A stretch of 64,000 nt of DNA, from the NCBI RefSeq assembly GCF_001424045.1, contig NZ_LMQB01000024.1, positions 186,001 through 250,000 on the forward strand, in the 5' to 3' direction. The position numbers were made by a program, and so were the translations under genes. Of this stretch, positions 1 through 64,000 are shown one piece after another. Within the stretch, counting starts at the first letter, position 1. Each line of letters opens with the position of its first letter. The stretch comes from Rhizobium sp. Leaf371 (GTDB lineage Bacteria > Pseudomonadota > Alphaproteobacteria > Rhizobiales > Rhizobiaceae). A model generated the notes under the pieces. It was not told the origin of the DNA, did no database searches, and saw nothing but the letters and a program-made list of their open reading frames with translations.

Positions 1-135
1 GCGGATCATCCGAAGGCCGAGGCGCTGAGACCGCTGATCGACCTCTGGCAGGCTTTCCATGACGGCACCGACATTCCCGACATCGCAAGCCTTCCCGGTC
101 CGGATCTTTCCGACCGGGACACGAAGGCGGGCTGA
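1..135 (+). CDS. C-terminal end of an unidentified protein (partial)
   Basis: An open frame enters from the left edge and stops at the TGA at 133-135. Only the last 44 residues are visible (rich in Asp and Pro, ending DTKAG), too few to recognise a family. The stop overlaps the ATG of the downstream epimerase gene (135-137) by one base, so the two genes are probably cotranscribed and translationally coupled. The function is unknown; it may act on the same substrate as the epimerase, which is only an inference from the coupling. Confidence 0.6.
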   Translation, partial: ADHPKAEALRPLIDLWQAFHDGTDIPDIASLPGPDLSDRDTKAG

Positions 136-1070
136 TGCGGGTGCTGGTCTCGGGCGCGAGCGGGATCGTCGGCCGCTTCGTGGTGGAGCATTTGTTGGCC
201 CACGGCCATGAGGTGGTGGCGGGCGTCCGGGCCGTGACAAGCGCCCCGCCCGTCTTACAGACCTCATTCTCGCGACAGGTCAAGACCGTTCCGCTGTCGC
301 TCGACCCCGCGGCGGCGGCGCCGGATTTCGGCGGGATCGACGCCTTCGTCCACGCCGCGTTCCAGCATGTGCCCGGAAGATATCGCGGCGGAGAGGGCGA
401 CGACCCCGAGGGTTTCCGGCGTGCCAATCTCGAGGGCTCGCTGGCTCTGTTTGCGGCCGCGCGCAAAGCGGGCGTGCGGCGCTGCGTCTTCCTGTCAAGC
501 CGCGCCGTCTATGGCCGCCCGCCGGACGGCAAGCTGCTGACGGAGGAGAGGGAGCCGGCGCCCGAAAGCCTCTACGGCCTCGTCAAGTGGGAGACGGAGC
601 AGGCACTGGCCGCCATGGACGGGGAGGATTTCGTCACGACAAGCGTCCGCGCCACGGGCGTCTACGGCCTGTTGCCCGGCCTGCCACACAAATGGGAAAC
701 TCTCGCGCGCGACTATCTCTCCGGCCGGCCGATCGCGGATCGCGTGGGGACCGAAATTCATGGCGACGACCTCGCCGCCGCCATCCTGCTGCTGCTGACC
801 GCCGACGCCTCCCTCGTCGCAGGCCGCTCGTTCAACGCCTCGGACCTGCTGACGAGCCACCATGAGATCCTTTCGGAACTCCAGCAGGCGACGACCTGCA
901 TCCACCCGCTGCCCGACCCGGCCGACCTCTCCGGCTTCGCCCGGATGGACACGATGCGACTGCGATCTCTCGGCTGGACCCCCGGCGGCACGAAGCGCCT
1001 GCGCGCCGACATCGCATCGCTTGCCGATCGCCTCGCCAGCGGAGATGCACTCTCACAAACTGCTAACTGA
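135..1070 (+). CDS. NAD(P)-dependent epimerase/dehydratase (extended SDR)
   Basis: A 311-residue cytoplasmic protein with an N-terminal Rossmann fold: the dinucleotide motif GASGIVGR is at residues 7-14. An SDR catalytic site is visible as Ser-Ser near 121-122 and Y147-x3-K151 (YGLVK). Length and layout match the extended short-chain dehydrogenase family, which oxidises, epimerises or dehydrates nucleotide sugars and similar substrates using bound NAD(P). The substrate cannot be told from sequence. Its ATG overlaps the stop of the preceding partial gene, so it is the second or later gene of an operon; no terminator is seen before the convergent gene at 1096. Confidence 0.85.
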   Translation: MRVLVSGASGIVGRFVVEHLLAHGHEVVAGVRAVTSAPPVLQTSFSRQVKTVPLSLDPAAAAPDFGGIDAFVHAAFQHVPGRYRGGEGDDPEGFRRANLEGSLALFAAARKAGVRRCVFLSSRAVYGRPPDGKLLTEEREPAPESLYGLVKWETEQALAAMDGEDFVTTSVRATGVYGLLPGLPHKWETLARDYLSGRPIADRVGTEIHGDDLAAAILLLLTADASLVAGRSFNASDLLTSHHEILSELQQATTCIHPLPDPADLSGFARMDTMRLRSLGWTPGGTKRLRADIASLADRLASGDALSQTAN

Positions 1071-1095
1071 CGACCGACGACTCACAACTTGCCGC

Positions 1096-1410
1096 TCACG
1101 TCTCAAGCTTTTCCTTCTGCTTCTCCACCCAATCCCGTCCCGCGTCGCCGCCCCAGAGCAGCCAGGCGATGTAGCCGGCGGACGGATTGTCGTCGTCGCC
1201 GAAATTCTTGGCGCGCTTGTCGACCTTGTGGCGGGAAAAGTAGCTCGACATGCGCTTGATCGTGTCGGGCGAAAGATGGGTGCGGTTCTTGAGGTCGCGG
1301 GCGCGGGCGACGCCGATCTGCGTGCCGCCGCGCTTGAATTTTTCGCGCAGCGTCAGGCCCTTCTCGGCTTGCCTGGCGACGGCGACCGGCGGAACATGAT
1401 CGCCGGCCAT
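1096..1410 (-). CDS. Conserved small protein of unknown function
   Basis: A 104-residue basic protein. It has a conserved-looking core that includes RGGTQIGVARARDL, LSPDTIKRM and a C-terminal PSAGYIAWLLWGGDAGRDW segment. I associate this kind of sequence with small rhizobial and phage-linked hypothetical proteins but cannot assign a Pfam family. No signal peptide or membrane helix is seen. The ATG at 1408-1410 overlaps the stop of the upstream TUDOR-like gene (ATGA), which fixes the start and indicates a two-gene operon. Upstream in-frame extensions through the TUDOR-like gene exist but are shadows. Confidence 0.6.
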   Translation of the reverse strand: MAGDHVPPVAVARQAEKGLTLREKFKRGGTQIGVARARDLKNRTHLSPDTIKRMSSYFSRHKVDKRAKNFGDDDNPSAGYIAWLLWGGDAGRDWVEKQKEKLET

Positions 1411-1625
1411 CAGTGCGCACTCAGTTCCGAATGGCTCTTGAGCACATGCGCGCCATCCTCCTGGCTGATGAGATAGGCCGGTTCGTCGGTCGAGGCCTTG
1501 CGCTTGATCTTGTGGCCCTTGATCGTGCGTTCGACATCCTCGGTGAAGCTCTCGTCCACCTTGCCTTCTGCCGTGCCCTGCCCCCATTTCCAGGAAACGG
1601 TGGTGCCCTTCGTAAATTTCTTCAT
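1410..1625 (-). CDS. DUF2945 / hypervirulence-associated TUDOR-domain protein
   Basis: A 71-residue protein that resembles the DUF2945 family (hypervirulence-associated TUDOR domain): an early WKWGQGTAEGKV strand pair, a KRKAS turn, then PAYLISQEDGAHVLKSHSEL. These proteins are small beta-barrels of uncertain function. The ATG is at 1623-1625 with an AGGAGCGA-like ribosome site just upstream, and the stop overlaps the next gene's ATG. It is probably cytoplasmic and cotranscribed with the gene at 1096-1410. Family recall is good; a role is not inferred. Confidence 0.7.
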   Translation of the reverse strand: MKKFTKGTTVSWKWGQGTAEGKVDESFTEDVERTIKGHKIKRKASTDEPAYLISQEDGAHVLKSHSELSAH

Positions 1626-1690
1626 CGCTCGCTCCTCTGACGCGACGGTCGGTCGCTTGGACGAAATGCGCGCGCGGGAAACCGGTTCCG

Positions 1691-2200
1691 TCAGTCGCGG
1701 TCGAGATTGCCATCGTGCCAGACGACGTGCCGGCTGGTCTCGGGCAGCGCCTCGATCTCCTCGGCGATGAAATAGGGCGGGATGTCGAGCGCGCGGAGCG
1801 CGGCGACGGTGGCGGGCACCCATTTGAATTCGAGATCGTTCTTGCCGTCGCGGTTGCGATGCACGATCTCGCTCGCGTGGAAGGGAAAGACCGGCGGCAC
1901 CGTCATCAGATAGTAAAAGCCGATCTCGTGATAGTCGCGCGCCTCGTAGCGGAAGAAGTTCTCGACCGTCCACAAAAGCCGCCCCACCGCGACATCGACG
2001 CCCAGTTCCTCCTGCATCTCGCGCCGCAGCGTCGCCTCGGAGGTCTCGCCGATTTCGGCGCGACCGCCCGGAAAGGTCCAGAACGTCTCGTGCACAGCCC
2101 GATGGACGAGCACGTGCCCGTCGCGAAAGCCGAGCCCGGCGATGCGGAAATTGAACCGTCTGTCGCCGGCATCGAGCCGGACCATCTTGCGCTTCACCAT
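1691..2200 (-). CDS. Nudix hydrolase
   Basis: A 169-residue protein carrying a complete Nudix box, G-x5-E-x7-R-E-x2-E-E-x-G, around residues 45-67 (GGRAEIGETSEATLRREMQE and following). Nudix enzymes hydrolyse nucleoside diphosphate derivatives using Mg2+ bound by the REXXEE glutamates. The C-terminal half (residues 80-160) has the hydrophobic strands of the fold and no second domain, so the substrate cannot be read. The ATG at 2198-2200 overlaps the stop of the metallophosphoesterase gene, so it is the distal gene of a ruvB-phosphoesterase-nudix transcript. Confidence 0.9.
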   Translation of the reverse strand: MVKRKMVRLDAGDRRFNFRIAGLGFRDGHVLVHRAVHETFWTFPGGRAEIGETSEATLRREMQEELGVDVAVGRLLWTVENFFRYEARDYHEIGFYYLMTVPPVFPFHASEIVHRNRDGKNDLEFKWVPATVAALRALDIPPYFIAEEIEALPETSRHVVWHDGNLDRD

Positions 2201-3066
2201 CAGCCGAGCTCCACGACGGTTATTTCCGGCGGCGAACCGAGCCGGACGGGAATGGCGGATGTTCCAAGCCCGCCGGACACGACGAGATGGCGCCCCTCTT
2301 CCACGATGTGGCCATAGACATAGCGGCTGCCGAAACGGGAGGGAACGAAGGGGGAATAGCCGAACAGGCGGATCTGTCCGCCATGGGTGTGGCCCGACAG
2401 GGTGACCGCGACGCGCGCGGGAACGGTCGGGAAGACGTCGGGTTCATGCGCCATGAGGATGACCGGCGCCTCGTCCGTGACGCGCGCCAGCGTTCCCGCG
2501 AGATCGTCGAGGCCCCGCGCCGGCAGCAACTGATCCGCCAGGCCGGCCAGCCAGAAGGCATGGCCATCCTTTTCGAGACGCACGGCCCGGTTTTCGTAGA
2601 GCGGCACGCCGAGACGATCGAGAACGTCCTTGACGACGCCGGGACGGCCGGTCTGCATGGCCCGGCGATCGTCCAGCCAATCGTGATTGCCCAGAATGGC
2701 GTGAACGCCGAGCGGCGCCTGCAAGGGCCGCAACGCCTCGCCCCAGGCCTCGGGCGGCACCAGCGACCCCAATTCCATGCCGGAGAGAAAGTCTCCGAGA
2801 AGCAGGATCATGTCACCGCCGATCCCGTTTGCCTGATGGGCGATCTCGGCGACGCGCGACGCCGGCATATAGGGATCGCAGGCGTGGATGTCGCTGATCA
2901 GCACGAGCCGCAGCCGCAACCCCTCGGGCCAGCCGGGCGGCACGATCCTATGGCTGACGACGCGCGGCCGGCCGCGCGGCTCGATGCCGATGCCATAGGC
3001 GACCGTGGACAGGACCGCAACAACGAACCCGCCGAAGGTCTTGATGAACCCGCGCCGGGACAGCAC
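2200..3066 (-). CDS. Calcineurin-like metallophosphoesterase with Tat-type signal
   Basis: A 288-residue protein that starts at GTG (3064-3066), chosen because AGGAGG lies about eight bases upstream inside the end of ruvB. Residues 3-9 (SRRGFIK) match the twin-arginine motif and are followed by a hydrophobic stretch, so export by Tat is likely. The metal sites of the phosphoesterase fold are all present in order: DIHAC, GDFLS, GNHDW, the AHEPD region and GHTHGG. This layout matches the YkuE-like membrane or periplasmic phosphoesterase group. Substrate unknown. It follows ruvB directly with no gap. Confidence 0.87.
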   Translation of the reverse strand: MLSRRGFIKTFGGFVVAVLSTVAYGIGIEPRGRPRVVSHRIVPPGWPEGLRLRLVLISDIHACDPYMPASRVAEIAHQANGIGGDMILLLGDFLSGMELGSLVPPEAWGEALRPLQAPLGVHAILGNHDWLDDRRAMQTGRPGVVKDVLDRLGVPLYENRAVRLEKDGHAFWLAGLADQLLPARGLDDLAGTLARVTDEAPVILMAHEPDVFPTVPARVAVTLSGHTHGGQIRLFGYSPFVPSRFGSRYVYGHIVEEGRHLVVSGGLGTSAIPVRLGSPPEITVVELG

Positions 3067-4107
3067 TCACTCGTCCTCCTGGAACAGGCGGAATTGCGAC
3101 GCCTCGAGATCCTTGGGCGGCACGAGGCCGAGATGCTTCCAGGCATTGACCGTGAGAACGCGGCCGCGCGGCGTGCGCTGGATGAAGCCCTGCTGGATCA
3201 TATAGGGCTCGATGATATCCTCGATCGCATCGCGCGGCTCCGACAGGCCCGCCGCGATCGTCTCGATACCGACGGGACCGCCGCCGAAATTGAGCGCGAT
3301 CATGCTGAGGTACCGCTTGTCGAGCTGGTCGAGGCCCATATTGTCCACGAGCAGCCGCGTCAGGGCCTCGTCGGCGATCTGCCGCGTCACGGCCTCGGCC
3401 CGGGCGACCTGCGCGAAATCCCGCACCCGGCGCAAGAGCCGGCCGGCGATGCGCGGCGTTCCCCGCGCCCGCCGGGCGATTTCGCGCGCACCCTCGTCGG
3501 TGATGGCCAGTCCCATCAGCCGCGCGCCGCGCCGCACGATCAGCTCCAGTTCCTCGACGGTGTAGAAGCTGAGCCGCACGGGAATGCCGAACCGGTCGCG
3601 CAGCGGCGTGGTGAGCAGCCCGAGCCGCGTGGTGGCGGCGACCAGCGTGAATTTCGACAGGTCGATCTTGACCGATCGCGCGGCCGGGCCTTCGCCGATG
3701 ATGAGATCGAGCTGGAAATCCTCCATGGCGGGATAAAGGATTTCCTCGACCGCCGGATTGAGGCGGTGGATTTCATCGATGAAGAGCACGTCGCGCTCTT
3801 CGAGATTGGTCAAGAGCGCCGCGAGATCGCCGGCCTTGGCGATGACGGGGCCCGAGGTCGAGCGGAAATTGACGCCGAGTTCCTTCGCCATGATCTGCGC
3901 GAGCGTCGTCTTGCCGAGACCGGGCGGGCCGACGAACAGCACATGATCCAGCGCCTCGCCGCGGTGCTTGGCCGCCTCGATGAAGACCTTCAGATTGGCC
4001 CGCGCCTCCGCCTGGCCGGTAAACTCGTCCAGCGACTGCGGCCGAAGCGCGGTATCGAGATCCTCGCCGCGTTTTTCGGGAGCGATCAGGCGGTCGTCGT
4101 CTATCAT
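3067..4107 (-). CDS. ruvB: Holliday junction branch migration helicase RuvB
   Basis: A 346-residue AAA+ motor of the RuvABC resolvasome, which drives branch migration of Holliday junctions. Walker A is GPPGLGKT at residues 60-67, Walker B/DEXH is IDEIHRL, and the arginine finger region is RDRFGIP; the C-terminal winged helix ends with [12 protein letters not shown]. Length is normal. Its ATG (4105-4107) overlaps the stop of the PIN-domain toxin gene, so its translation is coupled to the toxin instead of directly to ruvA as in most relatives. The metallophosphoesterase gene follows immediately. Confidence 0.97.
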
Positions 4108-4505
4108 GCGAGGAGTTCCATTCCGGGGATGAGGCTGGCAGCCGTCCGGTCAAAGGTCACGGTCTTCTCACATCCAGCTTCGCGACACTTGAGAGCAATG
4201 AGGACATCGGCAAAATCCGACTTTCCACGCATCAGTTTCAAGGCGAACACGACGAGATCATGGGACTCGACAGACAAACCGCGCACGCGAAGCAGCTTGC
4301 CGATGGCCTCGGCAACGTCTGCCCGGGAATATCCGTAGCGTGAGCGGAGCGCCCAGTCCAATTCGATCAGCGTAATGAGGGTGAGATGGCCGACGAAGGT
4401 ATCGCCCATCTGCTCGCTGAACCGAAGAGCAAGGCGACGCTGTTCGGCGTCGTCATTGACGATCAGGCGCAAAATGACGTTCGTGTCGATACCGCATCGC
4501 CTCAT
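4104..4505 (-). CDS. PIN-domain toxin (VapC-like ribonuclease)
   Basis: A 133-residue PIN-domain protein. The first acidic residue is in [10 protein letters not shown] (residues 5-14), a central ELDWALR helix carries the conserved Glu, and the distal acidic pair is in SDFADVLIA and TFDRTA. VapC-type toxins are Mg2+-dependent endoribonucleases that often cut tRNA or rRNA. Its ATG overlaps the stop of the AbrB-type gene upstream, and its own stop overlaps the ruvB ATG. The two-gene module sits inside the ruvA-ruvB interval, which is unusual. Activity is inferred from motifs only. Confidence 0.85.
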
Positions 4506-4780
4506 GCGGCATCATCCCTCATGTTCCCAATGCCGGACACATGCTGACCGGCGGCCTCCATAACAGCCTCATCCAGCTCTTGAAGAGACGCTTTGCCAGC
4601 AGGCGGATCACCCAGGAGACCAGCAAGCTCGCGAAAGTCGATATTCTTGGGTGTTATCACGACTTCGTTCCCCAAAACGCTCCATACAAGTTGGTCGCCC
4701 GCTCTGAGACCGAGAGCTTCGCGCGTTTCTTTCGGAATCGTGATCTGGCCTTTTGCCGTCATGGTCAGAATTTTCGTCAT
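4502..4780 (-). CDS. AbrB/MazE-type antitoxin (VapB-like)
   Basis: A 92-residue protein whose N-terminal 50 residues form a SpoVT/AbrB swapped-hairpin DNA-binding domain (TAKGQITIPKETREALGL, then GDQLVW). The C-terminal 40 residues are the likely toxin-binding tail. It probably neutralises the downstream PIN toxin and represses its own promoter. The ATG at 4778-4780 has a GGAG site about seven bases upstream. The gap of 75 bases to the ruvA stop may hold its promoter; none stands out. Confidence 0.85.
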   Translation of the reverse strand: MTKILTMTAKGQITIPKETREALGLRAGDQLVWSVLGNEVVITPKNIDFRELAGLLGDPPAGKASLQELDEAVMEAAGQHVSGIGNMRDDAA

Positions 4781-4855
4781 AAGATGCTCCTTTCCGACAA
4801 AATAGCATTTGTCAGACCAACCGGAAACAGGAGGAATTTGGCCAAGAGTGGACGA

Positions 4856-5473
4856 CTACTGCGACAACTCCCGCAGCCCGAGCCGGATCAGCTTGGCACT
4901 ATCCGCCCCCTCGCCGCCGTTGCGCAGGGCCGCGGCGATGGCGTTGGCGGCCTGGTCGCGGGAATAGCCGAGATTGGTGAGGGCGGAGACGGCGTCGGCC
5001 ACCGGCGCGGGCACGGCGCCTTCGCCGAGTTCCTGCTTGAAGCCGATGCCGGCCGCGGCCTCGCCGGCAAAAGCCGGCGCCTTGTTCTTCAGCTCGGTGA
5101 CGATGCGCACCGCGACCTTGGGGCCGACGCCCGGGGCGCGCGAGATCGACGTCTTGTCCTGAAGCGCGATGGCATTGGCAAGCTCGCCGGGCGTGAGAAC
5201 CGAGAGAACGGCAAGCGCCACCTTGGCGCCGACGCCCTGCACACTCTGCAGCAGCCGGAACCATTCGCGCTCCAGCGCGGAAAGAAAGCCGAACAGGCGC
5301 AGCTGGTCTTCCCGGACATAGGTCTCGATGAACAGCACAGCCGCCTCGCCGGCCGAGCCGAGCTTGCCGAGCGTGCGCGCCGAGCAATAGGCGACATAGC
5401 CGACGCCGTGGACGTCGATCACCACATGGTCGTCGCCGATCTCGTCGATCGTGCCCTTCAACTTGCCAATCAT
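4856..5473 (-). CDS. ruvA: Holliday junction DNA-binding protein RuvA
   Basis: A 205-residue RuvA. The N-terminal OB fold starts [17 protein letters not shown]. The central helix-hairpin-helix pair contains [16 protein letters not shown] and [13 protein letters not shown], and the C-terminal domain III binds RuvB. RuvA tetramers hold the junction open and load RuvB rings. Here it is followed by a toxin-antitoxin pair before ruvB. It lies 59 bases downstream of ruvC and presumably shares the ruvC promoter. Confidence 0.97.
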
Positions 5474-5532
5474 CCGCGTCGGTCCCCGAGTGAAAAACGA
5501 TAACTTACAGGCGATCTCTCACGCCGGAACCG

Positions 5533-6057
5533 TTACGCGGTGGCCGCCGCGATGCGATGGGCGAGGCTGCCCGCGAAACTCTGGCGATTGTGCGCGTGGC
5601 AGATGGCAATGGCCAGCGCATCGGCGGCATCGTTGCCCTTGAAGGTCGCCTTCGGCATCAGAACCTTGATCATCATGTGGATCTGCTGTTTTTCGCCATG
5701 GCCGACGCCGATCACGGATTTCTTGACCGCATTGGGCGCATATTCCGCGACCCTCAAACCGGCGCGGGCGGGCACAAGCATGGCAATGCCGCGCGCCTGT
5801 CCGAGCTTCAGCGTCGCCACCGCGTCCTTGTTGACGAAGGTCTGCTCGACGGCCGCTTCGTCCGGCTTGTGGAGATGAAGGACGTCGGCAAGCCCGTCAT
5901 GCAGCTGGCAGAGACGCGAGGCGAGATCCGCATCGCCATCCGACAGGATCGTGCCGGAACCCACGAAGCGCAACGTGTTGCCCAGCGTGTCGATCACGCC
6001 CCACCCCATGCGCCGGAGCCCGGGATCGATACCGATAATGCGAATCGTGGATTGCAT
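5533..6057 (-). CDS. ruvC: Crossover junction endodeoxyribonuclease RuvC
   Basis: A 174-residue resolvase that nicks Holliday junctions symmetrically. Catalytic acids are visible in [12 protein letters not shown] (Asp near residue 10), [12 protein letters not shown] (Glu) and [11 protein letters not shown] (Asp pair). Length is normal for RuvC. It is the first gene of the ruvCAB transcript; the 149-base gap to the divergent oxidoreductase gene contains a LexA-like site at 6102-6116. Confidence 0.97.
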
Positions 6058-6101
6058 GAAATCATCCTAGCCTTTGCACCCGGACGCTGCCAGCAAAATG
6101 T

Positions 6102-6116
6102 GAACAAAACAAAAAC
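6102..6116 (-). promoter_or_regulatory. Candidate LexA (SOS) box upstream of ruvC
   Basis: Read on the minus strand this is GTTT-N7-GTTC, one mismatch from the alphaproteobacterial LexA consensus GTTC-N7-GTTC. It lies 45 bases upstream of the ruvC start, the right place for SOS control, and ruvCAB is commonly a LexA target. The region is A/T rich, so a chance match is possible. Confidence 0.5.
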
Positions 6117-6206
6117 ATCGGCAAGACCCGTCAACGCCCTGCCCTTGGATTTGCCGCTGAGCCCTCTTACATGACAAGGATATTCATCAATTGAAGGCCG
6201 CTCGCC

Positions 6207-7205
6207 ATGGTCCCCTTTTCCATTCTCGACCTGTCGCCCATCACGCAGGGCAGCACCGTTTCGCAGGCGCTCGACAACTCCCGGCGCCTGGCGCAGGAGG
6301 CGGAGCGCGCCGGATACGAACGGTTCTGGCTGGCGGAACATCACGGGATGAGCGGCATTGCCAGTGCGGCGACCGCGCTCGTCATCTCGCATGTGGCGGC
6401 GGGAACGAAGACGATCCGCGTGGGATCGGGCGGCATCATGCTGCCGAACCACGCGCCGCTCGTCATCGCCGAACAGTTCGGCACGCTCGCAGCGCTCTAT
6501 CCCGGCCGGATCGACCTCGGCCTCGGCCGCGCGCCGGGCACGGACATGCGCACGGCGGCGGCACTCAGGCGCCATATGGAAGGCAGCGCCAATTCCTTCC
6601 CGAACGACGTCGTGGAATTGCAGGGGCTGCTCGGCATGCCGCGCGAGGGCGAGGTGATCGCCACGCCCGGTGCCGGCACCAACGTTCCGATCTGGCTGCT
6701 CGGCTCCAGCCATTACAGCGCGCAGCTCGCCGGCATGCTCGGCCTGCCCTTTGCTTTCGCGTCGCATTTCGCGCCGGACATGCTGTTTTCGGCACTGGAG
6801 ATCTATCGCGAGCGTTTCGAGCCTTCCGCCATTCTCGACAAGCCCTATGCCATGGTCGGCATCATGGGCGTGGCGGCGGATACGGACGAAGAGGCGCGCC
6901 GTCTCTTCACCTCGATGCAGCAATCCTTCGTGGCGCTGCGGCGCAACGCGCGGGGCCAGTTCCCGCCGCCGGTCGACAGCATGGACGGCCTCTGGAACGC
7001 ATCGGAAAAAGGCTTCGTCGATCACGCGATGAGCTATGCGATCGTCGGCGGCCCGGAGACGGTGCGCCGCAAGACGCAGGCGTTCCTGGCCGATACGCGC
7101 GCGGACGAGCTGATCATCTCCATGCCCGTCTTCGACATGGATGCCCGTCTGAAATCGGTACGCCGTTTTGCGGAAGCGCGGCAGGAGCTTGCCGCCGCAG
7201 CCTGA
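6207..7205 (+). CDS. LLM-class flavin-dependent oxidoreductase (luciferase-like)
   Basis: A 332-residue TIM-barrel protein of the bacterial luciferase-like family. Features include FWLAEHHGM near residues 38-46, the [15 protein letters not shown] strand, and [12 protein letters not shown], all typical of the MsnO8 or 'alkane monooxygenase-like' branch. Such enzymes use reduced FMN supplied by a partner reductase to oxygenate small organic compounds. No reductase gene is adjacent, so the partner is elsewhere. It is divergent from ruvC and convergent with the diguanylate cyclase gene 7 bases away. Confidence 0.88.
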
Positions 7206-7212
7206 TGCCGGC

Positions 7213-8757
7213 TCAGCCGCGCAGGCTGGCGGCCATGCGGCGCAGATCGCCCGTGGCCGCGCCCGGCGTTTCCCGGTCGGGGCTTTGCCCGATGACGACC
7301 CGGCCGCGCCCGAGCGATTTCGCCGTGTAGAGCGCATCGTCCGCCGCGCGGAACGCGGCATCGCACGTGGTCGATCCATCCATGACCTGGCAGAGCCCGA
7401 ACGAGGCGGCGATTTCGATCCGGTGTCCCGGCGGATAGGCGCCCGGCAGATACATCGGTGCCGACAGCGCCTCTCCCAGACGCAGACACGCGGCCTCAGC
7501 CTCGGTCAGGGTGATGGACGGCATGAGGATTGCGAACTCGTCGCCGCCGAGACGGAAAAGCCTGTCCTCCTTTCGCGCCGTGGCACGAAGCCGCGATGCG
7601 ACCGCGCGCAGCAGATCGTCGCCGATCGCATGACCATAGGTGTCGTTGACGCCCTTGAACCCGTCGAGATCGAGGCAGGCGACGACGAGCGTGCCTCTGT
7701 CCACCTCCGTGTCATAGGTTCTGTCGAGCAGCGCCCGGTTGGCAAGGCCCGTGAGCACGTCATGCGTGGCGGCATGCGCCATCTGGCGCTCGCGCGTGAC
7801 CAGCATCTGGGCGGTCGTCTGCGAGATGCGCAGGAGAAGGATGCCGCCGGCCATCAGCACGAAGAAGATCGTCAGGATCAGCGGCATCGCCTGGTAGAGC
7901 ATGTCGCGGGCCGGCGTCGGCGGCCGCCAGGAGAGGACCTGCACCTCGCCATCCGGACCGACGGCGATTTCGGTGCGGGCCCGCTCGGGCGCGACCTCGG
8001 TCAAACGGCTAACGCGGGCGTCGTCGAGCAGGAACCGCGTTCCGAAGAAATCCTGAAGGCTGCTGCCGATCGGCATGGCGGTGATGAGCACAGGCGCCCG
8101 ATCGCCTTTCAGCCGCGTCGTGCCGAAATCCGGCTGGAACAGGCTGGCTGACAAAAGCACGGCATCCTGCCCGATAACCTCGATCCGGCTCGTTGAAATG
8201 GGCTGGGGAATGCCCGGCGCCTTCGGCGCCGTCTCGCGCCTGCGCACCTCGGCGACCAGCGACCCGGTATCCGCAACGATTCGCGCGGCGCCCCTCGAAA
8301 AGAATGGCCGCAACGCGACCGTTTCGTCGGTCCGAGTGTAGAGAATGCTGTCGTCGGGCTTGAGGACCGCGGTAAAGCGCGTCCGCGAAGTGCCGGTGAG
8401 GGACGCGCCGATATTGCGATCCGTCCATTCGAAGTCGAACTGCGTGTCGAGCTTGGCGATCGCCTCGTCCCAGATGGTCCAGGAGGTCAGCGCGAACTCG
8501 ATATCGGCGATCCAGAGCGCGAGATTGCGCTTGACCAGCGTCTCCTGCTGAACCCGTGCCTCGCCATCGATCCGGGCTGCACCATAATAGGGCACCGTCG
8601 CCATGGCGGCGATGAAAAGGGCGATGCCGCCAATGGCCGGCCCGACGAGTTTGAGGTGAACGAAGCGCAATCCCGGCCCGCTTTCCAATCCAGCTTTCAG
8701 GTGGGACCCGCACGAACGCCGTGCGCCGGACGCACGACTGCGCTTCCGCCGATCCAT
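7213..8757 (-). CDS. Membrane diguanylate cyclase with CHASE4 sensor domain
   Basis: A 514-residue protein. The ATG at 8755-8757 is preferred over the adjacent TTG. A first membrane helix (about residues 36-56) and a second near 290-312 bracket a ~230-residue periplasmic region that contains the LTSWTIWDEAI segment typical of CHASE4. The cytoplasmic end is a GGDEF domain with an intact active site (RLGGDEFAIL) and an RKED inhibitory I-site five residues before it. The protein should make c-di-GMP with product feedback in response to an unknown extracytoplasmic signal. It stands alone in the minus orientation with no phosphodiesterase beside it. Confidence 0.9.
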   Translation of the reverse strand: MDRRKRSRASGARRSCGSHLKAGLESGPGLRFVHLKLVGPAIGGIALFIAAMATVPYYGAARIDGEARVQQETLVKRNLALWIADIEFALTSWTIWDEAIAKLDTQFDFEWTDRNIGASLTGTSRTRFTAVLKPDDSILYTRTDETVALRPFFSRGAARIVADTGSLVAEVRRRETAPKAPGIPQPISTSRIEVIGQDAVLLSASLFQPDFGTTRLKGDRAPVLITAMPIGSSLQDFFGTRFLLDDARVSRLTEVAPERARTEIAVGPDGEVQVLSWRPPTPARDMLYQAMPLILTIFFVLMAGGILLLRISQTTAQMLVTRERQMAHAATHDVLTGLANRALLDRTYDTEVDRGTLVVACLDLDGFKGVNDTYGHAIGDDLLRAVASRLRATARKEDRLFRLGGDEFAILMPSITLTEAEAACLRLGEALSAPMYLPGAYPPGHRIEIAASFGLCQVMDGSTTCDAAFRAADDALYTAKSLGRGRVVIGQSPDRETPGAATGDLRRMAASLRG

Positions 8758-8907
8758 CAACCGATGCGAGAGAGGCCTCGATCATAACGAGGCGCCGGCA
8801 GCAGCGGACAGGCCGCATGCTGACGGACAGGTCTTACGATAAAGTTAGCACAGACGCAGGCATACACCAAAAACAATCGGCGAAACCCGCAATGTGCAAC
8901 CTGCGGA

Positions 8908-9654
8908 TCAGGCCGACAGCTTGGCCATGACCTCGTCGGACACTTCGAAATTGGCGTAGACGTTCTGCACGTCGTCGTCGTCTTCCAGCGTATCGATGAG
9001 CTTCATCAGCGATTCTGCCCGCTCCTCATCGACCGGAACGCTGTTTTGCGCCTTCCAGATCGCCTTCACGGTCTCGGCTTCGCCGAGCGTCGCTTCCAGC
9101 GCCTTGGAGACCTCGCCGATATCCTCGAAGCCGCAGATGATCGTGTGGCCGTCCTCGTCGCTGGTGACATCCTCGGCACCGGCCTCGATGGCCGCTTCCA
9201 TCACGGCATCCGCCGTTCCGACGTCGGCCTTGTAGGTGATTTCGCCGACACGATCGAAGGAGAAGGAGACCGAACCGGTTTCCCCCAGCGCCCCGCCGGC
9301 CTTGGTGAAGGTCGAGCGGACATTGGAGGCGGTGCGGTTGCGATTGTCGGTCAGCGCCTCGACGATCACGGCGACGCCGCCCGGGCCGTAGCCCTCGTAC
9401 CGGATTTCGTCGTAGTTCTCGCTATCGGCACCGGACGCCTTCTTGACGGCGCGCTCGATATTGTCGCGCGGCATGGACTGCGCCTTGGCATTCTGGATGG
9501 CGAGACGCAGACGGGCGTTCATCGAGGGGTCGGGAAGGCCGGCCTTGGCGGCGACGGTGATTTCGCGCGCAAGCTTGGAAAACATCTTTGACCGCACGGC
9601 GTCCTGTCGGCCCTTGCGGTGCATGATGTTCTTGAACTGTGAATGGCCGGCCAT
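8908..9654 (-). CDS. YebC/PmpR-family protein (TACO1-like)
   Basis: A 248-residue protein that starts [15 protein letters not shown], the hallmark N-terminus of the YebC/TACO1 family. It continues with the conserved [20 protein letters not shown] and [11 protein letters not shown] segments. Members were described as DNA-binding regulators and, more recently, as factors helping ribosomes translate proline-rich stretches; either role is possible here. In many bacteria the gene lies near ruvCAB, and here it is 2.9 kb from ruvC, so that neighbourhood is partly kept. Confidence 0.93.
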
Positions 9655-9760
9655 GGCGCCCTCTTGGATAAACTCTGCCGATGATGGGATCGGGCCGCCT
9701 TATAATTTCATCCGGCCGGTTCGTCCAGCCTGTTGTCCGGCTCATCGTGGGCAGACAGCC

Positions 9761-10618
9761 TCAAAGCCCCTGGAGAACCATGATCAGAGGCTTCTTCGGC
9801 AAGGTCGCGAGAGAGACGGTGACGGTGGCGCTGTCGGCCGTCGCCCGGTCGAAGCCGGGGCCGAAGAGACCGAGGAAGCTCTCGACGGGCGGGCCGCGCC
9901 GGTGCATGGGCAGGATCAGCGCCGAGCGCAACCGGCTGACGACGCGCACCATGCTCTCCGCGCCCATGGTCAAACCGCCATCCACGGGCACCATCACGAC
10001 ATCCAGACGGCCGATTTCCGCATAATCCGTCTCGGCGAGTTCGTGATGCAGATGACCGAGATGCCCGATGCAGAGACCCGCGACCTCGAAGATGAAGATC
10101 GAATTGCCGTCCGGCTCCATCGCGCCGCCAGAGCCGGCGCGGATATCGGTCGGCACATTGCGGATATAGGCGTCGCCGACGACGAGGTCGTGGTCGGCCG
10201 CAGCGCCATTGTCGCCCCAGCCGTGCAGCACATGGGCGATCTCGGGCCCCGGCGTCAGCGTGTAATGGGTGGAATGCGCCTTGTTCATCGTCGCCACCAA
10301 AGGCGGCTGCGCCGGGCGGTGGAAGCCGGAATAATCGGTCGCGATCGTCACCCCCTCCGGCGTTTCGATGAGGAAGGTGGAGTGCCCGAGAAAGGTGATC
10401 GCGACCGTTTGGTCGCGCAGGGCCGCCGGCTGCAGCGGCGGTGCGAAGGGACCGGCGCTCGCCAGGCGGACGAAACCGGCATCCGGCAGGGTTTGCGCGA
10501 TGGCCTGGCACTGGCTGACGGCCGGCCGCTGCGGCGCTTGCGCCCGGGCAATCGAGGACAGCGCGAAAACCGCGACGGACGTCAAGAAACAGCAGGCGAA
10601 AGCGGCAGATCGCAGCAT
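9761..10618 (-). CDS. Secreted MBL-fold metallo-hydrolase-like protein
   Basis: A 285-residue protein with an N-terminal signal peptide (hydrophobic core to about residue 24, then ARAQA). The body has the start of a UlaG-like metallo-beta-lactamase fold (ITFLGHSTFLIE, then ATDYSGFH). The usual HxHxDH zinc motif is not present in canonical form: the equivalent place reads MNKAHSTHYT. Later metal-site candidates include HLGHLHHEL and DVVMVPVDGG. It may bind metal differently from classic MBL enzymes or have lost activity. It stands alone between YebC and the BrnTA pair. Confidence 0.75.
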   Translation of the reverse strand: MLRSAAFACCFLTSVAVFALSSIARAQAPQRPAVSQCQAIAQTLPDAGFVRLASAGPFAPPLQPAALRDQTVAITFLGHSTFLIETPEGVTIATDYSGFHRPAQPPLVATMNKAHSTHYTLTPGPEIAHVLHGWGDNGAAADHDLVVGDAYIRNVPTDIRAGSGGAMEPDGNSIFIFEVAGLCIGHLGHLHHELAETDYAEIGRLDVVMVPVDGGLTMGAESMVRVVSRLRSALILPMHRRGPPVESFLGLFGPGFDRATADSATVTVSLATLPKKPLIMVLQGL

Positions 10619-10730
10619 GGGACACCCTGACCCCGGTTCGGCGCGTGTTCGGCGGTCGGATCAGGATATGCGCAGGCAGGGTGGGGTAAAGGGGCACTGC
10701 GTCACAATCGCGTCATTGCAGGGCGTGCGG

Positions 10731-11027
10731 TCAGAGCTTGGCGGCGCGCAGCACCTGATTGATCCGCTCTTCCCAGCCTTCGCCGGTTGCTCGGAATTTG
10801 GCCACCACATCGCCGTCGAGATCGACGCGTTCCCTGGACGCTTCCCGCTCCGCTTCGGCCCGCCGGATGCTCTCGGCGAGATCGGGGAAGACCTCGGCAA
10901 AGGGGCGCGCTTGCGCAAGCTCTTCATCCGTGGCTTCTGGAGCATCCGGATCGGAAGCGATCTTCTTCTGAATCTCGGCTTCGTCAGCCTCTCTGACAGG
11001 CCACAGGATTTTCCTAGCTTTGCTCAT
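10731..11027 (-). CDS. BrnA-like antitoxin
   Basis: A 98-residue acidic protein that starts MSKARKILWP. It directly follows and overlaps the BrnT-like toxin gene by 14 bases, the standard BrnT-BrnA order. The N-terminal half is charged. The C-terminal half (VDLDGDVVAKFRATGEGWEE and following) matches the ribbon-helix-helix type end typical of BrnA antitoxins, which bind DNA and repress the operon. The start was chosen at the ATG 11025-11027; longer upstream frames run through the toxin gene. Confidence 0.8.
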   Translation of the reverse strand: MSKARKILWPVREADEAEIQKKIASDPDAPEATDEELAQARPFAEVFPDLAESIRRAEAEREASRERVDLDGDVVAKFRATGEGWEERINQVLRAAKL

Positions 11028-11268
11028 GAACTGCCCTTTCCTTCTTGCTCGCCAGACGGAAGGAGATGATCGAGATCGCCTCCGTGCCAAGAGGCGAGAA
11101 GACCACGGCCGTGATGACATGCTCGTGTTGCGCGATGGCCAGCATCCGGGCCTGTTTCGCCGGAACGATGATCGCACGCATAAAATAGGATGCGTCTAGA
11201 TCTCCGAAATCCAGCGCGTGCTTCCGGATATTGCTCTGCCGCTTGATCTCGTCGAACACGATCCGCAT
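11014..11268 (-). CDS. BrnT-like toxin (RelE-fold ribonuclease)
   Basis: An 84-residue protein with a family-typical N-terminus (FDEIKRQSNIRKHALDF), central strands, and a C-terminal AISIISFRLASKKERA segment like the conserved Ser-x-R-xA end of BrnT. BrnT toxins are RelE-fold endoribonucleases neutralised by BrnA. The pair is minus strand, flanked by 33 bases (to the MBL gene side, 112 bases) and 122 bases of non-coding DNA, and is a self-contained type II module. Confidence 0.85.
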   Translation of the reverse strand: MRIVFDEIKRQSNIRKHALDFGDLDASYFMRAIIVPAKQARMLAIAQHEHVITAVVFSPLGTEAISIISFRLASKKERAVHEQS

Positions 11269-11390
11269 GGATATCGTAACACACTCCGCCAGCCCGCCAA
11301 GCGTTCTCGATGGAGACCAGAAAACGCGCCGGAGCGGATGATGTCAATATGATGCGTGCCTAATGTATAACGACTGACCGATCCGCACCC

Positions 11391-12215
11391 TCACGCCCAG
11401 AACGACGGCACGGTCTCCGAAAGGCGCGGGCCGATGCGCAAGGGGGCGATGGCTTCGGCAAGGCCGGTGCGGTCGGAGATCTCCACGCCGACGCCGCAGA
11501 GGGTGGCGGGGCCGGAGGCCGCTTCGAAGCGGCCCTTGGGCATCTTGGAAATGAAGCGGTTGAGCGGCTCTTCCTTTTCCATGCCGAGCGATGAGTCGTA
11601 GTCGCCGCACATGCCGGCGTCGGACAGATAGGCAGTGCCGCCGTTGAGGATCTGGTGGTCGGCGGTGGGAACATGGGTGTGGGTGCCGACGACGAAGCTG
11701 GCACGGCCATCGACGAAATGGCCGAAGCACTGCTTTTCGCTGGTCGCCTCGGCATGGAAATCGAACACGATCGCATCCGCCTGCTCTTTCAGCGGACAGG
11801 CGGCGAGAATGGCCTCGGCCGACTTGAAGGGATCGTCGAGCTCGGGATGCATGAACACGCGGCCCATGATGTTGGCGACGAGGACGCGCGCGCCGTTGCG
11901 GGCGAAATAGAGGCCGGAACCGCGGCCGGGCGTGCCGGCGGGATAGTTGGCCGGCCGCAGGAACTGGTCGTGCCGCTGGCAGAAGGTCACCGCCTCCTTC
12001 TGGTCCCAGACATGGTTGCCGGTGGTGACGACATCGGCGCCGGCATTGATCGTTTCCAGAAAGATATCCTCGGTGATGCCGAAGCCGCCGGCCGCATTCT
12101 CGCCATTGACGATGACGAAGTCGAGTTTGAGGTCGGAGACGAGGCCCGGAAGCTTCTCCCAGACGGCCGTCCGGCCCGTCTTGCCCACCATGTCGCCGAG
12201 GAACAGAAGTCTCAT
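11391..12215 (-). CDS. YmdB-family metallophosphoesterase
   Basis: A 274-residue protein of the TIGR00282/YmdB family of calcineurin-like phosphodiesterases. It begins MRLLFLGDMVGKTGR, with VNGENAAGGFG, TTGNHVWDQKE, FDFHAEATSEK and VGTHTHVPTAD supplying the metal ligands. Bacillus YmdB hydrolyses 2',3'-cyclic nucleotides and affects biofilm decisions; the same chemistry is likely here but the role is not known. It is 16 bases downstream of the 5-FTHF cyclo-ligase gene and very probably cotranscribed with it. Confidence 0.92.
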   Translation of the reverse strand: MRLLFLGDMVGKTGRTAVWEKLPGLVSDLKLDFVIVNGENAAGGFGITEDIFLETINAGADVVTTGNHVWDQKEAVTFCQRHDQFLRPANYPAGTPGRGSGLYFARNGARVLVANIMGRVFMHPELDDPFKSAEAILAACPLKEQADAIVFDFHAEATSEKQCFGHFVDGRASFVVGTHTHVPTADHQILNGGTAYLSDAGMCGDYDSSLGMEKEEPLNRFISKMPKGRFEAASGPATLCGVGVEISDRTGLAEAIAPLRIGPRLSETVPSFWA

Positions 12216-12231
12216 GTCAGATCGATCTCGC

Positions 12232-12834
12232 TTACAGAGCGCCGCGCATCTCGATCAGGCCTTCCTCTGTCAGGATGGCATCGAGCGGGATGTCGTGCGG
12301 CTCAAAAGGCACTGATGCCACTTCCTGGCAGGCGAATGCAATCCCGATCAAGCGCGGTCGCGTTCCCAGCGCGTCGAGGCGGGCGATCGCGCGGTCGTAG
12401 TGACCGGCGCCATAACCGATCCGGTGGCCGCCGCGATCGAACGCCGAGAGCGGCACCAGCATGACATCCGGATCGACCACCGGCGCGGTCTCGCCCGGCC
12501 CCGCGGTGCCGAAGCCGGTCTTCACGATCGGCGCGCCGACCGGGTAGTCGCGGAAAACGATGGTTTCGCGATCAAGGACGACGGGCAGGCAAAGGCCGGC
12601 ACCCTGGCGACGGAGCTCTTCCATCAGCGGGCGGATATCGGGTTCGGAGCGGATCGGCCAGAAGCCGGAGACCAGAGCGCCATCGATCTCGAAGGCTTCG
12701 CGAAACGCCGGCGCGGAGACATGGTCGAGCATGGCGGCGGCACCGGCCGCACGCACATCCGGGGACAGGGCGTCTCGCAGCGCCAGCCGCTCGGCGCGCA
12801 GCAGCGCCTTTCGTTCTCGCAAAGTCAGCGTCAT
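12232..12834 (-). CDS. 5-formyltetrahydrofolate cyclo-ligase
   Basis: A 200-residue enzyme that converts 5-formyl-THF to 5,10-methenyl-THF with ATP, returning folate to the one-carbon pool. The signature GGHRIGYGAGHYDR lies near residues 139-152, with FWPIRSEPDIRPL and LPVVLDRE upstream. The ATG at 12832-12834 is preferred over an upstream start because family members begin at about this point. The gene lies downstream of the 6S RNA and zapA, a conserved proteobacterial arrangement (ygfA/fau in enterics). Confidence 0.93.
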   Translation of the reverse strand: MTLTLRERKALLRAERLALRDALSPDVRAAGAAAMLDHVSAPAFREAFEIDGALVSGFWPIRSEPDIRPLMEELRRQGAGLCLPVVLDRETIVFRDYPVGAPIVKTGFGTAGPGETAPVVDPDVMLVPLSAFDRGGHRIGYGAGHYDRAIARLDALGTRPRLIGIAFACQEVASVPFEPHDIPLDAILTEEGLIEMRGAL

Positions 12835-12977
12835 GGTCCACTCCTCATCTCCACGCGGTTTGAACCCTGCGGAGGCGGAGATCAAGCCGGGCGAAAGCTG
12901 GGGATGTCAGGGCGAGGAGACACACGACGGCGTGCAAGGCGGTGGCCCCTTGCCGGTTCGGCATGCACGGAAGACGA

Positions 12978-13140
12978 AAAGTGCGATCCACACGACCGAT
13001 GGATGTTTACGATCCTGGGTGCCTACAAACGTAGGTGGGCGCCATATGCCCAGGCCCACGAGCCTGGACAGGGACAGCTCCCGTTGGATCGAGTATGGCC
13101 CCAGGGATTGTGGTTCCTGTCGTGAAGCGCAGACCGCAAC
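12978..13140 (-). ncRNA. ssrS: 6S RNA (SsrS)
   Basis: The ~390-base gap between zapA and the 5-FTHF cyclo-ligase gene is the conserved location of 6S RNA, and the minus strand here folds as expected. A closing stem pairs CACGAC (5' side, near 13120) with GTCGTG (near 12998), extended by TGCG/CGCA. Between them lies a largely complementary rod that includes CCCTGGGG and GCCTACAAACGTAGG-type stems. A TATATT element just upstream (about 13145-13150) could be its -10, and a short T run follows near 12975. 6S RNA binds RNA polymerase holoenzyme and is trimmed from a longer transcript, so exact ends are estimates. Confidence 0.75.
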
Positions 13141-13223
13141 ACGAATATAGAGTGCTTCGGTGCGGCATGCCAGAGGCGATTGCGAAATCGGCGTGGCAGG
13201 GGCGCTCTTGCGAAAAAAGACGC

Positions 13224-13628
13224 CTAGCGCGAATGCGCCGTGGGATGGGCGGGCTGGGCCGGAGGCGTCGGGCGATTGACGATGCGGGCGGCCAGCCCCT
13301 GGATCTGGGTGGTGACTTCGGTCAGCGCAGACGCCAGCGCCTCCTCGGCATCGGCCTGCTCGGCGACGGCGGCATCGCGGGCCCGCTTCAGCCCGTCCAC
13401 CTCGGTTTCCAGCGCCTTCAGCCGGCGATCCACCTCGGAGAGTTCGTCCGTCACCATGATGGCGGCCATCACCGTCAGGCGGAGATCGCCGATCTCGCCG
13501 AACTGGCCCTTGAGATGGCTGACATACTGGTCGAAGCGGGCGGCGAGATCGGTGAGATGATCCTCCTGCCCTTCCTCGCAGGCCATGCGATAGGCCTTGC
13601 CGTCGATCGTCACGGTGACTTGCGCCAT
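13224..13628 (-). CDS. zapA: Cell division protein ZapA
   Basis: A 134-residue ZapA-family protein. The N-terminal globular part (MAQVTVTIDGKAYRMAC, then LAARFDQYV) is followed by a long coiled coil (about residues 55-105) and a Pro-rich tail. ZapA tetramers crosslink FtsZ filaments at mid-cell. It is upstream of the 6S RNA on the same strand and downstream of a DUF4164 gene that also encodes a coiled coil. Confidence 0.9.
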   Translation of the reverse strand: MAQVTVTIDGKAYRMACEEGQEDHLTDLAARFDQYVSHLKGQFGEIGDLRLTVMAAIMVTDELSEVDRRLKALETEVDGLKRARDAAVAEQADAEEALASALTEVTTQIQGLAARIVNRPTPPAQPAHPTAHSR

Positions 13629-13684
13629 TGGCTAACTCCCGGCCCGAGGCCCGTTGACGGAAGATATCGGGATCATCGGGCGCA

Positions 13685-13957
13685 TCATCGGTCGAGAACC
13701 GCGCGGATGGTTTCCATCGCGGTCACGAGACGGCGGGAAACCTCGCGGTTGACCTCTTCGAGACGGTTGGCGCGAAACTGCGACTGGTCGAGTTCCTGGG
13801 CGAGCCGCGCCCTGTCCGTGTTGACCCGGCGAACCTCGCCCTCGATCTCCACCCGGTCGCGTTCGCGGTCCAGCCGGCCGTCGATCGCGCTTTCCAGACC
13901 GGTCACAGCCCCCTTCAGCGCGTCGATTGCCGCCCTGACTGTCTTTCCTGCCGCCAT
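13685..13957 (-). CDS. DUF4164 family coiled-coil protein
   Basis: A 90-residue, mostly helical, highly charged protein (DRERDRVEIEGEV, LAQELDQSQFRANRLEEV, then RLVTAMETIRAVL). It matches the small DUF4164 family found beside zapA in rhizobia. The start was set at the ATG 13955-13957 (MAAGKTVRAAI); an upstream ATG is in frame but lacks family support. Cotranscription with zapA (56-base gap) suggests a link to division, which is an inference. Confidence 0.75.
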   Translation of the reverse strand: MAAGKTVRAAIDALKGAVTGLESAIDGRLDRERDRVEIEGEVRRVNTDRARLAQELDQSQFRANRLEEVNREVSRRLVTAMETIRAVLDR

Positions 13958-14142
13958 CGTGTCTGCTTCCAATCCATGGCCGGGGCACCGAATCGGCAAG
14001 CTGCACCCTCGACAAAGCCAATCGCAGTATTAGACTCAATCCATCGGACGATACAACGCCGGCCTGTCAGCTTCAGGCTGGAAGCTGTGGATCAAGCACG
14101 ATTTTTCGCGCTTCGACAGCGATGAGACGCCTGCCGTCTTTG

Positions 14143-14170
14143 TTGACTCCACCGGGCGAGGTGCTATGTC
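14143..14170 (+). promoter_or_regulatory. Candidate promoter for tkt
   Basis: TTGACT at 14143-14148 and TATGTC at 14165-14170 are separated by 16 bases, about 70 bases upstream of the transketolase start. The -35 matches sigma-70/RpoD well and the -10 only moderately. It points towards tkt and lies in the gap that separates the divergent DUF4164-zapA operon. Confidence 0.45.
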
Positions 14171-14241
14171 TCACCCGCTTCCGATGCGGTCTTTGGAGGA
14201 TAGAGACCGTTCCCTGATCATCAAGCTTAAGCGGAACAGTC

Positions 14242-16224
14242 ATGATCTCGAATGAACAACACGACCGGATGGCGAATGCGATCCGTTTTCTGGCCATGGA
14301 TGCGGTGGAGAAGGCTAATTCCGGCCACCCCGGCCTTCCCATGGGAGCGGCGGATATCGCGACCGTTCTTTTCACCAAATACCTGAAATTCGACCCCAAG
14401 AACCCCCATTGGCCTGACCGCGACCGTTTCGTCCTGTCGGCCGGCCATGGCTCGATGCTGCTCTATGCCCTGCTCTACCTCACCGGTTATCAGGATATGA
14501 CCATCGAGGACATCAAGCAGTTCCGCCAGCTCGGCTCCAAGACCGCCGGCCACCCGGAATTCGGCCATGCCACAGGCATCGAGACGACGACCGGCCCGCT
14601 CGGCCAGGGCATTGCCAATGCCGTGGGCATGGCGATTGCCGAGCGTAAGCTCGAACAGGAGTTCGGCTCGGACCTGCAGGACCACTACACTTACGCGCTT
14701 TGCGGCGACGGCTGCCTCATGGAAGGCATCAGCCACGAGGCGATCGCGCTCGCCGGGCACCTGAAGCTGAACAAGCTCGTGCTCTTCTGGGACAACAACT
14801 CGATCACCATCGACGGCGCCGTCTCGCTGTCGGACTCGACCGACCAGGTCGCCCGCTTCAAGGCGGTGCACTGGAACACGATCGAAGTCGACGGCCATGA
14901 CCAGAAGGCGATCTCCGACGCCATCGAAGCCGCGCATACATCCGACCGCCCGACCTTCATCGCCTGCAAGACCGTCATCGGCTTCGGCGCACCGAACAAG
15001 GCCGGCACCCACAAGGTTCACGGCTCGCCGCTCGGTGCGGAAGAGATCGCCGCGACCCGCAAGGCGCTGAACTGGGAATCGGAAGCCTTCGACACGCCGG
15101 CCGACGTTCTCGATGCCTGGCGCAGTGCCGGCGAGCGTTCGGTTCAGGCCCGCAAGGCCTGGGAATCGCGCCTGTCGTCCACGGATGACGCCAAGAAGGC
15201 CGAGTTCACCCGCCGCTTCGCCGGCGCGCTGCCGGCCGGTTTCGACAAGGCCATCGACGACTACAAGAAGAAGCTCGCCGAGAAGCCCCCGACCATCGCG
15301 ACCCGCAAGGCGTCGGAAGATGCGCTGGAAGTCATCAACGGCTTCCTGCCGGAAACGCTGGGCGGCTCTGCCGACCTGACGCCGTCCAACAACACCAAGA
15401 CCAGCCAGATGACGTCGATCACCCCGACGGATTTCGGCGGCCGCTACATGCACTGGGGCATCCGCGAACACGGCATGGCTGCGGCCATGAACGGCGTCGC
15501 GCTCCACGGCGGCCTGATCCCCTACTCCGGCGGCTTCATGATCTTCTCGGACTACTGCCGTCCGTCGATCCGCCTGGCCGCGCTGATGGGCATCCGCGTC
15601 ATCCACGTGCTGACGCATGACAGCATCGGCGTGGGCGAAGACGGCCCGACGCACGAGCCGGTCGAGCATATGGCCGCACTTCGGGCGATCCCAAACCTGT
15701 TGATGTTCCGCCCGGCCGACGCCGTGGAAACGGCGGAATGCTGGCAGCTGGCGCTGGAAGACGGCAAGCGGCCCTCGGGCCTGGCGCTGACCCGCCAGAA
15801 CCTGGCGCCGGCCCGCACCACCTATTCGCAGGAAAACCTCTGCGCCAAGGGTGCCTACGAGCTGATCGCCGCCGATAACGCCAAGGTCTCAATCTTCGCC
15901 TCCGGCTCGGAAGTCGAGATCGCCGTCAAGGCGGCGGCCGACCTCAAGGCCAAGGGCATCGCCGCCCGCGTCGTATCCGTGCCGTGCTTCGAACTCTTCG
16001 AAGACCAGTCGGAAGACTACCAGGCGGCCGTGATCGGCACCGCGCCCGTCAAGATCGCGGCGGAAGCCGCCGTCCGCCAGGGCTGGGATCGCTTCATCGG
16101 CAATGACGGCGCCTTCGTCGGCATGCACTCCTTCGGTGCGTCCGGCCCTGCCAAGGATCTCTTCAAGCACTTCGGCATCACCTCGGACGCGATCGTCGCG
16201 GCTGCGGAAGCCAAGCTCGCCTAA
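14242..16224 (+). CDS. tkt: Transketolase
   Basis: A 660-residue thiamine diphosphate enzyme of the pentose phosphate pathway, moving two-carbon ketol units between sugar phosphates. Motifs in order: [14 protein letters not shown] (residues 29-42), the TPP-Mg site [13 protein letters not shown], the central pyrimidine domain with [12 protein letters not shown], and [14 protein letters not shown]. The C-terminal domain starts near [11 protein letters not shown]. Length is standard. It heads a central-carbon series with gap, pgk and fba on the same strand. The 134-base gap to gap contains only imperfect repeats of a CCCGACACGCCTTCTC segment. Confidence 0.97.
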
Positions 16225-16286
16225 CCACCTCCCAGAAGGGGCATGCGCGCTCGCGCATGCCCGATGACGACGCATGAACCCGGGAC

Positions 16287-16343
16287 GTCTCTTCAGACAC
16301 GTCTTCATACCCGACACGCCTTCTCACCCGACACGCCTTCTCA
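16287..16343 (+). repeat. Short direct repeat in the tkt-gap leader
   Basis: The segment before gap has the phrase CCCGACACGCCTTCTCA in two adjacent copies (about 16311-16343), with a related GACACGTCTTCATA just upstream. It is C-rich, lies directly upstream of the GAAAGGAGAG ribosome-binding region, and could be a leader element. No fold or function can be assigned. Confidence 0.4.
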
Positions 16344-16358
16344 AAGGAGAGAGCCTTT

Positions 16359-17369
16359 ATGACAGTGAAAGTCGCCATCAACGGCTTCGGCCGCATCGGC
16401 CGCAACGTGCTTCGCGCCATCGTCGAATCCGGCCGCACCGACATCGAAGTCGTTGCGATCAACGATCTCGGCCCGGTCGAAACCAACGCCCACCTGCTGC
16501 GCTACGACTCGATCCACGGCAAGTTCCCCGCGACCGTCGAAGTTCAGGGCGACTCGATCATCGTCAACGGCGGCAAGCCGATCAAGGTGACGGCCGTTCG
16601 CAACCCGGCCGAATTGCCGCACAAGGATCTCGGCGTCGACATCGCGCTCGAGTGCACCGGCATCTTCACCGCCCGCGACAAGGCCGCCGCCCACCTGCAG
16701 GCCGGCGCCAAGAGCGTCATCATCTCGGCACCGGCCGACGGTGCCGACCTGACCGTCGTCTACGGCGTCAACCACGACCAGCTGACCAAGGAACACACGG
16801 TCATCTCCAACGCGTCGTGCACCACGAACTGCCTCGTGCCGGTGGTCAAGGTTCTCAACGACGTGATCGGCATCGATCACGGCTTCATGACCACGATCCA
16901 CTCCTACACGGGCGACCAGCCGACGCTCGACACCATGCACAAGGACCTGTACCGCGCCCGCGCTGCAGCCCTGTCCATGATCCCGACCTCCACCGGTGCC
17001 GCCAAGGCCGTCGGCCTGGTGCTGCCGGAACTGAAGGGCAAGCTGGACGGCACGTCGATCCGCGTTCCCACGCCGAACGTTTCGGTCGTGGACTTCAAGT
17101 TCGTCGCCAAGCGCGACACGAGCGTCGCCGAAATCAACGACGCCATCAAGGCAGCCTCGAACGGCAAGCTGAAGGGCATCCTCGGCTACACGGACGAGCC
17201 GCTGGTGTCCCGCGACTTCAACCATGACAGCCATTCCTCGATCTTCGCCATCGACCAGACCAAGGTTCTCGAAGGCAATTTCGTGCGCATCCTGTCCTGG
17301 TACGACAATGAATGGGGCTTCTCCAACCGCATGTGCGACACGGCCGTCGCCATGGGCAAGCTGCTCTGA
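16359..17369 (+). CDS. gap: Glyceraldehyde-3-phosphate dehydrogenase (type I)
   Basis: A 336-residue NAD-dependent GAPDH. The Rossmann motif [13 protein letters not shown] is at residues 6-18, the catalytic Cys is in [10 protein letters not shown] (around residue 150), and [13 protein letters not shown] closes the C-terminus. It oxidises glyceraldehyde 3-phosphate in glycolysis and runs backwards in gluconeogenesis. A strong AGGAGAG ribosome site precedes the ATG, and a rho-independent terminator follows 8 bases after the stop, so gap probably ends a transcription unit. Confidence 0.97.
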
Positions 17370-17377
17370 GACGATCG

Positions 17378-17414
17378 AAAGCCCCGGGCGCCTCAGGCGG
17401 CCCGGGGCTTTTTT
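17378..17414 (+). terminator. Rho-independent terminator after gap
   Basis: A strong GC stem pairs AAGCCCCGGG (from 17379) with CCCGGGGCTT (to 17410) around a short loop, followed by a run of six Ts. It lies directly after the gap stop codon. Confidence 0.9.
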
Positions 17415-17533
17415 CATCTGCGGCACGTCGTCGCCCGCGCACCCCCCTGCACCCCGTCAACGCCGCCCTGACCTCCCGGTCCGGCGCGCCGACCGCCTGC
17501 AACGCCTCGGCACAGGAAGGCTAGGATCTCCCG

Positions 17534-18106
17534 ATGTTTCGCCCGCTGCAGCCAACCACCGTGCGCTGGCGTCCGCTTGAGGGCGAGGGTCTGGAGCATC
17601 TGACGCTGATGCCGCGAAACGGACCGCAACCCGGCATCCGGATCACCTCCGTCGTCATCGGCGCACGCGCCGGCATCCCCTATGGCGTCCGTTATACGAT
17701 CGATTGCGACCCGCACTGGACGACGACGGCGCTGACGCTTTCGACCACCACCGGCCTCCACCTCTCGCTCGTCTCGGATGGCCTCGGCCACTGGCAGGAC
17801 GGCGACGGACAGGCCCTGCCGGCATTCGACGGCTGCATCGACGTCGATCTCGCCGGCACGCCCTTCACCAACACGCTGCCGATCCGACGGCTCTCCCTGC
17901 GCCCCGAGGACGGCACCCGCAGCCTCGATATGCTCTACATCCCCTTCGACACCTTCGAGCCCCTGCGTGACGGCCAGCACTACACCTGCCTGACGCAGGA
18001 CCGGCTCTATCGCTACGAGGCTGCCGACCGCAGCTTCACGGCCGAGCTGCCGCTCGATGCGGACGGCCTCGTGCTGGACTATCCCACGCTTTTCATTCGA
18101 ACCTGA
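17534..18106 (+). CDS. Putative glycolipid-binding domain protein (DUF1089-like)
   Basis: A 190-residue protein with no signal peptide. It resembles the putative glycolipid-binding family once called DUF1089: an early [16 protein letters not shown] strand, a central YTIDCDPHW segment, and a late [20 protein letters not shown]. The known fold is a beta-barrel that binds a lipid-like ligand in structural-genomics structures; its job is unknown. It sits between the gap terminator and pgk and ends 29 bases before the pgk start, so it may be cotranscribed with pgk. Confidence 0.75.
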
Positions 18107-18135
18107 CCCGATCAGACGCAACTGGAGACGACCCC

Positions 18136-19335
18136 ATGACCTTCAAGACCCTCGATGACCTGACCGACATCGCCGGCAAGCGCGTGCTCGTGCGCGTCGA
18201 TCTGAACGTGCCGACCAAGGACGGCAAGGTGACCGACGCGACCCGCATCGAGCGCGTCGTGCCGACGATCCGCGAACTCTCCGAAAAGGGCGCCAAGGTC
18301 ATCCTGCTCGCCCATTTCGGCCGTCCCAAGGGCGAACCGGTCGCCGACATGTCGCTGGAGCCGATCGCCGCCGCCGTCGAGGACATCATCGACCAGCGCG
18401 TTCATTTCGCCGCCGACAGCATCGGCGAAACGGCGGCAAGCGCCGTTGCCGGCCTTGAGAACGGCGACATCCTGCTGCTCGAGAACACCCGCTTCCACAA
18501 GGGCGAGGAAAAGAACGACCCCGCATTCACCAAGGCGCTGGCCGCCAACGGCGACATCTATGTCAACGACGCCTTCTCCGCCGCGCACCGCGCCCATTCC
18601 TCGACGGAAGGTCTCGCGCACCTGCTGCCGGCTTACGCCGGCCGGACCATGCAGGCCGAGCTCGAAGCGCTGGAGGCCGGCCTCGGCAATCCCAAGCGTC
18701 CCGTCGTCGCCATCGTCGGCGGCGCCAAGGTGTCCACGAAGATCGATCTGCTCACCAACCTCGTGAAGAAGGTGGACGCGCTGGTCATCGGCGGCGGCAT
18801 GGCCAACACCTTCCTCGCCGCCCAGGGCATCGATGTCGGCAAGTCGCTCTGCGAGCATGATCTGGCGGACACCGCGCGCAGCATCCTTGCCGAAGCGGAA
18901 ACATCGGGCTGCGCCATCGTGCTGCCGGTGGACGGCGTGATCGCGCGCGAATTCAAGGCGGGGGCCGCCAACGAGGTGGTCGACATCAAGGCGATCCCCG
19001 CCGACGCCATGGTTCTCGATGTCGGTGCGAAGTCGATCGCAGCCGTCAACGACTGGGTCAGCAAGGCGGAGACGCTCGTCTGGAACGGCCCGCTCGGCGC
19101 CTTCGAGATCGCCCCCTTCGACAAGGCGACGGTGGCCGTAGCCAAGCATGCGGCCTCGCGCACCAAGAGCGGCGCGCTCGTCTCGGTCGCCGGCGGCGGC
19201 GATACGGTTTCGGCCATGAACCATGCCGGCGTTGCCGACGACCTGACCTATGTCTCCACCGCCGGCGGCGCCTTCCTCGAATGGATGGAGGGCAAGCCGC
19301 TGCCGGGCGTCGATGTCCTCCACCAGCAGAAGTAA
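18136..19335 (+). CDS. pgk: Phosphoglycerate kinase
   Basis: A 399-residue monomeric kinase that interconverts 1,3-bisphosphoglycerate and 3-phosphoglycerate with ADP/ATP. The N-lobe motif [11 protein letters not shown] is at residues 16-26, with HFGRPKG and [14 protein letters not shown] following. The hinge and nucleotide site read [12 protein letters not shown], and the C-lobe ends [13 protein letters not shown] and [13 protein letters not shown]. Length is normal. Together with gap and fba it gives the lower glycolysis/gluconeogenesis set. Confidence 0.97.
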
Positions 19336-19397
19336 CCGAACCCGACGCCTGCAGGAGACGCGTGACATTCATGCGTCTCCAGCGTGCAGACGTTCCA

Positions 19398-19476
19398 AAG
19401 CGCTTGCACTCGATTTGGCACAGGCGATTTGCGAAACCGCAAGTAATTCAACCGATTAAATTATTTTCAATCGGTT
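19398..19476 (+). promoter_or_regulatory. Candidate operator cluster upstream of fba
   Basis: Three inverted repeats lie in the 220-base pgk-fba gap. AAGCGCTT at 19398-19405 has the CG-centred look of a LacI-family site. TTGCG-N4-CGCAA is at 19429-19442. AACCGATT and AATCGGTT (19450-19457 and 19469-19476) form an 8-base inverted repeat inside an A/T-rich stretch that runs to about 19500. Carbon-responsive LacI regulators control such genes in alphaproteobacteria, so separate control of fba is plausible, but no regulator can be named. Confidence 0.4.
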
Positions 19477-19556
19477 TAAATATTTTAATTTATTTTGCAT
19501 CCCTTTCGACATCTGCTATTCCGGGAGGCAGATAAGCCAAGCCGGAGAGATGGATC

Positions 19557-20582
19557 ATGACCGAGAGACTGGAAGATATTGCCGCAGCGATGATGGCAAA
19601 GGGACAGGGTCTCCTGGCTGCCGACGAATCCACCGCGACCATCGGCAAGCGCTTCGACACGATCGGCCTTGCCTCCAGCGAGACCTCGCGCCGCGACTAT
19701 CGCGAGATGCTGTTTCGCGCCGACGAGGCCATGAAAGCCCACATTTCCGGCGTCATCCTCTATGAGGAAACCCTTTTCCAGAAGGCCGCCGACGGCACGC
19801 CCTTCGTCGATATCATCCGCGCCGCCGGCGCCGTTCCCGGCATCAAGGTCGATACCGGCGCCAAGCCGATGGCGAAGTTTCCGGGCGAAACCATCACCGA
19901 AGGCCTCGATGGCCTCGCCGACCGCCTGAAGACCTATTACGAGGCCGGCGCCCGCTTCGCCAAATGGCGCGGCGTCATCGCCGTCTCCGACACACTGCCG
20001 ACCTTCGGATCGGTCAAGGCCAACGCCCAGGCGCTCGCCCGCTACGCCGCCCTCTGCCAGGAAGCCGGCATCGTGCCGATCGTCGAGCCGGAAGTGCTGA
20101 TGGACGGCGTCCCCGGCGACCACTCGATCGAGCGTTCGGCCGAAGTGACCGAGGAAACGCTGCGCATCGTCTTTGCCGAACTGGCCGACGCCCGCGTCTC
20201 GCTCGAAGGCATGATCCTGAAGCCGAGCATGGTCATCGACGGCAAGAAGGCCCGCAAGGCGAGCGTCGAACAGGTGGCCGAGCGCACGGTCGCCGTGCTC
20301 AAGCGCACCGTTCCCTCCGCCGTCCCCGGCATCGCCTTCCTCTCCGGCGGCCAGTCCACCGAAGAAGCGACTGCCCACCTCTCCGCCATGATCGCCGGCT
20401 ACGACCTGCCCTGGGGCATGACCTTCTCCTACGGCCGCGCGCTGCAGACCGAAGCGCTGAATGCTTGGCAGGGCAAGGCCGAGAACGTCGCGGCCGGCCA
20501 GCGTGCCTTCACCCACCGCGCCCGCATGTGCGGCCTGGCGGCCCTCGGCGGCTGGAAAAAGGATCTCGAAAAGGCGGCCTGA
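19557..20582 (+). CDS. fba: Fructose-bisphosphate aldolase, class I
   Basis: A 341-residue Schiff-base aldolase that cleaves fructose 1,6-bisphosphate to the two triose phosphates. It has the class I signatures LLAADESTATIGKRF (residues 20-34), EPEVLMDG, MILKPSMV with the Schiff-base Lys, and FLSGGQSTEEAT. There is no zinc-binding His set as in class II enzymes. It has its own A/T-rich upstream region with candidate operators and a terminator 75 bases after the stop, so it is probably monocistronic. Confidence 0.95.
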   Translation: MTERLEDIAAAMMAKGQGLLAADESTATIGKRFDTIGLASSETSRRDYREMLFRADEAMKAHISGVILYEETLFQKAADGTPFVDIIRAAGAVPGIKVDTGAKPMAKFPGETITEGLDGLADRLKTYYEAGARFAKWRGVIAVSDTLPTFGSVKANAQALARYAALCQEAGIVPIVEPEVLMDGVPGDHSIERSAEVTEETLRIVFAELADARVSLEGMILKPSMVIDGKKARKASVEQVAERTVAVLKRTVPSAVPGIAFLSGGQSTEEATAHLSAMIAGYDLPWGMTFSYGRALQTEALNAWQGKAENVAAGQRAFTHRARMCGLAALGGWKKDLEKAA

Positions 20583-20655
20583 TCGCCGCCTGGTTCGACC
20601 ATTTCTGCACGGTTTCCTTCGGGACGCCGGCACACACCTTCTGGGAGGGAGGGGA

Positions 20656-20685
20656 CCTGGCCGCCATGTGCGGCCGGGTTTTTTT
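20656..20685 (+). terminator. Rho-independent terminator after fba
   Basis: The stem CCTGGCCGC / GCGGCCGGG (with one imperfect pair) surrounds a CATGT loop and is followed by seven Ts. It lies downstream of fba and before the PhzF gene. Confidence 0.85.
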
Positions 20686-20864
20686 GTGCTTATGGCGGCA
20701 TCGGAGCGCAGACGATGATGCCGCGCCCGGAATTGTCACGGTCACAAGTCTGGCGTTTCGCAGACGCCCTCTTCGACGCTAGATATGTCCCGTGGGCAGA
20801 GGCTCACAGCAAAGTTTCCAGATCTTTGTTTTCGTTAGCTTCAACGGACCGGGAAGCCTTCGCC

Positions 20865-21785
20865 ATGGCGCAGTACCATTTCATCACCGTCGACGTGTTC
20901 ACGCGCACGCGCTTCACCGGCAATCAACTGGCTGTCTTCCCCGATGCGCGCGGGCTCGAAAGCGAGACCATGCAGGCGATCGCCCGCGAGTTCAAATATT
21001 CCGAGATCACCTTCGTGCTGCCGCCGGCCGACCCCGCCAACACGGCGGAGGTCCGCATCTTCACCCCCAATGCCGAGCTTCCCTTCGCCGGCCATCCGAA
21101 TGTCGGCACCGGCTTCGTCCTGGCACGAGAGGACGAGGTGTTCGGCCGCAAACCGGGCGACAATCTTCGTTTCGAGGAAAAGGCCGGCCTCGTCGAGGTG
21201 GCGGTGCACCGCGATGCCACTGGCGCCGTCTCCGGCACCGCCATCATCGCACCGGAACCTCTTTCGGTCGCAGACAGCGTGCCCGCCGAACGGCTGGCGT
21301 CGATCGTTGGCCTGCCGCCGGAAGGCATCGCGACGCAGAACCATGCGCCTCTCCTCCTGTCCGTCGGCGTGCCTTTCGTCGTCGCCGAGATCCGCGATAT
21401 CGAGACCCTGGCGACGGCCACGCCGGATACGGCGCGCTTCGCAGAGGCCGCACAGCACTATGCGAGCCTTCCCGGCCGACTGTCGGTGTTCCTCTATGTC
21501 CGGCCCGCCGCGACGCCATGGCAGTTGCGCGCCCGGATGTTCGCGCCGCTCGGCGAGATCCCCGAGGATCCGGCGACGGGCAGCGCCTCGGCGGCGCTCG
21601 CCGCCTATCTCGTCTCGCGCGAGACCGACCCCGCCGAGACCACGGAGATGACGATCGACCAGGGCGTGGACATGGGGCGCCCGAGCCATATCCGCCTGCG
21701 GGTGACCGCGGCGGACGGCGGGCCGTCCCGCGTGCATGTCATCGGCGACTGCGTCGAGGTGATGCGCGGCGTGCTCACCGTGTGA
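20865..21785 (+). CDS. PhzF-family isomerase/epimerase-like protein
   Basis: A 306-residue protein that begins MAQYHFITVDVFT, followed by FTGNQLAVFPDA and EITFVLPP with the family's catalytic-type Glu at the start of that strand. RIFTPNAELPFAGHPNVG comes next and GEIPEDPATGSASAALA lies near the C-terminus. PhzF isomerises a phenazine precursor, but most relatives have no phenazine genes nearby and act on unknown substrates; that applies here. The start was placed at 20865 because the frame upstream lacks conservation and crosses the previous terminator zone. Confidence 0.9.
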   Translation: MAQYHFITVDVFTRTRFTGNQLAVFPDARGLESETMQAIAREFKYSEITFVLPPADPANTAEVRIFTPNAELPFAGHPNVGTGFVLAREDEVFGRKPGDNLRFEEKAGLVEVAVHRDATGAVSGTAIIAPEPLSVADSVPAERLASIVGLPPEGIATQNHAPLLLSVGVPFVVAEIRDIETLATATPDTARFAEAAQHYASLPGRLSVFLYVRPAATPWQLRARMFAPLGEIPEDPATGSASAALAAYLVSRETDPAETTEMTIDQGVDMGRPSHIRLRVTAADGGPSRVHVIGDCVEVMRGVLTV

Positions 21786-21816
21786 GCCTCCTGCGTGGCG
21801 CGCCACATGACCGGCG

Positions 21817-21972
21817 TCAGGGCCTGATCAGCACCGTCAGCATCATCATGGCGATGGCGGCGACCGCGACCTTCCAGAAATCGCGGCGATAGCGAAGCCC
21901 CGGCCATCCCAGCGGCTTCACCAGCTGGACCATCATCACGGCAAGAAGCAGGAGGGAGAGCGCTTTCGACAT
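21817..21972 (-). CDS. Small two-helix membrane protein of unknown function
   Basis: A 51-residue hydrophobic protein on the minus strand. It has one membrane segment near residues 5-20 (LLLLAVMMVQLV), a short loop with WPGLRYRRDFWK, and a second segment (VAVAAIAMMMLTVLI). It resembles small conserved rhizobial membrane proteins, but I cannot assign a family. Start at the ATG 21970-21972; a longer frame exists upstream but would be non-hydrophobic. It is convergent with the PhzF gene. Confidence 0.5.
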   Translation of the reverse strand: MSKALSLLLLAVMMVQLVKPLGWPGLRYRRDFWKVAVAAIAMMMLTVLIRP

Positions 21973-22219
21973 CGCCGCGACCTTAGAGGAAATTGCGCGG
22001 CCATGCGACGCGCTTTCGTCCGAACTTCGGGTTTCGTGGCCGGAGATTTGTGACCTGAGACCAAAGGGTTGGAGACCCGTCCTGCCCGGAGCACGGCGCG
22101 TCGCGGATGGCATGGCGGGACCGGGCTTGAACATCGTAGGGAGATTGATGCGCAAACCGATTCCGGTTTCAGAAAAATTGCAGTAGGTTCGCGCGCACGT
22201 CCGGAACAAGCGGAGTCTC

Positions 22220-23554
22220 ATGACCAGAAACCTCCTCCCCGTCGCGGCCCTTCTCCTTGGAACGCTTTTCCTGTTTCTCGGCAACGGCCTTCACAGCTTG
22301 CTCCTGCCGATGCGCGGCACCACGGAGGGCTATTCGGCCACGCTGCTCGGCCTGCTCGGCACGTCCTGGGCGAGCGGCTTCGTGCTCGGCTGCCTGACGG
22401 CGCCCGCCATCGTGCGGCGCGCCGGGCACATCCGGGCCTTCAGCATCTTCGCCGCCATCCTCGCCATCGTCGCGCTGATGACCGGCATCCATGTCGATCC
22501 CATCTGGTGGGTGGTGCTGCGCGCCTTCACCGGCTTCTGCACCGCCGGCACCTCGATGATCATCGAGAGCTGGCTGAACGAGCGCGCCACCAACGAGAGC
22601 CGCGGCGCGATCTTCTCGCTCTATATCGCCATCACCCTGTTCGGCGTGGTCGCCGGCCAGATGATCGTGCCCTTCGGCGACACCAACACCACCGTGCTCT
22701 TCATGGTCTGCGGCATCGTCTATTGCGTGGCCATGCTGCCCACCCTGATGTCGACCGCCGTGTCGCCCCAGCCGCTGAAGCAGGTGCGCCTCGACCTTGC
22801 CGGCCTCTACCGCAATTCGCCGGTGTCCTTTCTCGGCATCCTGATGATCGGCATCGCCAATGGCGCCTATGGCACGCTTGCCGCCGTGTTCGGCCGGCAG
22901 GCGGGCCTGCCGGATGCGGATGTGGCTGTGATGGTCAGCACCGTCATCTTCCTCGGCGCCGTCATGCAGTTTCCGGCCGGGCGCCTGTCCGACCGCATGG
23001 ACCGCCGCTATGTGCTCGCCGGCATTTCCGCCGTCGCCGCACTGGCGGGGCTCCTGATCTTCCTGTTCGAGCCGGCCGGAAAGGTGTCGCTGCTCATCAT
23101 GGTCGGGCTCTATGGCGCCATGTCGAACGCGCTCTACCCGATCGCCGTCTCCCACGCGAACGACTTCGCCGCACCGGAGGATTTCGTGAAGGTCTCGGGC
23201 GGCCTGCTGCTGCTCTACGGCATCGGCACGATCATCGGCCCGACGGTCGGCGGCCCCGTGATGACGACGATGGGGCCCTATGCGCTGTTCATGATCACCG
23301 CCTGCGCCCACGTCATCGTTGCGGGCTATGCCCTCTTCCGCAGCCGCATGCGGGCGGCCGTGCCGGTCTCGGAGCGGGACCCCTTCCCCGCGACCATGTC
23401 GAACGGTCCGCTGATGGCCACGCCTGAAAGCCTGCAGATGTCGCCCCGCGCGTCACAGGCCGCAACGGCCGATCCTGTCGCGGATCCAGTCCCGGACCTG
23501 GTGGCGGAAACGACCGCAGACGAACTCACTGGGGACGCGCAGCGCGACCCCTGA
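22220..23554 (+). CDS. MFS transporter
   Basis: A 444-residue major facilitator superfamily protein with about twelve membrane segments between residues 5 and 385 and a hydrophilic, Asp/Ala-rich C-terminal tail of ~55 residues. The inter-helix motif between TM2 and TM3 is weak, while the repeat version RLSDRMDRRYVL between TM8 and TM9 is clear. The sequence is closest in feel to YcaD-like efflux or uptake permeases (LLGTSWASGFVLGC, FTGFCTAGTSMIIESWLNER). The substrate is unknown. It stands alone in its transcription unit. Confidence 0.9.
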   Translation: MTRNLLPVAALLLGTLFLFLGNGLHSLLLPMRGTTEGYSATLLGLLGTSWASGFVLGCLTAPAIVRRAGHIRAFSIFAAILAIVALMTGIHVDPIWWVVLRAFTGFCTAGTSMIIESWLNERATNESRGAIFSLYIAITLFGVVAGQMIVPFGDTNTTVLFMVCGIVYCVAMLPTLMSTAVSPQPLKQVRLDLAGLYRNSPVSFLGILMIGIANGAYGTLAAVFGRQAGLPDADVAVMVSTVIFLGAVMQFPAGRLSDRMDRRYVLAGISAVAALAGLLIFLFEPAGKVSLLIMVGLYGAMSNALYPIAVSHANDFAAPEDFVKVSGGLLLLYGIGTIIGPTVGGPVMTTMGPYALFMITACAHVIVAGYALFRSRMRAAVPVSERDPFPATMSNGPLMATPESLQMSPRASQAATADPVADPVPDLVAETTADELTGDAQRDP

Positions 23555-23676
23555 GGCGGGCCGGCGACCGGCGACTCAGGCGCCGCCTGCTCGGTTCGGC
23601 CTTCTCTGTGCGCAAGGATGAACGAAGCCCTAACAGGATGACGATTGCTGCAGATCGGCATGGGAACAATAGCCGA

Positions 23677-23708
23677 TTAACCGTCCGTTAAGCATTTCGG
23701 TTTATACA
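23677..23708 (+). promoter_or_regulatory. CtrA-type box and -10 element of a candidate sRNA promoter
   Basis: TTAA-CCGTCCG-TTAA at 23677-23691 is an exact match to the alphaproteobacterial CtrA consensus TTAA-N7-TTAA. It lies where a -35 element would be relative to TATACA at 23703-23708, the layout of CtrA-activated promoters. The start of transcription would be near 23715. No protein gene begins downstream before the terminator at 23786. Confidence 0.6.
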
Positions 23709-23714
23709 TCATGG

Positions 23715-23813
23715 CATCCAGTTCGCTCTGGACTCAGACGTTTCAGCCTCGGCGAATGGTCTGATTTTCTCCCTGTTTTACCTTGAGAGCCGCTTTCCGC
23801 GGCTCTTTTTTTT
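23715..23813 (+). ncRNA. Candidate trans-acting small RNA
   Basis: Between the promoter at 23677-23708 and the terminator at 23786-23813 lies a ~100-base segment with no open frame. It can fold as hairpin CCAG/CTGG, then hairpin CAGAC/GTCTG, then an unpaired TTTTCTCCCTGTTTTACC, then the terminator stem. The exposed CTCCC is the anti-Shine-Dalgarno type motif used by many rhizobial trans-acting sRNAs (for example the alpha-r families). I cannot say which known family, if any, it belongs to. Confidence 0.55.
23786..23813 (+). terminator. Rho-independent terminator
   Basis: A perfect 8-base stem (AGAGCCGC / GCGGCTCT, 23786-23793 and 23799-23806) with a TTTCC loop is followed by eight or more Ts. 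It would end the candidate sRNA transcript, or MFS read-through. Confidence 0.9.
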
Positions 23814-23859
23814 GCCTTAATTCTGCCGCCACGAGAGCGCATTCATCAAAGTGTGGATG

Positions 23860-23874
23860 TTAACCCTTTCTTAA
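23860..23874 (+). promoter_or_regulatory. CtrA-type box upstream of rcdA
   Basis: TTAA-CCCTTTC-TTAA is an exact match to TTAA-N7-TTAA, 124 bases before the rcdA start. A TATGAG element at about 23899-23904 could be the -10. In Caulobacter, rcdA is a CtrA target and its product helps to destroy CtrA, so this site would form a negative feedback loop. Confidence 0.65.
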
Positions 23875-23997
23875 GAATAGACTTGCGTGTTTTACGCTAT
23901 GAGATCATTCTTGGTCTCGAGAAGAGCGGCGTTAGAAACTTTTTATCGATCCGCCCGTTACCTGACTGAGTGAATGCGTCCAACCAGGGAATAAACC

Positions 23998-24516
23998 ATG
24001 TCCGAACGCGGATTGAACACCGTCAGTTTTGCAGGCCACGCCGCAGCATCGGCACAGTTCAAGGCGCTCTACGCTGAGGGCATGGGACTGGTCGAGGAAA
24101 CGGCGAGCTACCTCGACGGTCATGGCCGCGCGGCCTCGAAGGTTCTGCCGCGCATGGCTTCCGTTCTCTACGCGGCCGAATCCATGCGTTTGACCACCCG
24201 CCTGATGCAGATGGCCTCCTGGCTCCTGCTGCAGCGCGCCGTCAACAATGGCGAAATGACACGCGATCAGGTTCTGTCGGAAAAGAACAAGGTCCGTCTC
24301 GACAGCTTCAATGTCGATCGCACGGCGCCCGGCTGGTCCGACCTTCCGGAAGGCTTCCGCGACCTGATCGACCGTTCGCTCCGCCTCCAGAACCGCGTCG
24401 CTTTGCTCGACCGCGAAATCTACCGCCCCCAGGAAGCCGGCAGCTTCGTGCCCGACAACCAGAACGGCGTGAAAGCCCAACTGAACCTGCTGCAGACGGC
24501 CTTCGGCGCAAACTGA
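23998..24516 (+). CDS. rcdA: RcdA-like regulator of CtrA degradation (DUF1465)
   Basis: A 172-residue helical protein of the DUF1465 family. It contains FKALYAEGMGLVEETASYLD (residues 22-41), a RLTTRLMQMASWLLLQRAV helix and a C-terminal LDREIYRP segment. RcdA is a proteolytic adaptor that, with CpdR and PopA in Caulobacter, delivers the cell-cycle regulator CtrA to ClpXP. The CtrA-type box upstream fits that circuit. A terminator follows 30 bases after the stop, so it is monocistronic. Confidence 0.85.
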   Translation: MSERGLNTVSFAGHAAASAQFKALYAEGMGLVEETASYLDGHGRAASKVLPRMASVLYAAESMRLTTRLMQMASWLLLQRAVNNGEMTRDQVLSEKNKVRLDSFNVDRTAPGWSDLPEGFRDLIDRSLRLQNRVALLDREIYRPQEAGSFVPDNQNGVKAQLNLLQTAFGAN

Positions 24517-24545
24517 GGCCTTCGCATCGACAGCGTCATGAAACG

Positions 24546-24567
24546 AGCCCGGCATGCCGGGCTTTTT
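24546..24567 (+). terminator. Rho-independent terminator after rcdA
   Basis: An AGCCCGGC / GCCGGGCT palindrome at 24546-24563 is followed by a run of Ts, just downstream of the rcdA stop. Confidence 0.88.
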
Positions 24568-24612
24568 CGTGTCTGGTCGTTGGCTTCGTCGGTTCGGCGT
24601 CGAGCCCGTGCT

Positions 24613-24797
24613 GGCCCCTCATCCGCCTGCCGGCACCGTCTCCCCGCCAAGCGGGGCGAAGGGAGGTGCGGCGCAGGTGCCGGACGACATTGAACTCTTT
24701 TACCAGCAGCATCTGTTGCCATGAGACCGGTGAGGCGTACGGCGTACGCCCTTCCCCCCGCGCGCGAGAGAAGGTGCCGGCAGACGGATGAGGGGCA
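24613..24797. repeat. Mosaic palindromic intergenic repeat (RIME/REP-like), copy 1
   Basis: A 185-base element bounded by long inverted arms: the left arm (24613-24637) contains CATCCGCCTGCCGGCACC and the right arm (24773-24796) its complement with one mismatch. Inner hairpins include CCCCGCCAAGCGGGG and a CGTACGGCGTACG palindrome. The arm sequence recurs at 28444-28470. This matches the style of rhizobial intergenic mosaic elements, which lie between genes and carry no protein. Confidence 0.75.
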
Positions 24798-24842
24798 GTC
24801 ACACGCCCAGCCCAAAGCCGTTGGCACCCATCTCGCAACACA

Positions 24843-24866
24843 CAAAAAAGCCCGGCGAACCGGGCT
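24843..24866 (-). terminator. Rho-independent terminator after rpmE
   Basis: On the minus strand, AGCCCGGTTCGCCGGGCT is followed by a run of Ts, about 50 bases after the rpmE stop. Confidence 0.88.
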
Positions 24867-24917
24867 CTTGCAATACAGTCCTGCAGCCCGCGCGAGAGCG
24901 CGGCGCCGAAGCGGGTC

Positions 24918-25139
24918 TTACAGGCCGAGGCCTTCGAAACGCTTCTTGAACTTGGAAACGCGGCCGCCGCGGTCCATGAGCTGCTGGTTGCCGCCGGTCC
25001 AGGCCGGGTGCGACTTGGGGTCGATTTCAAGGTTCATGGTCTGGCCTTCGGAGCCCCAGGTCGAGCGGGTCTCGTACTCGGTGCCGTCGGTCATGACCAC
25101 CTTGATCATGTGGTAAGCGGGATGGATATCAGCCTTCAT
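24918..25139 (-). CDS. rpmE: 50S ribosomal protein L31
   Basis: A 73-residue L31 that begins [10 protein letters not shown], with [11 protein letters not shown] and HPAWTG before a basic C-terminus ([12 protein letters not shown]). It lacks the CxxC zinc pair of some L31 forms, as is usual in alphaproteobacteria. The ATG at 25137-25139 was chosen because family members start with MK and a GGAAG-like site lies upstream. It ends in its own terminator. Confidence 0.95.
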
Positions 25140-25430
25140 AACACTCTTCCTGCAGTTCCCGGGTCCATTTGTCGCAGCCACTTGCGGCTACCGGACCGAA
25201 CACGATAATGAAGCCGCAGACCGCGTTTCGGCCAACGTCTTTTCAATTGGATGCGGTGCCTATACAGGAAGGCCTCGGAGATAACAAGGGCCGACAACAG
25301 GGCCGGCCGATGATCTCATGGCCGAACATGATGGCCATACATCATGGCCAGACATGATCCGACCAGGATATGATCTGACGGCAAGACAGGCGACGCGTAT
25401 CGTCCGGGGACCGGACGAGTGGAGGACAGT

Positions 25431-27233
<1,803 letters not shown>

Positions 27234-27432
27234 CGCCTCTGGGCGGTTTTCCACCCACATCCGGGGCCGACGGGTGGAAGACCACCCATCACGGCGCGTT
27301 CGCACGGTAAAAGCGGCGCTCCGGCGGGCGCCGGCGATTGTCTGTTTCGATCCTGCGATGTCACTCTCCCGTTCGGCCGGTGCTTCGGAGGTTGCGCTGC
27401 CCGAAATCTCAGACAGTAACGGGAGGAACGCG

Positions 27433-28416
27433 ATGTCTGTCTTCAAATCCCTTTTGACCGGAGCGCTGCCGGCTTTGGCGCTGGCGCTGGCGGTCGGCAC
27501 CCATGGCGCGCATGCGCAGGAATTTCCCGATCGTACCCTGACGATGGTCGTACCCTTTGCGGCGGGCGGCTCGACCGACGTGGTGGCGCGCATCGTCGCC
27601 CAGAAGATGTCGGACGATCTCGGCCAGCAGGTCATCGTCCAGAACGTCGCCGGTGCCGGCGGCAATCTGGGCGCGAGCAATGTCGCGCGCGCCGATCCGG
27701 ATGGCTACACGATCCTGATGGGCACGGTCGCGACGCACGCGCTGAACCCGCTGATCCTGAAGACCAAGCCCTACGATCCCGAAACCGACTTCGCGCCCAT
27801 CTCGCTTCTGGTGCTGGTGCCGAACGTCCTCGTCGTCAATCCGGAACTGCCGGCAAAGACCGTGGCCGAGCTGATCGCCCTTCTAAAGGCCGATCCGGAG
27901 AAATATGCCTATGCCTCCTCGGGCAACGGCACGCCGCTGCATCTCTCGGGCGAGCTTTTCAAGAAGATGGCCGGCGTCAGCATGCAGCACATTCCCTACA
28001 AGGGCTCCGGGCCGGCGCTGAACGACGTCATCGGCAACCAGGTGCCGATCATGTTCGACAACCTGCCCTCCTCCTCCGGCCACATCAAGGCCGGCACGCT
28101 GCGGGCACTGGGCGTGACAACCGCCGAGCGTGCGGCCTCCTTCCCCGATGTGCCGACGATCGCCGAAACCGTTCCGGGATACGAGACCTATACCTGGAAC
28201 GCGCTGTTTGCCCCGGCCGGCACGCCCGAACCCATCATCGCCCGGCTGAACGGCGCCGCGAAGAAGGCCATGGCCGACCCCGCCGTCGTCGCCCGCATGA
28301 AGGACTTCAGCGCCACCATCGTCGCCTCGACGCCGGACGCGCTGAAGGCGCATGTGAAGGCCGAGATCGTCAAATGGACGCCGGTGGTGAAGGACGCGAA
28401 CGTCACGCTGGATTGA
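27433..28416 (+). CDS. Tripartite tricarboxylate transporter substrate-binding protein (TctC family)
   Basis: A 327-residue protein with a signal peptide (cleavage near AHAQ, residue 29) and the TctC fold: YPD-like FPDRTLTMVVPFAAGGSTD, NVAGAGGNLGASNVA, then PYKGSGPALNDVIGNQV. TctC proteins bind carboxylates in the periplasm and pass them to a TctA-TctB membrane pair. No tctA or tctB is nearby, so it is an orphan that must use a remote permease or serve in sensing. The start at 27433 follows a GGGAGGA site. Confidence 0.9.
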   Translation: MSVFKSLLTGALPALALALAVGTHGAHAQEFPDRTLTMVVPFAAGGSTDVVARIVAQKMSDDLGQQVIVQNVAGAGGNLGASNVARADPDGYTILMGTVATHALNPLILKTKPYDPETDFAPISLLVLVPNVLVVNPELPAKTVAELIALLKADPEKYAYASSGNGTPLHLSGELFKKMAGVSMQHIPYKGSGPALNDVIGNQVPIMFDNLPSSSGHIKAGTLRALGVTTAERAASFPDVPTIAETVPGYETYTWNALFAPAGTPEPIIARLNGAAKKAMADPAVVARMKDFSATIVASTPDALKAHVKAEIVKWTPVVKDANVTLD

Positions 28417-28440
28417 GGAGAGAGCCGTGGTGGGTGGGGC

Positions 28441-28595
28441 TCGCCCCTATCCGCCTGCCGGCACCTTCTCCCCGCCTGCGGGGAGAAGGACTTGAGGCAC
28501 CGCTTTCGCGCTACATTGAACGGCCGCGCGGGCCACGTCCCCTCGCCCCGCAGGCGAGGAGAGGGTTAGGGTTAGGGTGAGGGTGAGGGGCAGCC
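28441..28595. repeat. Mosaic palindromic intergenic repeat, copy 2, with GGGTTA/GGGTGA tract
   Basis: The left part (28443-28491) repeats the CCGCCTGCCGGCACC arm seen at 24621-24637 and adds a CTTCTCCCCGC / GCGGGGAGAAG hairpin. The right part has CCCCTCGCCCCGCAGGCGAGG, then a hexamer-like run of GGGTTA and GGGTGA units (28563-28590). It fills the gap between the tctC-like and OmpA-like genes. No gene is seen. Confidence 0.7.
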
Positions 28596-28632
28596 CCAGG
28601 GCCGCAATCGGGCCACACACACACTGCCCGCT

Positions 28633-29664
28633 TTACTTCTCCGTCAGCTTCAACTCGATACGCCGGTTCTGGTCGCGGGCTTCCTTGGTGTCGCCCTCGG
28701 CGATCGGCTGGAACTCGCCGAAGCCGGCGGCGACCAGGCGGCCGGGGGGGACGCCCTTCGAGATGAGGAATTTGACCACCGAGGTGGCGCGGGCGGAGGA
28801 AAGCTCCCAGTTGTCGACATAACGGCCCGAGCCCGACAACGGCACATTGTCCGTATGTCCGTCGACGCGCAGCACCCAGTTGATTTCGGCCGGAATCTCC
28901 TTGGCGAGATCGAGCAGCGCCATGGCGAGCTTCGCCATCTCCTCCTGCCCCGCCGGATTGAGCTCGTTGCCGCCCGAGGGGAAGAGCACTTCCGACTGGA
29001 AGACGAAACGGTCGCCGACGATGCGGATGTTTTCGCGATCCGACAGGATCTCGCGCAGCCGGCCGAAGAAATCCGACCGGTAACGGTTCAGCTCCTGCAC
29101 GCGCTGCGCCAGCGCCACGTTGAGGCGGCGGCCGAGATCGGCGATCTTCGTCTGGGAGGTCGCGTCGCGGGCCTCGGAGGCCTGAAGCGCGCTTTCGATG
29201 GCGGCGATCTGGTTGCGCAGGGCCGCGATCTGCTGGTTGAGCAGGTCGATCTGGCTCATGGCCCGGCCGCTCGCCTGCTGCTCGGCCTCCAGCCGTCCCG
29301 TGAGGTCGCCGATGCGCTGGTCGGAAGCCGCCGAGCTGCCGCTGCCCTGATCGAGCAGGGACTGCAGCCGCGAGCGCTCGCCTTCCGACGTCGCAAGCGA
29401 GGCCTGCAGATTGGCGAGCGAATCCTCCAGATCCTGCTTGCCGCTCTTCTCCAGCGCCAGAAGCTGGGTCAGCTCGTTGATCTGGCTGTTCAGCCGTGTC
29501 AGTACCTCGTCCTTGCCGCTGATTTCGCGGCTGAGCAGGAACTGCGCGAGCACGAAGACCGAGAGCAGGAACATGATGGCGAGGAGCAGCGTCGACAGCG
29601 CATCGACGAAGCCCGGCCAGTAATCCACGGTGCGCTGGTGGCGACCCCTGCGTCCGAGCGCCAT
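28633..29664 (-). CDS. MotB/OmpA-like peptidoglycan-binding membrane protein
   Basis: A 343-residue protein. One membrane helix lies near residues 20-42 (PGFVDALSTLLLAIMFLLSV), then a long coiled coil (about 55-185), then an OmpA-family peptidoglycan-binding domain (RVDGHTDNVPLSG, SSARATSVVKFL, GFGEFQPIAEGD, RRIELKL). It pairs with the upstream MotA/TolQ-like gene one base away. Together they look like a proton-driven MotAB/TolQR-type complex, an envelope pair common in rhizobia and separate from the flagellar stator. The start at 29664 gives the membrane helix right at the N-terminus. Confidence 0.87.
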   Translation of the reverse strand: MALGRRGRHQRTVDYWPGFVDALSTLLLAIMFLLSVFVLAQFLLSREISGKDEVLTRLNSQINELTQLLALEKSGKQDLEDSLANLQASLATSEGERSRLQSLLDQGSGSSAASDQRIGDLTGRLEAEQQASGRAMSQIDLLNQQIAALRNQIAAIESALQASEARDATSQTKIADLGRRLNVALAQRVQELNRYRSDFFGRLREILSDRENIRIVGDRFVFQSEVLFPSGGNELNPAGQEEMAKLAMALLDLAKEIPAEINWVLRVDGHTDNVPLSGSGRYVDNWELSSARATSVVKFLISKGVPPGRLVAAGFGEFQPIAEGDTKEARDQNRRIELKLTEK

Positions 29665-29665
29665 C

Positions 29666-30745
29666 TCAATCCTGTCCCGTCTCTTCGCTCGCGCGGCGCG
29701 GCGTCGGCAGGGTCTTCCGGTCATTGTCGGAAAGCCGTGCGGCCAGCTTGTCGAGCGTGCGGCGCATGGAGCGCGCTTCCTCCTGCTGGGCCTCGATCCA
29801 GTCGCGCAGCATCTGCTGCTCGCCGCGCATGTTCTTGACCAGTCCCTGAATGCCTTCGGCAAGGCTCGCCATGGCCGCGGTCGTGCGCTGGCTGGTGCCG
29901 CCTTCCTGCGCCATGCGGCTCAGTTCCTCGGCCAGAAGCCGCAGGTCTTCCGGACGGTTGCCGGTGCCGGCCTCGGAGCGCACGTTCACGTCGGAACTGA
30001 CATCGGTGACGGAGGAGAGCCAGTTTTCGAGCTCGGTATAGAAGCGGCTCTGCGCCCGCCCGGCCTGCAGATCGAGGAAGCCGAGCACCAGCGAACTCGA
30101 AAGGCCGAAAAGCGAGGTGGAGAACGCCGTGCCCATGCCGGTCAAAGGCGCGGACAGGCCGGTCTTCAGGGCCGAGAGCACGTCGTCCGTGCTGCCGCTG
30201 CCCGCATCCAGCGACTGGATGACGGTGTTGATCGAGCCGATGGTGCCGAGCAGGCCCCAGAAGGTGCCGAGCAGGCCGAGAAAGACGAGCAGCCCGATGA
30301 GATAGCGCGACGTATCGCGCGATTCGTCCAGCCGGGTGGCGATGCTGTCGAGGATGGACCGGAGCGCCGCGGTGGAGATCGCCATCGAATGGCGCTTGCC
30401 GATCAGCGCGCGCATGGGCGCGAGCAGCACCGGATCGCGGCCGACCTTGTCGGCACTGCCCGCGGCACGGAAGCTGTTGAACCAGCGCACCTCGGGCCGG
30501 AGCGCAAGCACATGGGTGAAGACGAGGAGGATGCCGATCAGCAAGACGCCGAGAATGAGCCCGTTGAGGCCCGGATTGCTCAGAAAGGCCGTCTGCGCCT
30601 GCCGGAACAGGATGGCCCCGACGAAGCCGACGATGATGAGGAAGATGACCATGGTCCAGAAGAACACCATGGGGCTCGTCAGCTTGTTCGGATTGTAGTC
30701 CTCGCCCTGCTCCGCATCCCAACCAGACAATGTCAGTTTCGCCAT
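29666..30745 (-). CDS. MotA/TolQ/ExbB-type proton channel protein
   Basis: A 359-residue protein with three or four membrane segments (about residues 28-48, 62-82, 145-165 and 205-230) and a cytoplasmic helical tail (residues 260-359). The conserved channel helices read LLVFLGLLGTFWGLLGTIG and GMGTAFSTSLFGLSSSLVLG, typical of MotA/TolQ/ExbB. It is expected to conduct protons with the downstream OmpA-domain partner. The ATG is at 30743-30745. No gliding, secretion or Zorya-type helicase genes accompany it. Confidence 0.88.
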   Translation of the reverse strand: MAKLTLSGWDAEQGEDYNPNKLTSPMVFFWTMVIFLIIVGFVGAILFRQAQTAFLSNPGLNGLILGVLLIGILLVFTHVLALRPEVRWFNSFRAAGSADKVGRDPVLLAPMRALIGKRHSMAISTAALRSILDSIATRLDESRDTSRYLIGLLVFLGLLGTFWGLLGTIGSINTVIQSLDAGSGSTDDVLSALKTGLSAPLTGMGTAFSTSLFGLSSSLVLGFLDLQAGRAQSRFYTELENWLSSVTDVSSDVNVRSEAGTGNRPEDLRLLAEELSRMAQEGGTSQRTTAAMASLAEGIQGLVKNMRGEQQMLRDWIEAQQEEARSMRRTLDKLAARLSDNDRKTLPTPRRASEETGQD

Positions 30746-30979
30746 GCCGCTTCTCTCGATTCCCAGCCGGCCGCCCGGTCATCGATCGGCCGGGTCCGCC
30801 ATATGGCGCAGACCCTACTTCATAATGCTTAAAACCGGAACGGTTCGTCCGCATATTCTGCACGGGCGGAAAGACCCGTGCGGAACGTCCCCGACCGGCC
30901 CGGCACGGTCAGTATCGGGCGCTTTCGCGCGGCCAGGATCGGGCGCTTTCGCGCAGACGCGCGAGCGTTCTGCCCGGCC

Positions 30980-31780
30980 TTATTTTCCGGGCATCGGACG
31001 GTGCAGAACCTCATGCAGCGCCTTGCGGATATATTCGTTGCCGGCGACGATCGAGCCGTCTTCCATCGGCTTGTTGCCGCCGTCGATATCGGCGATCCAG
31101 CCACCGGCCTCGCGCACCATCAGCATGCCCGCGGCCAGATCCCACGGCATCAGCCCGCGTTCCCAATAGCCATCGAACCGGCCGGCCGCGACATAGGCGA
31201 GCGCGAGCGACGGCGTGCCGAGACTGCGCACGCCAGCGACTTCGCCCATCACATGGCGCAACTCGATGAGGTAATTGCCGTGATGGCCGCGGCCGAGAAA
31301 GGGCGTGCCGGTTGAGATGACGGCATCCGCAAGGCTGCGGCGGGCGGCGACGCGCAGGCGGCGATCGTTGAGAAACGCCCCGCCGCCGCGCTCGGCGGTG
31401 TAGAGTTCGTCGGTCGCGGGATTGAGGATGACGGCCGTGACGATTTCGCCCTGACGTTCCAGCGCGATGGTGATGGCGAAATGCGGAATGCCGTGCAGGA
31501 AGTTGGTGGCGCCGTCGAGCGTATCGACGATCCAGCGATGCGCACCGTCCGTACCCTCGACCTCGTCGCCGTCTTCGCCGAGATAGCCATAGGTCGGGCG
31601 GGCCTTCATCAGCTCTTCGCGGAGGATCTTTTCAGCCTTGCGATCGGCCTGCGACACGTAATCGCCCGGCCCCTTCATGGACACCTGCAGGTTCTGCACC
31701 TCGCCGAAATCGCGGGACAACGACTTGCCGGCCTTGAAGGCGGCCTGGACCATGACGTTGAGAAGGGCGGAACGGGCCAT
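30980..31780 (-). CDS. Inositol monophosphatase family protein (SuhB-like)
   Basis: A 266-residue Mg2+-dependent, Li+-sensitive type phosphatase. Metal-binding motifs: GEDGDEVEGTD region (LGEDGDE, residue ~73), WIVDTLDGATNFLHGIP (the DPLDGT-like site reads DTLDGATN) and a C-terminal PWDLAAGMLMVREAGG. Family members hydrolyse inositol phosphates or related sugar phosphates, and SuhB also affects RNA processing. The gene is minus strand, downstream of the Sel1-repeat gene by 247 bases. Confidence 0.92.
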   Translation of the reverse strand: MARSALLNVMVQAAFKAGKSLSRDFGEVQNLQVSMKGPGDYVSQADRKAEKILREELMKARPTYGYLGEDGDEVEGTDGAHRWIVDTLDGATNFLHGIPHFAITIALERQGEIVTAVILNPATDELYTAERGGGAFLNDRRLRVAARRSLADAVISTGTPFLGRGHHGNYLIELRHVMGEVAGVRSLGTPSLALAYVAAGRFDGYWERGLMPWDLAAGMLMVREAGGWIADIDGGNKPMEDGSIVAGNEYIRKALHEVLHRPMPGK

Positions 31781-32027
31781 TTCGGGCTTCCTCTGAAAAA
31801 AGCGCCGGAGAGAGGACCGGCAGATCGCGGGGCTGTCACAGAACGGTCGGCGACGACGGCGCTTTTCAAGAGCAGACCGGGATCAAGCCGACAACGCGGC
31901 GGATCGTTCTGACGATCCACCGGGCGGCGCTTCAAGACCACAGATCCCCGCCGATTTCAAGTCCCTGCGCGGACACGGCGCGCCGGCAGCAGGCGCGGAG
32001 CCGACCGAGGGAACGATCGACGACGGC

Positions 32028-33263
32028 TCAGCCGCGCGCGGCGCGAAACCGGTTTGCCGCCTCGCGCGCCGCTTTCTGCTGGTCCTCACCGATCCCGAGA
32101 TAGAAATCTTCGAGGTCGTCGTCCTTCAGGCCGGCCCGACGCGACAGCACGTACCACTTGGCGGCTTCCACCGGATTGGGCCGGGTGCCGATGGCATTGA
32201 TATAGAGATGCGCCAGCTTGTTCTGCGCCACGACATTGCCGGCACTGGCGGCGCGCAGCATCCAGCCGAAGCCCTGCTCGAGATTGCGGCCGCCGCCGAT
32301 GCCGTCGATCAGCCAGATGCCGGCATCGAGCTGGGCCGTATCGACCCCGGACGCGGCCGCCCGCAGCAGCCATTCCCGCGCCCGCTCGCGCTTGTCGTCG
32401 GGGATGCCATCGACATTGAGATAGATCTGCGACAGCGCATATTGCGCATCCGCGATGCCCTGCTCGGCGGATTTCTCATAAAAGGGCAGTGCCGCCTTCA
32501 AGCCGGCCTGCCCCGGCTGGTCGGCCACGAGCAGCTGCGCATAATTGAACTGCGCCGACGGATTTCCCCGCTCGGCAGCCTTCTTCATCAAGTCTTCGGA
32601 ACGCGCCTTGTCGCGCGGCACATCCCGGCCCTCCATCAGGAGGATGGCGTATTTGAACATTGCCGTGGGATCGCCGGAGGCTGCAGCCTGCCCGTACCAG
32701 AAGGCGGCATCCTTGGGCTTGCGCGGAACGCCGAGGCCCTGCGAGAAGATTTCCGCCACCAGCGTCTGCGCCGCCGCATCGCCGAGCTGCGCCCGCGGCA
32801 GGGCAAGCTCCATGGCCGTGAGATAATAACCGCGCTGGAACGCGCCATAGGCATCGTCGGCCTTGCCCTCGAACGGCTTTTCGGCCGGCAGCGCCGGAAG
32901 CGCAGCCCCCATGCGCTCCAGCACGTTGACCCCGCCCGACGGCGCGATCCGGCCGTCCGCAGGCTTGGCCTCGCCGCCCGGCCGCCGCAGCGCCGGAACC
33001 TCGTTTTCGGGAAGGGCCGCACCATTGAACGGCGTGATGCGACCGCGCTTGGCCGTCACGCCCTGCTCCGCCGCATCCGGCGCGCCGGCGCTTTGGCCGT
33101 CCCCTGCGGGTGCCGCGTCGGTGGGTGGCTCTGCCGGAGCGATGGTGACCGTGTCAGGCTCGACGCCCGGAAGCGCCTCCTGCGCGCGCGCAGGCAGTCC
33201 CGCCAGACCTGCGACGAGCAGGGCCAGGGACAAAAGGCAGAGACGGGGCGAACGATCCAGCAT
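32028..33263 (-). CDS. Sel1-repeat (TPR-like) periplasmic protein
   Basis: A 411-residue protein with a signal peptide (ending PARAQE, about residue 28) and a low-complexity Pro/Ala linker to residue 125. From about residue 130 to 390 come Sel1-like repeats of ~36 residues (for example GDAAAQTLVAEIFSQGLGVP, GNPSAQFNYAQLL, GIADAQYALSQIY). Such proteins are scaffolds for protein contacts in the envelope. The ATG at 33261-33263 places the signal peptide at the start. It ends the thiE-like transcript (gap 8 bases). Confidence 0.87.
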   Translation of the reverse strand: MLDRSPRLCLLSLALLVAGLAGLPARAQEALPGVEPDTVTIAPAEPPTDAAPAGDGQSAGAPDAAEQGVTAKRGRITPFNGAALPENEVPALRRPGGEAKPADGRIAPSGGVNVLERMGAALPALPAEKPFEGKADDAYGAFQRGYYLTAMELALPRAQLGDAAAQTLVAEIFSQGLGVPRKPKDAAFWYGQAAASGDPTAMFKYAILLMEGRDVPRDKARSEDLMKKAAERGNPSAQFNYAQLLVADQPGQAGLKAALPFYEKSAEQGIADAQYALSQIYLNVDGIPDDKRERAREWLLRAAASGVDTAQLDAGIWLIDGIGGGRNLEQGFGWMLRAASAGNVVAQNKLAHLYINAIGTRPNPVEAAKWYVLSRRAGLKDDDLEDFYLGIGEDQQKAAREAANRFRAARG

Positions 33264-33271
33264 GGCAGGTC

Positions 33272-33925
33272 TTAAGCGCCAAACCGTGGCGCTTTTTCGT
33301 CCAGCAGCGCATTCACCTCGGCAATGACGGCGGCGGCGCGCTCCGGAACCTCGAAAACGGCCCGATGCAGCGCCACGAACTCGGCACCGCTTTCCGCCAC
33401 CACCAGCGCGGAGGCCGGATCCGCGCCGCCCATGACGATGCAGGGGATCTCGATCATCGAGGACCACCATTCGCCAAGCGCGACATTCTTGCCGTGCGCC
33501 TCGGGCTTGATGTCGCCATTCAGCTTGCCGAAGAAGATATAGTCGGGCTTGGCCTCGCCGATCTCCAGCGCATGATGCCGGTCGGCCGCATTGCCGCCGC
33601 CGACGATCAGCTTAGGCGAGAACTTTTCCATCGCCTCGCTCATGGCTTCGTGGTTGCCCTCGACATGCAGGCCATCGGCGCGCGCGCGCCCGGCAACCCT
33701 TGTATCGCCCGCAACGAGCGCCGCGGCGCCGGCCTCCTGGATGATCGGCACCAGCGCTTCGGCATGTTTCTGGAAGGCCTGATCGTCGAGGCCGTATTGC
33801 GGCAGGATGACGGAGGCGACATCGCCACCCTTCAGCGCGTCGCCGACGATGCGGGCCCGCTCGGCGGGGTCCGCGATATCGGGGACGATGAGGACGAGGC
33901 GGCAGCGGTTGTCGGTCAGGCTCAT
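33272..33925 (-). CDS. ThiE-like (thiamine phosphate synthase family) protein
   Basis: A 217-residue TIM-barrel protein of the thiamine phosphate synthase/TenI superfamily. It shows ADGLHVEGNHEAM in place of the usual GVHLGQxD, YIFFGKL instead of YIxxGPxxxTxTK, and VMGGADPASALVVAESGAEFV at the end of the barrel. The departures at the pyrophosphate-binding positions suggest a paralogue without full thiamine synthase activity. No other thiamine gene is nearby. It leads the transcript that includes the Sel1-repeat gene. Confidence 0.75.
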   Translation of the reverse strand: MSLTDNRCRLVLIVPDIADPAERARIVGDALKGGDVASVILPQYGLDDQAFQKHAEALVPIIQEAGAAALVAGDTRVAGRARADGLHVEGNHEAMSEAMEKFSPKLIVGGGNAADRHHALEIGEAKPDYIFFGKLNGDIKPEAHGKNVALGEWWSSMIEIPCIVMGGADPASALVVAESGAEFVALHRAVFEVPERAAAVIAEVNALLDEKAPRFGA

Positions 33926-34173
33926 GAAGGTTGCTCCGGCAGGTCGCAGGGGACGTGCATCTGTGCGTGGTCTGCGTGTTTATCTGTGCGTTGAGCGATA
34001 CCCGCTCGCGCCACGGGGATCAACCATGCCGGGATCGGCCGTTCTTCTACTTTTGAGAGAAAGCCGCTTGGGGGCTTGCTCGCATTGGACGAAAATTAGG
34101 AGATTGTAAAAAATAGGTTGTAGCAACGCACAATTTACTTGATGCCAATGTGCATTTCCAATAACCTTCTAAT

Positions 34174-34434
34174 ATGTCGAATATCTCGCCCTTCAGTGCC
34201 ATCGCAGATCCCAACCGTCGCTACCTGTTGGAGGAACTTCGGCGTGCGCCGAAGACCGTCAACGAACTTGCCGAAGGCTTACCGATCAGTCGTCCGGCGG
34301 TTTCACAGCACCTCAAGGCTCTGCTTGATTCCAACCTCGTTTCCGTTTCGCCCAACGGGACAAAGCGCATCTATCAGATCAACAAGCCGGGATTTGACGC
34401 CGTCAATCTCTGGCTGGACCAGTTCTGGGCATAG
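34174..34434 (+). CDS. ArsR-family winged-helix regulator (short)
   Basis: An 86-residue helix-turn-helix protein that reads DPNRRYLLEELRRAPKTV, then GLPISRPAVSQHLKALLDSN (recognition helix) and a wing. It is somewhat shorter than usual ArsR regulators and lacks the metal-binding Cys pairs, so its inducer is unlikely to be a metal, resembling the autorepressor branch that often controls a START/AHSA1-type partner. No such partner follows; the next 1.2 kb is without genes. The A/T-rich 248-base upstream gap likely holds its promoter. Confidence 0.8.
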   Translation: MSNISPFSAIADPNRRYLLEELRRAPKTVNELAEGLPISRPAVSQHLKALLDSNLVSVSPNGTKRIYQINKPGFDAVNLWLDQFWA

Positions 34435-35628
34435 TTGCCGCTGCCGGACGCGGTTATCAGCGGATAAGCCAGCCGTGGGGGCTTGGCTTGCGCCATCGAG
34501 ATAACCGAGCAGCAAGGCAAAAGGCCTGAAAAGGCGCCGGTCTCATGCCTGGGAGGCGTATCGGCGAAGACGCCTGCTTCCCGTCGAGAAGGACGGGCCT
34601 CGATTGCCGTCTGGGCGTCACGCTCCAGATCGGCTGCATCCGTGCCCGCCATGCCCCGGGGGGCGAATGCCGTTATCCGCCCGCTGCCGTTATATGCCCA
34701 ATGCCGTGATCCGACAGGACGGGCGCCTGTTGGGAGAAGCGTCGAGAGACAAAGCCTGTCGCAATACAGAAGGCCGGTCGCACTCCAGTGTGCAGCTTTT
34801 TTGCGATGAACGACGGACGTAAGAACATGAGTTTAAAGCGCGACGGGCGAATCTGAAAGATCGCGACACGCTCGAACATTCTCCTGAACCCCGGCTCACA
34901 GGACATGGTCTCATGTTCTGTTTTACCGCAGTGTCCGACCCCGAAGCGGTGCCGCTTCGGCTGACCAGGCTTTTGCGCAAACCGTTATCGCAGACCCGAT
35001 TCCCGATTCGCGCACGATGCTGAAAGGCGCGGGAAGATCCGAATGAGGCAGGTCCTTGGGATTCAAGGATCGGGCAACGTTGCACAGGTCGTCCGTGGCC
35101 CCGCGAATCGCCAGACTGTGCGGACAGACCAGCCACGACCTCTCCGTGTTGTTCCGATCGCTATCCTTTCCGCCGGCAGGGCGCGATTGCAGGACGGTGG
35201 GCGACGACGGCAGACTGTCCCGACCTCTGCCTTGGACGCAACAAACCATCGGACCGAGACGTCGAGTGATTCGAGACCATGCTCTGCGATGATGCGGATG
35301 TCGGCATCTCGCGGGATGGCGCGCGTCTTGCGGACGGCGGGAGCGTGGAGGACGGAAGCGCGCGCCGGCGACGGGCCGGCTGGAGGCGATGCCCTCGACG
35401 TCGCACGAAGATGTGTCGATTAACGTCCGGAAACGCCGGACCGGCATCGAGAATTGCGCACCCTGAAGCCGGTGGGTTCGAAAACCCGGACCCTTAAAAA
35501 GCCGACGCCTCGCAGCGGGCGTCAGCCGGTCTGCGAGGCGTCTTGCTTGTCATGCGCGGAACCGAGGCCGTCATGATCGGCCCGGTCCGCCTGTTCTGCA
35601 AATTCCCTGGAGAGATTGCTTTACGTAA
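34435..35628. other. 1.2 kb stretch without a recognisable gene
   Basis: Six-frame reading gives only short frames of biased composition that I do not recognise. There are imperfect hairpins (AAGCCAGCC with GGCTTGGCTT near 34468-34490) and a CCGAAGCGG-TG-CCGCTTCGG palindrome at 34941-34960. A stretch near 34800-34960 has the look of dispersed rhizobial intergenic sequence. It may be a decayed insertion downstream of the lone ArsR gene. Confidence 0.5.
35504..35542. repeat. Perfect 12-base inverted repeat
   Basis: GACGCCTCGCAG (35504-35515) and CTGCGAGGCGTC (35531-35542) form a strong hairpin with a 15-base loop. There is a preceding AAAAA and a weak following T-rich stretch. It could be a terminator of an unseen transcript running either way, or part of a repeat element. 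Confidence 0.5.
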
Positions 35629-35802
35629 TCAATGAGTCGTCGAACGGATCTTGGCGATCTCGTCCTTCAAACGCAACTTCCGACGCTTGATCGTGGCAAT
35701 ATATTCGTCTTCCACTGACGGTCTTGTCAGAGCCGAGTGCAGCTCTTCTTCGAGCACGGTATGTTTTTTCTCAAGCGTTGCAAGATGAGCCTCAATGTTC
35801 AT
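35629..35802 (-). CDS. DUF465 family small coiled-coil protein (YdcH-like)
   Basis: A 57-residue helical protein: MNIEAHLATLEKKHTVLEEE, then RRKLRLKDEIAKIR, the pattern of the DUF465 (YdcH) family. The ATG at 35800-35802 has an AAGGGA site upstream. These are two-helix hairpin proteins of unknown role. A second DUF465 gene lies divergently 298 bases away. Confidence 0.8.
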   Translation of the reverse strand: MNIEAHLATLEKKHTVLEEELHSALTRPSVEDEYIATIKRRKLRLKDEIAKIRSTTH

Positions 35803-36100
35803 GTGGCAGTCCCTTCCTTTTGCTTGCATCCAGTCGCCAGGCGCCGGATGTTCAGTTTCTAACCGGTGAAGTGTGCCATGCGTTTGCCGATTTGTCGAAG
35901 GCGAAATCGCAAGAACGGATAACTTCCCGTGAACGATCGTTCTATGCTAGAGGATCGCGCCTTGGATGAATCGCGCACGGGGCCGGAAGGTTCCAACCGC
36001 ATCGCGATGATCTGAACCGGCCTGCTTCGACCGTGCGGCCACGCACCCATTTTCTTACCCGACGACAGTTCTGCCGCCGGATGCCGACAGGGAAATCCTC

Positions 36101-36304
36101 ATGCCCGATCAGGACCAGGCCGAACTCAGACTGGGCGTCGCGCGTCTGCGGCAGGAGCACGAGGATTACGATGTCGCCATCAACGCGATGATCCAGACCG
36201 GCTGCGATGCCCTGCGCATCCAGCGGATGAAGAAAAAAAAGCTGGCCATCAAGGACAAGATCACGAAGATCGAGGATGTGATCATTCCCGACATCATCGC
36301 CTGA
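36101..36304 (+). CDS. DUF465 family small coiled-coil protein (second copy)
   Basis: A 67-residue protein with the same family layout as the divergent gene at 35629-35802: LRLGVARLRQEHEDYDVAIN and then RMKKKKLAIKDKITKIED. It contains a run of nine As at 36232-36240 coding the Lys tract. The pair is divergent, and the intervening 298 bases hold no other gene. Function unknown. Confidence 0.8.
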   Translation: MPDQDQAELRLGVARLRQEHEDYDVAINAMIQTGCDALRIQRMKKKKLAIKDKITKIEDVIIPDIIA

Positions 36305-36386
36305 TGCTGGCCTGAGACTGGCTTGAGACTGGCTTGAGACTGGCCTGATGCCGACAGGCGTCTTCGAAACCGGCGCCCGCCTCTTC

Positions 36387-36434
36387 CGCCAATCTTTTGG
36401 CCAATCTTTTCGCCAATCTTTTCGCCAATCTTTT
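36387..36434 (+). repeat. Four tandem 12-base repeats before purE
   Basis: The unit CGCCAATCTTTT occurs four times head to tail, with one changed base at the start of copy 2. An 11-base unit TGAGACTGGCT also repeats three to four times at about 36312-36346. The 12-base unit keeps the reading frame of the ATG at 36348, in which it would encode repeated (R/G)QSF. It ends four bases before the purE ribosome-binding site. Confidence 0.85.
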
Positions 36435-36449
36435 GAAGGAGTGCGAGAC

Positions 36450-36950
36450 GTGACGAACCCCGGCCCGCCCCCCGTCGCCATCATCATGGGAAGCCAGTCC
36501 GACTGGGAGACCATGAAGAATGCCGCCGACATGCTCGATGCGCTCGATATCCCCTATGAAGCGCGCATCATCTCGGCCCATCGCACGCCCGATCGGCTGG
36601 TGAGCTTTGCCACCACTGCCCGCGAGGAAGGCTTCAAGGTCATCATCGCCGGTGCCGGCGGTGCGGCCCACCTTCCCGGCATGACCGCCGCCATGACCGC
36701 CCTGCCCGTCTTCGGCGTGCCGGTGCAGTCGAAGACCATGTCCGGGCAGGACAGCCTCCTCTCGATCGTTCAGATGCCGGCCGGCATTCCCGTGGGCACG
36801 CTCGCCATCGGCCGGGCCGGCGCCATCAATGCCGCTCTGCTGGCGGCCGCCGTCCTTGCTTTGTCCGATCCGGATCTCGCCGACAGGCTGGACATCTGGC
36901 GCGCGGAGCAGAGCGCCGCCGTCGCCGAATACCCGGTCGATCCCGCATGA
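36450..36950 (+). CDS. purE: N5-carboxyaminoimidazole ribonucleotide mutase PurE
   Basis: A 166-residue class I PurE. The motifs [26 protein letters not shown] and [17 protein letters not shown] cover the active site that moves the carboxyl group of N5-CAIR to give CAIR. The GTG at 36450 is chosen since AAGGAG lies eight bases upstream; an upstream ATG (36348) would add the repeat-coded 34 residues. The stop overlaps the purK ATG. Confidence 0.95.
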
Positions 36951-37996
36951 TCACGCTCGGCATCATCGGAGGCGGCCAGCTCGGCCGCATGCTCGCCATG
37001 GCCGCTGCGCGCCTCAATGTGCGCACCGTCATTCTCGAGCCGCAGGCGGATTGTCCGGCAGCCCAGGTCGCCAACCGGCAGATCGCAGCCCCATACGACG
37101 ACGAAGCCGCCCTCGACGCGCTGGCGGACGCCTGCGACGTCGTCACCTATGAATTCGAGAACGTGCCGGTGGTGGCCGCCGCCCGTCTCGCCCGCAGCCT
37201 GCCGGTCTACCCGCCGCCGAAAGCTCTGGAAGTCTCGCAGGACCGGGTGACCGAAAAGCGGTTTCTGAACGCCTGCGGCCTGGAGACGGCCCGCTTCCAC
37301 GCGATCGACAGCGCCGCGGAGCTTGCCGCGGCGCTCGCCGATTTCGGCGGCAAGGGCGTGCTGAAGACCCGTCGTCTCGGCTATGACGGCAAGGGCCAGC
37401 ATGTCTTCCGCGATGGCCGCGACGATGCCGCGGCGGTCTATCAGAGTCTCGGCGGCGTGCCGCTCATCCTCGAAAGCTTCATCGCCTTCGACCGCGAACT
37501 CTCCATCATCGCCGCGCGCGGCACCGATGGCGCGTTTGCCGCCTTCGATCCGGCCGAAAACGTTCACCGCAACGGCATTCTCCACACCTCGACGGTTCCT
37601 GCGACGATCGACCCGGCCGGCACCGATGCGGCGATCGCCGCCGCGAGAGCGATTCTGAACACGCTCGATTATGTCGGCGTCATCGGCGTGGAATTCTTCG
37701 TGCGGCCGGATGGCGGGCTCGTCATCAACGAGATCGCGCCGCGCGTCCACAATTCCGGCCACTGGACCGAGGCCGCCTGCGTGGTCTCGCAGTTCGAGCA
37801 GCATATCCGCGCCGTCTGCGGCCTGACGCTCGGCGATACCGCCCGCCATTCGGATGCGGTGATGCAGAACCTGATCGGCGACGACATCGACGACCTGCCG
37901 CGCTGGCTGCAGGCGCCGCGCACGCTGGTGCATCTCTATGGCAAGGCGGACGCCCGGCCGGGCCGCAAGATGGGCCACGTCACGACGCTGGCCTGA
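36947..37996 (+). CDS. purK: N5-carboxyaminoimidazole ribonucleotide synthase PurK
   Basis: A 349-residue ATP-grasp enzyme that makes N5-CAIR from AIR, bicarbonate and ATP, the substrate for PurE. It begins [15 protein letters not shown], with [15 protein letters not shown] as the ATP-loop region and [28 protein letters not shown] carrying the metal ligands in the C-lobe. The ATG overlaps the end of purE by four bases, so the pair is translationally coupled. Confidence 0.95.
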
Positions 37997-38063
37997 GGGT
38001 GGTGCCGGATGCCGCAAGCCTCCTAAAAACCCGGCTTTCCGGCCAAATTCCCCGCCCTTGATG

Positions 38064-38092
38064 TTGACAGCGGCCCGGGCTCGGGGTATTTG
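38064..38092 (+). promoter_or_regulatory. Candidate promoter for rpmJ
   Basis: TTGACA (38064-38069) and TATTTG (38087-38092) with a 17-base spacer lie about 110 bases before rpmJ. The -35 is perfect. It sits after purK, so rpmJ is probably transcribed separately. Confidence 0.55.
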
Positions 38093-38200
38093 CCAGCCAC
38101 CGTAAAGAGCGCGCTCAGCCCTGACAGGCTCGCAGGCGCGCTTTTTGATTGTTTAGACCCTGTGCGAATGTGCATTCGCCGCAACCTGCGGATCAGAAAG

Positions 38201-38326
38201 ATGAAGATCAAAAATTCGCTTAAGTCGCTGAAGGCCCGTCATCGCGAAAACCGTCTGGTTCGCCGCAAGGGTCGCGTCTACATCATCAACAAGCTGAACC
38301 CGCGTTTCAAGGCCCGCCAGGGCTGA
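38201..38326 (+). CDS. rpmJ: 50S ribosomal protein L36, type B (YkgO-like)
   Basis: A 41-residue basic protein that starts [17 protein letters not shown] and ends [11 protein letters not shown]. This is the L36 form without the zinc-binding Cys set, the usual form in alphaproteobacteria. The start is the ATG at 38201 (a longer upstream frame exists). It is too short to be found by many gene callers. Confidence 0.92.
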
Positions 38327-38412
38327 GGCACTCTGCCGAACCGGGACTGCTGTGACCGTCGTTTCGACCTCTGGTCGAGGGGCATGTCATAAAATTGATT
38401 TGATCTGAGGCC

Positions 38413-39102
38413 ATGGCGGGATACCTTCTCACCATGGCCTTTTTCATGTCCCGTCTCCTGATTCCCGCGACATCCAGCCTCGTCCCTTTCGTGGCAGCCC
38501 TTCTGGTCGTGTCCCCGACCGGCGCCGCGCAGGCCGCGGATACCGGGCCCTCTGCCGTGACAGTGCCGGCCGTCGATGCGCAGGCAGCAAAACCGGCCGT
38601 ACCCGAAAAGCTGCCGACACGGGCCGAGAAGCTCGACACGCTCTTTGCCGCGCTGAAGCGCGAGCGGGACGTCGAAAAGGCAAGCGGCATCGCCGACCAG
38701 ATCCGCATGGAATGGCAGGATTCCGGCAGCGCCACCGTCAATCTCCTGATGCAGTGGGCGGCAAAGGCCGTTGCCGAGAACAAGCAGCCGAGCGCGCTCG
38801 ACCTTTACGACCAGGTCATCGCGCTTGCGCCCGACTATGTCGAAGGCTGGAACCAGCGGGCCACGCTGCACTACCAGATGAGCAACTACCGCAAATCGAT
38901 GTCCGACATCAACCGCGTGCTGGCGCTGGAGCCGCGGCACTTCGGGGCGCTGGCCGGCATGGCGGCGATTCTCACCGCGTCCGGCAAGGACGAGCTGGCG
39001 CTGCGCGCCTGGGAGCAGTTCCTCGCCGTCTACCCGGCCGAGCGCAAGGCGCAGGAGCAGGTGGGCGAGCTGGAAGAGAAGCTGGCCGGCAACCGGACTT
39101 GA
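38413..39102 (+). CDS. TPR-containing exported protein
   Basis: A 229-residue protein with a hydrophobic N-terminus and signal-peptide-like AAQAAD site near residue 43. It has a coil region (residues 65-95) and two or three TPR units (ALDLYDQVIALAPDYVEGWN, RKSMSDINRVLALEPRHFGA and LRAWEQFLAVYPAERKAQ). An alternative start at 38434 would give a shorter, more normal signal peptide. TPR proteins are scaffolds; the partner is unknown. It stands alone. Confidence 0.8.
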   Translation: MAGYLLTMAFFMSRLLIPATSSLVPFVAALLVVSPTGAAQAADTGPSAVTVPAVDAQAAKPAVPEKLPTRAEKLDTLFAALKRERDVEKASGIADQIRMEWQDSGSATVNLLMQWAAKAVAENKQPSALDLYDQVIALAPDYVEGWNQRATLHYQMSNYRKSMSDINRVLALEPRHFGALAGMAAILTASGKDELALRAWEQFLAVYPAERKAQEQVGELEEKLAGNRT

Positions 39103-39244
39103 CGGTGCAAGCGCATCGGCCGTCGCGGTGAACCGCCCTGCATCCCCCTTCGTATGAACCGCTGAATCCAGATGCCGCCCGAAGCCTGACGACAGGTGTT
39201 GCCCTCGGCTGCGGGATTGCAGACGGTGCGACGACGACAGATCC

Positions 39245-40279
39245 ATGCCTTTCACTCCACGCTTCAGGACCATCATGCTTTCGACGCTTGCGACCTTCCT
39301 CATCCTGATCGCCGTGGGGGTCGGCGCAGGCACGTATCAGGCTTCGGCCTTCGAGCGCGACAATGGCAATCGCGGCGAGCTGATCGATGTCGGCGGCTAC
39401 AGGATGAACAGCGTGCACGTGCCCCGCCCGCCCGGTGCCGACCTGCCGCCCATCGTCTTCATCCACGGCGCCAGCGCCAATCTCAACGATCCCATGGCAG
39501 CCTTTCGCGAAAAGCTCGAGGGCCGGGCCGAGATGCTGTTCCTCGACCGCCCGGGCTTCGGCTATTCCGAGCGCGGCGGCCCGCGCAACGCCTATCCGGA
39601 TGGACAAGCGGATGCCGTGGCCGCGCTGATGAAGAAGCGCGGCATCGGCAAGGCGATCATCGTCGCGCATTCCTTCGGCGGGGCGATCGCCGCGACCTTC
39701 GCTCTGAACCACAGCGACATGGTGGCCGGCCTCATCTTCCTCTCGCCGGCCACCCATCCCTGGCCGGGCGGCATCGACTGGTACTATGACGTCGCCAAGA
39801 CGCCTCTGCTCGGCGATCTCTTCGCGACCCTCGTCGCGCCCACCGTCGGCCGCCTGCTGGTGGACAAGGCGACGCGCGGCGTCTTTGCGCCCAACCATCG
39901 GCCGGACGACTACATCGCCGAGAGCAAGACCTATCTGGCGCTACGCCCGGCGACCTTCCGCAACAATGCCATCGATATCGCCAACCTCCTGGACTACGTC
40001 AAAACGGTCGCGCCGCGCTATGTCGAGATCAAGGCGCCGACCGTCATCATCACCGGTGACAGGGACAAGGTCGTGCTTCCGGACATCCATTCGCGCCAGC
40101 TGCACGAGGCGATCAGGGGCTCCAGGCTGGTCACCATTCACAATCTCGGCCACAAGCCCGACTATATCGTCACCGACGTCGCCATCGCGGCCATCGAGAC
40201 CGTTGCGGGCGAAAAGCCCGATCTGGAGGGTCTTGCCCGTGCGGCCGAAAAGCGCATCGCCGGCGACGACGCGGACTGA
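39245..40279 (+). CDS. Alpha/beta hydrolase with an N-terminal membrane anchor
   Basis: A 344-residue hydrolase: hydrophobic helix at residues 12-32, oxyanion strand IVFIHGASAN, FLDRPGFGYSER, nucleophile elbow VAHSFGGA (Ser near 142), acid in GDRDKVVLPD and catalytic His in NLGHKPDY. It is an anchored esterase or lipase-like enzyme of unknown substrate. It is plus strand and convergent with pyk; the hairpin between them lies nearer pyk. Confidence 0.87.
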   Translation: MPFTPRFRTIMLSTLATFLILIAVGVGAGTYQASAFERDNGNRGELIDVGGYRMNSVHVPRPPGADLPPIVFIHGASANLNDPMAAFREKLEGRAEMLFLDRPGFGYSERGGPRNAYPDGQADAVAALMKKRGIGKAIIVAHSFGGAIAATFALNHSDMVAGLIFLSPATHPWPGGIDWYYDVAKTPLLGDLFATLVAPTVGRLLVDKATRGVFAPNHRPDDYIAESKTYLALRPATFRNNAIDIANLLDYVKTVAPRYVEIKAPTVIITGDRDKVVLPDIHSRQLHEAIRGSRLVTIHNLGHKPDYIVTDVAIAAIETVAGEKPDLEGLARAAEKRIAGDDAD

Positions 40280-40312
40280 GCGACAGGCCCGAGACACAAA
40301 AGCCCATAACGC

Positions 40313-40347
40313 GAAAACGCCGCGCCCTTGTCACAAGGCGCGGCGTT
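40313..40347 (-). terminator. Rho-independent terminator of pyk
   Basis: AACGCCGCGCC and GGCGCGGCGTT arms around a TTGTCACAA-type loop are followed (minus strand) by a TTTTCG run. It lies 28 bases after the pyk stop and could serve the convergent hydrolase gene too. Confidence 0.8.
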
Positions 40348-40375
40348 GGCTGTTCGGTTCGCTTTGTCGGCGGGA

Positions 40376-41815
40376 TCAGATGCCGCCGGCGCCGTCTTCG
40401 CTGATATAGGCGATGCGCAGCATGTTGGTGGCGCCGGGCGTGCCGAGCGGTACGCCGGCCGAGATGATGATGCGATCGCCCGGGGAGGCAAGGCCTTCGG
40501 AGGCGACGATGCGGCAGGCGCGGTTGACCATGTCGTCAAGGTCCGTCGCGTCATGGGTGACGACGCAATGCATGCCCCAGACGACCGAAAGCCGGCGCGC
40601 GGTCTGGATGACCGGCGAAAGCGCCAAGATCGGCACCTGCGGACGCTCGCGCGCCGTGCGCAGGCCGGTATTGCCCGAGGACGTGTAGCAGACGATGGCC
40701 GACAGTTTCAGCGTTTCGGCGATCTGGTGCGCGGCAAGCGAGATCGCATCCGCACCGGTTGCTTCCGGCGGCGTGCGCTGGGCGTAGATGATGCCGGAGT
40801 AATGCGGGTCCGTCTCGACCTTGCTGGCGATCGACGACATGGTGGCGACGGCCTCGACCGGGTAATCGCCGGAGGCGGATTCGGCCGAGAGCATGACGGT
40901 GTCGGCACCTTCGAAGACCGCGGTGGCGACGTCGGAGACTTCGGCGCGGGTCGGAACCGGTGCCGAGATCATCGATTCCAGCATCTGCGTGGCGACGACG
41001 ACCGGCTTGCCGGCGCGGCGGCAGGCGCGAATGAGCTGCTTCTGCAGGCCGGGCACGGCCTCGAGCGGCATCTCGACCCCGAGGTCGCCACGGGCGACCA
41101 TCAGCGCATCCGAGAGCTCGATGATCTCGTCGATCCGCTCGATCGCCTGCGGCTTCTCGATCTTCGACATCAGGCCGACGCGGCCGCCGGAGATCTTGCG
41201 AACCTCGATCAGATCCTCGGGACGCTGGACGAAGGAGAGCGCCACCCAGTCGACTTCGTTCGTTGCGAGCACGGCATCGAGGTCGGCGCGGTCCTTGTCG
41301 GTGAGAACGCCGACGGCAAGCAGCGTATCGGGCAGGCTCACGCCCTTGCGGTCGGAAATTTTGGTGCCGGACACGACCGTACAGACGATGCTCTTGCCAT
41401 CGGCGCTTTCGGCCCGCAGATGCAGCTTGCCGTCATCGATCAGCAACCGGTCGCCAGCCTTGACGGATTCGAGGATCTCCGGGTGCGGCAGGAAAACACG
41501 GGTCTTGTCGCCCAGCGTCTCGTTGTTGTCGAGCGTGAAGGACTGGCCGGGAACGAGGTCGACCTTGCCGTCGACGAACTTGCCGACGCGCAGCTTCGGG
41601 CCCTGAAGGTCGGCGAGGATGCCGATCGGGCGGCCGCAGCGCTCTTCCACGGACCGGATGCGCTGGATCAGCGTGCGCATCATGTCGTGGCTGGCATGGC
41701 TCATATTGATGCGGAAAAGATCCGCACCCGCCTCGTGCAGCTTCTGGATCATCGACTCCTCGTTCGACGCGGGTCCCAGCGTCGCGAGGATCTTGGCTTT
41801 TCTATTCCGTCTCAT
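40376..41815 (-). CDS. pyk: Pyruvate kinase
   Basis: A 479-residue enzyme that transfers phosphate from phosphoenolpyruvate to ADP, the last step of glycolysis. It shows KILATLGPASN at the N-terminus, the RINMSHASH site, KIEKPQAIERID, MVARGDLGVEMPLE and PVVVATQMLESMI. The ATG at 41813-41815 is used; the TTG just before it is in frame. Its start overlaps the stop of the DUF1036 gene by one base, so the two are coupled. Confidence 0.96.
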   Translation of the reverse strand: MRRNRKAKILATLGPASNEESMIQKLHEAGADLFRINMSHASHDMMRTLIQRIRSVEERCGRPIGILADLQGPKLRVGKFVDGKVDLVPGQSFTLDNNETLGDKTRVFLPHPEILESVKAGDRLLIDDGKLHLRAESADGKSIVCTVVSGTKISDRKGVSLPDTLLAVGVLTDKDRADLDAVLATNEVDWVALSFVQRPEDLIEVRKISGGRVGLMSKIEKPQAIERIDEIIELSDALMVARGDLGVEMPLEAVPGLQKQLIRACRRAGKPVVVATQMLESMISAPVPTRAEVSDVATAVFEGADTVMLSAESASGDYPVEAVATMSSIASKVETDPHYSGIIYAQRTPPEATGADAISLAAHQIAETLKLSAIVCYTSSGNTGLRTARERPQVPILALSPVIQTARRLSVVWGMHCVVTHDATDLDDMVNRACRIVASEGLASPGDRIIISAGVPLGTPGATNMLRIAYISEDGAGGI

Positions 41816-42258
41816 CAATTCTGGCCTTCTTGAGTCCCGGGCGTGTCGGAGAGCTGAACCATCCAGCTGCCTTGACGTCCCGTGTCATATTCCTTGAAGC
41901 CCATGCGCTGAAAACCGCGCGCGAAACAATCCTGCACGCCGACGATCTTGAACTCGTTCTCGGCGACGCACATGTTGACATTGCCCGTCCAGCGACCCCC
42001 GCGCGCCGCATCCTCGGCGTAGAGATAATAATAGCGGGACTGCAATTCGCCCTCGATCAGCGTCGCGCAGGTGGTGGCAGGTACCTGCCACCAACCCTCG
42101 GTGATCCAGCCTTCCTTGGCGCGGTAGCCAATGGCGACCCCAACCAGGTTCTGCGTACCGTTGCAGACGCGAAATTCGGCGCGGGCCTCCGTTGCCAGGA
42201 GAGGCGAGGCGAGCGCGAGCGCGAAGACAGTCAATCCACCGAGAGACAAGCGACGCAT
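41815..42258 (-). CDS. DUF1036 family exported protein
   Basis: A 147-residue protein with a signal peptide (about residues 1-26, ending TEARAEF) and a small domain with conserved FRVCNGT, VGVAIGYR, WITEGWWQVPATTC and RYYYLYAEDA. These are traits of the DUF1036 family of periplasmic proteins. Its Cys residues may form disulphides. It is followed without gap by pyk, an arrangement retained in rhizobia; the functional link is unknown. Start at the ATG 42256-42258. Confidence 0.85.
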   Translation of the reverse strand: MRRLSLGGLTVFALALASPLLATEARAEFRVCNGTQNLVGVAIGYRAKEGWITEGWWQVPATTCATLIEGELQSRYYYLYAEDAARGGRWTGNVNMCVAENEFKIVGVQDCFARGFQRMGFKEYDTGRQGSWMVQLSDTPGTQEGQN

Positions 42259-42482
42259 GTTCGACGAGGAGAGAAGATGTCGAGACACGGTTTCCAATGG
42301 TGCTCCATTGCATTTTGTCGAGGCACTTTCTTGCGACGGTGCGGGGCGAAAGTCAACGGACGTGTAAGCGCTCATTTCCGGCTTTTTCCGGGCGGACGCG
42401 ACGGGGGACCGACGCCGCCGCCTTGCGATCGCCTTTTCCACATGTCATCCAAATTCTAAAGGCATGCAAAGAGGTTGAACCC

Positions 42483-43277
42483 ATGGCCGACGAGGCGCCG
42501 TTCGAGATCATCAGAGGCGAGATGCGCAGCGGGCTCGTGCTGCTCGGCGACCACGCGACCAACCGGCTGCCACCCTGCTACGGCATGCTCGGCCTGCCCG
42601 AAAGTGCCTTCCAACGGCACATCGCCTATGACATCGGCGTGGAGCCGCTGATCCGGCAACTGGCCGCGCGGCTCGACGTGCCCGCGGTGATGAGCCGCTT
42701 CTCGCGCTTGCTGATCGATCCCAACCGGGGCGAGGACGACCCGACCCTGATCATGAAGATTTCCGACGGCGCGATCATCCCGGGCAATCATCCCTTGTCT
42801 CCGGAGGAAGCCGAAGCGCGGCTGGACGGGTTCCACCGCCCCTACCACCGGGCCGTGGCCGACACCCTTGCCGAGGTCGCGGCAGCCGGCGGACGAACGC
42901 CGCTGATCCTGTCGCTGCATTCGTTCACGCCGGCCTGGAAGGGCGTGCCCCGGCCCTGGCACGTCACCGTGCTCTGGGACACGGACGCGCGCGCGGTGCT
43001 GCCGCTGCTCGCGGCGTTGCGCGAACCCGGCGATGTCGTGGTTGGCGACAACGAGCCCTATGACGGGGCGCTGCGGGGCGACACGCTCTACCGGCATTGC
43101 ATGGAGACCGGCATGCCGCATGCGCTGATCGAGGTGCGCCAGGACCAGATCGCGACAGCGGAAGGCGTTGCCGCCTGGGTCGACCGGCTGGCGCCGATCT
43201 TCGAGCGGCTGAACGCCCGGCACGACCTGCACCTGAGCGAACGACACCCCTCCCGCACGGGACCCTACGCCACGTGA
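42483..43277 (+). CDS. N-formylglutamate amidohydrolase family protein
   Basis: A 264-residue hydrolase of the FGase family. Zinc and substrate motifs: LLGDHATNRLPP, HIAYDIGVEPL, SRFSRLLIDPNRGEDDP, and ILSLHSFTP (His). The family's named role is the last step of histidine degradation by the formylglutamate route, but stand-alone members with no hut genes nearby are common and their substrate is uncertain. The start follows a weak AGAGG site; an upstream in-frame ATG belongs to a shadow. Confidence 0.88.
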   Translation: MADEAPFEIIRGEMRSGLVLLGDHATNRLPPCYGMLGLPESAFQRHIAYDIGVEPLIRQLAARLDVPAVMSRFSRLLIDPNRGEDDPTLIMKISDGAIIPGNHPLSPEEAEARLDGFHRPYHRAVADTLAEVAAAGGRTPLILSLHSFTPAWKGVPRPWHVTVLWDTDARAVLPLLAALREPGDVVVGDNEPYDGALRGDTLYRHCMETGMPHALIEVRQDQIATAEGVAAWVDRLAPIFERLNARHDLHLSERHPSRTGPYAT

Positions 43278-43345
43278 CACCCTGGGGCCCGCGCGCCCTG
43301 CCCTCTTCGCCGCCTGCCCGCACTGCCGACCGAAAGGACATCCCC

Positions 43346-43684
43346 ATGCCAGACACGACCGCCACCCCCGCTTCCGCCATGCCGGACCTGACGCCGGACC
43401 AGCGCACAGCCTTCGAGGCCGCCGCCTTCCGGCGCCTGCTGGCCCATCTCGACACGCGCAGCGACGTGCAGAACATCGACCTGATGACTCTTGCGGGTTT
43501 CTGCCGGAACTGCCTGTCGAACTGGTACCGCGACGCGGCCGAGGCCAGCGGCCAGCCCTTGACCAAGGAGCAATCCCGCGAGATCGTCTATGGCATGCCC
43601 TACGACGAATGGCGCGAGAAGCACCAGCGCGAGGCGAATGCCGATCAGCAGGCGGCCTTCGAGGTCGCCCGCCCGAAGGAATGA
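43346..43684 (+). CDS. DUF1244 family protein
   Basis: A 112-residue protein that contains DVQNIDLMTLAGFCRNCLSN followed by WYRDAAEASG and IVYGMPYDEWREKHQ, the highly conserved core of DUF1244. It contains a Cys pair (CRNC) but no known function. The ATG at 43346 follows a GAAAGGA site. It lies between the FGase gene and the broken GapR-like gene, a neighbourhood seen in rhizobia. Confidence 0.88.
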   Translation: MPDTTATPASAMPDLTPDQRTAFEAAAFRRLLAHLDTRSDVQNIDLMTLAGFCRNCLSNWYRDAAEASGQPLTKEQSREIVYGMPYDEWREKHQREANADQQAAFEVARPKE

Positions 43685-43902
43685 GATCGGCAACAAGGGT
43701 GCACACGCCCTTCCGCGTGCCGCATTCTTTGCGCAAAACAACTTGACCTCGACGCCGCTTCACGGCAGGTGACGGCCCAGCCGGGCATGAGGCCCAGAAG
43801 ACCCGAACGCCTCCGAAATTTCCGCATCCCGTCATTGCCTTTTCCGGCCGGACGGCACGATGCATGGTCAATCAAACAGCCTGAACGAAAAGGACAACAG
43901 GA

Positions 43903-44034
43903 ATGGACGAGAGAACAATCCCGGAAACGGGCGTGGAAAACGTCGCCGCTGCCGAGCTTCGCCAGTTCATCGAGCGTATCGAGCGCCTGGAAGAGGAAAA
44001 GGCTGCGATTGCCTCTGATTTGCACACATTCTGA
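43903..44034 (+). pseudogene. Truncated GapR-like (DUF2312) gene
   Basis: The frame starts [20 protein letters not shown] and continues through the family helix [20 protein letters not shown]. It leaves the family after residue 39 and stops four codons later (LHTF, TGA 44032-44034). Full DUF2312/GapR proteins are ~85-90 residues and continue DIKDVYAEAKG. The first 39 codons have the high GC of the chromosome, while sequence after about 44018 is lower GC. This looks like a gene cut by insertion; the missing 3' part is not in the window. Confidence 0.75.
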
Positions 44035-44247
44035 CGTTGCCTACCCGACTGATTTAGCCATGAAATTAATCGCTTAACGCCATCTGACGATGCGGTAGCC
44101 TATCGATAGCAAATGAGCTGCGCTTATTTTAGATAACAATCAATAAGACACGGCGTGGCTCTGGCTGTTGTGCAGTCAATCAACCTCAACATCGCGTAGT
44201 ATGCCACCCTATGCTGCGTGCTGACCCAAGAATGAAAGGCCGAATGA

Positions 44248-44508
44248 ATGACAGACGAAATTCAAACAGATTCCACTAACGTCGCGGCAGCAGAGCTTCG
44301 CCAGTTCATAGAGCGCATCGAGCGCCTAGAGGAAGAGAAACAGGCAATACAGGATGACATAAAAGACGTTTTTGGAGAATCAAAGGGCCGCGGCTACGAT
44401 GTGAAGGCTATTAAGACGATCATCCGGCTTAGGAAAAAAGATGCGAATGAGCGCATTGAAGAAGAGACCATCCTACAAACTTACATGGCTGCCCTTGGAA
44501 TGGAGTAA
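44248..44508 (+). CDS. GapR-like (DUF2312) nucleoid protein, intact copy
   Basis: An 86-residue protein with the whole DUF2312 pattern: [20 protein letters not shown], then [32 protein letters not shown] and YMAALGME. GapR of Caulobacter is a tetramer that clamps overtwisted DNA ahead of forks and genes. This copy shares the first helix with the truncated copy upstream but is divergent at the DNA level and has AT-richer codons, so it came with the inserted DNA and is not a recent duplicate. A TAGTAT -10-like element is near 44196. Confidence 0.85.
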
Positions 44509-44530
44509 TATCGCCGTTTATGAACAGCAG

Positions 44531-44552
44531 AGGCCCCAAATGGGGCCTTTTT
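44531..44552 (+). terminator. Bidirectional terminator between GapR-like and recombinase genes
   Basis: AGGCCCCA-AA-TGGGGCCT (44531-44548) is followed by Ts on the plus strand; on the minus strand the opposite flank is less T-rich. It separates the convergent GapR-like gene and the accessory gene, whose stop codon overlaps it. Confidence 0.8.
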
Positions 44553-45063
44553 AAATATTTGGAAGCTTTAATGCCATGCTTAACTTGAGGACTAGGTCGA
44601 GAATTTCCTCTTGTGCATTTATCAGTAGCTGCTTTTGGATCCTATTTTCCTCTCTCAACCTTTGCAGTTCGGCTCCCTCCGAAGAGACCTGGACCTTACG
44701 AATACTCTTAGTCCTAGATTCTTGAGGTCTACTTTTGCCTTTCGCTGCCTGCCCTCTAAGCCGTTGTCCAGCCACCCGCTCAAGGACCAACAGCCTGTCT
44801 CGGACCTTCTCGAAAAGATCGCTATTCGTTACTCGAAACGTCCCGGTACCAACGCGGATACGCTTGGCGAAGCCTTCGTGTGAAAACTGCAAACCGCGAG
44901 TGAGCGCCGCATCAATCTCGGCTTTCGTATTTAGCTGGTAAAGTTCATCCAGTGCGAGTTGGATACGGCGCCGAGGATCATCGATATCTTCGAACGCCGC
45001 TAGGTTTTCGTTGTCGCTAGAGCCGTGTCCCTCAACCTTACGCTTCAACCTAAATTTCTGCAT
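44551..45063 (-). CDS. Small accessory protein of the recombinase module (TnpC-like)
   Basis: A 170-residue protein, last gene of the four-gene module. The N-terminal half includes RIQLALDELYQLNTKAEIDA, a TFRVTNSDLFEKVRDRLLV middle, and the end is a coiled coil (LQRLREENRIQKQLLINAQE). This is the pattern of TnpC-type proteins that accompany Tn554-class recombinase pairs or trios and are thought to help target choice. Its ATG lies two bases beyond the upstream recombinase stop, so it is cotranslated. Confidence 0.7.
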   Translation of the reverse strand: MQKFRLKRKVEGHGSSDNENLAAFEDIDDPRRRIQLALDELYQLNTKAEIDAALTRGLQFSHEGFAKRIRVGTGTFRVTNSDLFEKVRDRLLVLERVAGQRLRGQAAKGKSRPQESRTKSIRKVQVSSEGAELQRLREENRIQKQLLINAQEEILDLVLKLSMALKLPNI

Positions 45064-45065
45064 AC

Positions 45066-47339
45066 CTAAAATACCTTACTCAAAGCACGGCCGGCCATTT
45101 CAACGAAACGGTTTGCCACAGCGCGCAGAGCGCGAGATGCGCGAGGGTTTGCGGCGATGCGTGCGTGGCGCTCTGCACCGGCTTCGTAGAAGGGATCAAA
45201 AACGTGATCCCGTAAGAGATTTTGGCATCCATCGCAGTTGATGCAGGATCTCTCCGCATCAATTCTATCTGTGCCAGCTTTGCGCAACTCGAATTCTAAG
45301 CATTTTGCATATAAGGCGGCAGAGTGATGCCACGCGCAGTAGCCCCAAGCCATTGGAAACAATTCCACTCCTTGGTCCTCCACAAAGTCTGCCAGCTCCC
45401 TTGACATCTCCTCCAACGGTAGCGCGCGCACCCGAAGCTTGTCGAGAAAAGGAAGGATGCTTCCAGGCAGATTAGAAAGCTCGCCCGCTCCGTCCAGTAG
45501 TTTACGGTACAGAACCTTTGCCGACAGTTTTGCCTGAGCTTGCGACAGTCGCGGCACATCGTCTCTTCGGAGGCCATAACGGACAGTGGTCGTAATCCAT
45601 GCATGGTTCAGGAACCGGCGCAACGACTCGTACTTACCAGCATATTCGTAGTAATTAACCCACATCGTGGCGAAGAATCTTCGCATCTCGTTGGGCACCA
45701 CGGCTCGATGCCCTTCACCTTCTATGGAACTTGCCCCTGTGCGCCTGCCGAACAATTTAAGTCGCTGTCGAACGGTACTGTCTTCGAGATTCGACGCGCC
45801 GTGCCTGTGTTCCACGAAGAAAAGGTCTTTGGTATTATGCTTCTTTCGAGCCTCAGCACTTAGCTCCGTCAGCACTTGCACTGCGCGTACGACAATGTCA
45901 GGACATGGCCGCTCGACGAGTGAGCCCCCTTCCGTATTGGCAGCCTTGGAGGTGCGATACCTAATGTAAGGGCCGTCGATACGCTCGACAATGCAGTCGA
46001 CCTTGATCGTCAAGCCTTCTTCTAGCCGAACTGCTATATATGCAAGGATGAGGAGGTAGCAGGACGTCCAAAGGTCGGTCACTGCCTCCTCAACGCTACT
46101 GCCAGAAACGCCACTCGACCCAAGCGCCGTTAGTGGCCACGGTGCAAACTCTCCATCTTCTCCAGAGAACGGTAGGCCGACGCACGCAGCGGTGTTCCGC
46201 TGTTTCGGGGTACGCGCGTCGAGCTTGTTAAATTTGTCGATCTCAGCAACAAGATAAGCTTGGGCTGAGGAGAATGCTGCGGCACTTGGAACATTTAGCC
46301 AACGTTCTACTGAGGATATCATGCCTGAATACCTCTCTTTATAGAGCGTTTGAACTTCGATGCCGCAAATGGACCCAAGCTTCCTTTTGTTTACGGTATT
46401 TCCAGAAAATATTCTTCTTCGATCCGATCTGAGTAAAGCATCCAGCAGTGTTCGAGCAACATATGCAATTATCTCACCTGGACGCGCTCGCTTGCTGTCC
46501 GGCACTTTTTGCTGTGCCTCCAGCCCTCGCCTCTTCAACTGCATTATGTCTTCCGAATAGAGCTGAACGTACTCCACTGCCGCAGCTACATGCGCGAAGA
46601 CGACCTCCTCTGGGACATCGTCTGTCTGACCAGTGTCTTTCCCTTTTCGTGCCATAGCTCTCCGGTCGTCTGCAGAAAGAAGGCAAGCAAACCTGAAGCC
46701 GTCGTTCAACAAGAAGCGCCCATCTTCGAGGGGGCGAGCGAAAAGCGTATGAAGATCATCGAGAACGTTGAAGGTAGTCTGTAGCCGTCCCCGCGTTACG
46801 GTGTTTTGAGTAAAACCTGTCCTACCTTCGTTGAACTCGGCCAAAAGGCCTTCGTAGTGCCGGCTGTTAAATTCTTCTAAGGATGAAAGTCCCAACCTTA
46901 TAGCGTAATCGCATATAGCCAGTACGGTGTATGTTTTTTGAAAAACAGTCGAGAGGGCAATCTTTCTGCCGTTCGGGTGCAGCTCGTTCCTAAGTACTGT
47001 TTGATATCTCCGGGCGAGCTCCCAATATTTCCGGTTGTCGTTGTGACGAATCGACTTGCCGTTCGCCATCACACGACGCCAGCGAAAGATCATCGGCCGC
47101 CCAGATCTCAACAAGCTGTATTTCCACTCGATATCATCCCATCCCCCCAAGAGACCTGCGGGTCGCTCCATAGGCACCAGCAGCCTTGCATTAGGGTCGC
47201 CCTCGATGCTGCCGATAACGGTGCGCGGAGCGGAAAGCCTTTCAGACAATTGGCGGCTCCAGATATTCAATTCCCATTTCCGCAGCCACTTTCCGGCCAC
47301 GTTGGCGCACGTGTGGAAGCATGGCTTCGATAGCGGCAT
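45066..47339 (-). CDS. Tyrosine recombinase, third of three (TnpB/C-class, large)
   Basis: A 757-residue open frame. The C-terminal catalytic region has an AVRLEEGLTIKVD segment near the first Arg, PNEMRRFFATMW in place of HxxR, and NHAWITTTVRYGL carrying the nucleophilic Tyr. Beyond it is a Cys/His-rich tail (WGYCAWHHSAALYAKC, ERSCINCDGCQNLLRDH), likely a zinc site. The frame overlaps the previous recombinase by 98 bases with no clear ribosome site at the first ATG, so the true start may be internal, near 47250 or at the ATG 47171. GC is ~50%, well below the flanks. Confidence 0.75.
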   Translation of the reverse strand: MPLSKPCFHTCANVAGKWLRKWELNIWSRQLSERLSAPRTVIGSIEGDPNARLLVPMERPAGLLGGWDDIEWKYSLLRSGRPMIFRWRRVMANGKSIRHNDNRKYWELARRYQTVLRNELHPNGRKIALSTVFQKTYTVLAICDYAIRLGLSSLEEFNSRHYEGLLAEFNEGRTGFTQNTVTRGRLQTTFNVLDDLHTLFARPLEDGRFLLNDGFRFACLLSADDRRAMARKGKDTGQTDDVPEEVVFAHVAAAVEYVQLYSEDIMQLKRRGLEAQQKVPDSKRARPGEIIAYVARTLLDALLRSDRRRIFSGNTVNKRKLGSICGIEVQTLYKERYSGMISSVERWLNVPSAAAFSSAQAYLVAEIDKFNKLDARTPKQRNTAACVGLPFSGEDGEFAPWPLTALGSSGVSGSSVEEAVTDLWTSCYLLILAYIAVRLEEGLTIKVDCIVERIDGPYIRYRTSKAANTEGGSLVERPCPDIVVRAVQVLTELSAEARKKHNTKDLFFVEHRHGASNLEDSTVRQRLKLFGRRTGASSIEGEGHRAVVPNEMRRFFATMWVNYYEYAGKYESLRRFLNHAWITTTVRYGLRRDDVPRLSQAQAKLSAKVLYRKLLDGAGELSNLPGSILPFLDKLRVRALPLEEMSRELADFVEDQGVELFPMAWGYCAWHHSAALYAKCLEFELRKAGTDRIDAERSCINCDGCQNLLRDHVFDPFYEAGAERHARIAANPRASRALRAVANRFVEMAGRALSKVF

Positions 47340-49209
47340 TCAGGAATACAAGAAGAGGAAGCCAACTGGTCTCATAGTCTGGATGTCCCTTCAAGGTCGG
47401 TAGCTCGGTCACGAGATGTTCCTTGAATACAATAAGTTCTGCAGCCACTTCCGGATCCTCGAGCACGATGATTTCACCGGTAAGAAAGAACCGCACGAGT
47501 TCCGACTGAACCTCCTCGCGAACATTTTCAGCTTCTTTGTTATGTTCCAGAAACCCGAGATTCGCGGCTTGACGCAGAACCCGCTTGGCGCTCTGCTCGT
47601 TGATCCGCAGGTCGCCCCTTAGTTCGGGGCGCTTCTCCAATATCTTTAAACTTATCGCGCCCTGTACGTTCCGCGCATCTTCGGCACTGAGCTGCTCGCT
47701 CACCTGCTCATTGAGATATCGCTGCGTCGTGCCTAGCAGCTTGTGCTGCGCCACTCTGTACGCTTCGAAGATGTCTCCCCCGGAAACGATATACGCTCGC
47801 AGGATTAAGGTAGGTCTGATCTTATCTAATGTGAAACGATAGCGGGTAAGTATCGGATCACCAGCCCTGAACCGGTCCCAGGCATCGAGCCAAGCCCTGG
47901 GAGAAACAGCTTTTACAGTTTTGCGCGTCCCACCGTTCCCGAGAACCAGGAAAAGCTTATCCGCATCCTGGGCCTCGGCGAATTTGATCAAAGGCTCTCG
48001 CATGCTCTGCACGCAGCGGAAAGCGGTTGCCGGATCGATGGATCGTCGGCTACTTGAAGCTAGGGAACGATCGTCTCCAGACGCCCAGATTGTTGTGATC
48101 ATCCGGTGTCCTGCTCGCTTCTTGACGTAAGTAATCTTCATATTGTTGGGATTAGCCGTACTCCTCATCGCATCGACCGCAAATCCAGCCGCGTACGACA
48201 CTTCGATCGGACGATCGATGAGCATGGTGACAAGAAAGGGGATCACGTTGTCTGGAGTTGAGTGAAGCAGATTCCGGATGTGACGAACCGAGTATTGATT
48301 ATAGATCCAACGAACTAACGGGTTGCCAGGCTCATCGATTGGAATGATACCGTCGTAAAGATGCTGTAAGAGGGCGATCATGTCCGTGTCGTCCGTCAGC
48401 TCATACTTCCAACCTCGTCGCAATTTCAACGGCTCGCGGGAAACACAATGTCTCTCAAGGAAGCCGATGGGGTCGAAGATACCGCTTGAAACGATTTGAC
48501 GAGCTTCCTGCCAATCGTACCAGAAATGTCGGATTCGGTTTTCGATCGCCTTCCTCGTCGCACCTAGAAGAAGGTCTATCCGCCGCAGAACCTGCGCGGA
48601 GTCGGTCAGATCGTTTAAGTTATCCAGTTCCGAAAGGGCTTCGCGAGTGGCAACGTCGATGATATGAATGTCTTCGCCGTCTCGAAGCGCCTTTTTAACG
48701 AGTGCGATAGACAGCTTCTTCCCCCCCTCCGGTTTTTTGATGCCGTTTAAGATTCTGAAGGCAGGAAGCACGCCTGCTGTCTGCATCCGAGCAACAAAGG
48801 CATGCACATTCGAACGGTACTGGTTCTTGGTTCTATCTCTGAGGTCAGGATCTGACAGGATAGAAAGCAACCACTCACCGGTTTGCAAACCCCACTTTTG
48901 GGCCGTCCAATCGGTAGTATTTGATCCGTCAACCCTGGCTAAGTCGGAAAGATATCTCATCCATCCCCGGATGGGGACCAAAGCGGCTAAAGCAGAGCCT
49001 TTCTCTTTTGGTGCCGTCCAGATTGTGAACTCTGCCGCCAGCTTCGCCGCCAGGGGTCCCAGACCAGAGCACGTTCTAAAGTTGAAGTAGACCCGAGTTC
49101 GTTCTGAACTGTGAGCTGAAGAGTAGACGAACAACTCGCCGTAACTCGTTGGGTTGATTTTCCCGGCCACAAATTTGAGCTTGTTAAGGTCGACATACTG
49201 CGTTGCCAA
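47242..49209 (-). CDS. Tyrosine recombinase, second of three
   Basis: A 655-residue protein. The catalytic end shows RPTLILRAYIVSGGDI (second Arg box), then AQHKLLGTTQRYLNEQ with the nucleophile Tyr, and an upstream LIDRPIEVSYAAG for the first Arg. A TTG start at 49207-49209 is inferred because AAGGAGGT lies seven bases upstream, inside the end of the first recombinase gene. The size matches TnpB of Tn554-like elements (about 630 residues). It likely acts with both neighbours as a multi-subunit recombinase. Confidence 0.78.
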   Translation of the reverse strand: MATQYVDLNKLKFVAGKINPTSYGELFVYSSAHSSERTRVYFNFRTCSGLGPLAAKLAAEFTIWTAPKEKGSALAALVPIRGWMRYLSDLARVDGSNTTDWTAQKWGLQTGEWLLSILSDPDLRDRTKNQYRSNVHAFVARMQTAGVLPAFRILNGIKKPEGGKKLSIALVKKALRDGEDIHIIDVATREALSELDNLNDLTDSAQVLRRIDLLLGATRKAIENRIRHFWYDWQEARQIVSSGIFDPIGFLERHCVSREPLKLRRGWKYELTDDTDMIALLQHLYDGIIPIDEPGNPLVRWIYNQYSVRHIRNLLHSTPDNVIPFLVTMLIDRPIEVSYAAGFAVDAMRSTANPNNMKITYVKKRAGHRMITTIWASGDDRSLASSSRRSIDPATAFRCVQSMREPLIKFAEAQDADKLFLVLGNGGTRKTVKAVSPRAWLDAWDRFRAGDPILTRYRFTLDKIRPTLILRAYIVSGGDIFEAYRVAQHKLLGTTQRYLNEQVSEQLSAEDARNVQGAISLKILEKRPELRGDLRINEQSAKRVLRQAANLGFLEHNKEAENVREEVQSELVRFFLTGEIIVLEDPEVAAELIVFKEHLVTELPTLKGHPDYETSWLPLLVFLNAAIEAMLPHVRQRGRKVAAEMGIEYLEPPIV

Positions 49210-49214
49210 GACAC

Positions 49215-50438
49215 CTACCTCCTTCGCTGGCGAAAGTCGCCTCCTAAGACGTCAGATAGGCTCCATCGAAGCTTCGCGAGATTGTCAAAGGCAGTCGATG
49301 CCTTCATGAACTCTGGGCTCTCCACGTTCATTTCCTCCTGTGCGATGTGCAGATAATGACACATAACATCAAAGGTCACGTCCATTTCGGCCTGAACTAA
49401 CAGACAAGCTTTGACAACATCCATGCCTGCAGCCAGGTATTCTTTGATTTTCGTCGTGGCAGACCTGTGTCTGTAGAAATGAGGTCGGATCTTCTTTAAA
49501 TGCTCTCCATTTTTAAGAGCCGCAACCTTCGCGGCGGCCTTCACCAAATTGGTGATCGACTGCGGGAGGTAACCCACGCCGCTTTTGGAAGAGACGAAGA
49601 GCTCGGGCGGGTCCAAGCCTTCCTTAAGCAGCCGTGGACGGATTTCATCACGAAACTCTATCAATTGCCGGACAAGGCTTACAGACATATAGGCGCGCCT
49701 TCGCCGATCTCGTTGCTTTTTAGCGCGCCAGAATGTGATCTCCATCACAGGCGGCTTGCCTTCCTTCTGAAGCTTTTCCAAGAGGCACCTAAATTCCGCA
49801 GCAGAGGGTATGTCGGCTTTTCCAAAGGTCGTGAGCTCCGATCTGCGAAGCGGTCCTCCATGTAAGAGCGCTATCATCGCGTGTCGCTGTTTCCGGAGTA
49901 CCCAAGACTTGGCAGAGGTCATCTCCGCTTCGACAAGCGCAAATTCGCCATCCGCCGGAAGATCCGGGACGTCTTTCTTTTCGCCGCGCTGCTTGAGCAG
50001 TTCGTGTTTAACGCCTTCTCCGGACATCAGGGAAATACGAAAATCTCTGGATCCTTCGCGGTTAGTCCCGATCATTCCGTGACATAACCCTTGCGATTCC
50101 GCGAAAACGAGCATCCTTAGAAAGACCGAAAGTACATTCTTCCAACTGCGAACCTTTGCTCCTCTTACAGTGAGCGCATGAGCTTGAAGCAACAGCAGGG
50201 TATCTTCGCTGACCTCAAACAAAGCAATGGACGAAACTTCAAGAACTCTGAGCACAGACACAATCTGGCCTCCGTATTGAAGCACCGTCTTCGGAGACCT
50301 TCCGTATGTAAGAAGGTGCAAGAGGAACATTGTGGCTGCCAGCACGATCCTTCCCTGCCTGTCATAAACGATGAGCCGCTCTCCACGGCGGACCAGCTTA
50401 GTACGAGGGAAAACTATCGTGGCCGGCCGCATTCTCAT
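49215..50438 (-). CDS. Tyrosine recombinase, first of three (TnpA/integrase-like)
   Basis: A 407-residue integrase. The N-terminal core-binding region (residues 35-150) includes YGRSPKTVLQYGGQI. The catalytic domain has LLHGGPLRRSELTTF (Arg I), PHFYRHRSATT (HxxR) and a C-terminal CHYLHI with the candidate Tyr nucleophile. The length is like TnpA of Tn554. It begins a four-gene minus-strand operon with almost no gaps. Its ATG overlaps the stop of a short upstream frame (50435-50620). Confidence 0.82.
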   Translation of the reverse strand: MRMRPATIVFPRTKLVRRGERLIVYDRQGRIVLAATMFLLHLLTYGRSPKTVLQYGGQIVSVLRVLEVSSIALFEVSEDTLLLLQAHALTVRGAKVRSWKNVLSVFLRMLVFAESQGLCHGMIGTNREGSRDFRISLMSGEGVKHELLKQRGEKKDVPDLPADGEFALVEAEMTSAKSWVLRKQRHAMIALLHGGPLRRSELTTFGKADIPSAAEFRCLLEKLQKEGKPPVMEITFWRAKKQRDRRRRAYMSVSLVRQLIEFRDEIRPRLLKEGLDPPELFVSSKSGVGYLPQSITNLVKAAAKVAALKNGEHLKKIRPHFYRHRSATTKIKEYLAAGMDVVKACLLVQAEMDVTFDVMCHYLHIAQEEMNVESPEFMKASTAFDNLAKLRWSLSDVLGGDFRQRRR

Positions 50439-50620
50439 GCGCCACCAATATCGTCTTGATCGGTATCTGAGAGTCGCTGGGAACCCGAGTAGTCATCAGA
50501 GGCCTCCAAACCCAAGACACGGCAACTTCGAAACCCAGCCAGGAAATGGACGCTCCACTGTTCAGCTGTTGCCAGCGGACTACTCGATAGCGAGGCTTCC
50601 AAGTTGCAACCCCTAATCAT
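50435..50620 (-). CDS. Possible leader gene of the recombinase module
   Basis: A 61-residue frame (from ATG 50618-50620; a longer start at 50653 is possible) whose stop TGA overlaps the ATG of the first recombinase (ATGA at 50435-50438). The sequence (start MIRGCNLEAS, end DTDQDDIGGA) matches no family I know. GGAGGGG lies just upstream but is close to the start. The coupling suggests it is translated, perhaps to control recombinase synthesis, but it may be chance. Confidence 0.35.
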   Translation of the reverse strand: MIRGCNLEASLSSSPLATAEQWSVHFLAGFRSCRVLGLEASDDYSGSQRLSDTDQDDIGGA

Positions 50621-50639
50621 TTCCCCTCCACGAATCGGT

Positions 50640-51004
50640 GACGAATGGAACATGTAGATAATAACTTATGATGTAAACGTCGATAATAATTATTTATATG
50701 AGGATATAATTGAATTTATACTTGACATACAAGGGAAATTGCAGTATGGAAAAACCATAATTGTTGACAATTTACACTATTTTCGGATAACCCGGCCAAT
50801 CCTTTTCTTTTTAAACAAAAATCTCAATTTTATATAAATCGGTTAATCTTTACAGGATTCAAAAAAAGCTTTGAGTTCAGGAATCGCGTGGCAGTGTTTT
50901 GCAAATCTGTGAGAGATGCGCACTCGGCCATAGTGCTTCAAGGATTGCGGCCGTGTCCTGCCGGGATGTTGCTTCGTTCCCTCAAGGATTCGGTTAGTCT
51001 CCTG
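50640..51004. other. Very AT-rich non-coding region between recombinase module and imu cassette
   Basis: Bases 50640-50880 have very low GC in a GC-rich genome, with long A/T runs, TTGACA-like hexamers near 50723 and 50764 followed by TATGGA- or TATTTT-like sequences, and no good frame. It likely holds promoters for the minus-strand module and could be an H-NS/MucR-type silenced leader or the end of the element. The GC rises again from 50880, and 50880-51004 has no gene. Confidence 0.6.
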
Positions 51005-54000
51005 CTACTGGAAGTTTCGCGCCTTCACCTTCAGCGTATCGATATGCAGATCGGGTACGAAGATGTCCCGCGGCTGCGGCACTTTCTTCGACCGGTCCCG
51101 CGCATCGCCACCACCCACGGAGCCGTGCGCGAACTCGTCGCCACGCCCTGACGTGACCTTGAACGCCGCATCCATGTCGGCCAGAGCGGAGAGGTCGCCC
51201 GAGAGATCGAAGAGCTGCTGCGCCACCAGGTGAACGACGTCGCCTTCCCGCTGGATGCGCCCATTGATCGCCATCATCGACGCCCCTAGCACCACGCGCC
51301 GGCGCTTTTCAAACAGGCTCGGCCAGACCACGATGTTGGCCGCCCCCGTCTCGTCCTCGATCGTGATGAACATCACGCCCTTGGCCGATCCCGGCTTCTG
51401 GCGGACCAGCACGAGGCCGGCCGTGTAGACCCAGCGCCCGTCCCTGCCCGCCATCGCTTCCTCGCAGGTGACCATGCTGCGCTTGGTAAGTTCCTTCCTC
51501 AGAAACGCAACCGGATGCTCGCGCAGCGTCAGGCCGACATGGCCATAGTCCTCGACCACATTGTGCCCCTCGGTCATCTGGCGCAGCGCCACATCAGGCT
51601 CCTGCTGTTCGGCAATTGCTCGCATCTCGCGCTCGGCCGCGGCAGCAAACAGCGGGAGCGGCTCGTCGCGCAACGCTTTGATGGCCCAGAGCGCGTCACG
51701 CCGCTCGAGCTTCAGGCTCGGCAAGAACGCATCTGCCTCCGCCAACTCGACCAGAGAAGCCGCCGGCACGCCGGAGCGCCGCCACATGTCATCGACACTT
51801 TCGAAGGGATCGTCCATGCGGGCCGCAACGATCCGGGCGGCATCGGTGGCGGCGAGCCCGCGCACCATGCGCATGCCGAGACGCACGGCCCGCATCTTCG
51901 TGCCCGGCACCTTCTCGAGCGTGCAGTCCCAGCGTGAGCGGTTGACGCAGACCGGCCGGATCTCGACACCATGGGCACGCGCGTCCCCGACGATCTGCGC
52001 CGGTGCATAGAAGCCCATGGGCTGGGAATTGAGGAGGGCCGCACAGAAGGCGTCGGGATGATGGCACTTCACGAAGTTGGAGGCATAGGCGATCAGCGCA
52101 AAGGACGCGGCATGGCTTTCCGGAAAGCCGTAGGATCCGAAGCCTTCGAGCTGGCTGAAGGTCTTCTCAGCAAACTCGGCCGAGTAGCCGTTCTTCACCA
52201 TGCCCGAGACCAGCTTGTCCTTGAACCGGCTTACACCGCCTGTGAACTTGAAGGTCGCCATGCTCTTGCGCAACTGGTCGGCCTCGCCACCGGTAAAGCC
52301 CGCGCAGACCATCGCCACCCGCATGGCGCTTTCCTGAAAGAGCGGCACGCCGAGCGTCTTGCCGAGCACGGACTCGAGCTCGGGCGTGGGGTACTCGACC
52401 TTCTCCTTGCCCTCGCGGCGACGCAGATAGGGATGCACCATGTCGCCCTGGATGGGACCGGGCCGCACGATCGCCACCTGGACCACGAGATCATAGAAGG
52501 TCCGGGGCTTGAGCCGTGGCAGCATGGCCATCTGCGCCCGGCTTTCGATCTGGAAGGTGCCGAGCGTGTCGGCCTTGCGGATCATCGCATAGGTGGCAGC
52601 ATCTTCCTGAGGGAGGCTGCCGAGATCGAGATCTTCGTGCTTGTGCGCGCGGATGAGGTCGAAGGCCTTGGACATGCAGGTGAGCATGCCGAGCGCGAGC
52701 ACGTCGACCTTCATCATCCGCAAAGCCTCGACATCGTCCTTGTCCCACTCGATGATCTGCCGGTCAGCCATGCTCGCTGGCTCGATCGGCACGAGATCAT
52801 CCAGGCGATCGTGCGTCAGTACGAAGCCACCTGGATGCTGGCCGAGGTGACGCGGGGCGCCCATGAGCTGTTGGGCAAGCGACAGGGTGAGCACCAGCCG
52901 CCGATCGTCCGGGTTGAGGTTCAGCTCCTTGACGTTCCTCTCGCTGACCGCCTCCGACCACGACCACATGCCGGACGACAGCGCCTTGATCAGATCCTCC
53001 GGCAGGCCCAGCGCCTTGCCGACATCGCGGATCGCGCCCTTGGCCCTATAGCGCGTGACGGTGGAACAGAGCGCTGCCTTCTGATGCGTGTAGGTCCGGT
53101 AGATCCACTGGATGACCTCTTCGCGCCGCTCATGCTCAAAGTCGACGTCGATATCCGGCGGCTCGTCGCGCTCCTGGCTGACGAAGCGCTCGAACAGCAG
53201 GTCGTTGGTCTCCGGATCGATCGAGGTGATGCCGAGGATGTAGCAGACGGCGGAGTTGGCGGCCGATCCCCGCCCCTGGCAGAGAATGCCTTGCGAGCGC
53301 GCAAAGCGCACGATCGAGAAGACGGTGAGGAAGTACGGCGCGTAGCGCATGGTGCGGATGAGATCGAGCTCATGGCGCACGGTCTTCAGCACGCTCGGGG
53401 GCAGACCTTCGGGATAGCGATCAGGTATGCACTCCCAGACATAGTGCTCGAGGGACTCTTGCGGTGTCTTGCCCGGAATGATCGCCTCTTCCGGATACTG
53501 GTAGGTCAGTTCCTCCAGACTGAAGGTGCAGCGGGACACGATCTCCATCGTTCGGGCGAGCGCCTCGCGGTGGCGCGGGAACAGACGCTCCATCTCCTCG
53601 GGCGGCTTGAGGTAGCGGTCGGCATGGCGTTCCCGCTCGAAGCCGACCTCGTCGATGGTCGTGTTGTTGCGGATGCAGGTGACGATGTCCTGGAGCTGCC
53701 GACGGCCGGGCTCGTGGAAGAGCACGTCATTCGTCACCACCGTGCGCACCCGGTAGCGATGGGCAAGGATCTCCAGCTCATGCAGCCGCATCTGGTCGTT
53801 GGGCCGGCGGCGCAGCGACAGCGCGAGATAGGCACGATCCCCGAAGGCACCGGCCAGCTTGCGGAGCTGCACCGCGCTGGTCTCGTCGGGCAGATCCGGC
53901 ACGAGCACGGCAATGAGGCCCTCGGCATAGAGTTCGAGATCCTCGAACGAGAGGATGCAGTTGCCCTTGCCGCCCCTGCCCTTGCCGAGCGTCAGAAGGC

Positions 54001-54268
54001 GGGTCAGGCGGGAATAAGCGGCGCGGTCGGTCGGATAAACAAGCACCGACATGCCGTCGGCCAGATCAAGGCGGCAGCCGACCACCAGACGAATGCCGGT
54101 CGTGCGCGAGGCCTCGAGCGCCCGCACGATGCCGGCAAGCGAATTGCGATCAACGATGCCGAGCGCCTCGATGCCAAGCGCATGGGCGGTCGCAAACAAC
54201 TCTTCTGCGGAGGACGCGCCACGCAGGAACGAGAAGTGGGTGGTGACCTGGAGTTCTGCGTACCTCAT
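51005..54268 (-). CDS. dnaE2: Error-prone DNA polymerase DnaE2 (ImuC)
   Basis: A 1087-residue C-family polymerase. It has a PHP domain ([18 protein letters not shown], then [14 protein letters not shown]), the catalytic PDIDVDF acidic triad (near residue 400), [13 protein letters not shown], a helix-hairpin-helix near [16 protein letters not shown] and a C-terminal OB fold. It performs damage-induced translesion synthesis with ImuA and ImuB. The ATG at 54266-54268 is preferred to longer frames. It lacks the tau/exonuclease contacts of replicative DnaE1. Confidence 0.95.
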
Positions 54269-54278
54269 GCGGCGTACC

Positions 54279-55790
54279 TCACGCGAAGATCCCGTGCAGG
54301 AACCAGCGTTGCGAGCCGGTGGCCAAGTTCTCACCGTCGCCACTGCGGAACACCCAGAAGCGCTCGCCTGCCTCATCCTCCAGCGTGAAGTAGTCGCGCA
54401 CGGCCGCACTTTCGCTGTCGCGCTTCCACCATTCGCCGAACACACGTTCCGGCCCATCCGCCCGCTTGACGCGTCTCCGCTTGCCCCGCCAGGTAAACGA
54501 CACGGGCGGCTGGTCGGGCAGGAGCGCGATGACGTCGATCGGGTCGGGGTGCGCTAGAAGACGCGTCGGGCGCGGCCAGTGTAGCGTCCATGACTCCAGC
54601 ACATCGGCGGCGGCGGCCGCAATCCGGCGCACGCTACGTTCCGGCACGTCGCTGGCAACAGCCGCATAGCGGTAGACCCTGTGACCGCGATTGCCGAAGA
54701 TGTCGATCAACGGAGTGATGTCGCGATCGGTGTCATCGACAAGGGTTGATACGCTCTGCGTCTCCTCCAGCGGCTCCGCCATGACGGCGGCCAGCGACAG
54801 CTTCTCGATCCCAAAACCCGGCTCGATCTTTTCGGTGCGGTCGCGGAAGAGCTTTGTCAGCCAGGCGATGTCGCGCGCAGGTTTTGCCGTGCCCGCCCGG
54901 ATTGCCTGGCGCGTGCCGTCCACTTTCTCCACAAGGAGATCGGCACGCCGGATGCCAAGCCCCCTCTCCTGCAGCTTCTCCACGAGCGCCACCACCAGAC
55001 GACCGACATACTTGTCGATGGTCTCGGCGGCTCCGATGGGCTCGGCAAAGGAGCGCGAGACGACGATGAGGTCCGGCGTGCGGACAGGATCGATCGGCTC
55101 AGACACGCGGCCGAACATCTCATCAAGCCGGCGGCCGATCTCCGGGCCGAAGCGAAGCGCCAGCGGCGCACGCGGCGTGGCGGAAAGTTCGCCGATGGTG
55201 CGGAAGCCGAGCGTGCGCAGATCGAACACGGTCTTCTCGGGCAGCCGCAGCCGCGCGATCGGCAGACGCTCGACGGCTCTCGCTGTCTGGCCCGTGGGCA
55301 CGATCACGGTCTCGCGCGCGATGGTGCGGGCGCAGGCGTGCGCGGCACCCCAGGTATCGGCGATGGCGACGCGTGCCGTGAGGCCCTTTGGGCGGAAGCG
55401 GTTGGCGATCCCGGAGATCATCATCGCCTCGCCGCCCTGGAGATGATCGGCGCCTTCCGTGTCGAGCACGATGCCGTCGGTGCCATCCACGGCTACGACA
55501 GGCGAGTAGATCTTCAACGCCCAGAGCGACAACCGCTCGAGCGCCCGTGCGTCCGCCACCGAATCGGCATCCACCATCATCAGCCCGGAGAACAAGGCCT
55601 GCGCCTTGGCGGCAGCCATGCCGACCCGCACACCGGCGGCAACGGCTGCCGCATCCGCTGACGATACCCAGCGCTTGGCACCGCTTCGCGCGATCACCAC
55701 CACCGGCTGCTCAGGCGGAATATCCGGATCGTCGCGACGGATGCGATCGGTCGGTAGCGTCGGCAGATAGATGGATACGACCCTGGGCAT
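54279..55790 (-). CDS. imuB: Y-family polymerase-like protein ImuB
   Basis: A 503-residue protein with a Y-family layout but no normal catalytic acids: the palm reads [19 protein letters not shown] instead of the SxDE motif. The start is the ATG at 55788-55790, overlapping imuA by 80 bases. ImuB is a non-catalytic hub that binds the beta clamp, ImuA and DnaE2. It lies 10 bases upstream of dnaE2, giving the usual imuA-imuB-dnaE2 order. Confidence 0.92.
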
Positions 55791-56463
55791 CACAGGCTCC
55801 GACAGTAAATTCCGCGCATTCTCCCGATTTGACCCGCATCAGCTCCAGGAACCATTGCGGCCGGCCGACACCGGGAACCGGCAGCGCCACCGACGGCAGC
55901 ACGCTGACCCGCCACCGCGTGCTGGATGCCGTCGGCTGGCCGAAGTCATTGGCCTCCGTCTGCCGTCGCCATCGCCGCACCACGAGACCGAGCGTCCCGG
56001 ACTTCTCGGCGGCAAGCTGGAGCCGACGCGAGGCGGTCATTGGCAGGCGCACGAGTTCGCCGACCACGGCACCGAGACCGCCATGCGATAGGCCCTCTTC
56101 CATCGAAGCCAGCACGTCCTCCTCACGATCGACTTCCACGAAGACCACACGATTGGCATCGAGGCCCACCTGGGCAAGTGCCGGGAAGAACAGGTCCGGC
56201 CGCGTGAGGCACCAGACGACCTTGCCTTTCGTGCGGGCCGCGATCCCCGCGGCGAACAAGGCTGCCGCCGCACCGTCGACTGTGCCCGATCCGCCGCCGG
56301 CGATCTCGTGCAGCGCGCCACGGGCAAGACCGCCGCCCGGCAGAACGGCGTCGATCGCCAGCACGCCGAAGGGCAGCCAGCCGGCCTGACGCGGAACGCT
56401 GCATTCCAGCGTTGCGATCCGGTCGCGAAGCTCGGTGAGAACCTGTGCGCGGGCAGCCGTCAT
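55711..56463 (-). CDS. imuA: ImuA (SulA/RecA-like accessory of mutagenesis cassette)
   Basis: A 250-residue RecA-related protein that starts MTAARAQVLTELRDRIATLE. It contains LPFGVLAIDAVLPGGGLARG (around residues 30-49), as in the ImuA/SplB family, and a C-terminal segment ending in a basic tail. It supports DnaE2-ImuB translesion synthesis. It is the first gene of the cassette, with a LexA box 67 bases upstream. Confidence 0.9.
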   Translation of the reverse strand: MTAARAQVLTELRDRIATLECSVPRQAGWLPFGVLAIDAVLPGGGLARGALHEIAGGGSGTVDGAAAALFAAGIAARTKGKVVWCLTRPDLFFPALAQVGLDANRVVFVEVDREEDVLASMEEGLSHGGLGAVVGELVRLPMTASRRLQLAAEKSGTLGLVVRRWRRQTEANDFGQPTASSTRWRVSVLPSVALPVPGVGRPQWFLELMRVKSGECAEFTVGACDAQGRIHLSADATDRSHPSRRSGYSA

Positions 56464-56529
56464 CGATCACGCACTCCTTTCGAGATTTGCGGGTTACAAG
56501 CGCGGCATCATGCCGCTTACGAAGCTGAT

Positions 56530-56544
56530 GTTCATGACTTGTTC
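56530..56544. promoter_or_regulatory. LexA (SOS) box, perfect alphaproteobacterial consensus
   Basis: GTTC-ATGACTT-GTTC is an exact GTTC-N7-GTTC site. It is 67 bases upstream of imuA (minus) and 250 bases upstream of the SRAP gene (plus), so it controls imuAB-dnaE2 and could also affect SRAP. Confidence 0.9.
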
Positions 56545-56794
56545 TTTTTGAGATAGGAGTCAAGTCCGCGATGAATAGGAAAATAGTCGGAGGCGGACGT
56601 TCTGTGAGGAATCCGCTTTTGATTCAGAATGGTAAGTCGCGGACCACCTTCCGGATCATCAACAGGAAATGCGTCGGCCTGTGGAGGAGCGTCGCCGCTC
56701 ATTCGCATGGAGGCTGTTGCTCGCAAAATCGCGTCCGCGTGCTAGGATCGCCCGACCCGGCCTCTCGACCGGCCATTCCCATGGGAAGAGACAG

Positions 56795-57553
56795 ATGTGC
56801 AACCTCTACAACATCACGACGAACCAGGAGGCGATCCGCGCCTTTGCCAATGCTGCCCGTGACATCATCGGCAACATGGAGCCGTCGCTCGATGTCTACC
56901 CCGACCGGATGGCGCCGATCGTGCGCAATGCACCCGACGGCGTGCGCGAGCTTGCCTCCGTGCGCTGGGGCATGCCGAGTTCAAGCCAGGCGCTGTACGA
57001 GGCCGCGACCAAGCGGGCCGACAAGCTGCGCGCCAAGGGGAAGGACGTCGACTTCGACGCGCTGCTCAAACACGAGCCGGACGGTGGCACGACAAACGTG
57101 CGCAATACTGCAAGTCGCCACTGGAAGCGCTGGCTGGGCATCGAGAACCGCTGCGTCGTGCCGCTCACCCGCTTTGCCGAGCCGAACCCGGCCGGTAAAG
57201 TCGAAGGCGGACGCACGCCGAATGCCTGGTTTGCCGCCAACGCGAGTGAGCCGCTGATGTTCTTCGCCGGCATCTGGGTCAAGGACTGGACGAGCGTGCG
57301 CAAGGTCAAGGAAGGGCTGATCACCGCGGACTATCATGCCTTCCTTACCTGCCCGCCGAATGCGGTCGTCGGGCCGATCCACCCGAAGGCGATGCCGGTA
57401 ATCCTGACGACATCGGACGAGGTCGAGGCGTGGCTGACGCTGCCTTGGGCAGAGGCGAAGGCGCTGCAGCGTCCATTGCCGGAAGACCGGCTGGTTCTCC
57501 TCAATCCTCCTTCTGTTGACCGCGAGCTTGGCTCTGCTGACGCGTTATCGTAG
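56795..57553 (+). CDS. SOS response-associated peptidase (SRAP/YedK/HMCES family)
   Basis: A 252-residue protein that begins MCNLYNITTNQEAI: removal of Met exposes the catalytic Cys2 that forms a stable thiazolidine crosslink with abasic sites in single-stranded DNA. The conserved Glu and His (VGPIHPKAMPVIL) are present. Its function is protecting abasic sites at forks. It is divergent from imuA with the LexA box between them. The start was set at the Cys2-type ATG (56795). Confidence 0.92.
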   Translation: MCNLYNITTNQEAIRAFANAARDIIGNMEPSLDVYPDRMAPIVRNAPDGVRELASVRWGMPSSSQALYEAATKRADKLRAKGKDVDFDALLKHEPDGGTTNVRNTASRHWKRWLGIENRCVVPLTRFAEPNPAGKVEGGRTPNAWFAANASEPLMFFAGIWVKDWTSVRKVKEGLITADYHAFLTCPPNAVVGPIHPKAMPVILTTSDEVEAWLTLPWAEAKALQRPLPEDRLVLLNPPSVDRELGSADALS

Positions 57554-57567
57554 AGATGGCGTTGGCT

Positions 57568-57813
57568 TTATCGCCTTCGGCCCTTTGCAGTCGCGGCGAC
57601 ATGAACGAGAGCCGCCGTCGATAGCAGTATCGAAGAAACCAGCACCGCCACCGACAGCAGTCCGCGGTTCGTAATTTCGGCCGTCGCACGCAAGCCGCTG
57701 TCTTTCTTCACCATTAGCGACACCTCGGCCCGCTGGATATCCCGGCCGCCGAAGGTCGCGCCAATATCATGCCTTTTGGGCCCAATCGGACCACCCGAAC
57801 GATCTTCGCTCAT
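57568..57813 (-). CDS. Small membrane protein of unknown function
   Basis: An 81-residue protein with a polar N-terminal part and one hydrophobic helix near residues 52-74 (LLSVAVLVSSILLSTAALVHV), then a basic tail. Its ATG (57811-57813) overlaps the stop of the DUF3606 gene (ATGA), so it is translated with it. No family recognised. It is convergent with the SRAP gene, 14 bases away. Confidence 0.6.
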   Translation of the reverse strand: MSEDRSGGPIGPKRHDIGATFGGRDIQRAEVSLMVKKDSGLRATAEITNRGLLSVAVLVSSILLSTAALVHVAATAKGRRR

Positions 57814-57983
57814 TTCTCGAGCTTGTCCTCGACCTTGCTTCGGCTGTTGCCTACGGCCTTTACCGCATCTTTGACGCTGTCTTTCGAAACGTCCTCTTTT
57901 TTGGCCTCGTAGGCGACTTCGTGATCCTGGCCTGTTGCGACACGGGCTCGGTCCTGGTTTCTTCCGCGAGAGGTCTTGGCCAT
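57810..57983 (-). CDS. DUF3606 family small protein (57 residues)
   Basis: A short gene of 57 residues: MAKTSRGRNQDRARVATGQD and on to KKEDVSKDSVKDAVKAVGNS, the DUF3606 pattern (QDRARVA-G-QxxEVxYEA...AVKxVGNSRxxVE). GGAGAT lies seven bases upstream of the ATG at 57981-57983. It is followed in overlap by the small membrane protein gene. DUF3606 proteins often lie near ligD and similar genes on rhizobial accessory replicons; the role is unknown. Confidence 0.8.
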   Translation of the reverse strand: MAKTSRGRNQDRARVATGQDHEVAYEAKKEDVSKDSVKDAVKAVGNSRSKVEDKLEK

Positions 57984-58108
57984 CTTGTATCTCCGAATAT
58001 CGAAACATATAGGTAACTTGCTGCGATTTCTGAGGTTCCTTCACTCTCGATCATCAAGATCAATATGGTGTCGGTCGTTCTTTAACCTTTTAATGCTGTC
58101 ATCGCCTG

Positions 58109-59164
58109 ATGGCGAGCAAACCCCTCAACCGTTCAAGACCAAAGCACCTCAGGACTGAGGCCGAAGCACCGCTTCGCAGCCAACGGCGAAACGCTCGTGA
58201 TCCCGCACAGCCTCAGTTGCCGCTCGACCTCATGCCGGAGCGGATCGAACCGTGCCTTGCCTTATTGACAGCCAAGCCACCTAAAGGACCGGACTGGGCC
58301 TACGAGGTGAAATGGGACGGCTATCGCGTCCACGTCCACAGCGAGCTCGGAGGTAACATCCGCATACTGACCCGTGGTGGCCATGACTGGACACATCGGT
58401 TTCCAGCAATCGAAAAAGCCGCGCTTGAACTTGGTCCGGCGACCATGATCCTCGATGGGGAGGTCGTCGTCCTCGACGAGCAGGGTCGCAGCGACTTCAA
58501 CGCTCTCGTCGCGTCGCTCGGCGGCCGCGGAGGTAAAAAGGTCGCGACGGACACGGTGCTGTACGCGTTCGACCTGCTCTACCTCGACGGCCACGACCTA
58601 TCCAAGCTCTCACTCGAGGAGCGCCGAATGCTTCTCGATCCGCTTCTCGAAAAGGCAGCCGGCGCTATCAGGCTTTCCGAGATGCTCGTTACCGACGGAG
58701 CGGCCCTGTTTGCGACAGCATGCGAACTGGGCCTTGAAGGCATTGTCGCAAAGCGATTAGACGCCCCGTACAGGTCAGGACGTGGTGGCGAGTGGAGGAA
58801 GATCAAATGCGTCCAGTCGGACACCTTCGTCGTAGTCGGCTATGAACCCTCGACCTCGTCGCCCGGCGCAATCGCCAGCTTGCTGCTCGGTGCTCGCAAG
58901 GGTGATGCGCTGGTTTATGTCGGCTCCGTAGGGACGGGTTTTACGGACAGGGATGCACGCGAACTGATGGACAGACTAAATGCGATGCGCACGAAGCGGC
59001 CAGCCGTCGCCGTGAAGGGAAAGTCCCTGGTGTTCGTAGAACCGATACTCGCAGCCGAGATTGAATACCGTGCCTGGACGGGCGACGGGAAACTTCGTCA
59101 CGCGAGCTACAAGGGTCTGCGAGATGCCGAGGATACCACCGACGTGTACATTTTCGAAGGTTGA
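58109..59164 (+). CDS. ATP-dependent DNA ligase, LigD ligase-domain type
   Basis: A 351-residue ligase. The nucleotidyl-transfer motif is WAYEVKWDGYRV (catalytic Lys near residue 71), motif III is LYAFDLLYLDGHDL, motif IV is LEGIVAKRLDAPYRSG and motif V is WRKIKC. The second half is the OB fold ending VFVEPILAAEIEY. There is no polymerase or phosphoesterase domain as in full LigD, and no ku in the window, so it is a stand-alone bacterial NHEJ-type or LigC-like ligase. The N-terminal ~35 residues are basic and probably disordered. Confidence 0.9.
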   Translation: MASKPLNRSRPKHLRTEAEAPLRSQRRNARDPAQPQLPLDLMPERIEPCLALLTAKPPKGPDWAYEVKWDGYRVHVHSELGGNIRILTRGGHDWTHRFPAIEKAALELGPATMILDGEVVVLDEQGRSDFNALVASLGGRGGKKVATDTVLYAFDLLYLDGHDLSKLSLEERRMLLDPLLEKAAGAIRLSEMLVTDGAALFATACELGLEGIVAKRLDAPYRSGRGGEWRKIKCVQSDTFVVVGYEPSTSSPGAIASLLLGARKGDALVYVGSVGTGFTDRDARELMDRLNAMRTKRPAVAVKGKSLVFVEPILAAEIEYRAWTGDGKLRHASYKGLRDAEDTTDVYIFEG

Positions 59165-59328
59165 CGTTACGGGAGCGCATTAGCGCCGTCTCTTGCCGAC
59201 AGGGAGTTTCTAGGGCTTAGATCGATGTTTGAGGCGGTGACCTACGGCCGCTTGGCGCCTCCCTTTCCGCCATTCACAGAGGAGCCAGTCTTCCCGAGAG
59301 CGGACGCGGTTACGGTAGCGGGTTGAAG

Positions 59329-61242
59329 TTAACCAATGTCCAAGGACATCTGCTTCTCACTGTATTTTTGACCGACTGTATATTTTGGGTCTTCCAAAGC
59401 ACCGTCAGGCATTGACGTCGTGAAAATAATTTGGTGTTCAACCTTCATTTCTTGGCTCCATTTCAATATAACGCGTTGGAAGTTGTGGCTTCGCGCCTCG
59501 GTCATCCCTTTATCTTCGATGTTGTCCAAGAGCGCGAATCTTGGATACTTCATGCGCTGGTCCAGGCAGGAGGCGAACACCAGTGCCAAGTGAAAAGCGT
59601 TTTTGATGATAGTGGCGGAGCTTGCTGAGTAGCCGCGCTTGTCATTGACTACGATATCGTTGTCACCGAAGTTGAATCTCACCCCGAATTCATCGACAGG
59701 CTCTATATCACTCGGTAAGTCGTCCTCAAGTATTTTAGCCGTCAATCGCGATATCAGACCATATATAGACGCCTGCCGCTTCTCTCGGGCCGCTATCCAG
59801 CCTGCAATATCCCGCTTCAGGTTCGTCAGCGTGTCGTTGAGCTTTTCCTTCCGCTGGGCAAGCTCGGTCACCTCGGCTGCCAGACGGCGTTCGCGCTCCA
59901 GATCGACAAGCTCCCTGTCGAGATATCCGACCGATCGGGTCAGCTCCTCGATCTTTGCGTCGGCTTCGGTTAGATAGTGTCGCGATCGTGTCAGGAGTTC
60001 TTCGGAAAGGGTATTGCGTACCCGATACATCCCGCTGAGCTGAGCCTTAAGAGCAGCGCGGTCCGTTTCTCGCGTTACCTGAAGGGACCTCGATTCCTTA
60101 AGCTGCATTTCCACCTCGTTGCGCAAACGTGCATACCGAGACTGATTATAGGTCTCATCGAGGCCCGTCTTGCAAAGATGGCATTGATGACCGTCCGGAG
60201 ACGGCTCGACCGAAGAAAGGCAACTGGGGCAGAAGGAAAAAACGAAAGGTGCAAGCGACTCTCCAGTCGCCTGCGATTGGTCTATCTGCTTCAGGTTCTT
60301 TTCAAGGTCCGAGATCAAAAGAGCGGCGTCTTCGATCGCAAGAGCGAGGCGATCGAGACTACGCTGTGTGGCGACCACGTCGCGGCTGACTTTGTCCAGA
60401 TCACGGCGAAGCGCTTCGATCACGGACGAACTGTCGTCCTCGGCTTGTCCTCGTTCATATCTCGACGCGCGGAGGTTTTCGATCTCCTGGAGGATGGAAA
60501 CACGCTTGGCTTCGACTTCTTCGGTTCTATTGATGAGATCCGAGAAGTCGAGCTTCTCGTCAACACGCCGAAGGACCTTCAGTAGGGCGGTAAAGGAGCT
60601 CGTGACTTCAGAATATTCACGATCAAGCTGTCGAGCCAAGATCTGACTGGGGTAAATGCGATCGTCAAGAACGCCGCAAAGCAGATCGCCGATGGCTTGA
60701 CGCCTATTCGCGGCATCTCGATCTTCCATTCGGAATATCGCATTCACCGGGGTCATCTGATCCACATACATCAGCCTGAGGAGCTGGTGCATCGTGATAT
60801 TGGCTTCGTCCGATGGGACTTCGGGCATTGTAAGCGCCGTAAACAGAACCTGGCTGAAGCCCATTCGCTCGAGGTATCGGGAGTAGGGCAACTTCATCCA
60901 CCCCTCGACCGCACTCGCGTTCGCCTCCTCGAAGGTGCCAAAAAACACCCACATCGGTAACTGGGAAGCTGTCGTCGATATCTCGCGACGCAATGTGACC
61001 AGCGAACCGTTGAGTGCAACCTCCGCGAAGGTCTGATCGCACATTCCTGCTTCGCGCTTCCAATCCAGAAGGTTGCCGCCTAGCGCGAAGAAGATGAGGT
61101 CCGCAATCGTCGACTTGCCACGGCTGTTTCCATCGCTTCGGATCATGTTGACGCCAGGATGGAATGTCTCGTCGTAGGCGGTTTTTCCGGACTTGGTCAC
61201 AACCAGCCTGATCAGCCTTAGCGATGGGTCACGTCGGATCAT
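59329..61242 (-). CDS. ABC-3C system ATPase (Rad50/SMC-like with zinc hook)
   Basis: A 637-residue ABC ATPase. Walker A is SDGNSRGKSTIADL (residues 35-48), then coiled-coil arms with a zinc-hook-like middle (CPSC, then CHLC near 350-370). The C-terminal lobe has an atypical signature YSASSATIIKNAF and a Walker B-like ALLDNIEDKG. This matches the ATPase of ABC-three-component systems, predicted anti-invader complexes in which an SMC-like ATPase joins a middle component and an effector-like C-terminal-domain protein. It overlaps the preceding gene by 14 bases and ends the operon. Confidence 0.82.
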   Translation of the reverse strand: MIRRDPSLRLIRLVVTKSGKTAYDETFHPGVNMIRSDGNSRGKSTIADLIFFALGGNLLDWKREAGMCDQTFAEVALNGSLVTLRREISTTASQLPMWVFFGTFEEANASAVEGWMKLPYSRYLERMGFSQVLFTALTMPEVPSDEANITMHQLLRLMYVDQMTPVNAIFRMEDRDAANRRQAIGDLLCGVLDDRIYPSQILARQLDREYSEVTSSFTALLKVLRRVDEKLDFSDLINRTEEVEAKRVSILQEIENLRASRYERGQAEDDSSSVIEALRRDLDKVSRDVVATQRSLDRLALAIEDAALLISDLEKNLKQIDQSQATGESLAPFVFSFCPSCLSSVEPSPDGHQCHLCKTGLDETYNQSRYARLRNEVEMQLKESRSLQVTRETDRAALKAQLSGMYRVRNTLSEELLTRSRHYLTEADAKIEELTRSVGYLDRELVDLERERRLAAEVTELAQRKEKLNDTLTNLKRDIAGWIAAREKRQASIYGLISRLTAKILEDDLPSDIEPVDEFGVRFNFGDNDIVVNDKRGYSASSATIIKNAFHLALVFASCLDQRMKYPRFALLDNIEDKGMTEARSHNFQRVILKWSQEMKVEHQIIFTTSMPDGALEDPKYTVGQKYSEKQMSLDIG

Positions 61243-61726
61243 ATCGAAACTCCATCAACTTCGACCGCGCTTTTAGGCCCTCTTTGCCAAGCAGTGGGAC
61301 GGTTGCGATTTTTGTTCCCAGATATCCGGCCAAATCCAGGTCTTCGGGCGTAGCGTGCCTCAGCAATTCATCAGGCACCAGATTCTCCGTACGCTTCACT
61401 ATGCCCACCTTTAGGGCATCGCCTGAGATCAGCTCTCGGCCAGCCAAGGCGGCGACGATCAGCTTATGCAGACCTTTGGACTGCGCCAGAAACGTCTTCG
61501 GAGACGGCAATGTGTTGAACCGGGACGCGGTGCCTGCCAGCTTCCTGCCCTTCACTCCAGCACCTTTCGGAAACTCCAGATCGGCGAGCAGGTATGGAAA
61601 GACATAATAGAGATCGACAATCCTTAGGGTATCCGTCGGCATGGATTTGCCTGGTGTGTTTTCCAGAATCAGGAGAGCACGGAAGACACCATGGTAGACG
61701 TCGAAAGCGGGATGATAAACTAACAT
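61229..61726 (-). CDS. ABC-3C middle component
   Basis: A 165-residue protein that starts MLVYHPAFDVYHGVFRALLI (a GTG nine bases earlier is in frame). The ATG (61724-61726) overlaps the stop of the previous gene, which supports it. The sequence continues RIVDLYYVFPYLLADLEFP and LLRHATPEDLDLAGYLGTK, with no catalytic motif. Size, charge and place between the CTD-type gene and the ATPase fit the ABC-3C middle component. It probably bridges ATPase and effector. Confidence 0.75.
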   Translation of the reverse strand: MLVYHPAFDVYHGVFRALLILENTPGKSMPTDTLRIVDLYYVFPYLLADLEFPKGAGVKGRKLAGTASRFNTLPSPKTFLAQSKGLHKLIVAALAGRELISGDALKVGIVKRTENLVPDELLRHATPEDLDLAGYLGTKIATVPLLGKEGLKARSKLMEFRYDPT

Positions 61727-62337
61727 CAGTCCCACCTAATGTGGCAGTTGCCGGTCAGGAAATAGATCATGCCGCGGACGTAATCTATCGAGACATCCTC
61801 AAACTGAGGGCAGTCATCGAGTTCGTTTGCAATGGGTACAGTTATATTTTTCGAGACGGTCTGATCCACCAATGATGCATCCACACCTGCATCGATCAGG
61901 TGGCGCACCTGTGAATCGAAACGCTCGTGGATTCTCGCCATCAGCGTCGCCACAATCAGTTGGTATGCCGGCGAAAACTGGTTCGCTTTGATTTCCCCAT
62001 AGACGTTCTCCTTGAGAGCTTTCGCCAACTGCACTTGTCGCTCCCTGTTCGCCAAGACGAGCTTCGCCTCTAACCCGATCACATCCTCGTTTTCGACCTG
62101 TCGGGTGTAGACTTCGAGTTGCCGAATGTAAGAGTTCAAGACCTTGTCTTCAGCAGCTTCCCTCTCCAACCTGGAGAATAGCTTCCGGAAGACGTTGGTG
62201 GACTTCGGGGCAGGTTGCATATCAGGCGCGGCGTTGTAGATATTGACGTCACCACCGTTCGCATAGACGTCTTTGCCGCCCATGTGGCCGCCGACCTTAT
62301 TCTTGGTCTGTGATGTGGTCAGGCCATTCGAAGGCAT
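61726..62337 (-). CDS. ABC-3C C-terminal-domain-type component
   Basis: A 203-residue protein (a TTG at 62352 is an alternative start). The first ~30 residues hold a glycine motif KVGGHMGGKDVYANGG and DVNIYNA. Then follows a helical domain with RLEREAAEDKVLNSYIRQLE. The C-terminal part reads RGMIYFLTGNCHIRWD. The gene order (this gene, middle component, ATPase) and the last domain match ABC-3C partners. The same glycine motif is found in the small membrane protein upstream. Confidence 0.7.
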   Translation of the reverse strand: MPSNGLTTSQTKNKVGGHMGGKDVYANGGDVNIYNAAPDMQPAPKSTNVFRKLFSRLEREAAEDKVLNSYIRQLEVYTRQVENEDVIGLEAKLVLANRERQVQLAKALKENVYGEIKANQFSPAYQLIVATLMARIHERFDSQVRHLIDAGVDASLVDQTVSKNITVPIANELDDCPQFEDVSIDYVRGMIYFLTGNCHIRWD

Positions 62338-62402
62338 CGGAACAACGCTCAACGCAGTCCCAGCTAGAATGCTTGGCTCATCCTGATCGTCTTCGATGGC
62401 CG

Positions 62403-62603
62403 TCAGTCTCTCGTCACATGGGTATCGCGGCCGGACAGGTTTCCGCCGACCTTGTTACCGCTTTGATTGACGGCTCCCTGGCTGTTCCGGGCCACCGAGG
62501 TCACGGAGTTTTTCCGTTTGCTTGAATCGAAGCGAATTTTGATGACAACGCCTGCCCCTAGTCCCGCTAAGAACGTTATGATGTGCCCGATTATGTCCTG
62601 CAT
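62403..62603 (-). CDS. Small membrane protein with shared KVGG motif (ABC-3C-linked)
   Basis: A 66-residue protein (start ATG 62601-62603; GTG at 62609 also possible) with a TM helix at residues 4-21, a basic step (KIRFDSSKRKN) and an exposed tail with SGNKVGGNLSGRD. That tail resembles the N-terminal motif of the neighbouring C-terminal-domain protein. It is 65 bases upstream on the same strand and is probably the first gene of the operon. It may tether the complex at the membrane. Confidence 0.65.
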   Translation of the reverse strand: MQDIIGHIITFLAGLGAGVVIKIRFDSSKRKNSVTSVARNSQGAVNQSGNKVGGNLSGRDTHVTRD

Positions 62604-63205
62604 ACTCACCCCCCAATATTCAACCCACGATTAACATCCGAGTTGTCAGGCCGCAATACTGAGGTTGTCTGAAGTGCTGCCTGACCGTCTATAGGTATCG
62701 CGAGAGTGTCAGCCTGACTGCGCGCAGCATTGATGGGATACTCAGCCGCAGCGAACGATGATGGCGCACAAATCCCATCTAACCAACCCTAATAGCACTG
62801 CCTTCCGAAATTTAGCGGTAGTAGGCGTCCAAACACGGATGGCCGTTAAAGGTAATGCCGCACGCGGAAGCAGACCGTCCGCTCACGGCCCCTTTGCGGA
62901 AATGATTTCCGCTATGCGCCATCATCTCCGACATTAGAGCGGTGATGGCGCCTACCTGAAAGCAGTCATCCCGCCGGCGGGGGCTCACGTCGCCTCTGCG
63001 CCGCCAACAGCGGCCATGTCGCCCTAAGCAGGCATCCGATATCAGGGAAGGATGCTGGCCACTACGGCTGACAGCACAGCAGTGGCGCCAACGGCCTTAG
63101 ATTCGCGAGACATTCACTGGAAGCACAAGCGCACTGATGATGAGGTAATATCGCTAACCGGATCGCGACGATTGACAAAATCCATGTATCCAGTAATACA
63201 GATAC
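62604..63205. other. 600-base non-coding gap between ABC-3C operon and ars operon
   Basis: No frame is convincing on either strand. The left 60 bases should hold the promoter of the minus-strand ABC-3C operon. Two inverted repeats lie at 62896-62951. The GC and codon style differ on the two sides, so this is probably a junction between separately acquired blocks. The last 40 bases are the ars promoter/operator. Confidence 0.5.
62896..62951. repeat. Two adjacent inverted repeats
   Basis: GCGGAAAT-G-ATTTCCGC (62896-62912) is a perfect 17-base palindrome. Just after it, GCGCCATCA (62916-62924) and TGATGGCGC (62943-62951) form a 9-base stem with an 18-base loop. They are not followed by a T run, so they are not classic terminators. 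They may mark the end of a mobile block or a protein-binding site. Confidence 0.55.
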
Positions 63206-63210
63206 ATGGA
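63172..63210 (+). promoter_or_regulatory. ars promoter with ArsR operator overlapping the start codon
   Basis: TTGACA (63172-63177) and TAATAC (63194-63199), 16-base spacing, are a strong promoter. A perfect 10-base inverted repeat, TCCATGTATC (63181-63190) and GATACATGGA (63201-63210), spans the -10 element and includes the arsR ATG (63206-63208). ArsR dimers would block RNA polymerase here until arsenite binds. Confidence 0.85.
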
Positions 63211-63565
63211 ATCAGAGAAAGCCATCGCGGCACTTGCCGCCCTTGCCCAATCCACCCGCCTCGACACCTTCCGGCTGCTGGTCCGCCATGAACCGGAGGG
63301 CGTACCCGCCGGTGAACTTGCCCGCCTGCTCGGCGTGCCGCAGAACACCATGTCGGCCCACCTCGCGATCCTGTCGCGCGCTGGGCTGATCAAAGGCGAG
63401 CGCCATAGCCGCTCGATAATCTACCGCGCCGAGATCGACGCCCTTCGCGACCTGACCCTCTACCTGGTCAAGGACTGCTGCGGCGGCAGCGCTGAACTAT
63501 GCGCGCCTATCATCACCGCTCTCACCCCCTGCTGCGACCCGTCCGCTCCGGAGAACCTGCAATGA
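63206..63565 (+). CDS. arsR: ArsR-family arsenic-responsive repressor
   Basis: A 119-residue winged-helix regulator: helix-turn-helix LARLLGVPQNTMSAHLAILS and wing RHSRSIIYRAE. It has Cys residues in a C-terminal cluster: C91-C92, C99, and C109-C110, which should bind As(III)/Sb(III), a layout of the C-terminal-site ArsR type instead of the N-terminal ELCVCDL site. The ATG is within the operator and there is no Shine-Dalgarno site. The stop overlaps the arsC ATG (ATGA). Confidence 0.9.
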   Translation: MESEKAIAALAALAQSTRLDTFRLLVRHEPEGVPAGELARLLGVPQNTMSAHLAILSRAGLIKGERHSRSIIYRAEIDALRDLTLYLVKDCCGGSAELCAPIITALTPCCDPSAPENLQ

Positions 63566-64000
63566 CCACCGACCGCGTCTACAACGTGCTGTTCCTGTGC
63601 ACCGGCAATTCCGCCCGCTCGATCATTGCCGAGTCCATCCTCAACGGCGAAGGGAAAGGGCGCTTCAAGGCCTATTCGGCCGGAAGCCAGCCCAAAGGCC
63701 AGGTGCACCCGCTGGCCCTCGATACACTGCGCGCCCTCGGCTACGAGTCCACCGGCTTCCGCTCAAAGACCTGGGACGAGTTCGCCGAACCCGGCGCACC
63801 GCAGATGGATTTCATATTCACCGTCTGCGACAACGCCGCTGGCGAAGCCTGCCCGGTGTGGCTCGGCCACCCGATGACCGCTCACTGGGGCGTCGAGGAC
63901 CCGGCCGCCGTGGAAGGCACCGAGATCGAGAAGGGCCAGGCATTCTCCAAGGCCGCGCGCTTCCTCAAGAACCGGATCTCGGCGTTCCTGAGCCTGCCGC
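63562..64000 (+). CDS. arsC: Arsenate reductase, low-molecular-weight phosphatase type (partial)
   Basis: The first 146 residues of an arsenate reductase; the frame is open at the right edge. The P-loop is FLCTGNSARS (Cys13, Arg19). The resolving Cys pair C89 and C97 (TVCDNAAGEACPVW) and the DPAAVEG motif match the thioredoxin-coupled ArsC class that reduces As(V) to As(III). It is coupled to arsR by a four-base overlap. An arsenite exporter is expected to follow. Confidence 0.92.
   Translation, partial: MTTDRVYNVLFLCTGNSARSIIAESILNGEGKGRFKAYSAGSQPKGQVHPLALDTLRALGYESTGFRSKTWDEFAEPGAPQMDFIFTVCDNAAGEACPVWLGHPMTAHWGVEDPAAVEGTEIEKGQAFSKAARFLKNRISAFLSLP

Follow-up and report, generated by a model that had tools for sequence, protein, structure and literature searches.

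A four-gene operon occupies positions 59329–62603 on the minus strand of the window, i.e. the whole 64,000-nucleotide stretch of Rhizobium sp. Leaf371 DNA that was analysed. The genes encode a 66-aa TM micro-protein, a CTD9 protein, an MC5 protein and an LmuB-like ATPase, and a glycine motif occurs in the first two products. The features are as follows:

62403–62603, minus strand: TM micro-protein, 66 aa (ATG 62603, stop 62403), with an N-terminal hydrophobic segment
62424–62453, minus strand: motif copy 1, KVGGNLSGRD, residues 51–60 of the TM protein (sequence and alignments)
61726–62352, minus strand: CTD9 protein, PF20285 (TTG start 62352 or ATG 62337, stop 61726)
62269–62298, minus strand: motif copy 2, KVGGHMGGKD, N-terminus of the CTD9 protein (sequence; 8.5 bits with the TM-trained profile)
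61229–61726, minus strand: middle component MC5 in an LmuC-like position (ATG 61726), PF20291, E 1e-33
59329–61242, minus strand: SMC/Rad50-like ABC ATPase (LmuB-like) with a zinc hook, 637 aa, PADLOC LmuB model PDLC03862, E 6.6e-39

The TM and CTD9 genes are separated by 65 bases with the ATG start at 62337 and by 50 bases with the TTG start at 62352; the CTD9 stop and the MC5 start share 1 base (TGATG), and the ATPase and MC5 genes overlap by 14 bases. With ATG 62337, these coordinates agree with the initial annotation, which described four minus-strand genes with overlaps of 14 bases and 1 base and one 65-base gap; both motif copies are also present where it had placed them, in the TM tail and at the CTD N-terminus. 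The ATPase keeps the P-loop NSRGKST, the hook pairs CPSC and CHLC, the SASS signature and DNIEDKGM (DxxEDKGM).

Family membership of the operon

At the sequence level, the operon is of the ABC-3C/Lamassu type and belongs to the MC5+CTD9 branch. The membership proposed earlier, for which an HMM comparison had been suggested, is borne out by Pfam: the middle protein matches PF20291 (E 1e-33, 116.9 bits, cut-off 25) and the CTD protein matches PF20285, CTD9 (E 7.2e-32, 110.7 bits, cut-off 27.9), both far over the cut-off. The SMC/Rad50-like ABC ATPase gene adjoins the MC and CTD genes, and the order CTD, MC, ATPase is that of the MC5+CTD9 type. Three plasmid records label the CTD9 gene 'ABC-three component system protein', with 'middle component 5' added in two, and the TM gene in NZ_CP110833 is annotated just as 'hypothetical protein'. 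ABC-3C CTD proteins typically, though not universally, carry an N-terminal effector domain. The window operon differs, in that its CTD9 protein has no effector domain and the fourth gene encodes a TM protein: Pfam detected no such domain at the CTD9 N-terminus, and in a single-chain model (mean pLDDT 80.1) residues 1–53 are unstructured, without secondary structure, and are followed by the helical CTD9 domain.

The likeness to Lamassu/DdmABC (LmuA, LmuC, LmuB) lies in the ATPase, which matches PADLOC LmuB models and has the zinc hook, whereas neither CTD9 nor MC5 of the window matched a PADLOC LmuA or LmuC model. When the CTD9 model was searched against PDB folds, Lamassu chains (9uxh, 9uxl and 9nxx) appeared at ranks 3, 9, 13 and 27 and held the top three probabilities (0.38, 0.28 and 0.25) among the 50 matches listed, every E being >1. 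An enzymatic N-terminal domain is usual in LmuA and lacking in the window CTD9, and one review's list of such domains includes no TM effector (PMC10586767, section 9). PDB sequence searches returned no credible relatives of MC5 and CTD9, and the ATPase showed weak similarity to Rad50 and a coiled-coil stretch; phage searches for MC5 and for an ATPase gave no match.

Putative effector formats across related loci

Related loci were collected with an ATPase alignment; a single-sequence contig scan with the window CTD protein found no relatives. Two duplicates (L037 and L042, of L017 and L018) were excluded from the motif and tree statistics, and L025, L040 and L075 were left out of the format judgement. 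An out-of-frame hydrophobic ORF without the motif (L100) was not counted as TM, and a TM ORF slightly below the hydropathy cut (L047) was included by hand. In L091 the esterase sits in a separate upstream frame and the locus was classed as fused; in L072 the CTD motif sits in a separate upstream frame, and scoring was limited to that piece. A TM fragment at a contig end (L021) was counted in the 58 of 89 loci and in the tree but stands outside the 55 TM-class loci used for motif statistics.

Among the 89 loci (two duplicated), a TM micro-protein accompanies CTD9 in 58, CTD9 is fused to a serine-esterase-like domain in 23 and stands bare in 5, and contig ends truncate the remaining 3. The N-termini of the 23 fused proteins all match Pfam-tested esterase-type ones. 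The five bare loci form one clade with a different, multi-TM gene at the ATPase stop (5/5), for which no homologue was found in the other 84 loci and a fold search gave no credible match. Across the whole locus, the motif profile matched no ORF in the 23 fused or the 5 bare loci; 5 of the 23 fused loci do have a small hydrophobic ORF upstream, in each case motif-free, and in three fused contigs (L062, L066 and L089) the sequence before the fused frame is shorter than 300 bases. In a second sample of 15 viral-collection loci, 10 have a TM protein with the motif (one of them, L119, identical to L043 across the 4 kb compared), 1 is fused, 1 is bare with the same downstream gene as the bare clade, and 3 are cut; the CTD motif of L117, L124 and L125, the TM protein of L124 and the fused domain of L114 were judged by eye.

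TM-class loci span five phyla, and in several of them the TM gene overlaps the CTD9 start by 4 bases. The fourth component next to CTD9 that was noticed in the window is conserved, in 58 of 89 loci. Of the other 31, 3 are truncated and 28 encode a different candidate effector. The three formats can be placed on the tree with two state changes, and the either/or pattern therefore draws on no more than two evolutionary switches.

The TM micro-protein

The window TM protein has an N-terminal hydrophobic helix, a positively charged flank and the motif in its tail. One hydrophobic segment was found in 52 of 55 TM proteins, which are about 50–130 aa long as read, and the C-flank of the segment is more positive than the N-flank in 50 of 54; the motif-bearing tail is probably cytoplasmic. 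The ORF behaves as a gene: codon alignment of 12 related TM gene pairs gave 112/72/347 differences at codon positions 1/2/3. Pair and helix tests were run on 45 of the 55 loci with mutual ATPase identity <80%. Glycine zippers occur in 23 of 45 TM helices against a shuffled mean of 4.3, and 0 of 2000 shuffles reached that number, related sequences being counted as independent here as in the motif shuffle test below.

No family was found for the window TM protein in Pfam, PADLOC or NCBIfam. It matches phrog_17975 (E 2.8e-9), a viral-protein family with no assigned function and no operon context, which matches 5 of the 30 TM proteins scanned. The best PDB row of the TM alignment, an antifreeze repeat (E 4e-4), was taken as compositional, as none of its stretches passes alone. 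A TM-model match without CTD9 (G383, E 0.007) was set aside as noise from a low-complexity frame; no CTD9, MC5, ATPase or tail-motif match was found in the surrounding 11 kb.

A covarying motif in the TM tail and the CTD9 N-terminus

The motif similarity between the two proteins exceeds chance, as judged from sequence comparison. With a profile trained on the 55 TM tails alone (the window's included), the window CTD N-terminus scores 8.5 bits; for 11,000 shuffled CTD N-termini the 99.9th percentile is 5.7 and the highest score 10.9. Of the 55 TM-class CTD9 N-termini, 51 score above 99.9% of shuffles, which none of the 23 fused or the 5 bare ones does; four of the 55 lie under that threshold, three of them (L014, L076 and L084) also under 99%. 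Within loci, cognate motifs match with a mean of 59.3 vs 34.7, which 0 of 20,000 permutations reached. The cognate partner was preferred over the three nearest ATPase neighbours in 42 of 45 loci, over the single nearest neighbour in just 31 of 45, and was ranked first for just 16 of 45 TM tails.

The two copies covary within loci more than descent explains (partial r 0.45; 0 of 2000 permutations), and TM-helix controls are near 0. The correlation of the TM tail with the CTD9 domain, 0.12, is not quite zero, because just 32 of 2000 permutations reach it. Divergent but matched variants occur in L014, L076, L070, L081, L084 and L124. The shared motif first seen in the window is borne out, and it covaries between the partners.

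Interpretation and alternatives

The sequences themselves show the operon and its conserved gene adjacency, the alternative formats, and a shared motif that covaries. We propose, with a probability of roughly 0.6, that this is an ABC-3C/Lamassu-type immune operon whose effector is a separate one-helix membrane micro-protein rather than a CTD fusion, and that motif-driven assembly breaches the membrane. The TM protein looks like a trans effector because a motif-bearing TM ORF is present in 0 of 28 fused or bare loci. The LmuB-like ATPase with MC5 would sense foreign DNA and hold CTD9, which upon activation would be released or clustered. Exposed CTD9 N-terminal motifs could then recruit the cytoplasmic TM tails by homotypic beta-type, possibly amyloid-like, assembly, and this would pack the glycine-zipper helices and lead to an inner-membrane breach and abortive infection.

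Amyloid-signalling pairs offer a close comparison. In BASS (NLR + BELL) and fungal NWD2/HET-S-type pairs, the genes adjoin, the motif replaces an effector domain, and it is found at the receptor N-terminus and the C-terminus of the membrane-active effector (PMC7889193, PMC5485727). The window has the same arrangement, with the motif at the CTD9 N-terminus and in the C-terminal tail of the TM protein encoded by the adjoining gene; the TM protein is the putative effector in this comparison. The differences are that the receptor here is an SMC-like ABC-3C complex (the other genes being CTD9, MC5 and the ATPase) and not an NLR, and that the candidate effector is small, mostly with one hydrophobic segment. 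That such an SMC-like DNA sensor might pass amyloid-type templating from CTD9 to a one-helix membrane killer, with cell death as the result, is a tentative extension.

A variant of the proposed effector reading, in which the TM effector is held by stoichiometric docking of the glycine motifs (e.g. beta-strand addition) and amyloid-like templating plays no part, is a real contender. The motif is short and usually single in each protein, and two BASS3-type peptides did not score significantly with the motif profile, their scores being reached by 932 and 565 of 5000 shuffles; the comparison with the ten BASS families covered these two peptides. A (near-)identical motif on both partners would, however, be expected of homotypic assembly and not of a receptor–ligand pair, and the layout equals that of the amyloid-signalling pairs (PMC5485727, PMC7889193).

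The initial annotation had favoured a membrane-tethering role, and the TM protein could indeed be a passive, constitutive anchor by which the ATPase complex stays at the inner membrane, close to incoming DNA, with some other output. The single helix, the probably cytoplasmic motif tail and the matched motif pair suit such a role, but we consider it unlikely: none of the branch's 23 fused loci showed a motif-bearing TM ORF, one clade encodes a different membrane protein at the ATPase stop, and neither Pfam nor the model reveals another candidate effector in the window CTD9 protein. Since TM proteins with the motif turned up solely in loci that have neither a fused effector nor an alternative membrane gene after the ATPase, an effector role appears to suit them better. 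A protective or inhibitory, antitoxin-like partner of the ATPase complex would fit a small upstream gene with a 4-base overlap with the CTD9 start in several loci, and is improbable, as the TM protein replaces fused effectors and was never seen beside them in the loci examined. Least probable of all is a by-product of old local duplication without a binding role, which adjoining genes and a short motif would allow and against which stand the five phyla, the parallel motif changes in the two genes with no such excess in the TM helix, and the divergent matched variants listed above.

If the effector reading is correct, ABC-3C/Lamassu gains a fourth component with a concrete proposed job, which offers a way for a CTD protein without an enzymatic domain to act, and a membrane-directed output would join a family described as working through fused enzymes. 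If the link holds, amyloid death signalling could extend beyond NLRs and would then act as a portable coupling device that unrelated immune sensors share, in five bacterial phyla or more. For specificity tests, the covarying motif pairs offer a ready set. A weak lead is that BASS2 motifs reportedly have ARD at their end (PMC9815663), where the motif here mostly has GRD.

Operon genes and related loci

The four minus-strand genes at 59329-62603 were confirmed as described in the initial annotation, and the proposed ABC-3C homology was borne out by Pfam profiles, with the middle protein matching MC5 (E 1e-33) and the second protein matching CTD9 (E 7.2e-32), both well over the cut-off. The ATPase was matched by LmuB in PADLOC (E 6.6e-39) and retains the P-loop, two CxxC hook pairs, the SASS signature and the DxxEDKGM motif. 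The TM protein of the window had no family in Pfam, PADLOC or NCBIfam and was matched by phrog_17975 (function not assigned); 2 of 30 TM proteins matched Pfam, one family each, at E of about 0.01. The operon DNA is single copy in its own genome, where the TM family occurs once (the remaining three matches had E > 2). The ATPase of the window shares with those of its closest relatives, L021-L023, an altered P-loop lead that is longer by one residue, RSDGNSRGKST in place of RGDNSSGKST.

Window, about 61107-61140, minus strand: altered ATPase P-loop

Genome contigs were scanned with an alignment of six ATPases (A1), and the best 80 of 163 relatives, the window and eight other relatives were combined into a set of 89 loci, within which L037 and L042 duplicate L017 and L018. 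MC5 was matched in 89/89 loci and CTD9 in 88/89, the exception (L040) being cut by a contig end.

Candidate effector formats

Constant adjacency of the TM gene to CTD9 held for 58 of the 89 loci, which carry a small TM ORF upstream and the motif in the CTD9 N-terminus (in one of these, L021, the TM ORF is a fragment at a contig end), but not for 23 fused loci, in which CTD9 lies behind a serine-esterase-like domain, or for 5 loci with bare CTD9; three loci were left unjudged. Pfam assigned DUF676, Abhydrolase_6 and PGAP1-like to three fused proteins; BLAST tied each of the fused N-termini (23/23) to one of the three, and the sequence HSLGG is present in 21/23. The motif-profile search found no motif in ORFs of the fused (0/23) or bare (0/5) loci and recovered 56/57 TM loci, the latter largely by construction. 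A small hydrophobic ORF lies upstream in 5/23 fused loci, none with the motif; on three fused contigs the upstream scope was < 300 bases.

All five bare loci have a frame of 225-250 codons with two or three hydrophobic segments, which starts no more than about 10 bases from the ATPase stop or overlaps it. The encoded proteins (about 220-250 aa) had no homologue in the other 84 loci; three of them were run against Pfam and gave no significant match. They are probably another membrane effector of the MC5+CTD9 branch. Thus one recognisable candidate effector is present in every judged operon. Fifteen viral-contig loci repeated this picture (10 TM with motif, 1 fused, 1 bare, 3 cut), and the bare one has the same downstream gene as the bare genome loci; viral-contig L119 is identical to L043 across the 4 kb compared.

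Multi-TM genes at the ATPase stop
L013: 9288-10001
L092: 6916-7581
L020: 8462-9157
L100: 6918-7598
L019: 8324-9074, reverse complement
L118: 3400-4092

The esterase part of fused CTD9 (L028, L065, L031 and 20 more loci) was called DUF626_VIII by PADLOC in both proteins tested, with one weak LmuA match, so the fused Lamassu-like branch may be under-called.

The ATPase tree was built from 84 loci by a quick method, with long branches flagged. The TM format occurs in Pseudomonadota, Thermodesulfobacteriota, Verrucomicrobiota, Bacteroidota and Fibrobacterota, a distribution that shows long-term retention of the TM gene. The fused format is set apart by a single branch with support 96, and the bare format, which lies beside TM relatives, by one with support 94. 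Since two state changes are enough for the three formats on this tree, the either/or pattern is supported by two switches only.

Scoring of up to 15 candidates per genome with the TM alignment gave matches in at least 5 of the 397 genomes from the order, at E of 0.001 or less, and in at least 4 of the 398 from the phylum, at E of 0.01 or less. Every match adjoined CTD9, with the sole exception of one in G383 (E 0.007), which was taken as noise. A divergent locus found through CTD9 in G237 was not detected by the TM model.

Shared motif and covariation

The consensus of the TM tail is VxQSGxxxGGDxVGRDK (n=30) and that of the CTD9 N-terminus is QxxxxAxGDxxGRD (n=55). A profile trained on 55 TM tails alone, with its threshold set from 11,000 shuffles, scored 51/55 partner CTD9 N-termini over 99.9% of shuffles and 52/55 over 99%, upholding the view that the motif is common to both proteins; none of the other CTD9 proteins exceeded the threshold (0/23 fused, 0/5 bare).

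Pairs were compared in 45 loci with ATPase identity < 80%. Cognate TM-CTD9 pairs averaged 59.3 vs 34.7 for non-cognate pairs, a mean reached by 0/20,000 permutations, and the cognate CTD9 ranked first for 16/45 TM tails and within the top five for 30/45. As a control for descent, cognates were set against swaps among the nearest ATPase neighbours, and were favoured in 31/45 loci against the single nearest neighbour, 40/45 against two, 42/45 against three and 43/45 against five. With ATPase identity held constant, the similarities of TM tail and CTD9 N-terminus remained correlated (partial Mantel r 0.45; 0/2000 permutations). Comparison correlations were -0.03 for TM helix and CTD9 motif, -0.04 for TM helix and CTD9 domain, 0.02 for TM helix and its own tail, and 0.12 for TM tail and CTD9 domain (reached by 32/2000). 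Divergent motifs are matched as well, with GDQIAGNK on both partners in L070, GDxVLGDK on both in L084, and SIVNGN vs NIVNGN in L124. Such covarying, matched divergent motifs are the trace that a homotypic contact would be expected to leave. In L014, L076, L084 and L117 the TM partners, at 97-112 aa as read, exceed most others in length, and their divergent motif is still like that of the cognate CTD9 N-terminus.

Protein features

One hydrophobic segment was found in 52/55 TM proteins; 2 others have two such segments, and in 1 no segment exceeds the cut-off. Positive charge is greater on the C-terminal than on the N-terminal flank in 50/54, which makes a cytoplasmic location of the motif tail probable. 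GxxxG occurs in 27/45 TM helices against a shuffled mean of 12.2, and extended glycine zippers, which promote helix packing, occur in 23/45 against a shuffled mean of 4.3; each count was reached by 0/2000 shuffles. The CTD9 model was built from 55 sequences and has a mean pLDDT of 80.1. Residues 54 onward are helical, and the motif-bearing N-terminus is unstructured and of low confidence (10-residue means 51-63 to residue 50). Foldseek gave no significant match to this model; among the 50 matches listed, chains of solved Lamassu structures took ranks 3, 9, 13 and 27 and had the top three probabilities.

Proposed mechanism

In Lamassu, the SMC-like subunit is proposed to recognise DNA ends or unusual DNA structures and to activate the effector (PMC12904381), and fused enzymes are the described rule for effectors (PMC10586767). 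The fused clade of the MC5+CTD9 branch follows this design. CTD9 of the TM class has nothing but the motif in its effector slot, and the neighbouring membrane protein ends in this motif too. From these two features we infer that the TM protein is a putative trans effector, which would be recruited through homotypic assembly of the motif. This assembly might hypothetically include an amyloid-type step; two BASS3-type peptides, the only two tested, did not match the motif profile. This TM partner is not described in the ABC-3C, Lamassu or amyloid literature sampled by titles and selected passages, and the 2020 classification paper and the 2025 Lamassu structure paper may mention it.

Genomic neighbourhood

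The operon is adjoined by genes for an IMS-family (ImuB-like) protein with a neighbour that matched no Pfam family, for an SRAP protein and for an ATP-dependent DNA ligase; the neighbourhood of this predicted DNA-sensing operon is of DNA-damage type. On the other side of the operon, the genes look like the start of an arsenic-resistance operon.

Window, 54279-57553 and 58109-59164: DNA-damage-type genes (IMS-family protein, its neighbour, SRAP protein, ATP-dependent DNA ligase)
Window, 63206-63999: small HTH regulator, then low-molecular-weight phosphatase-type protein
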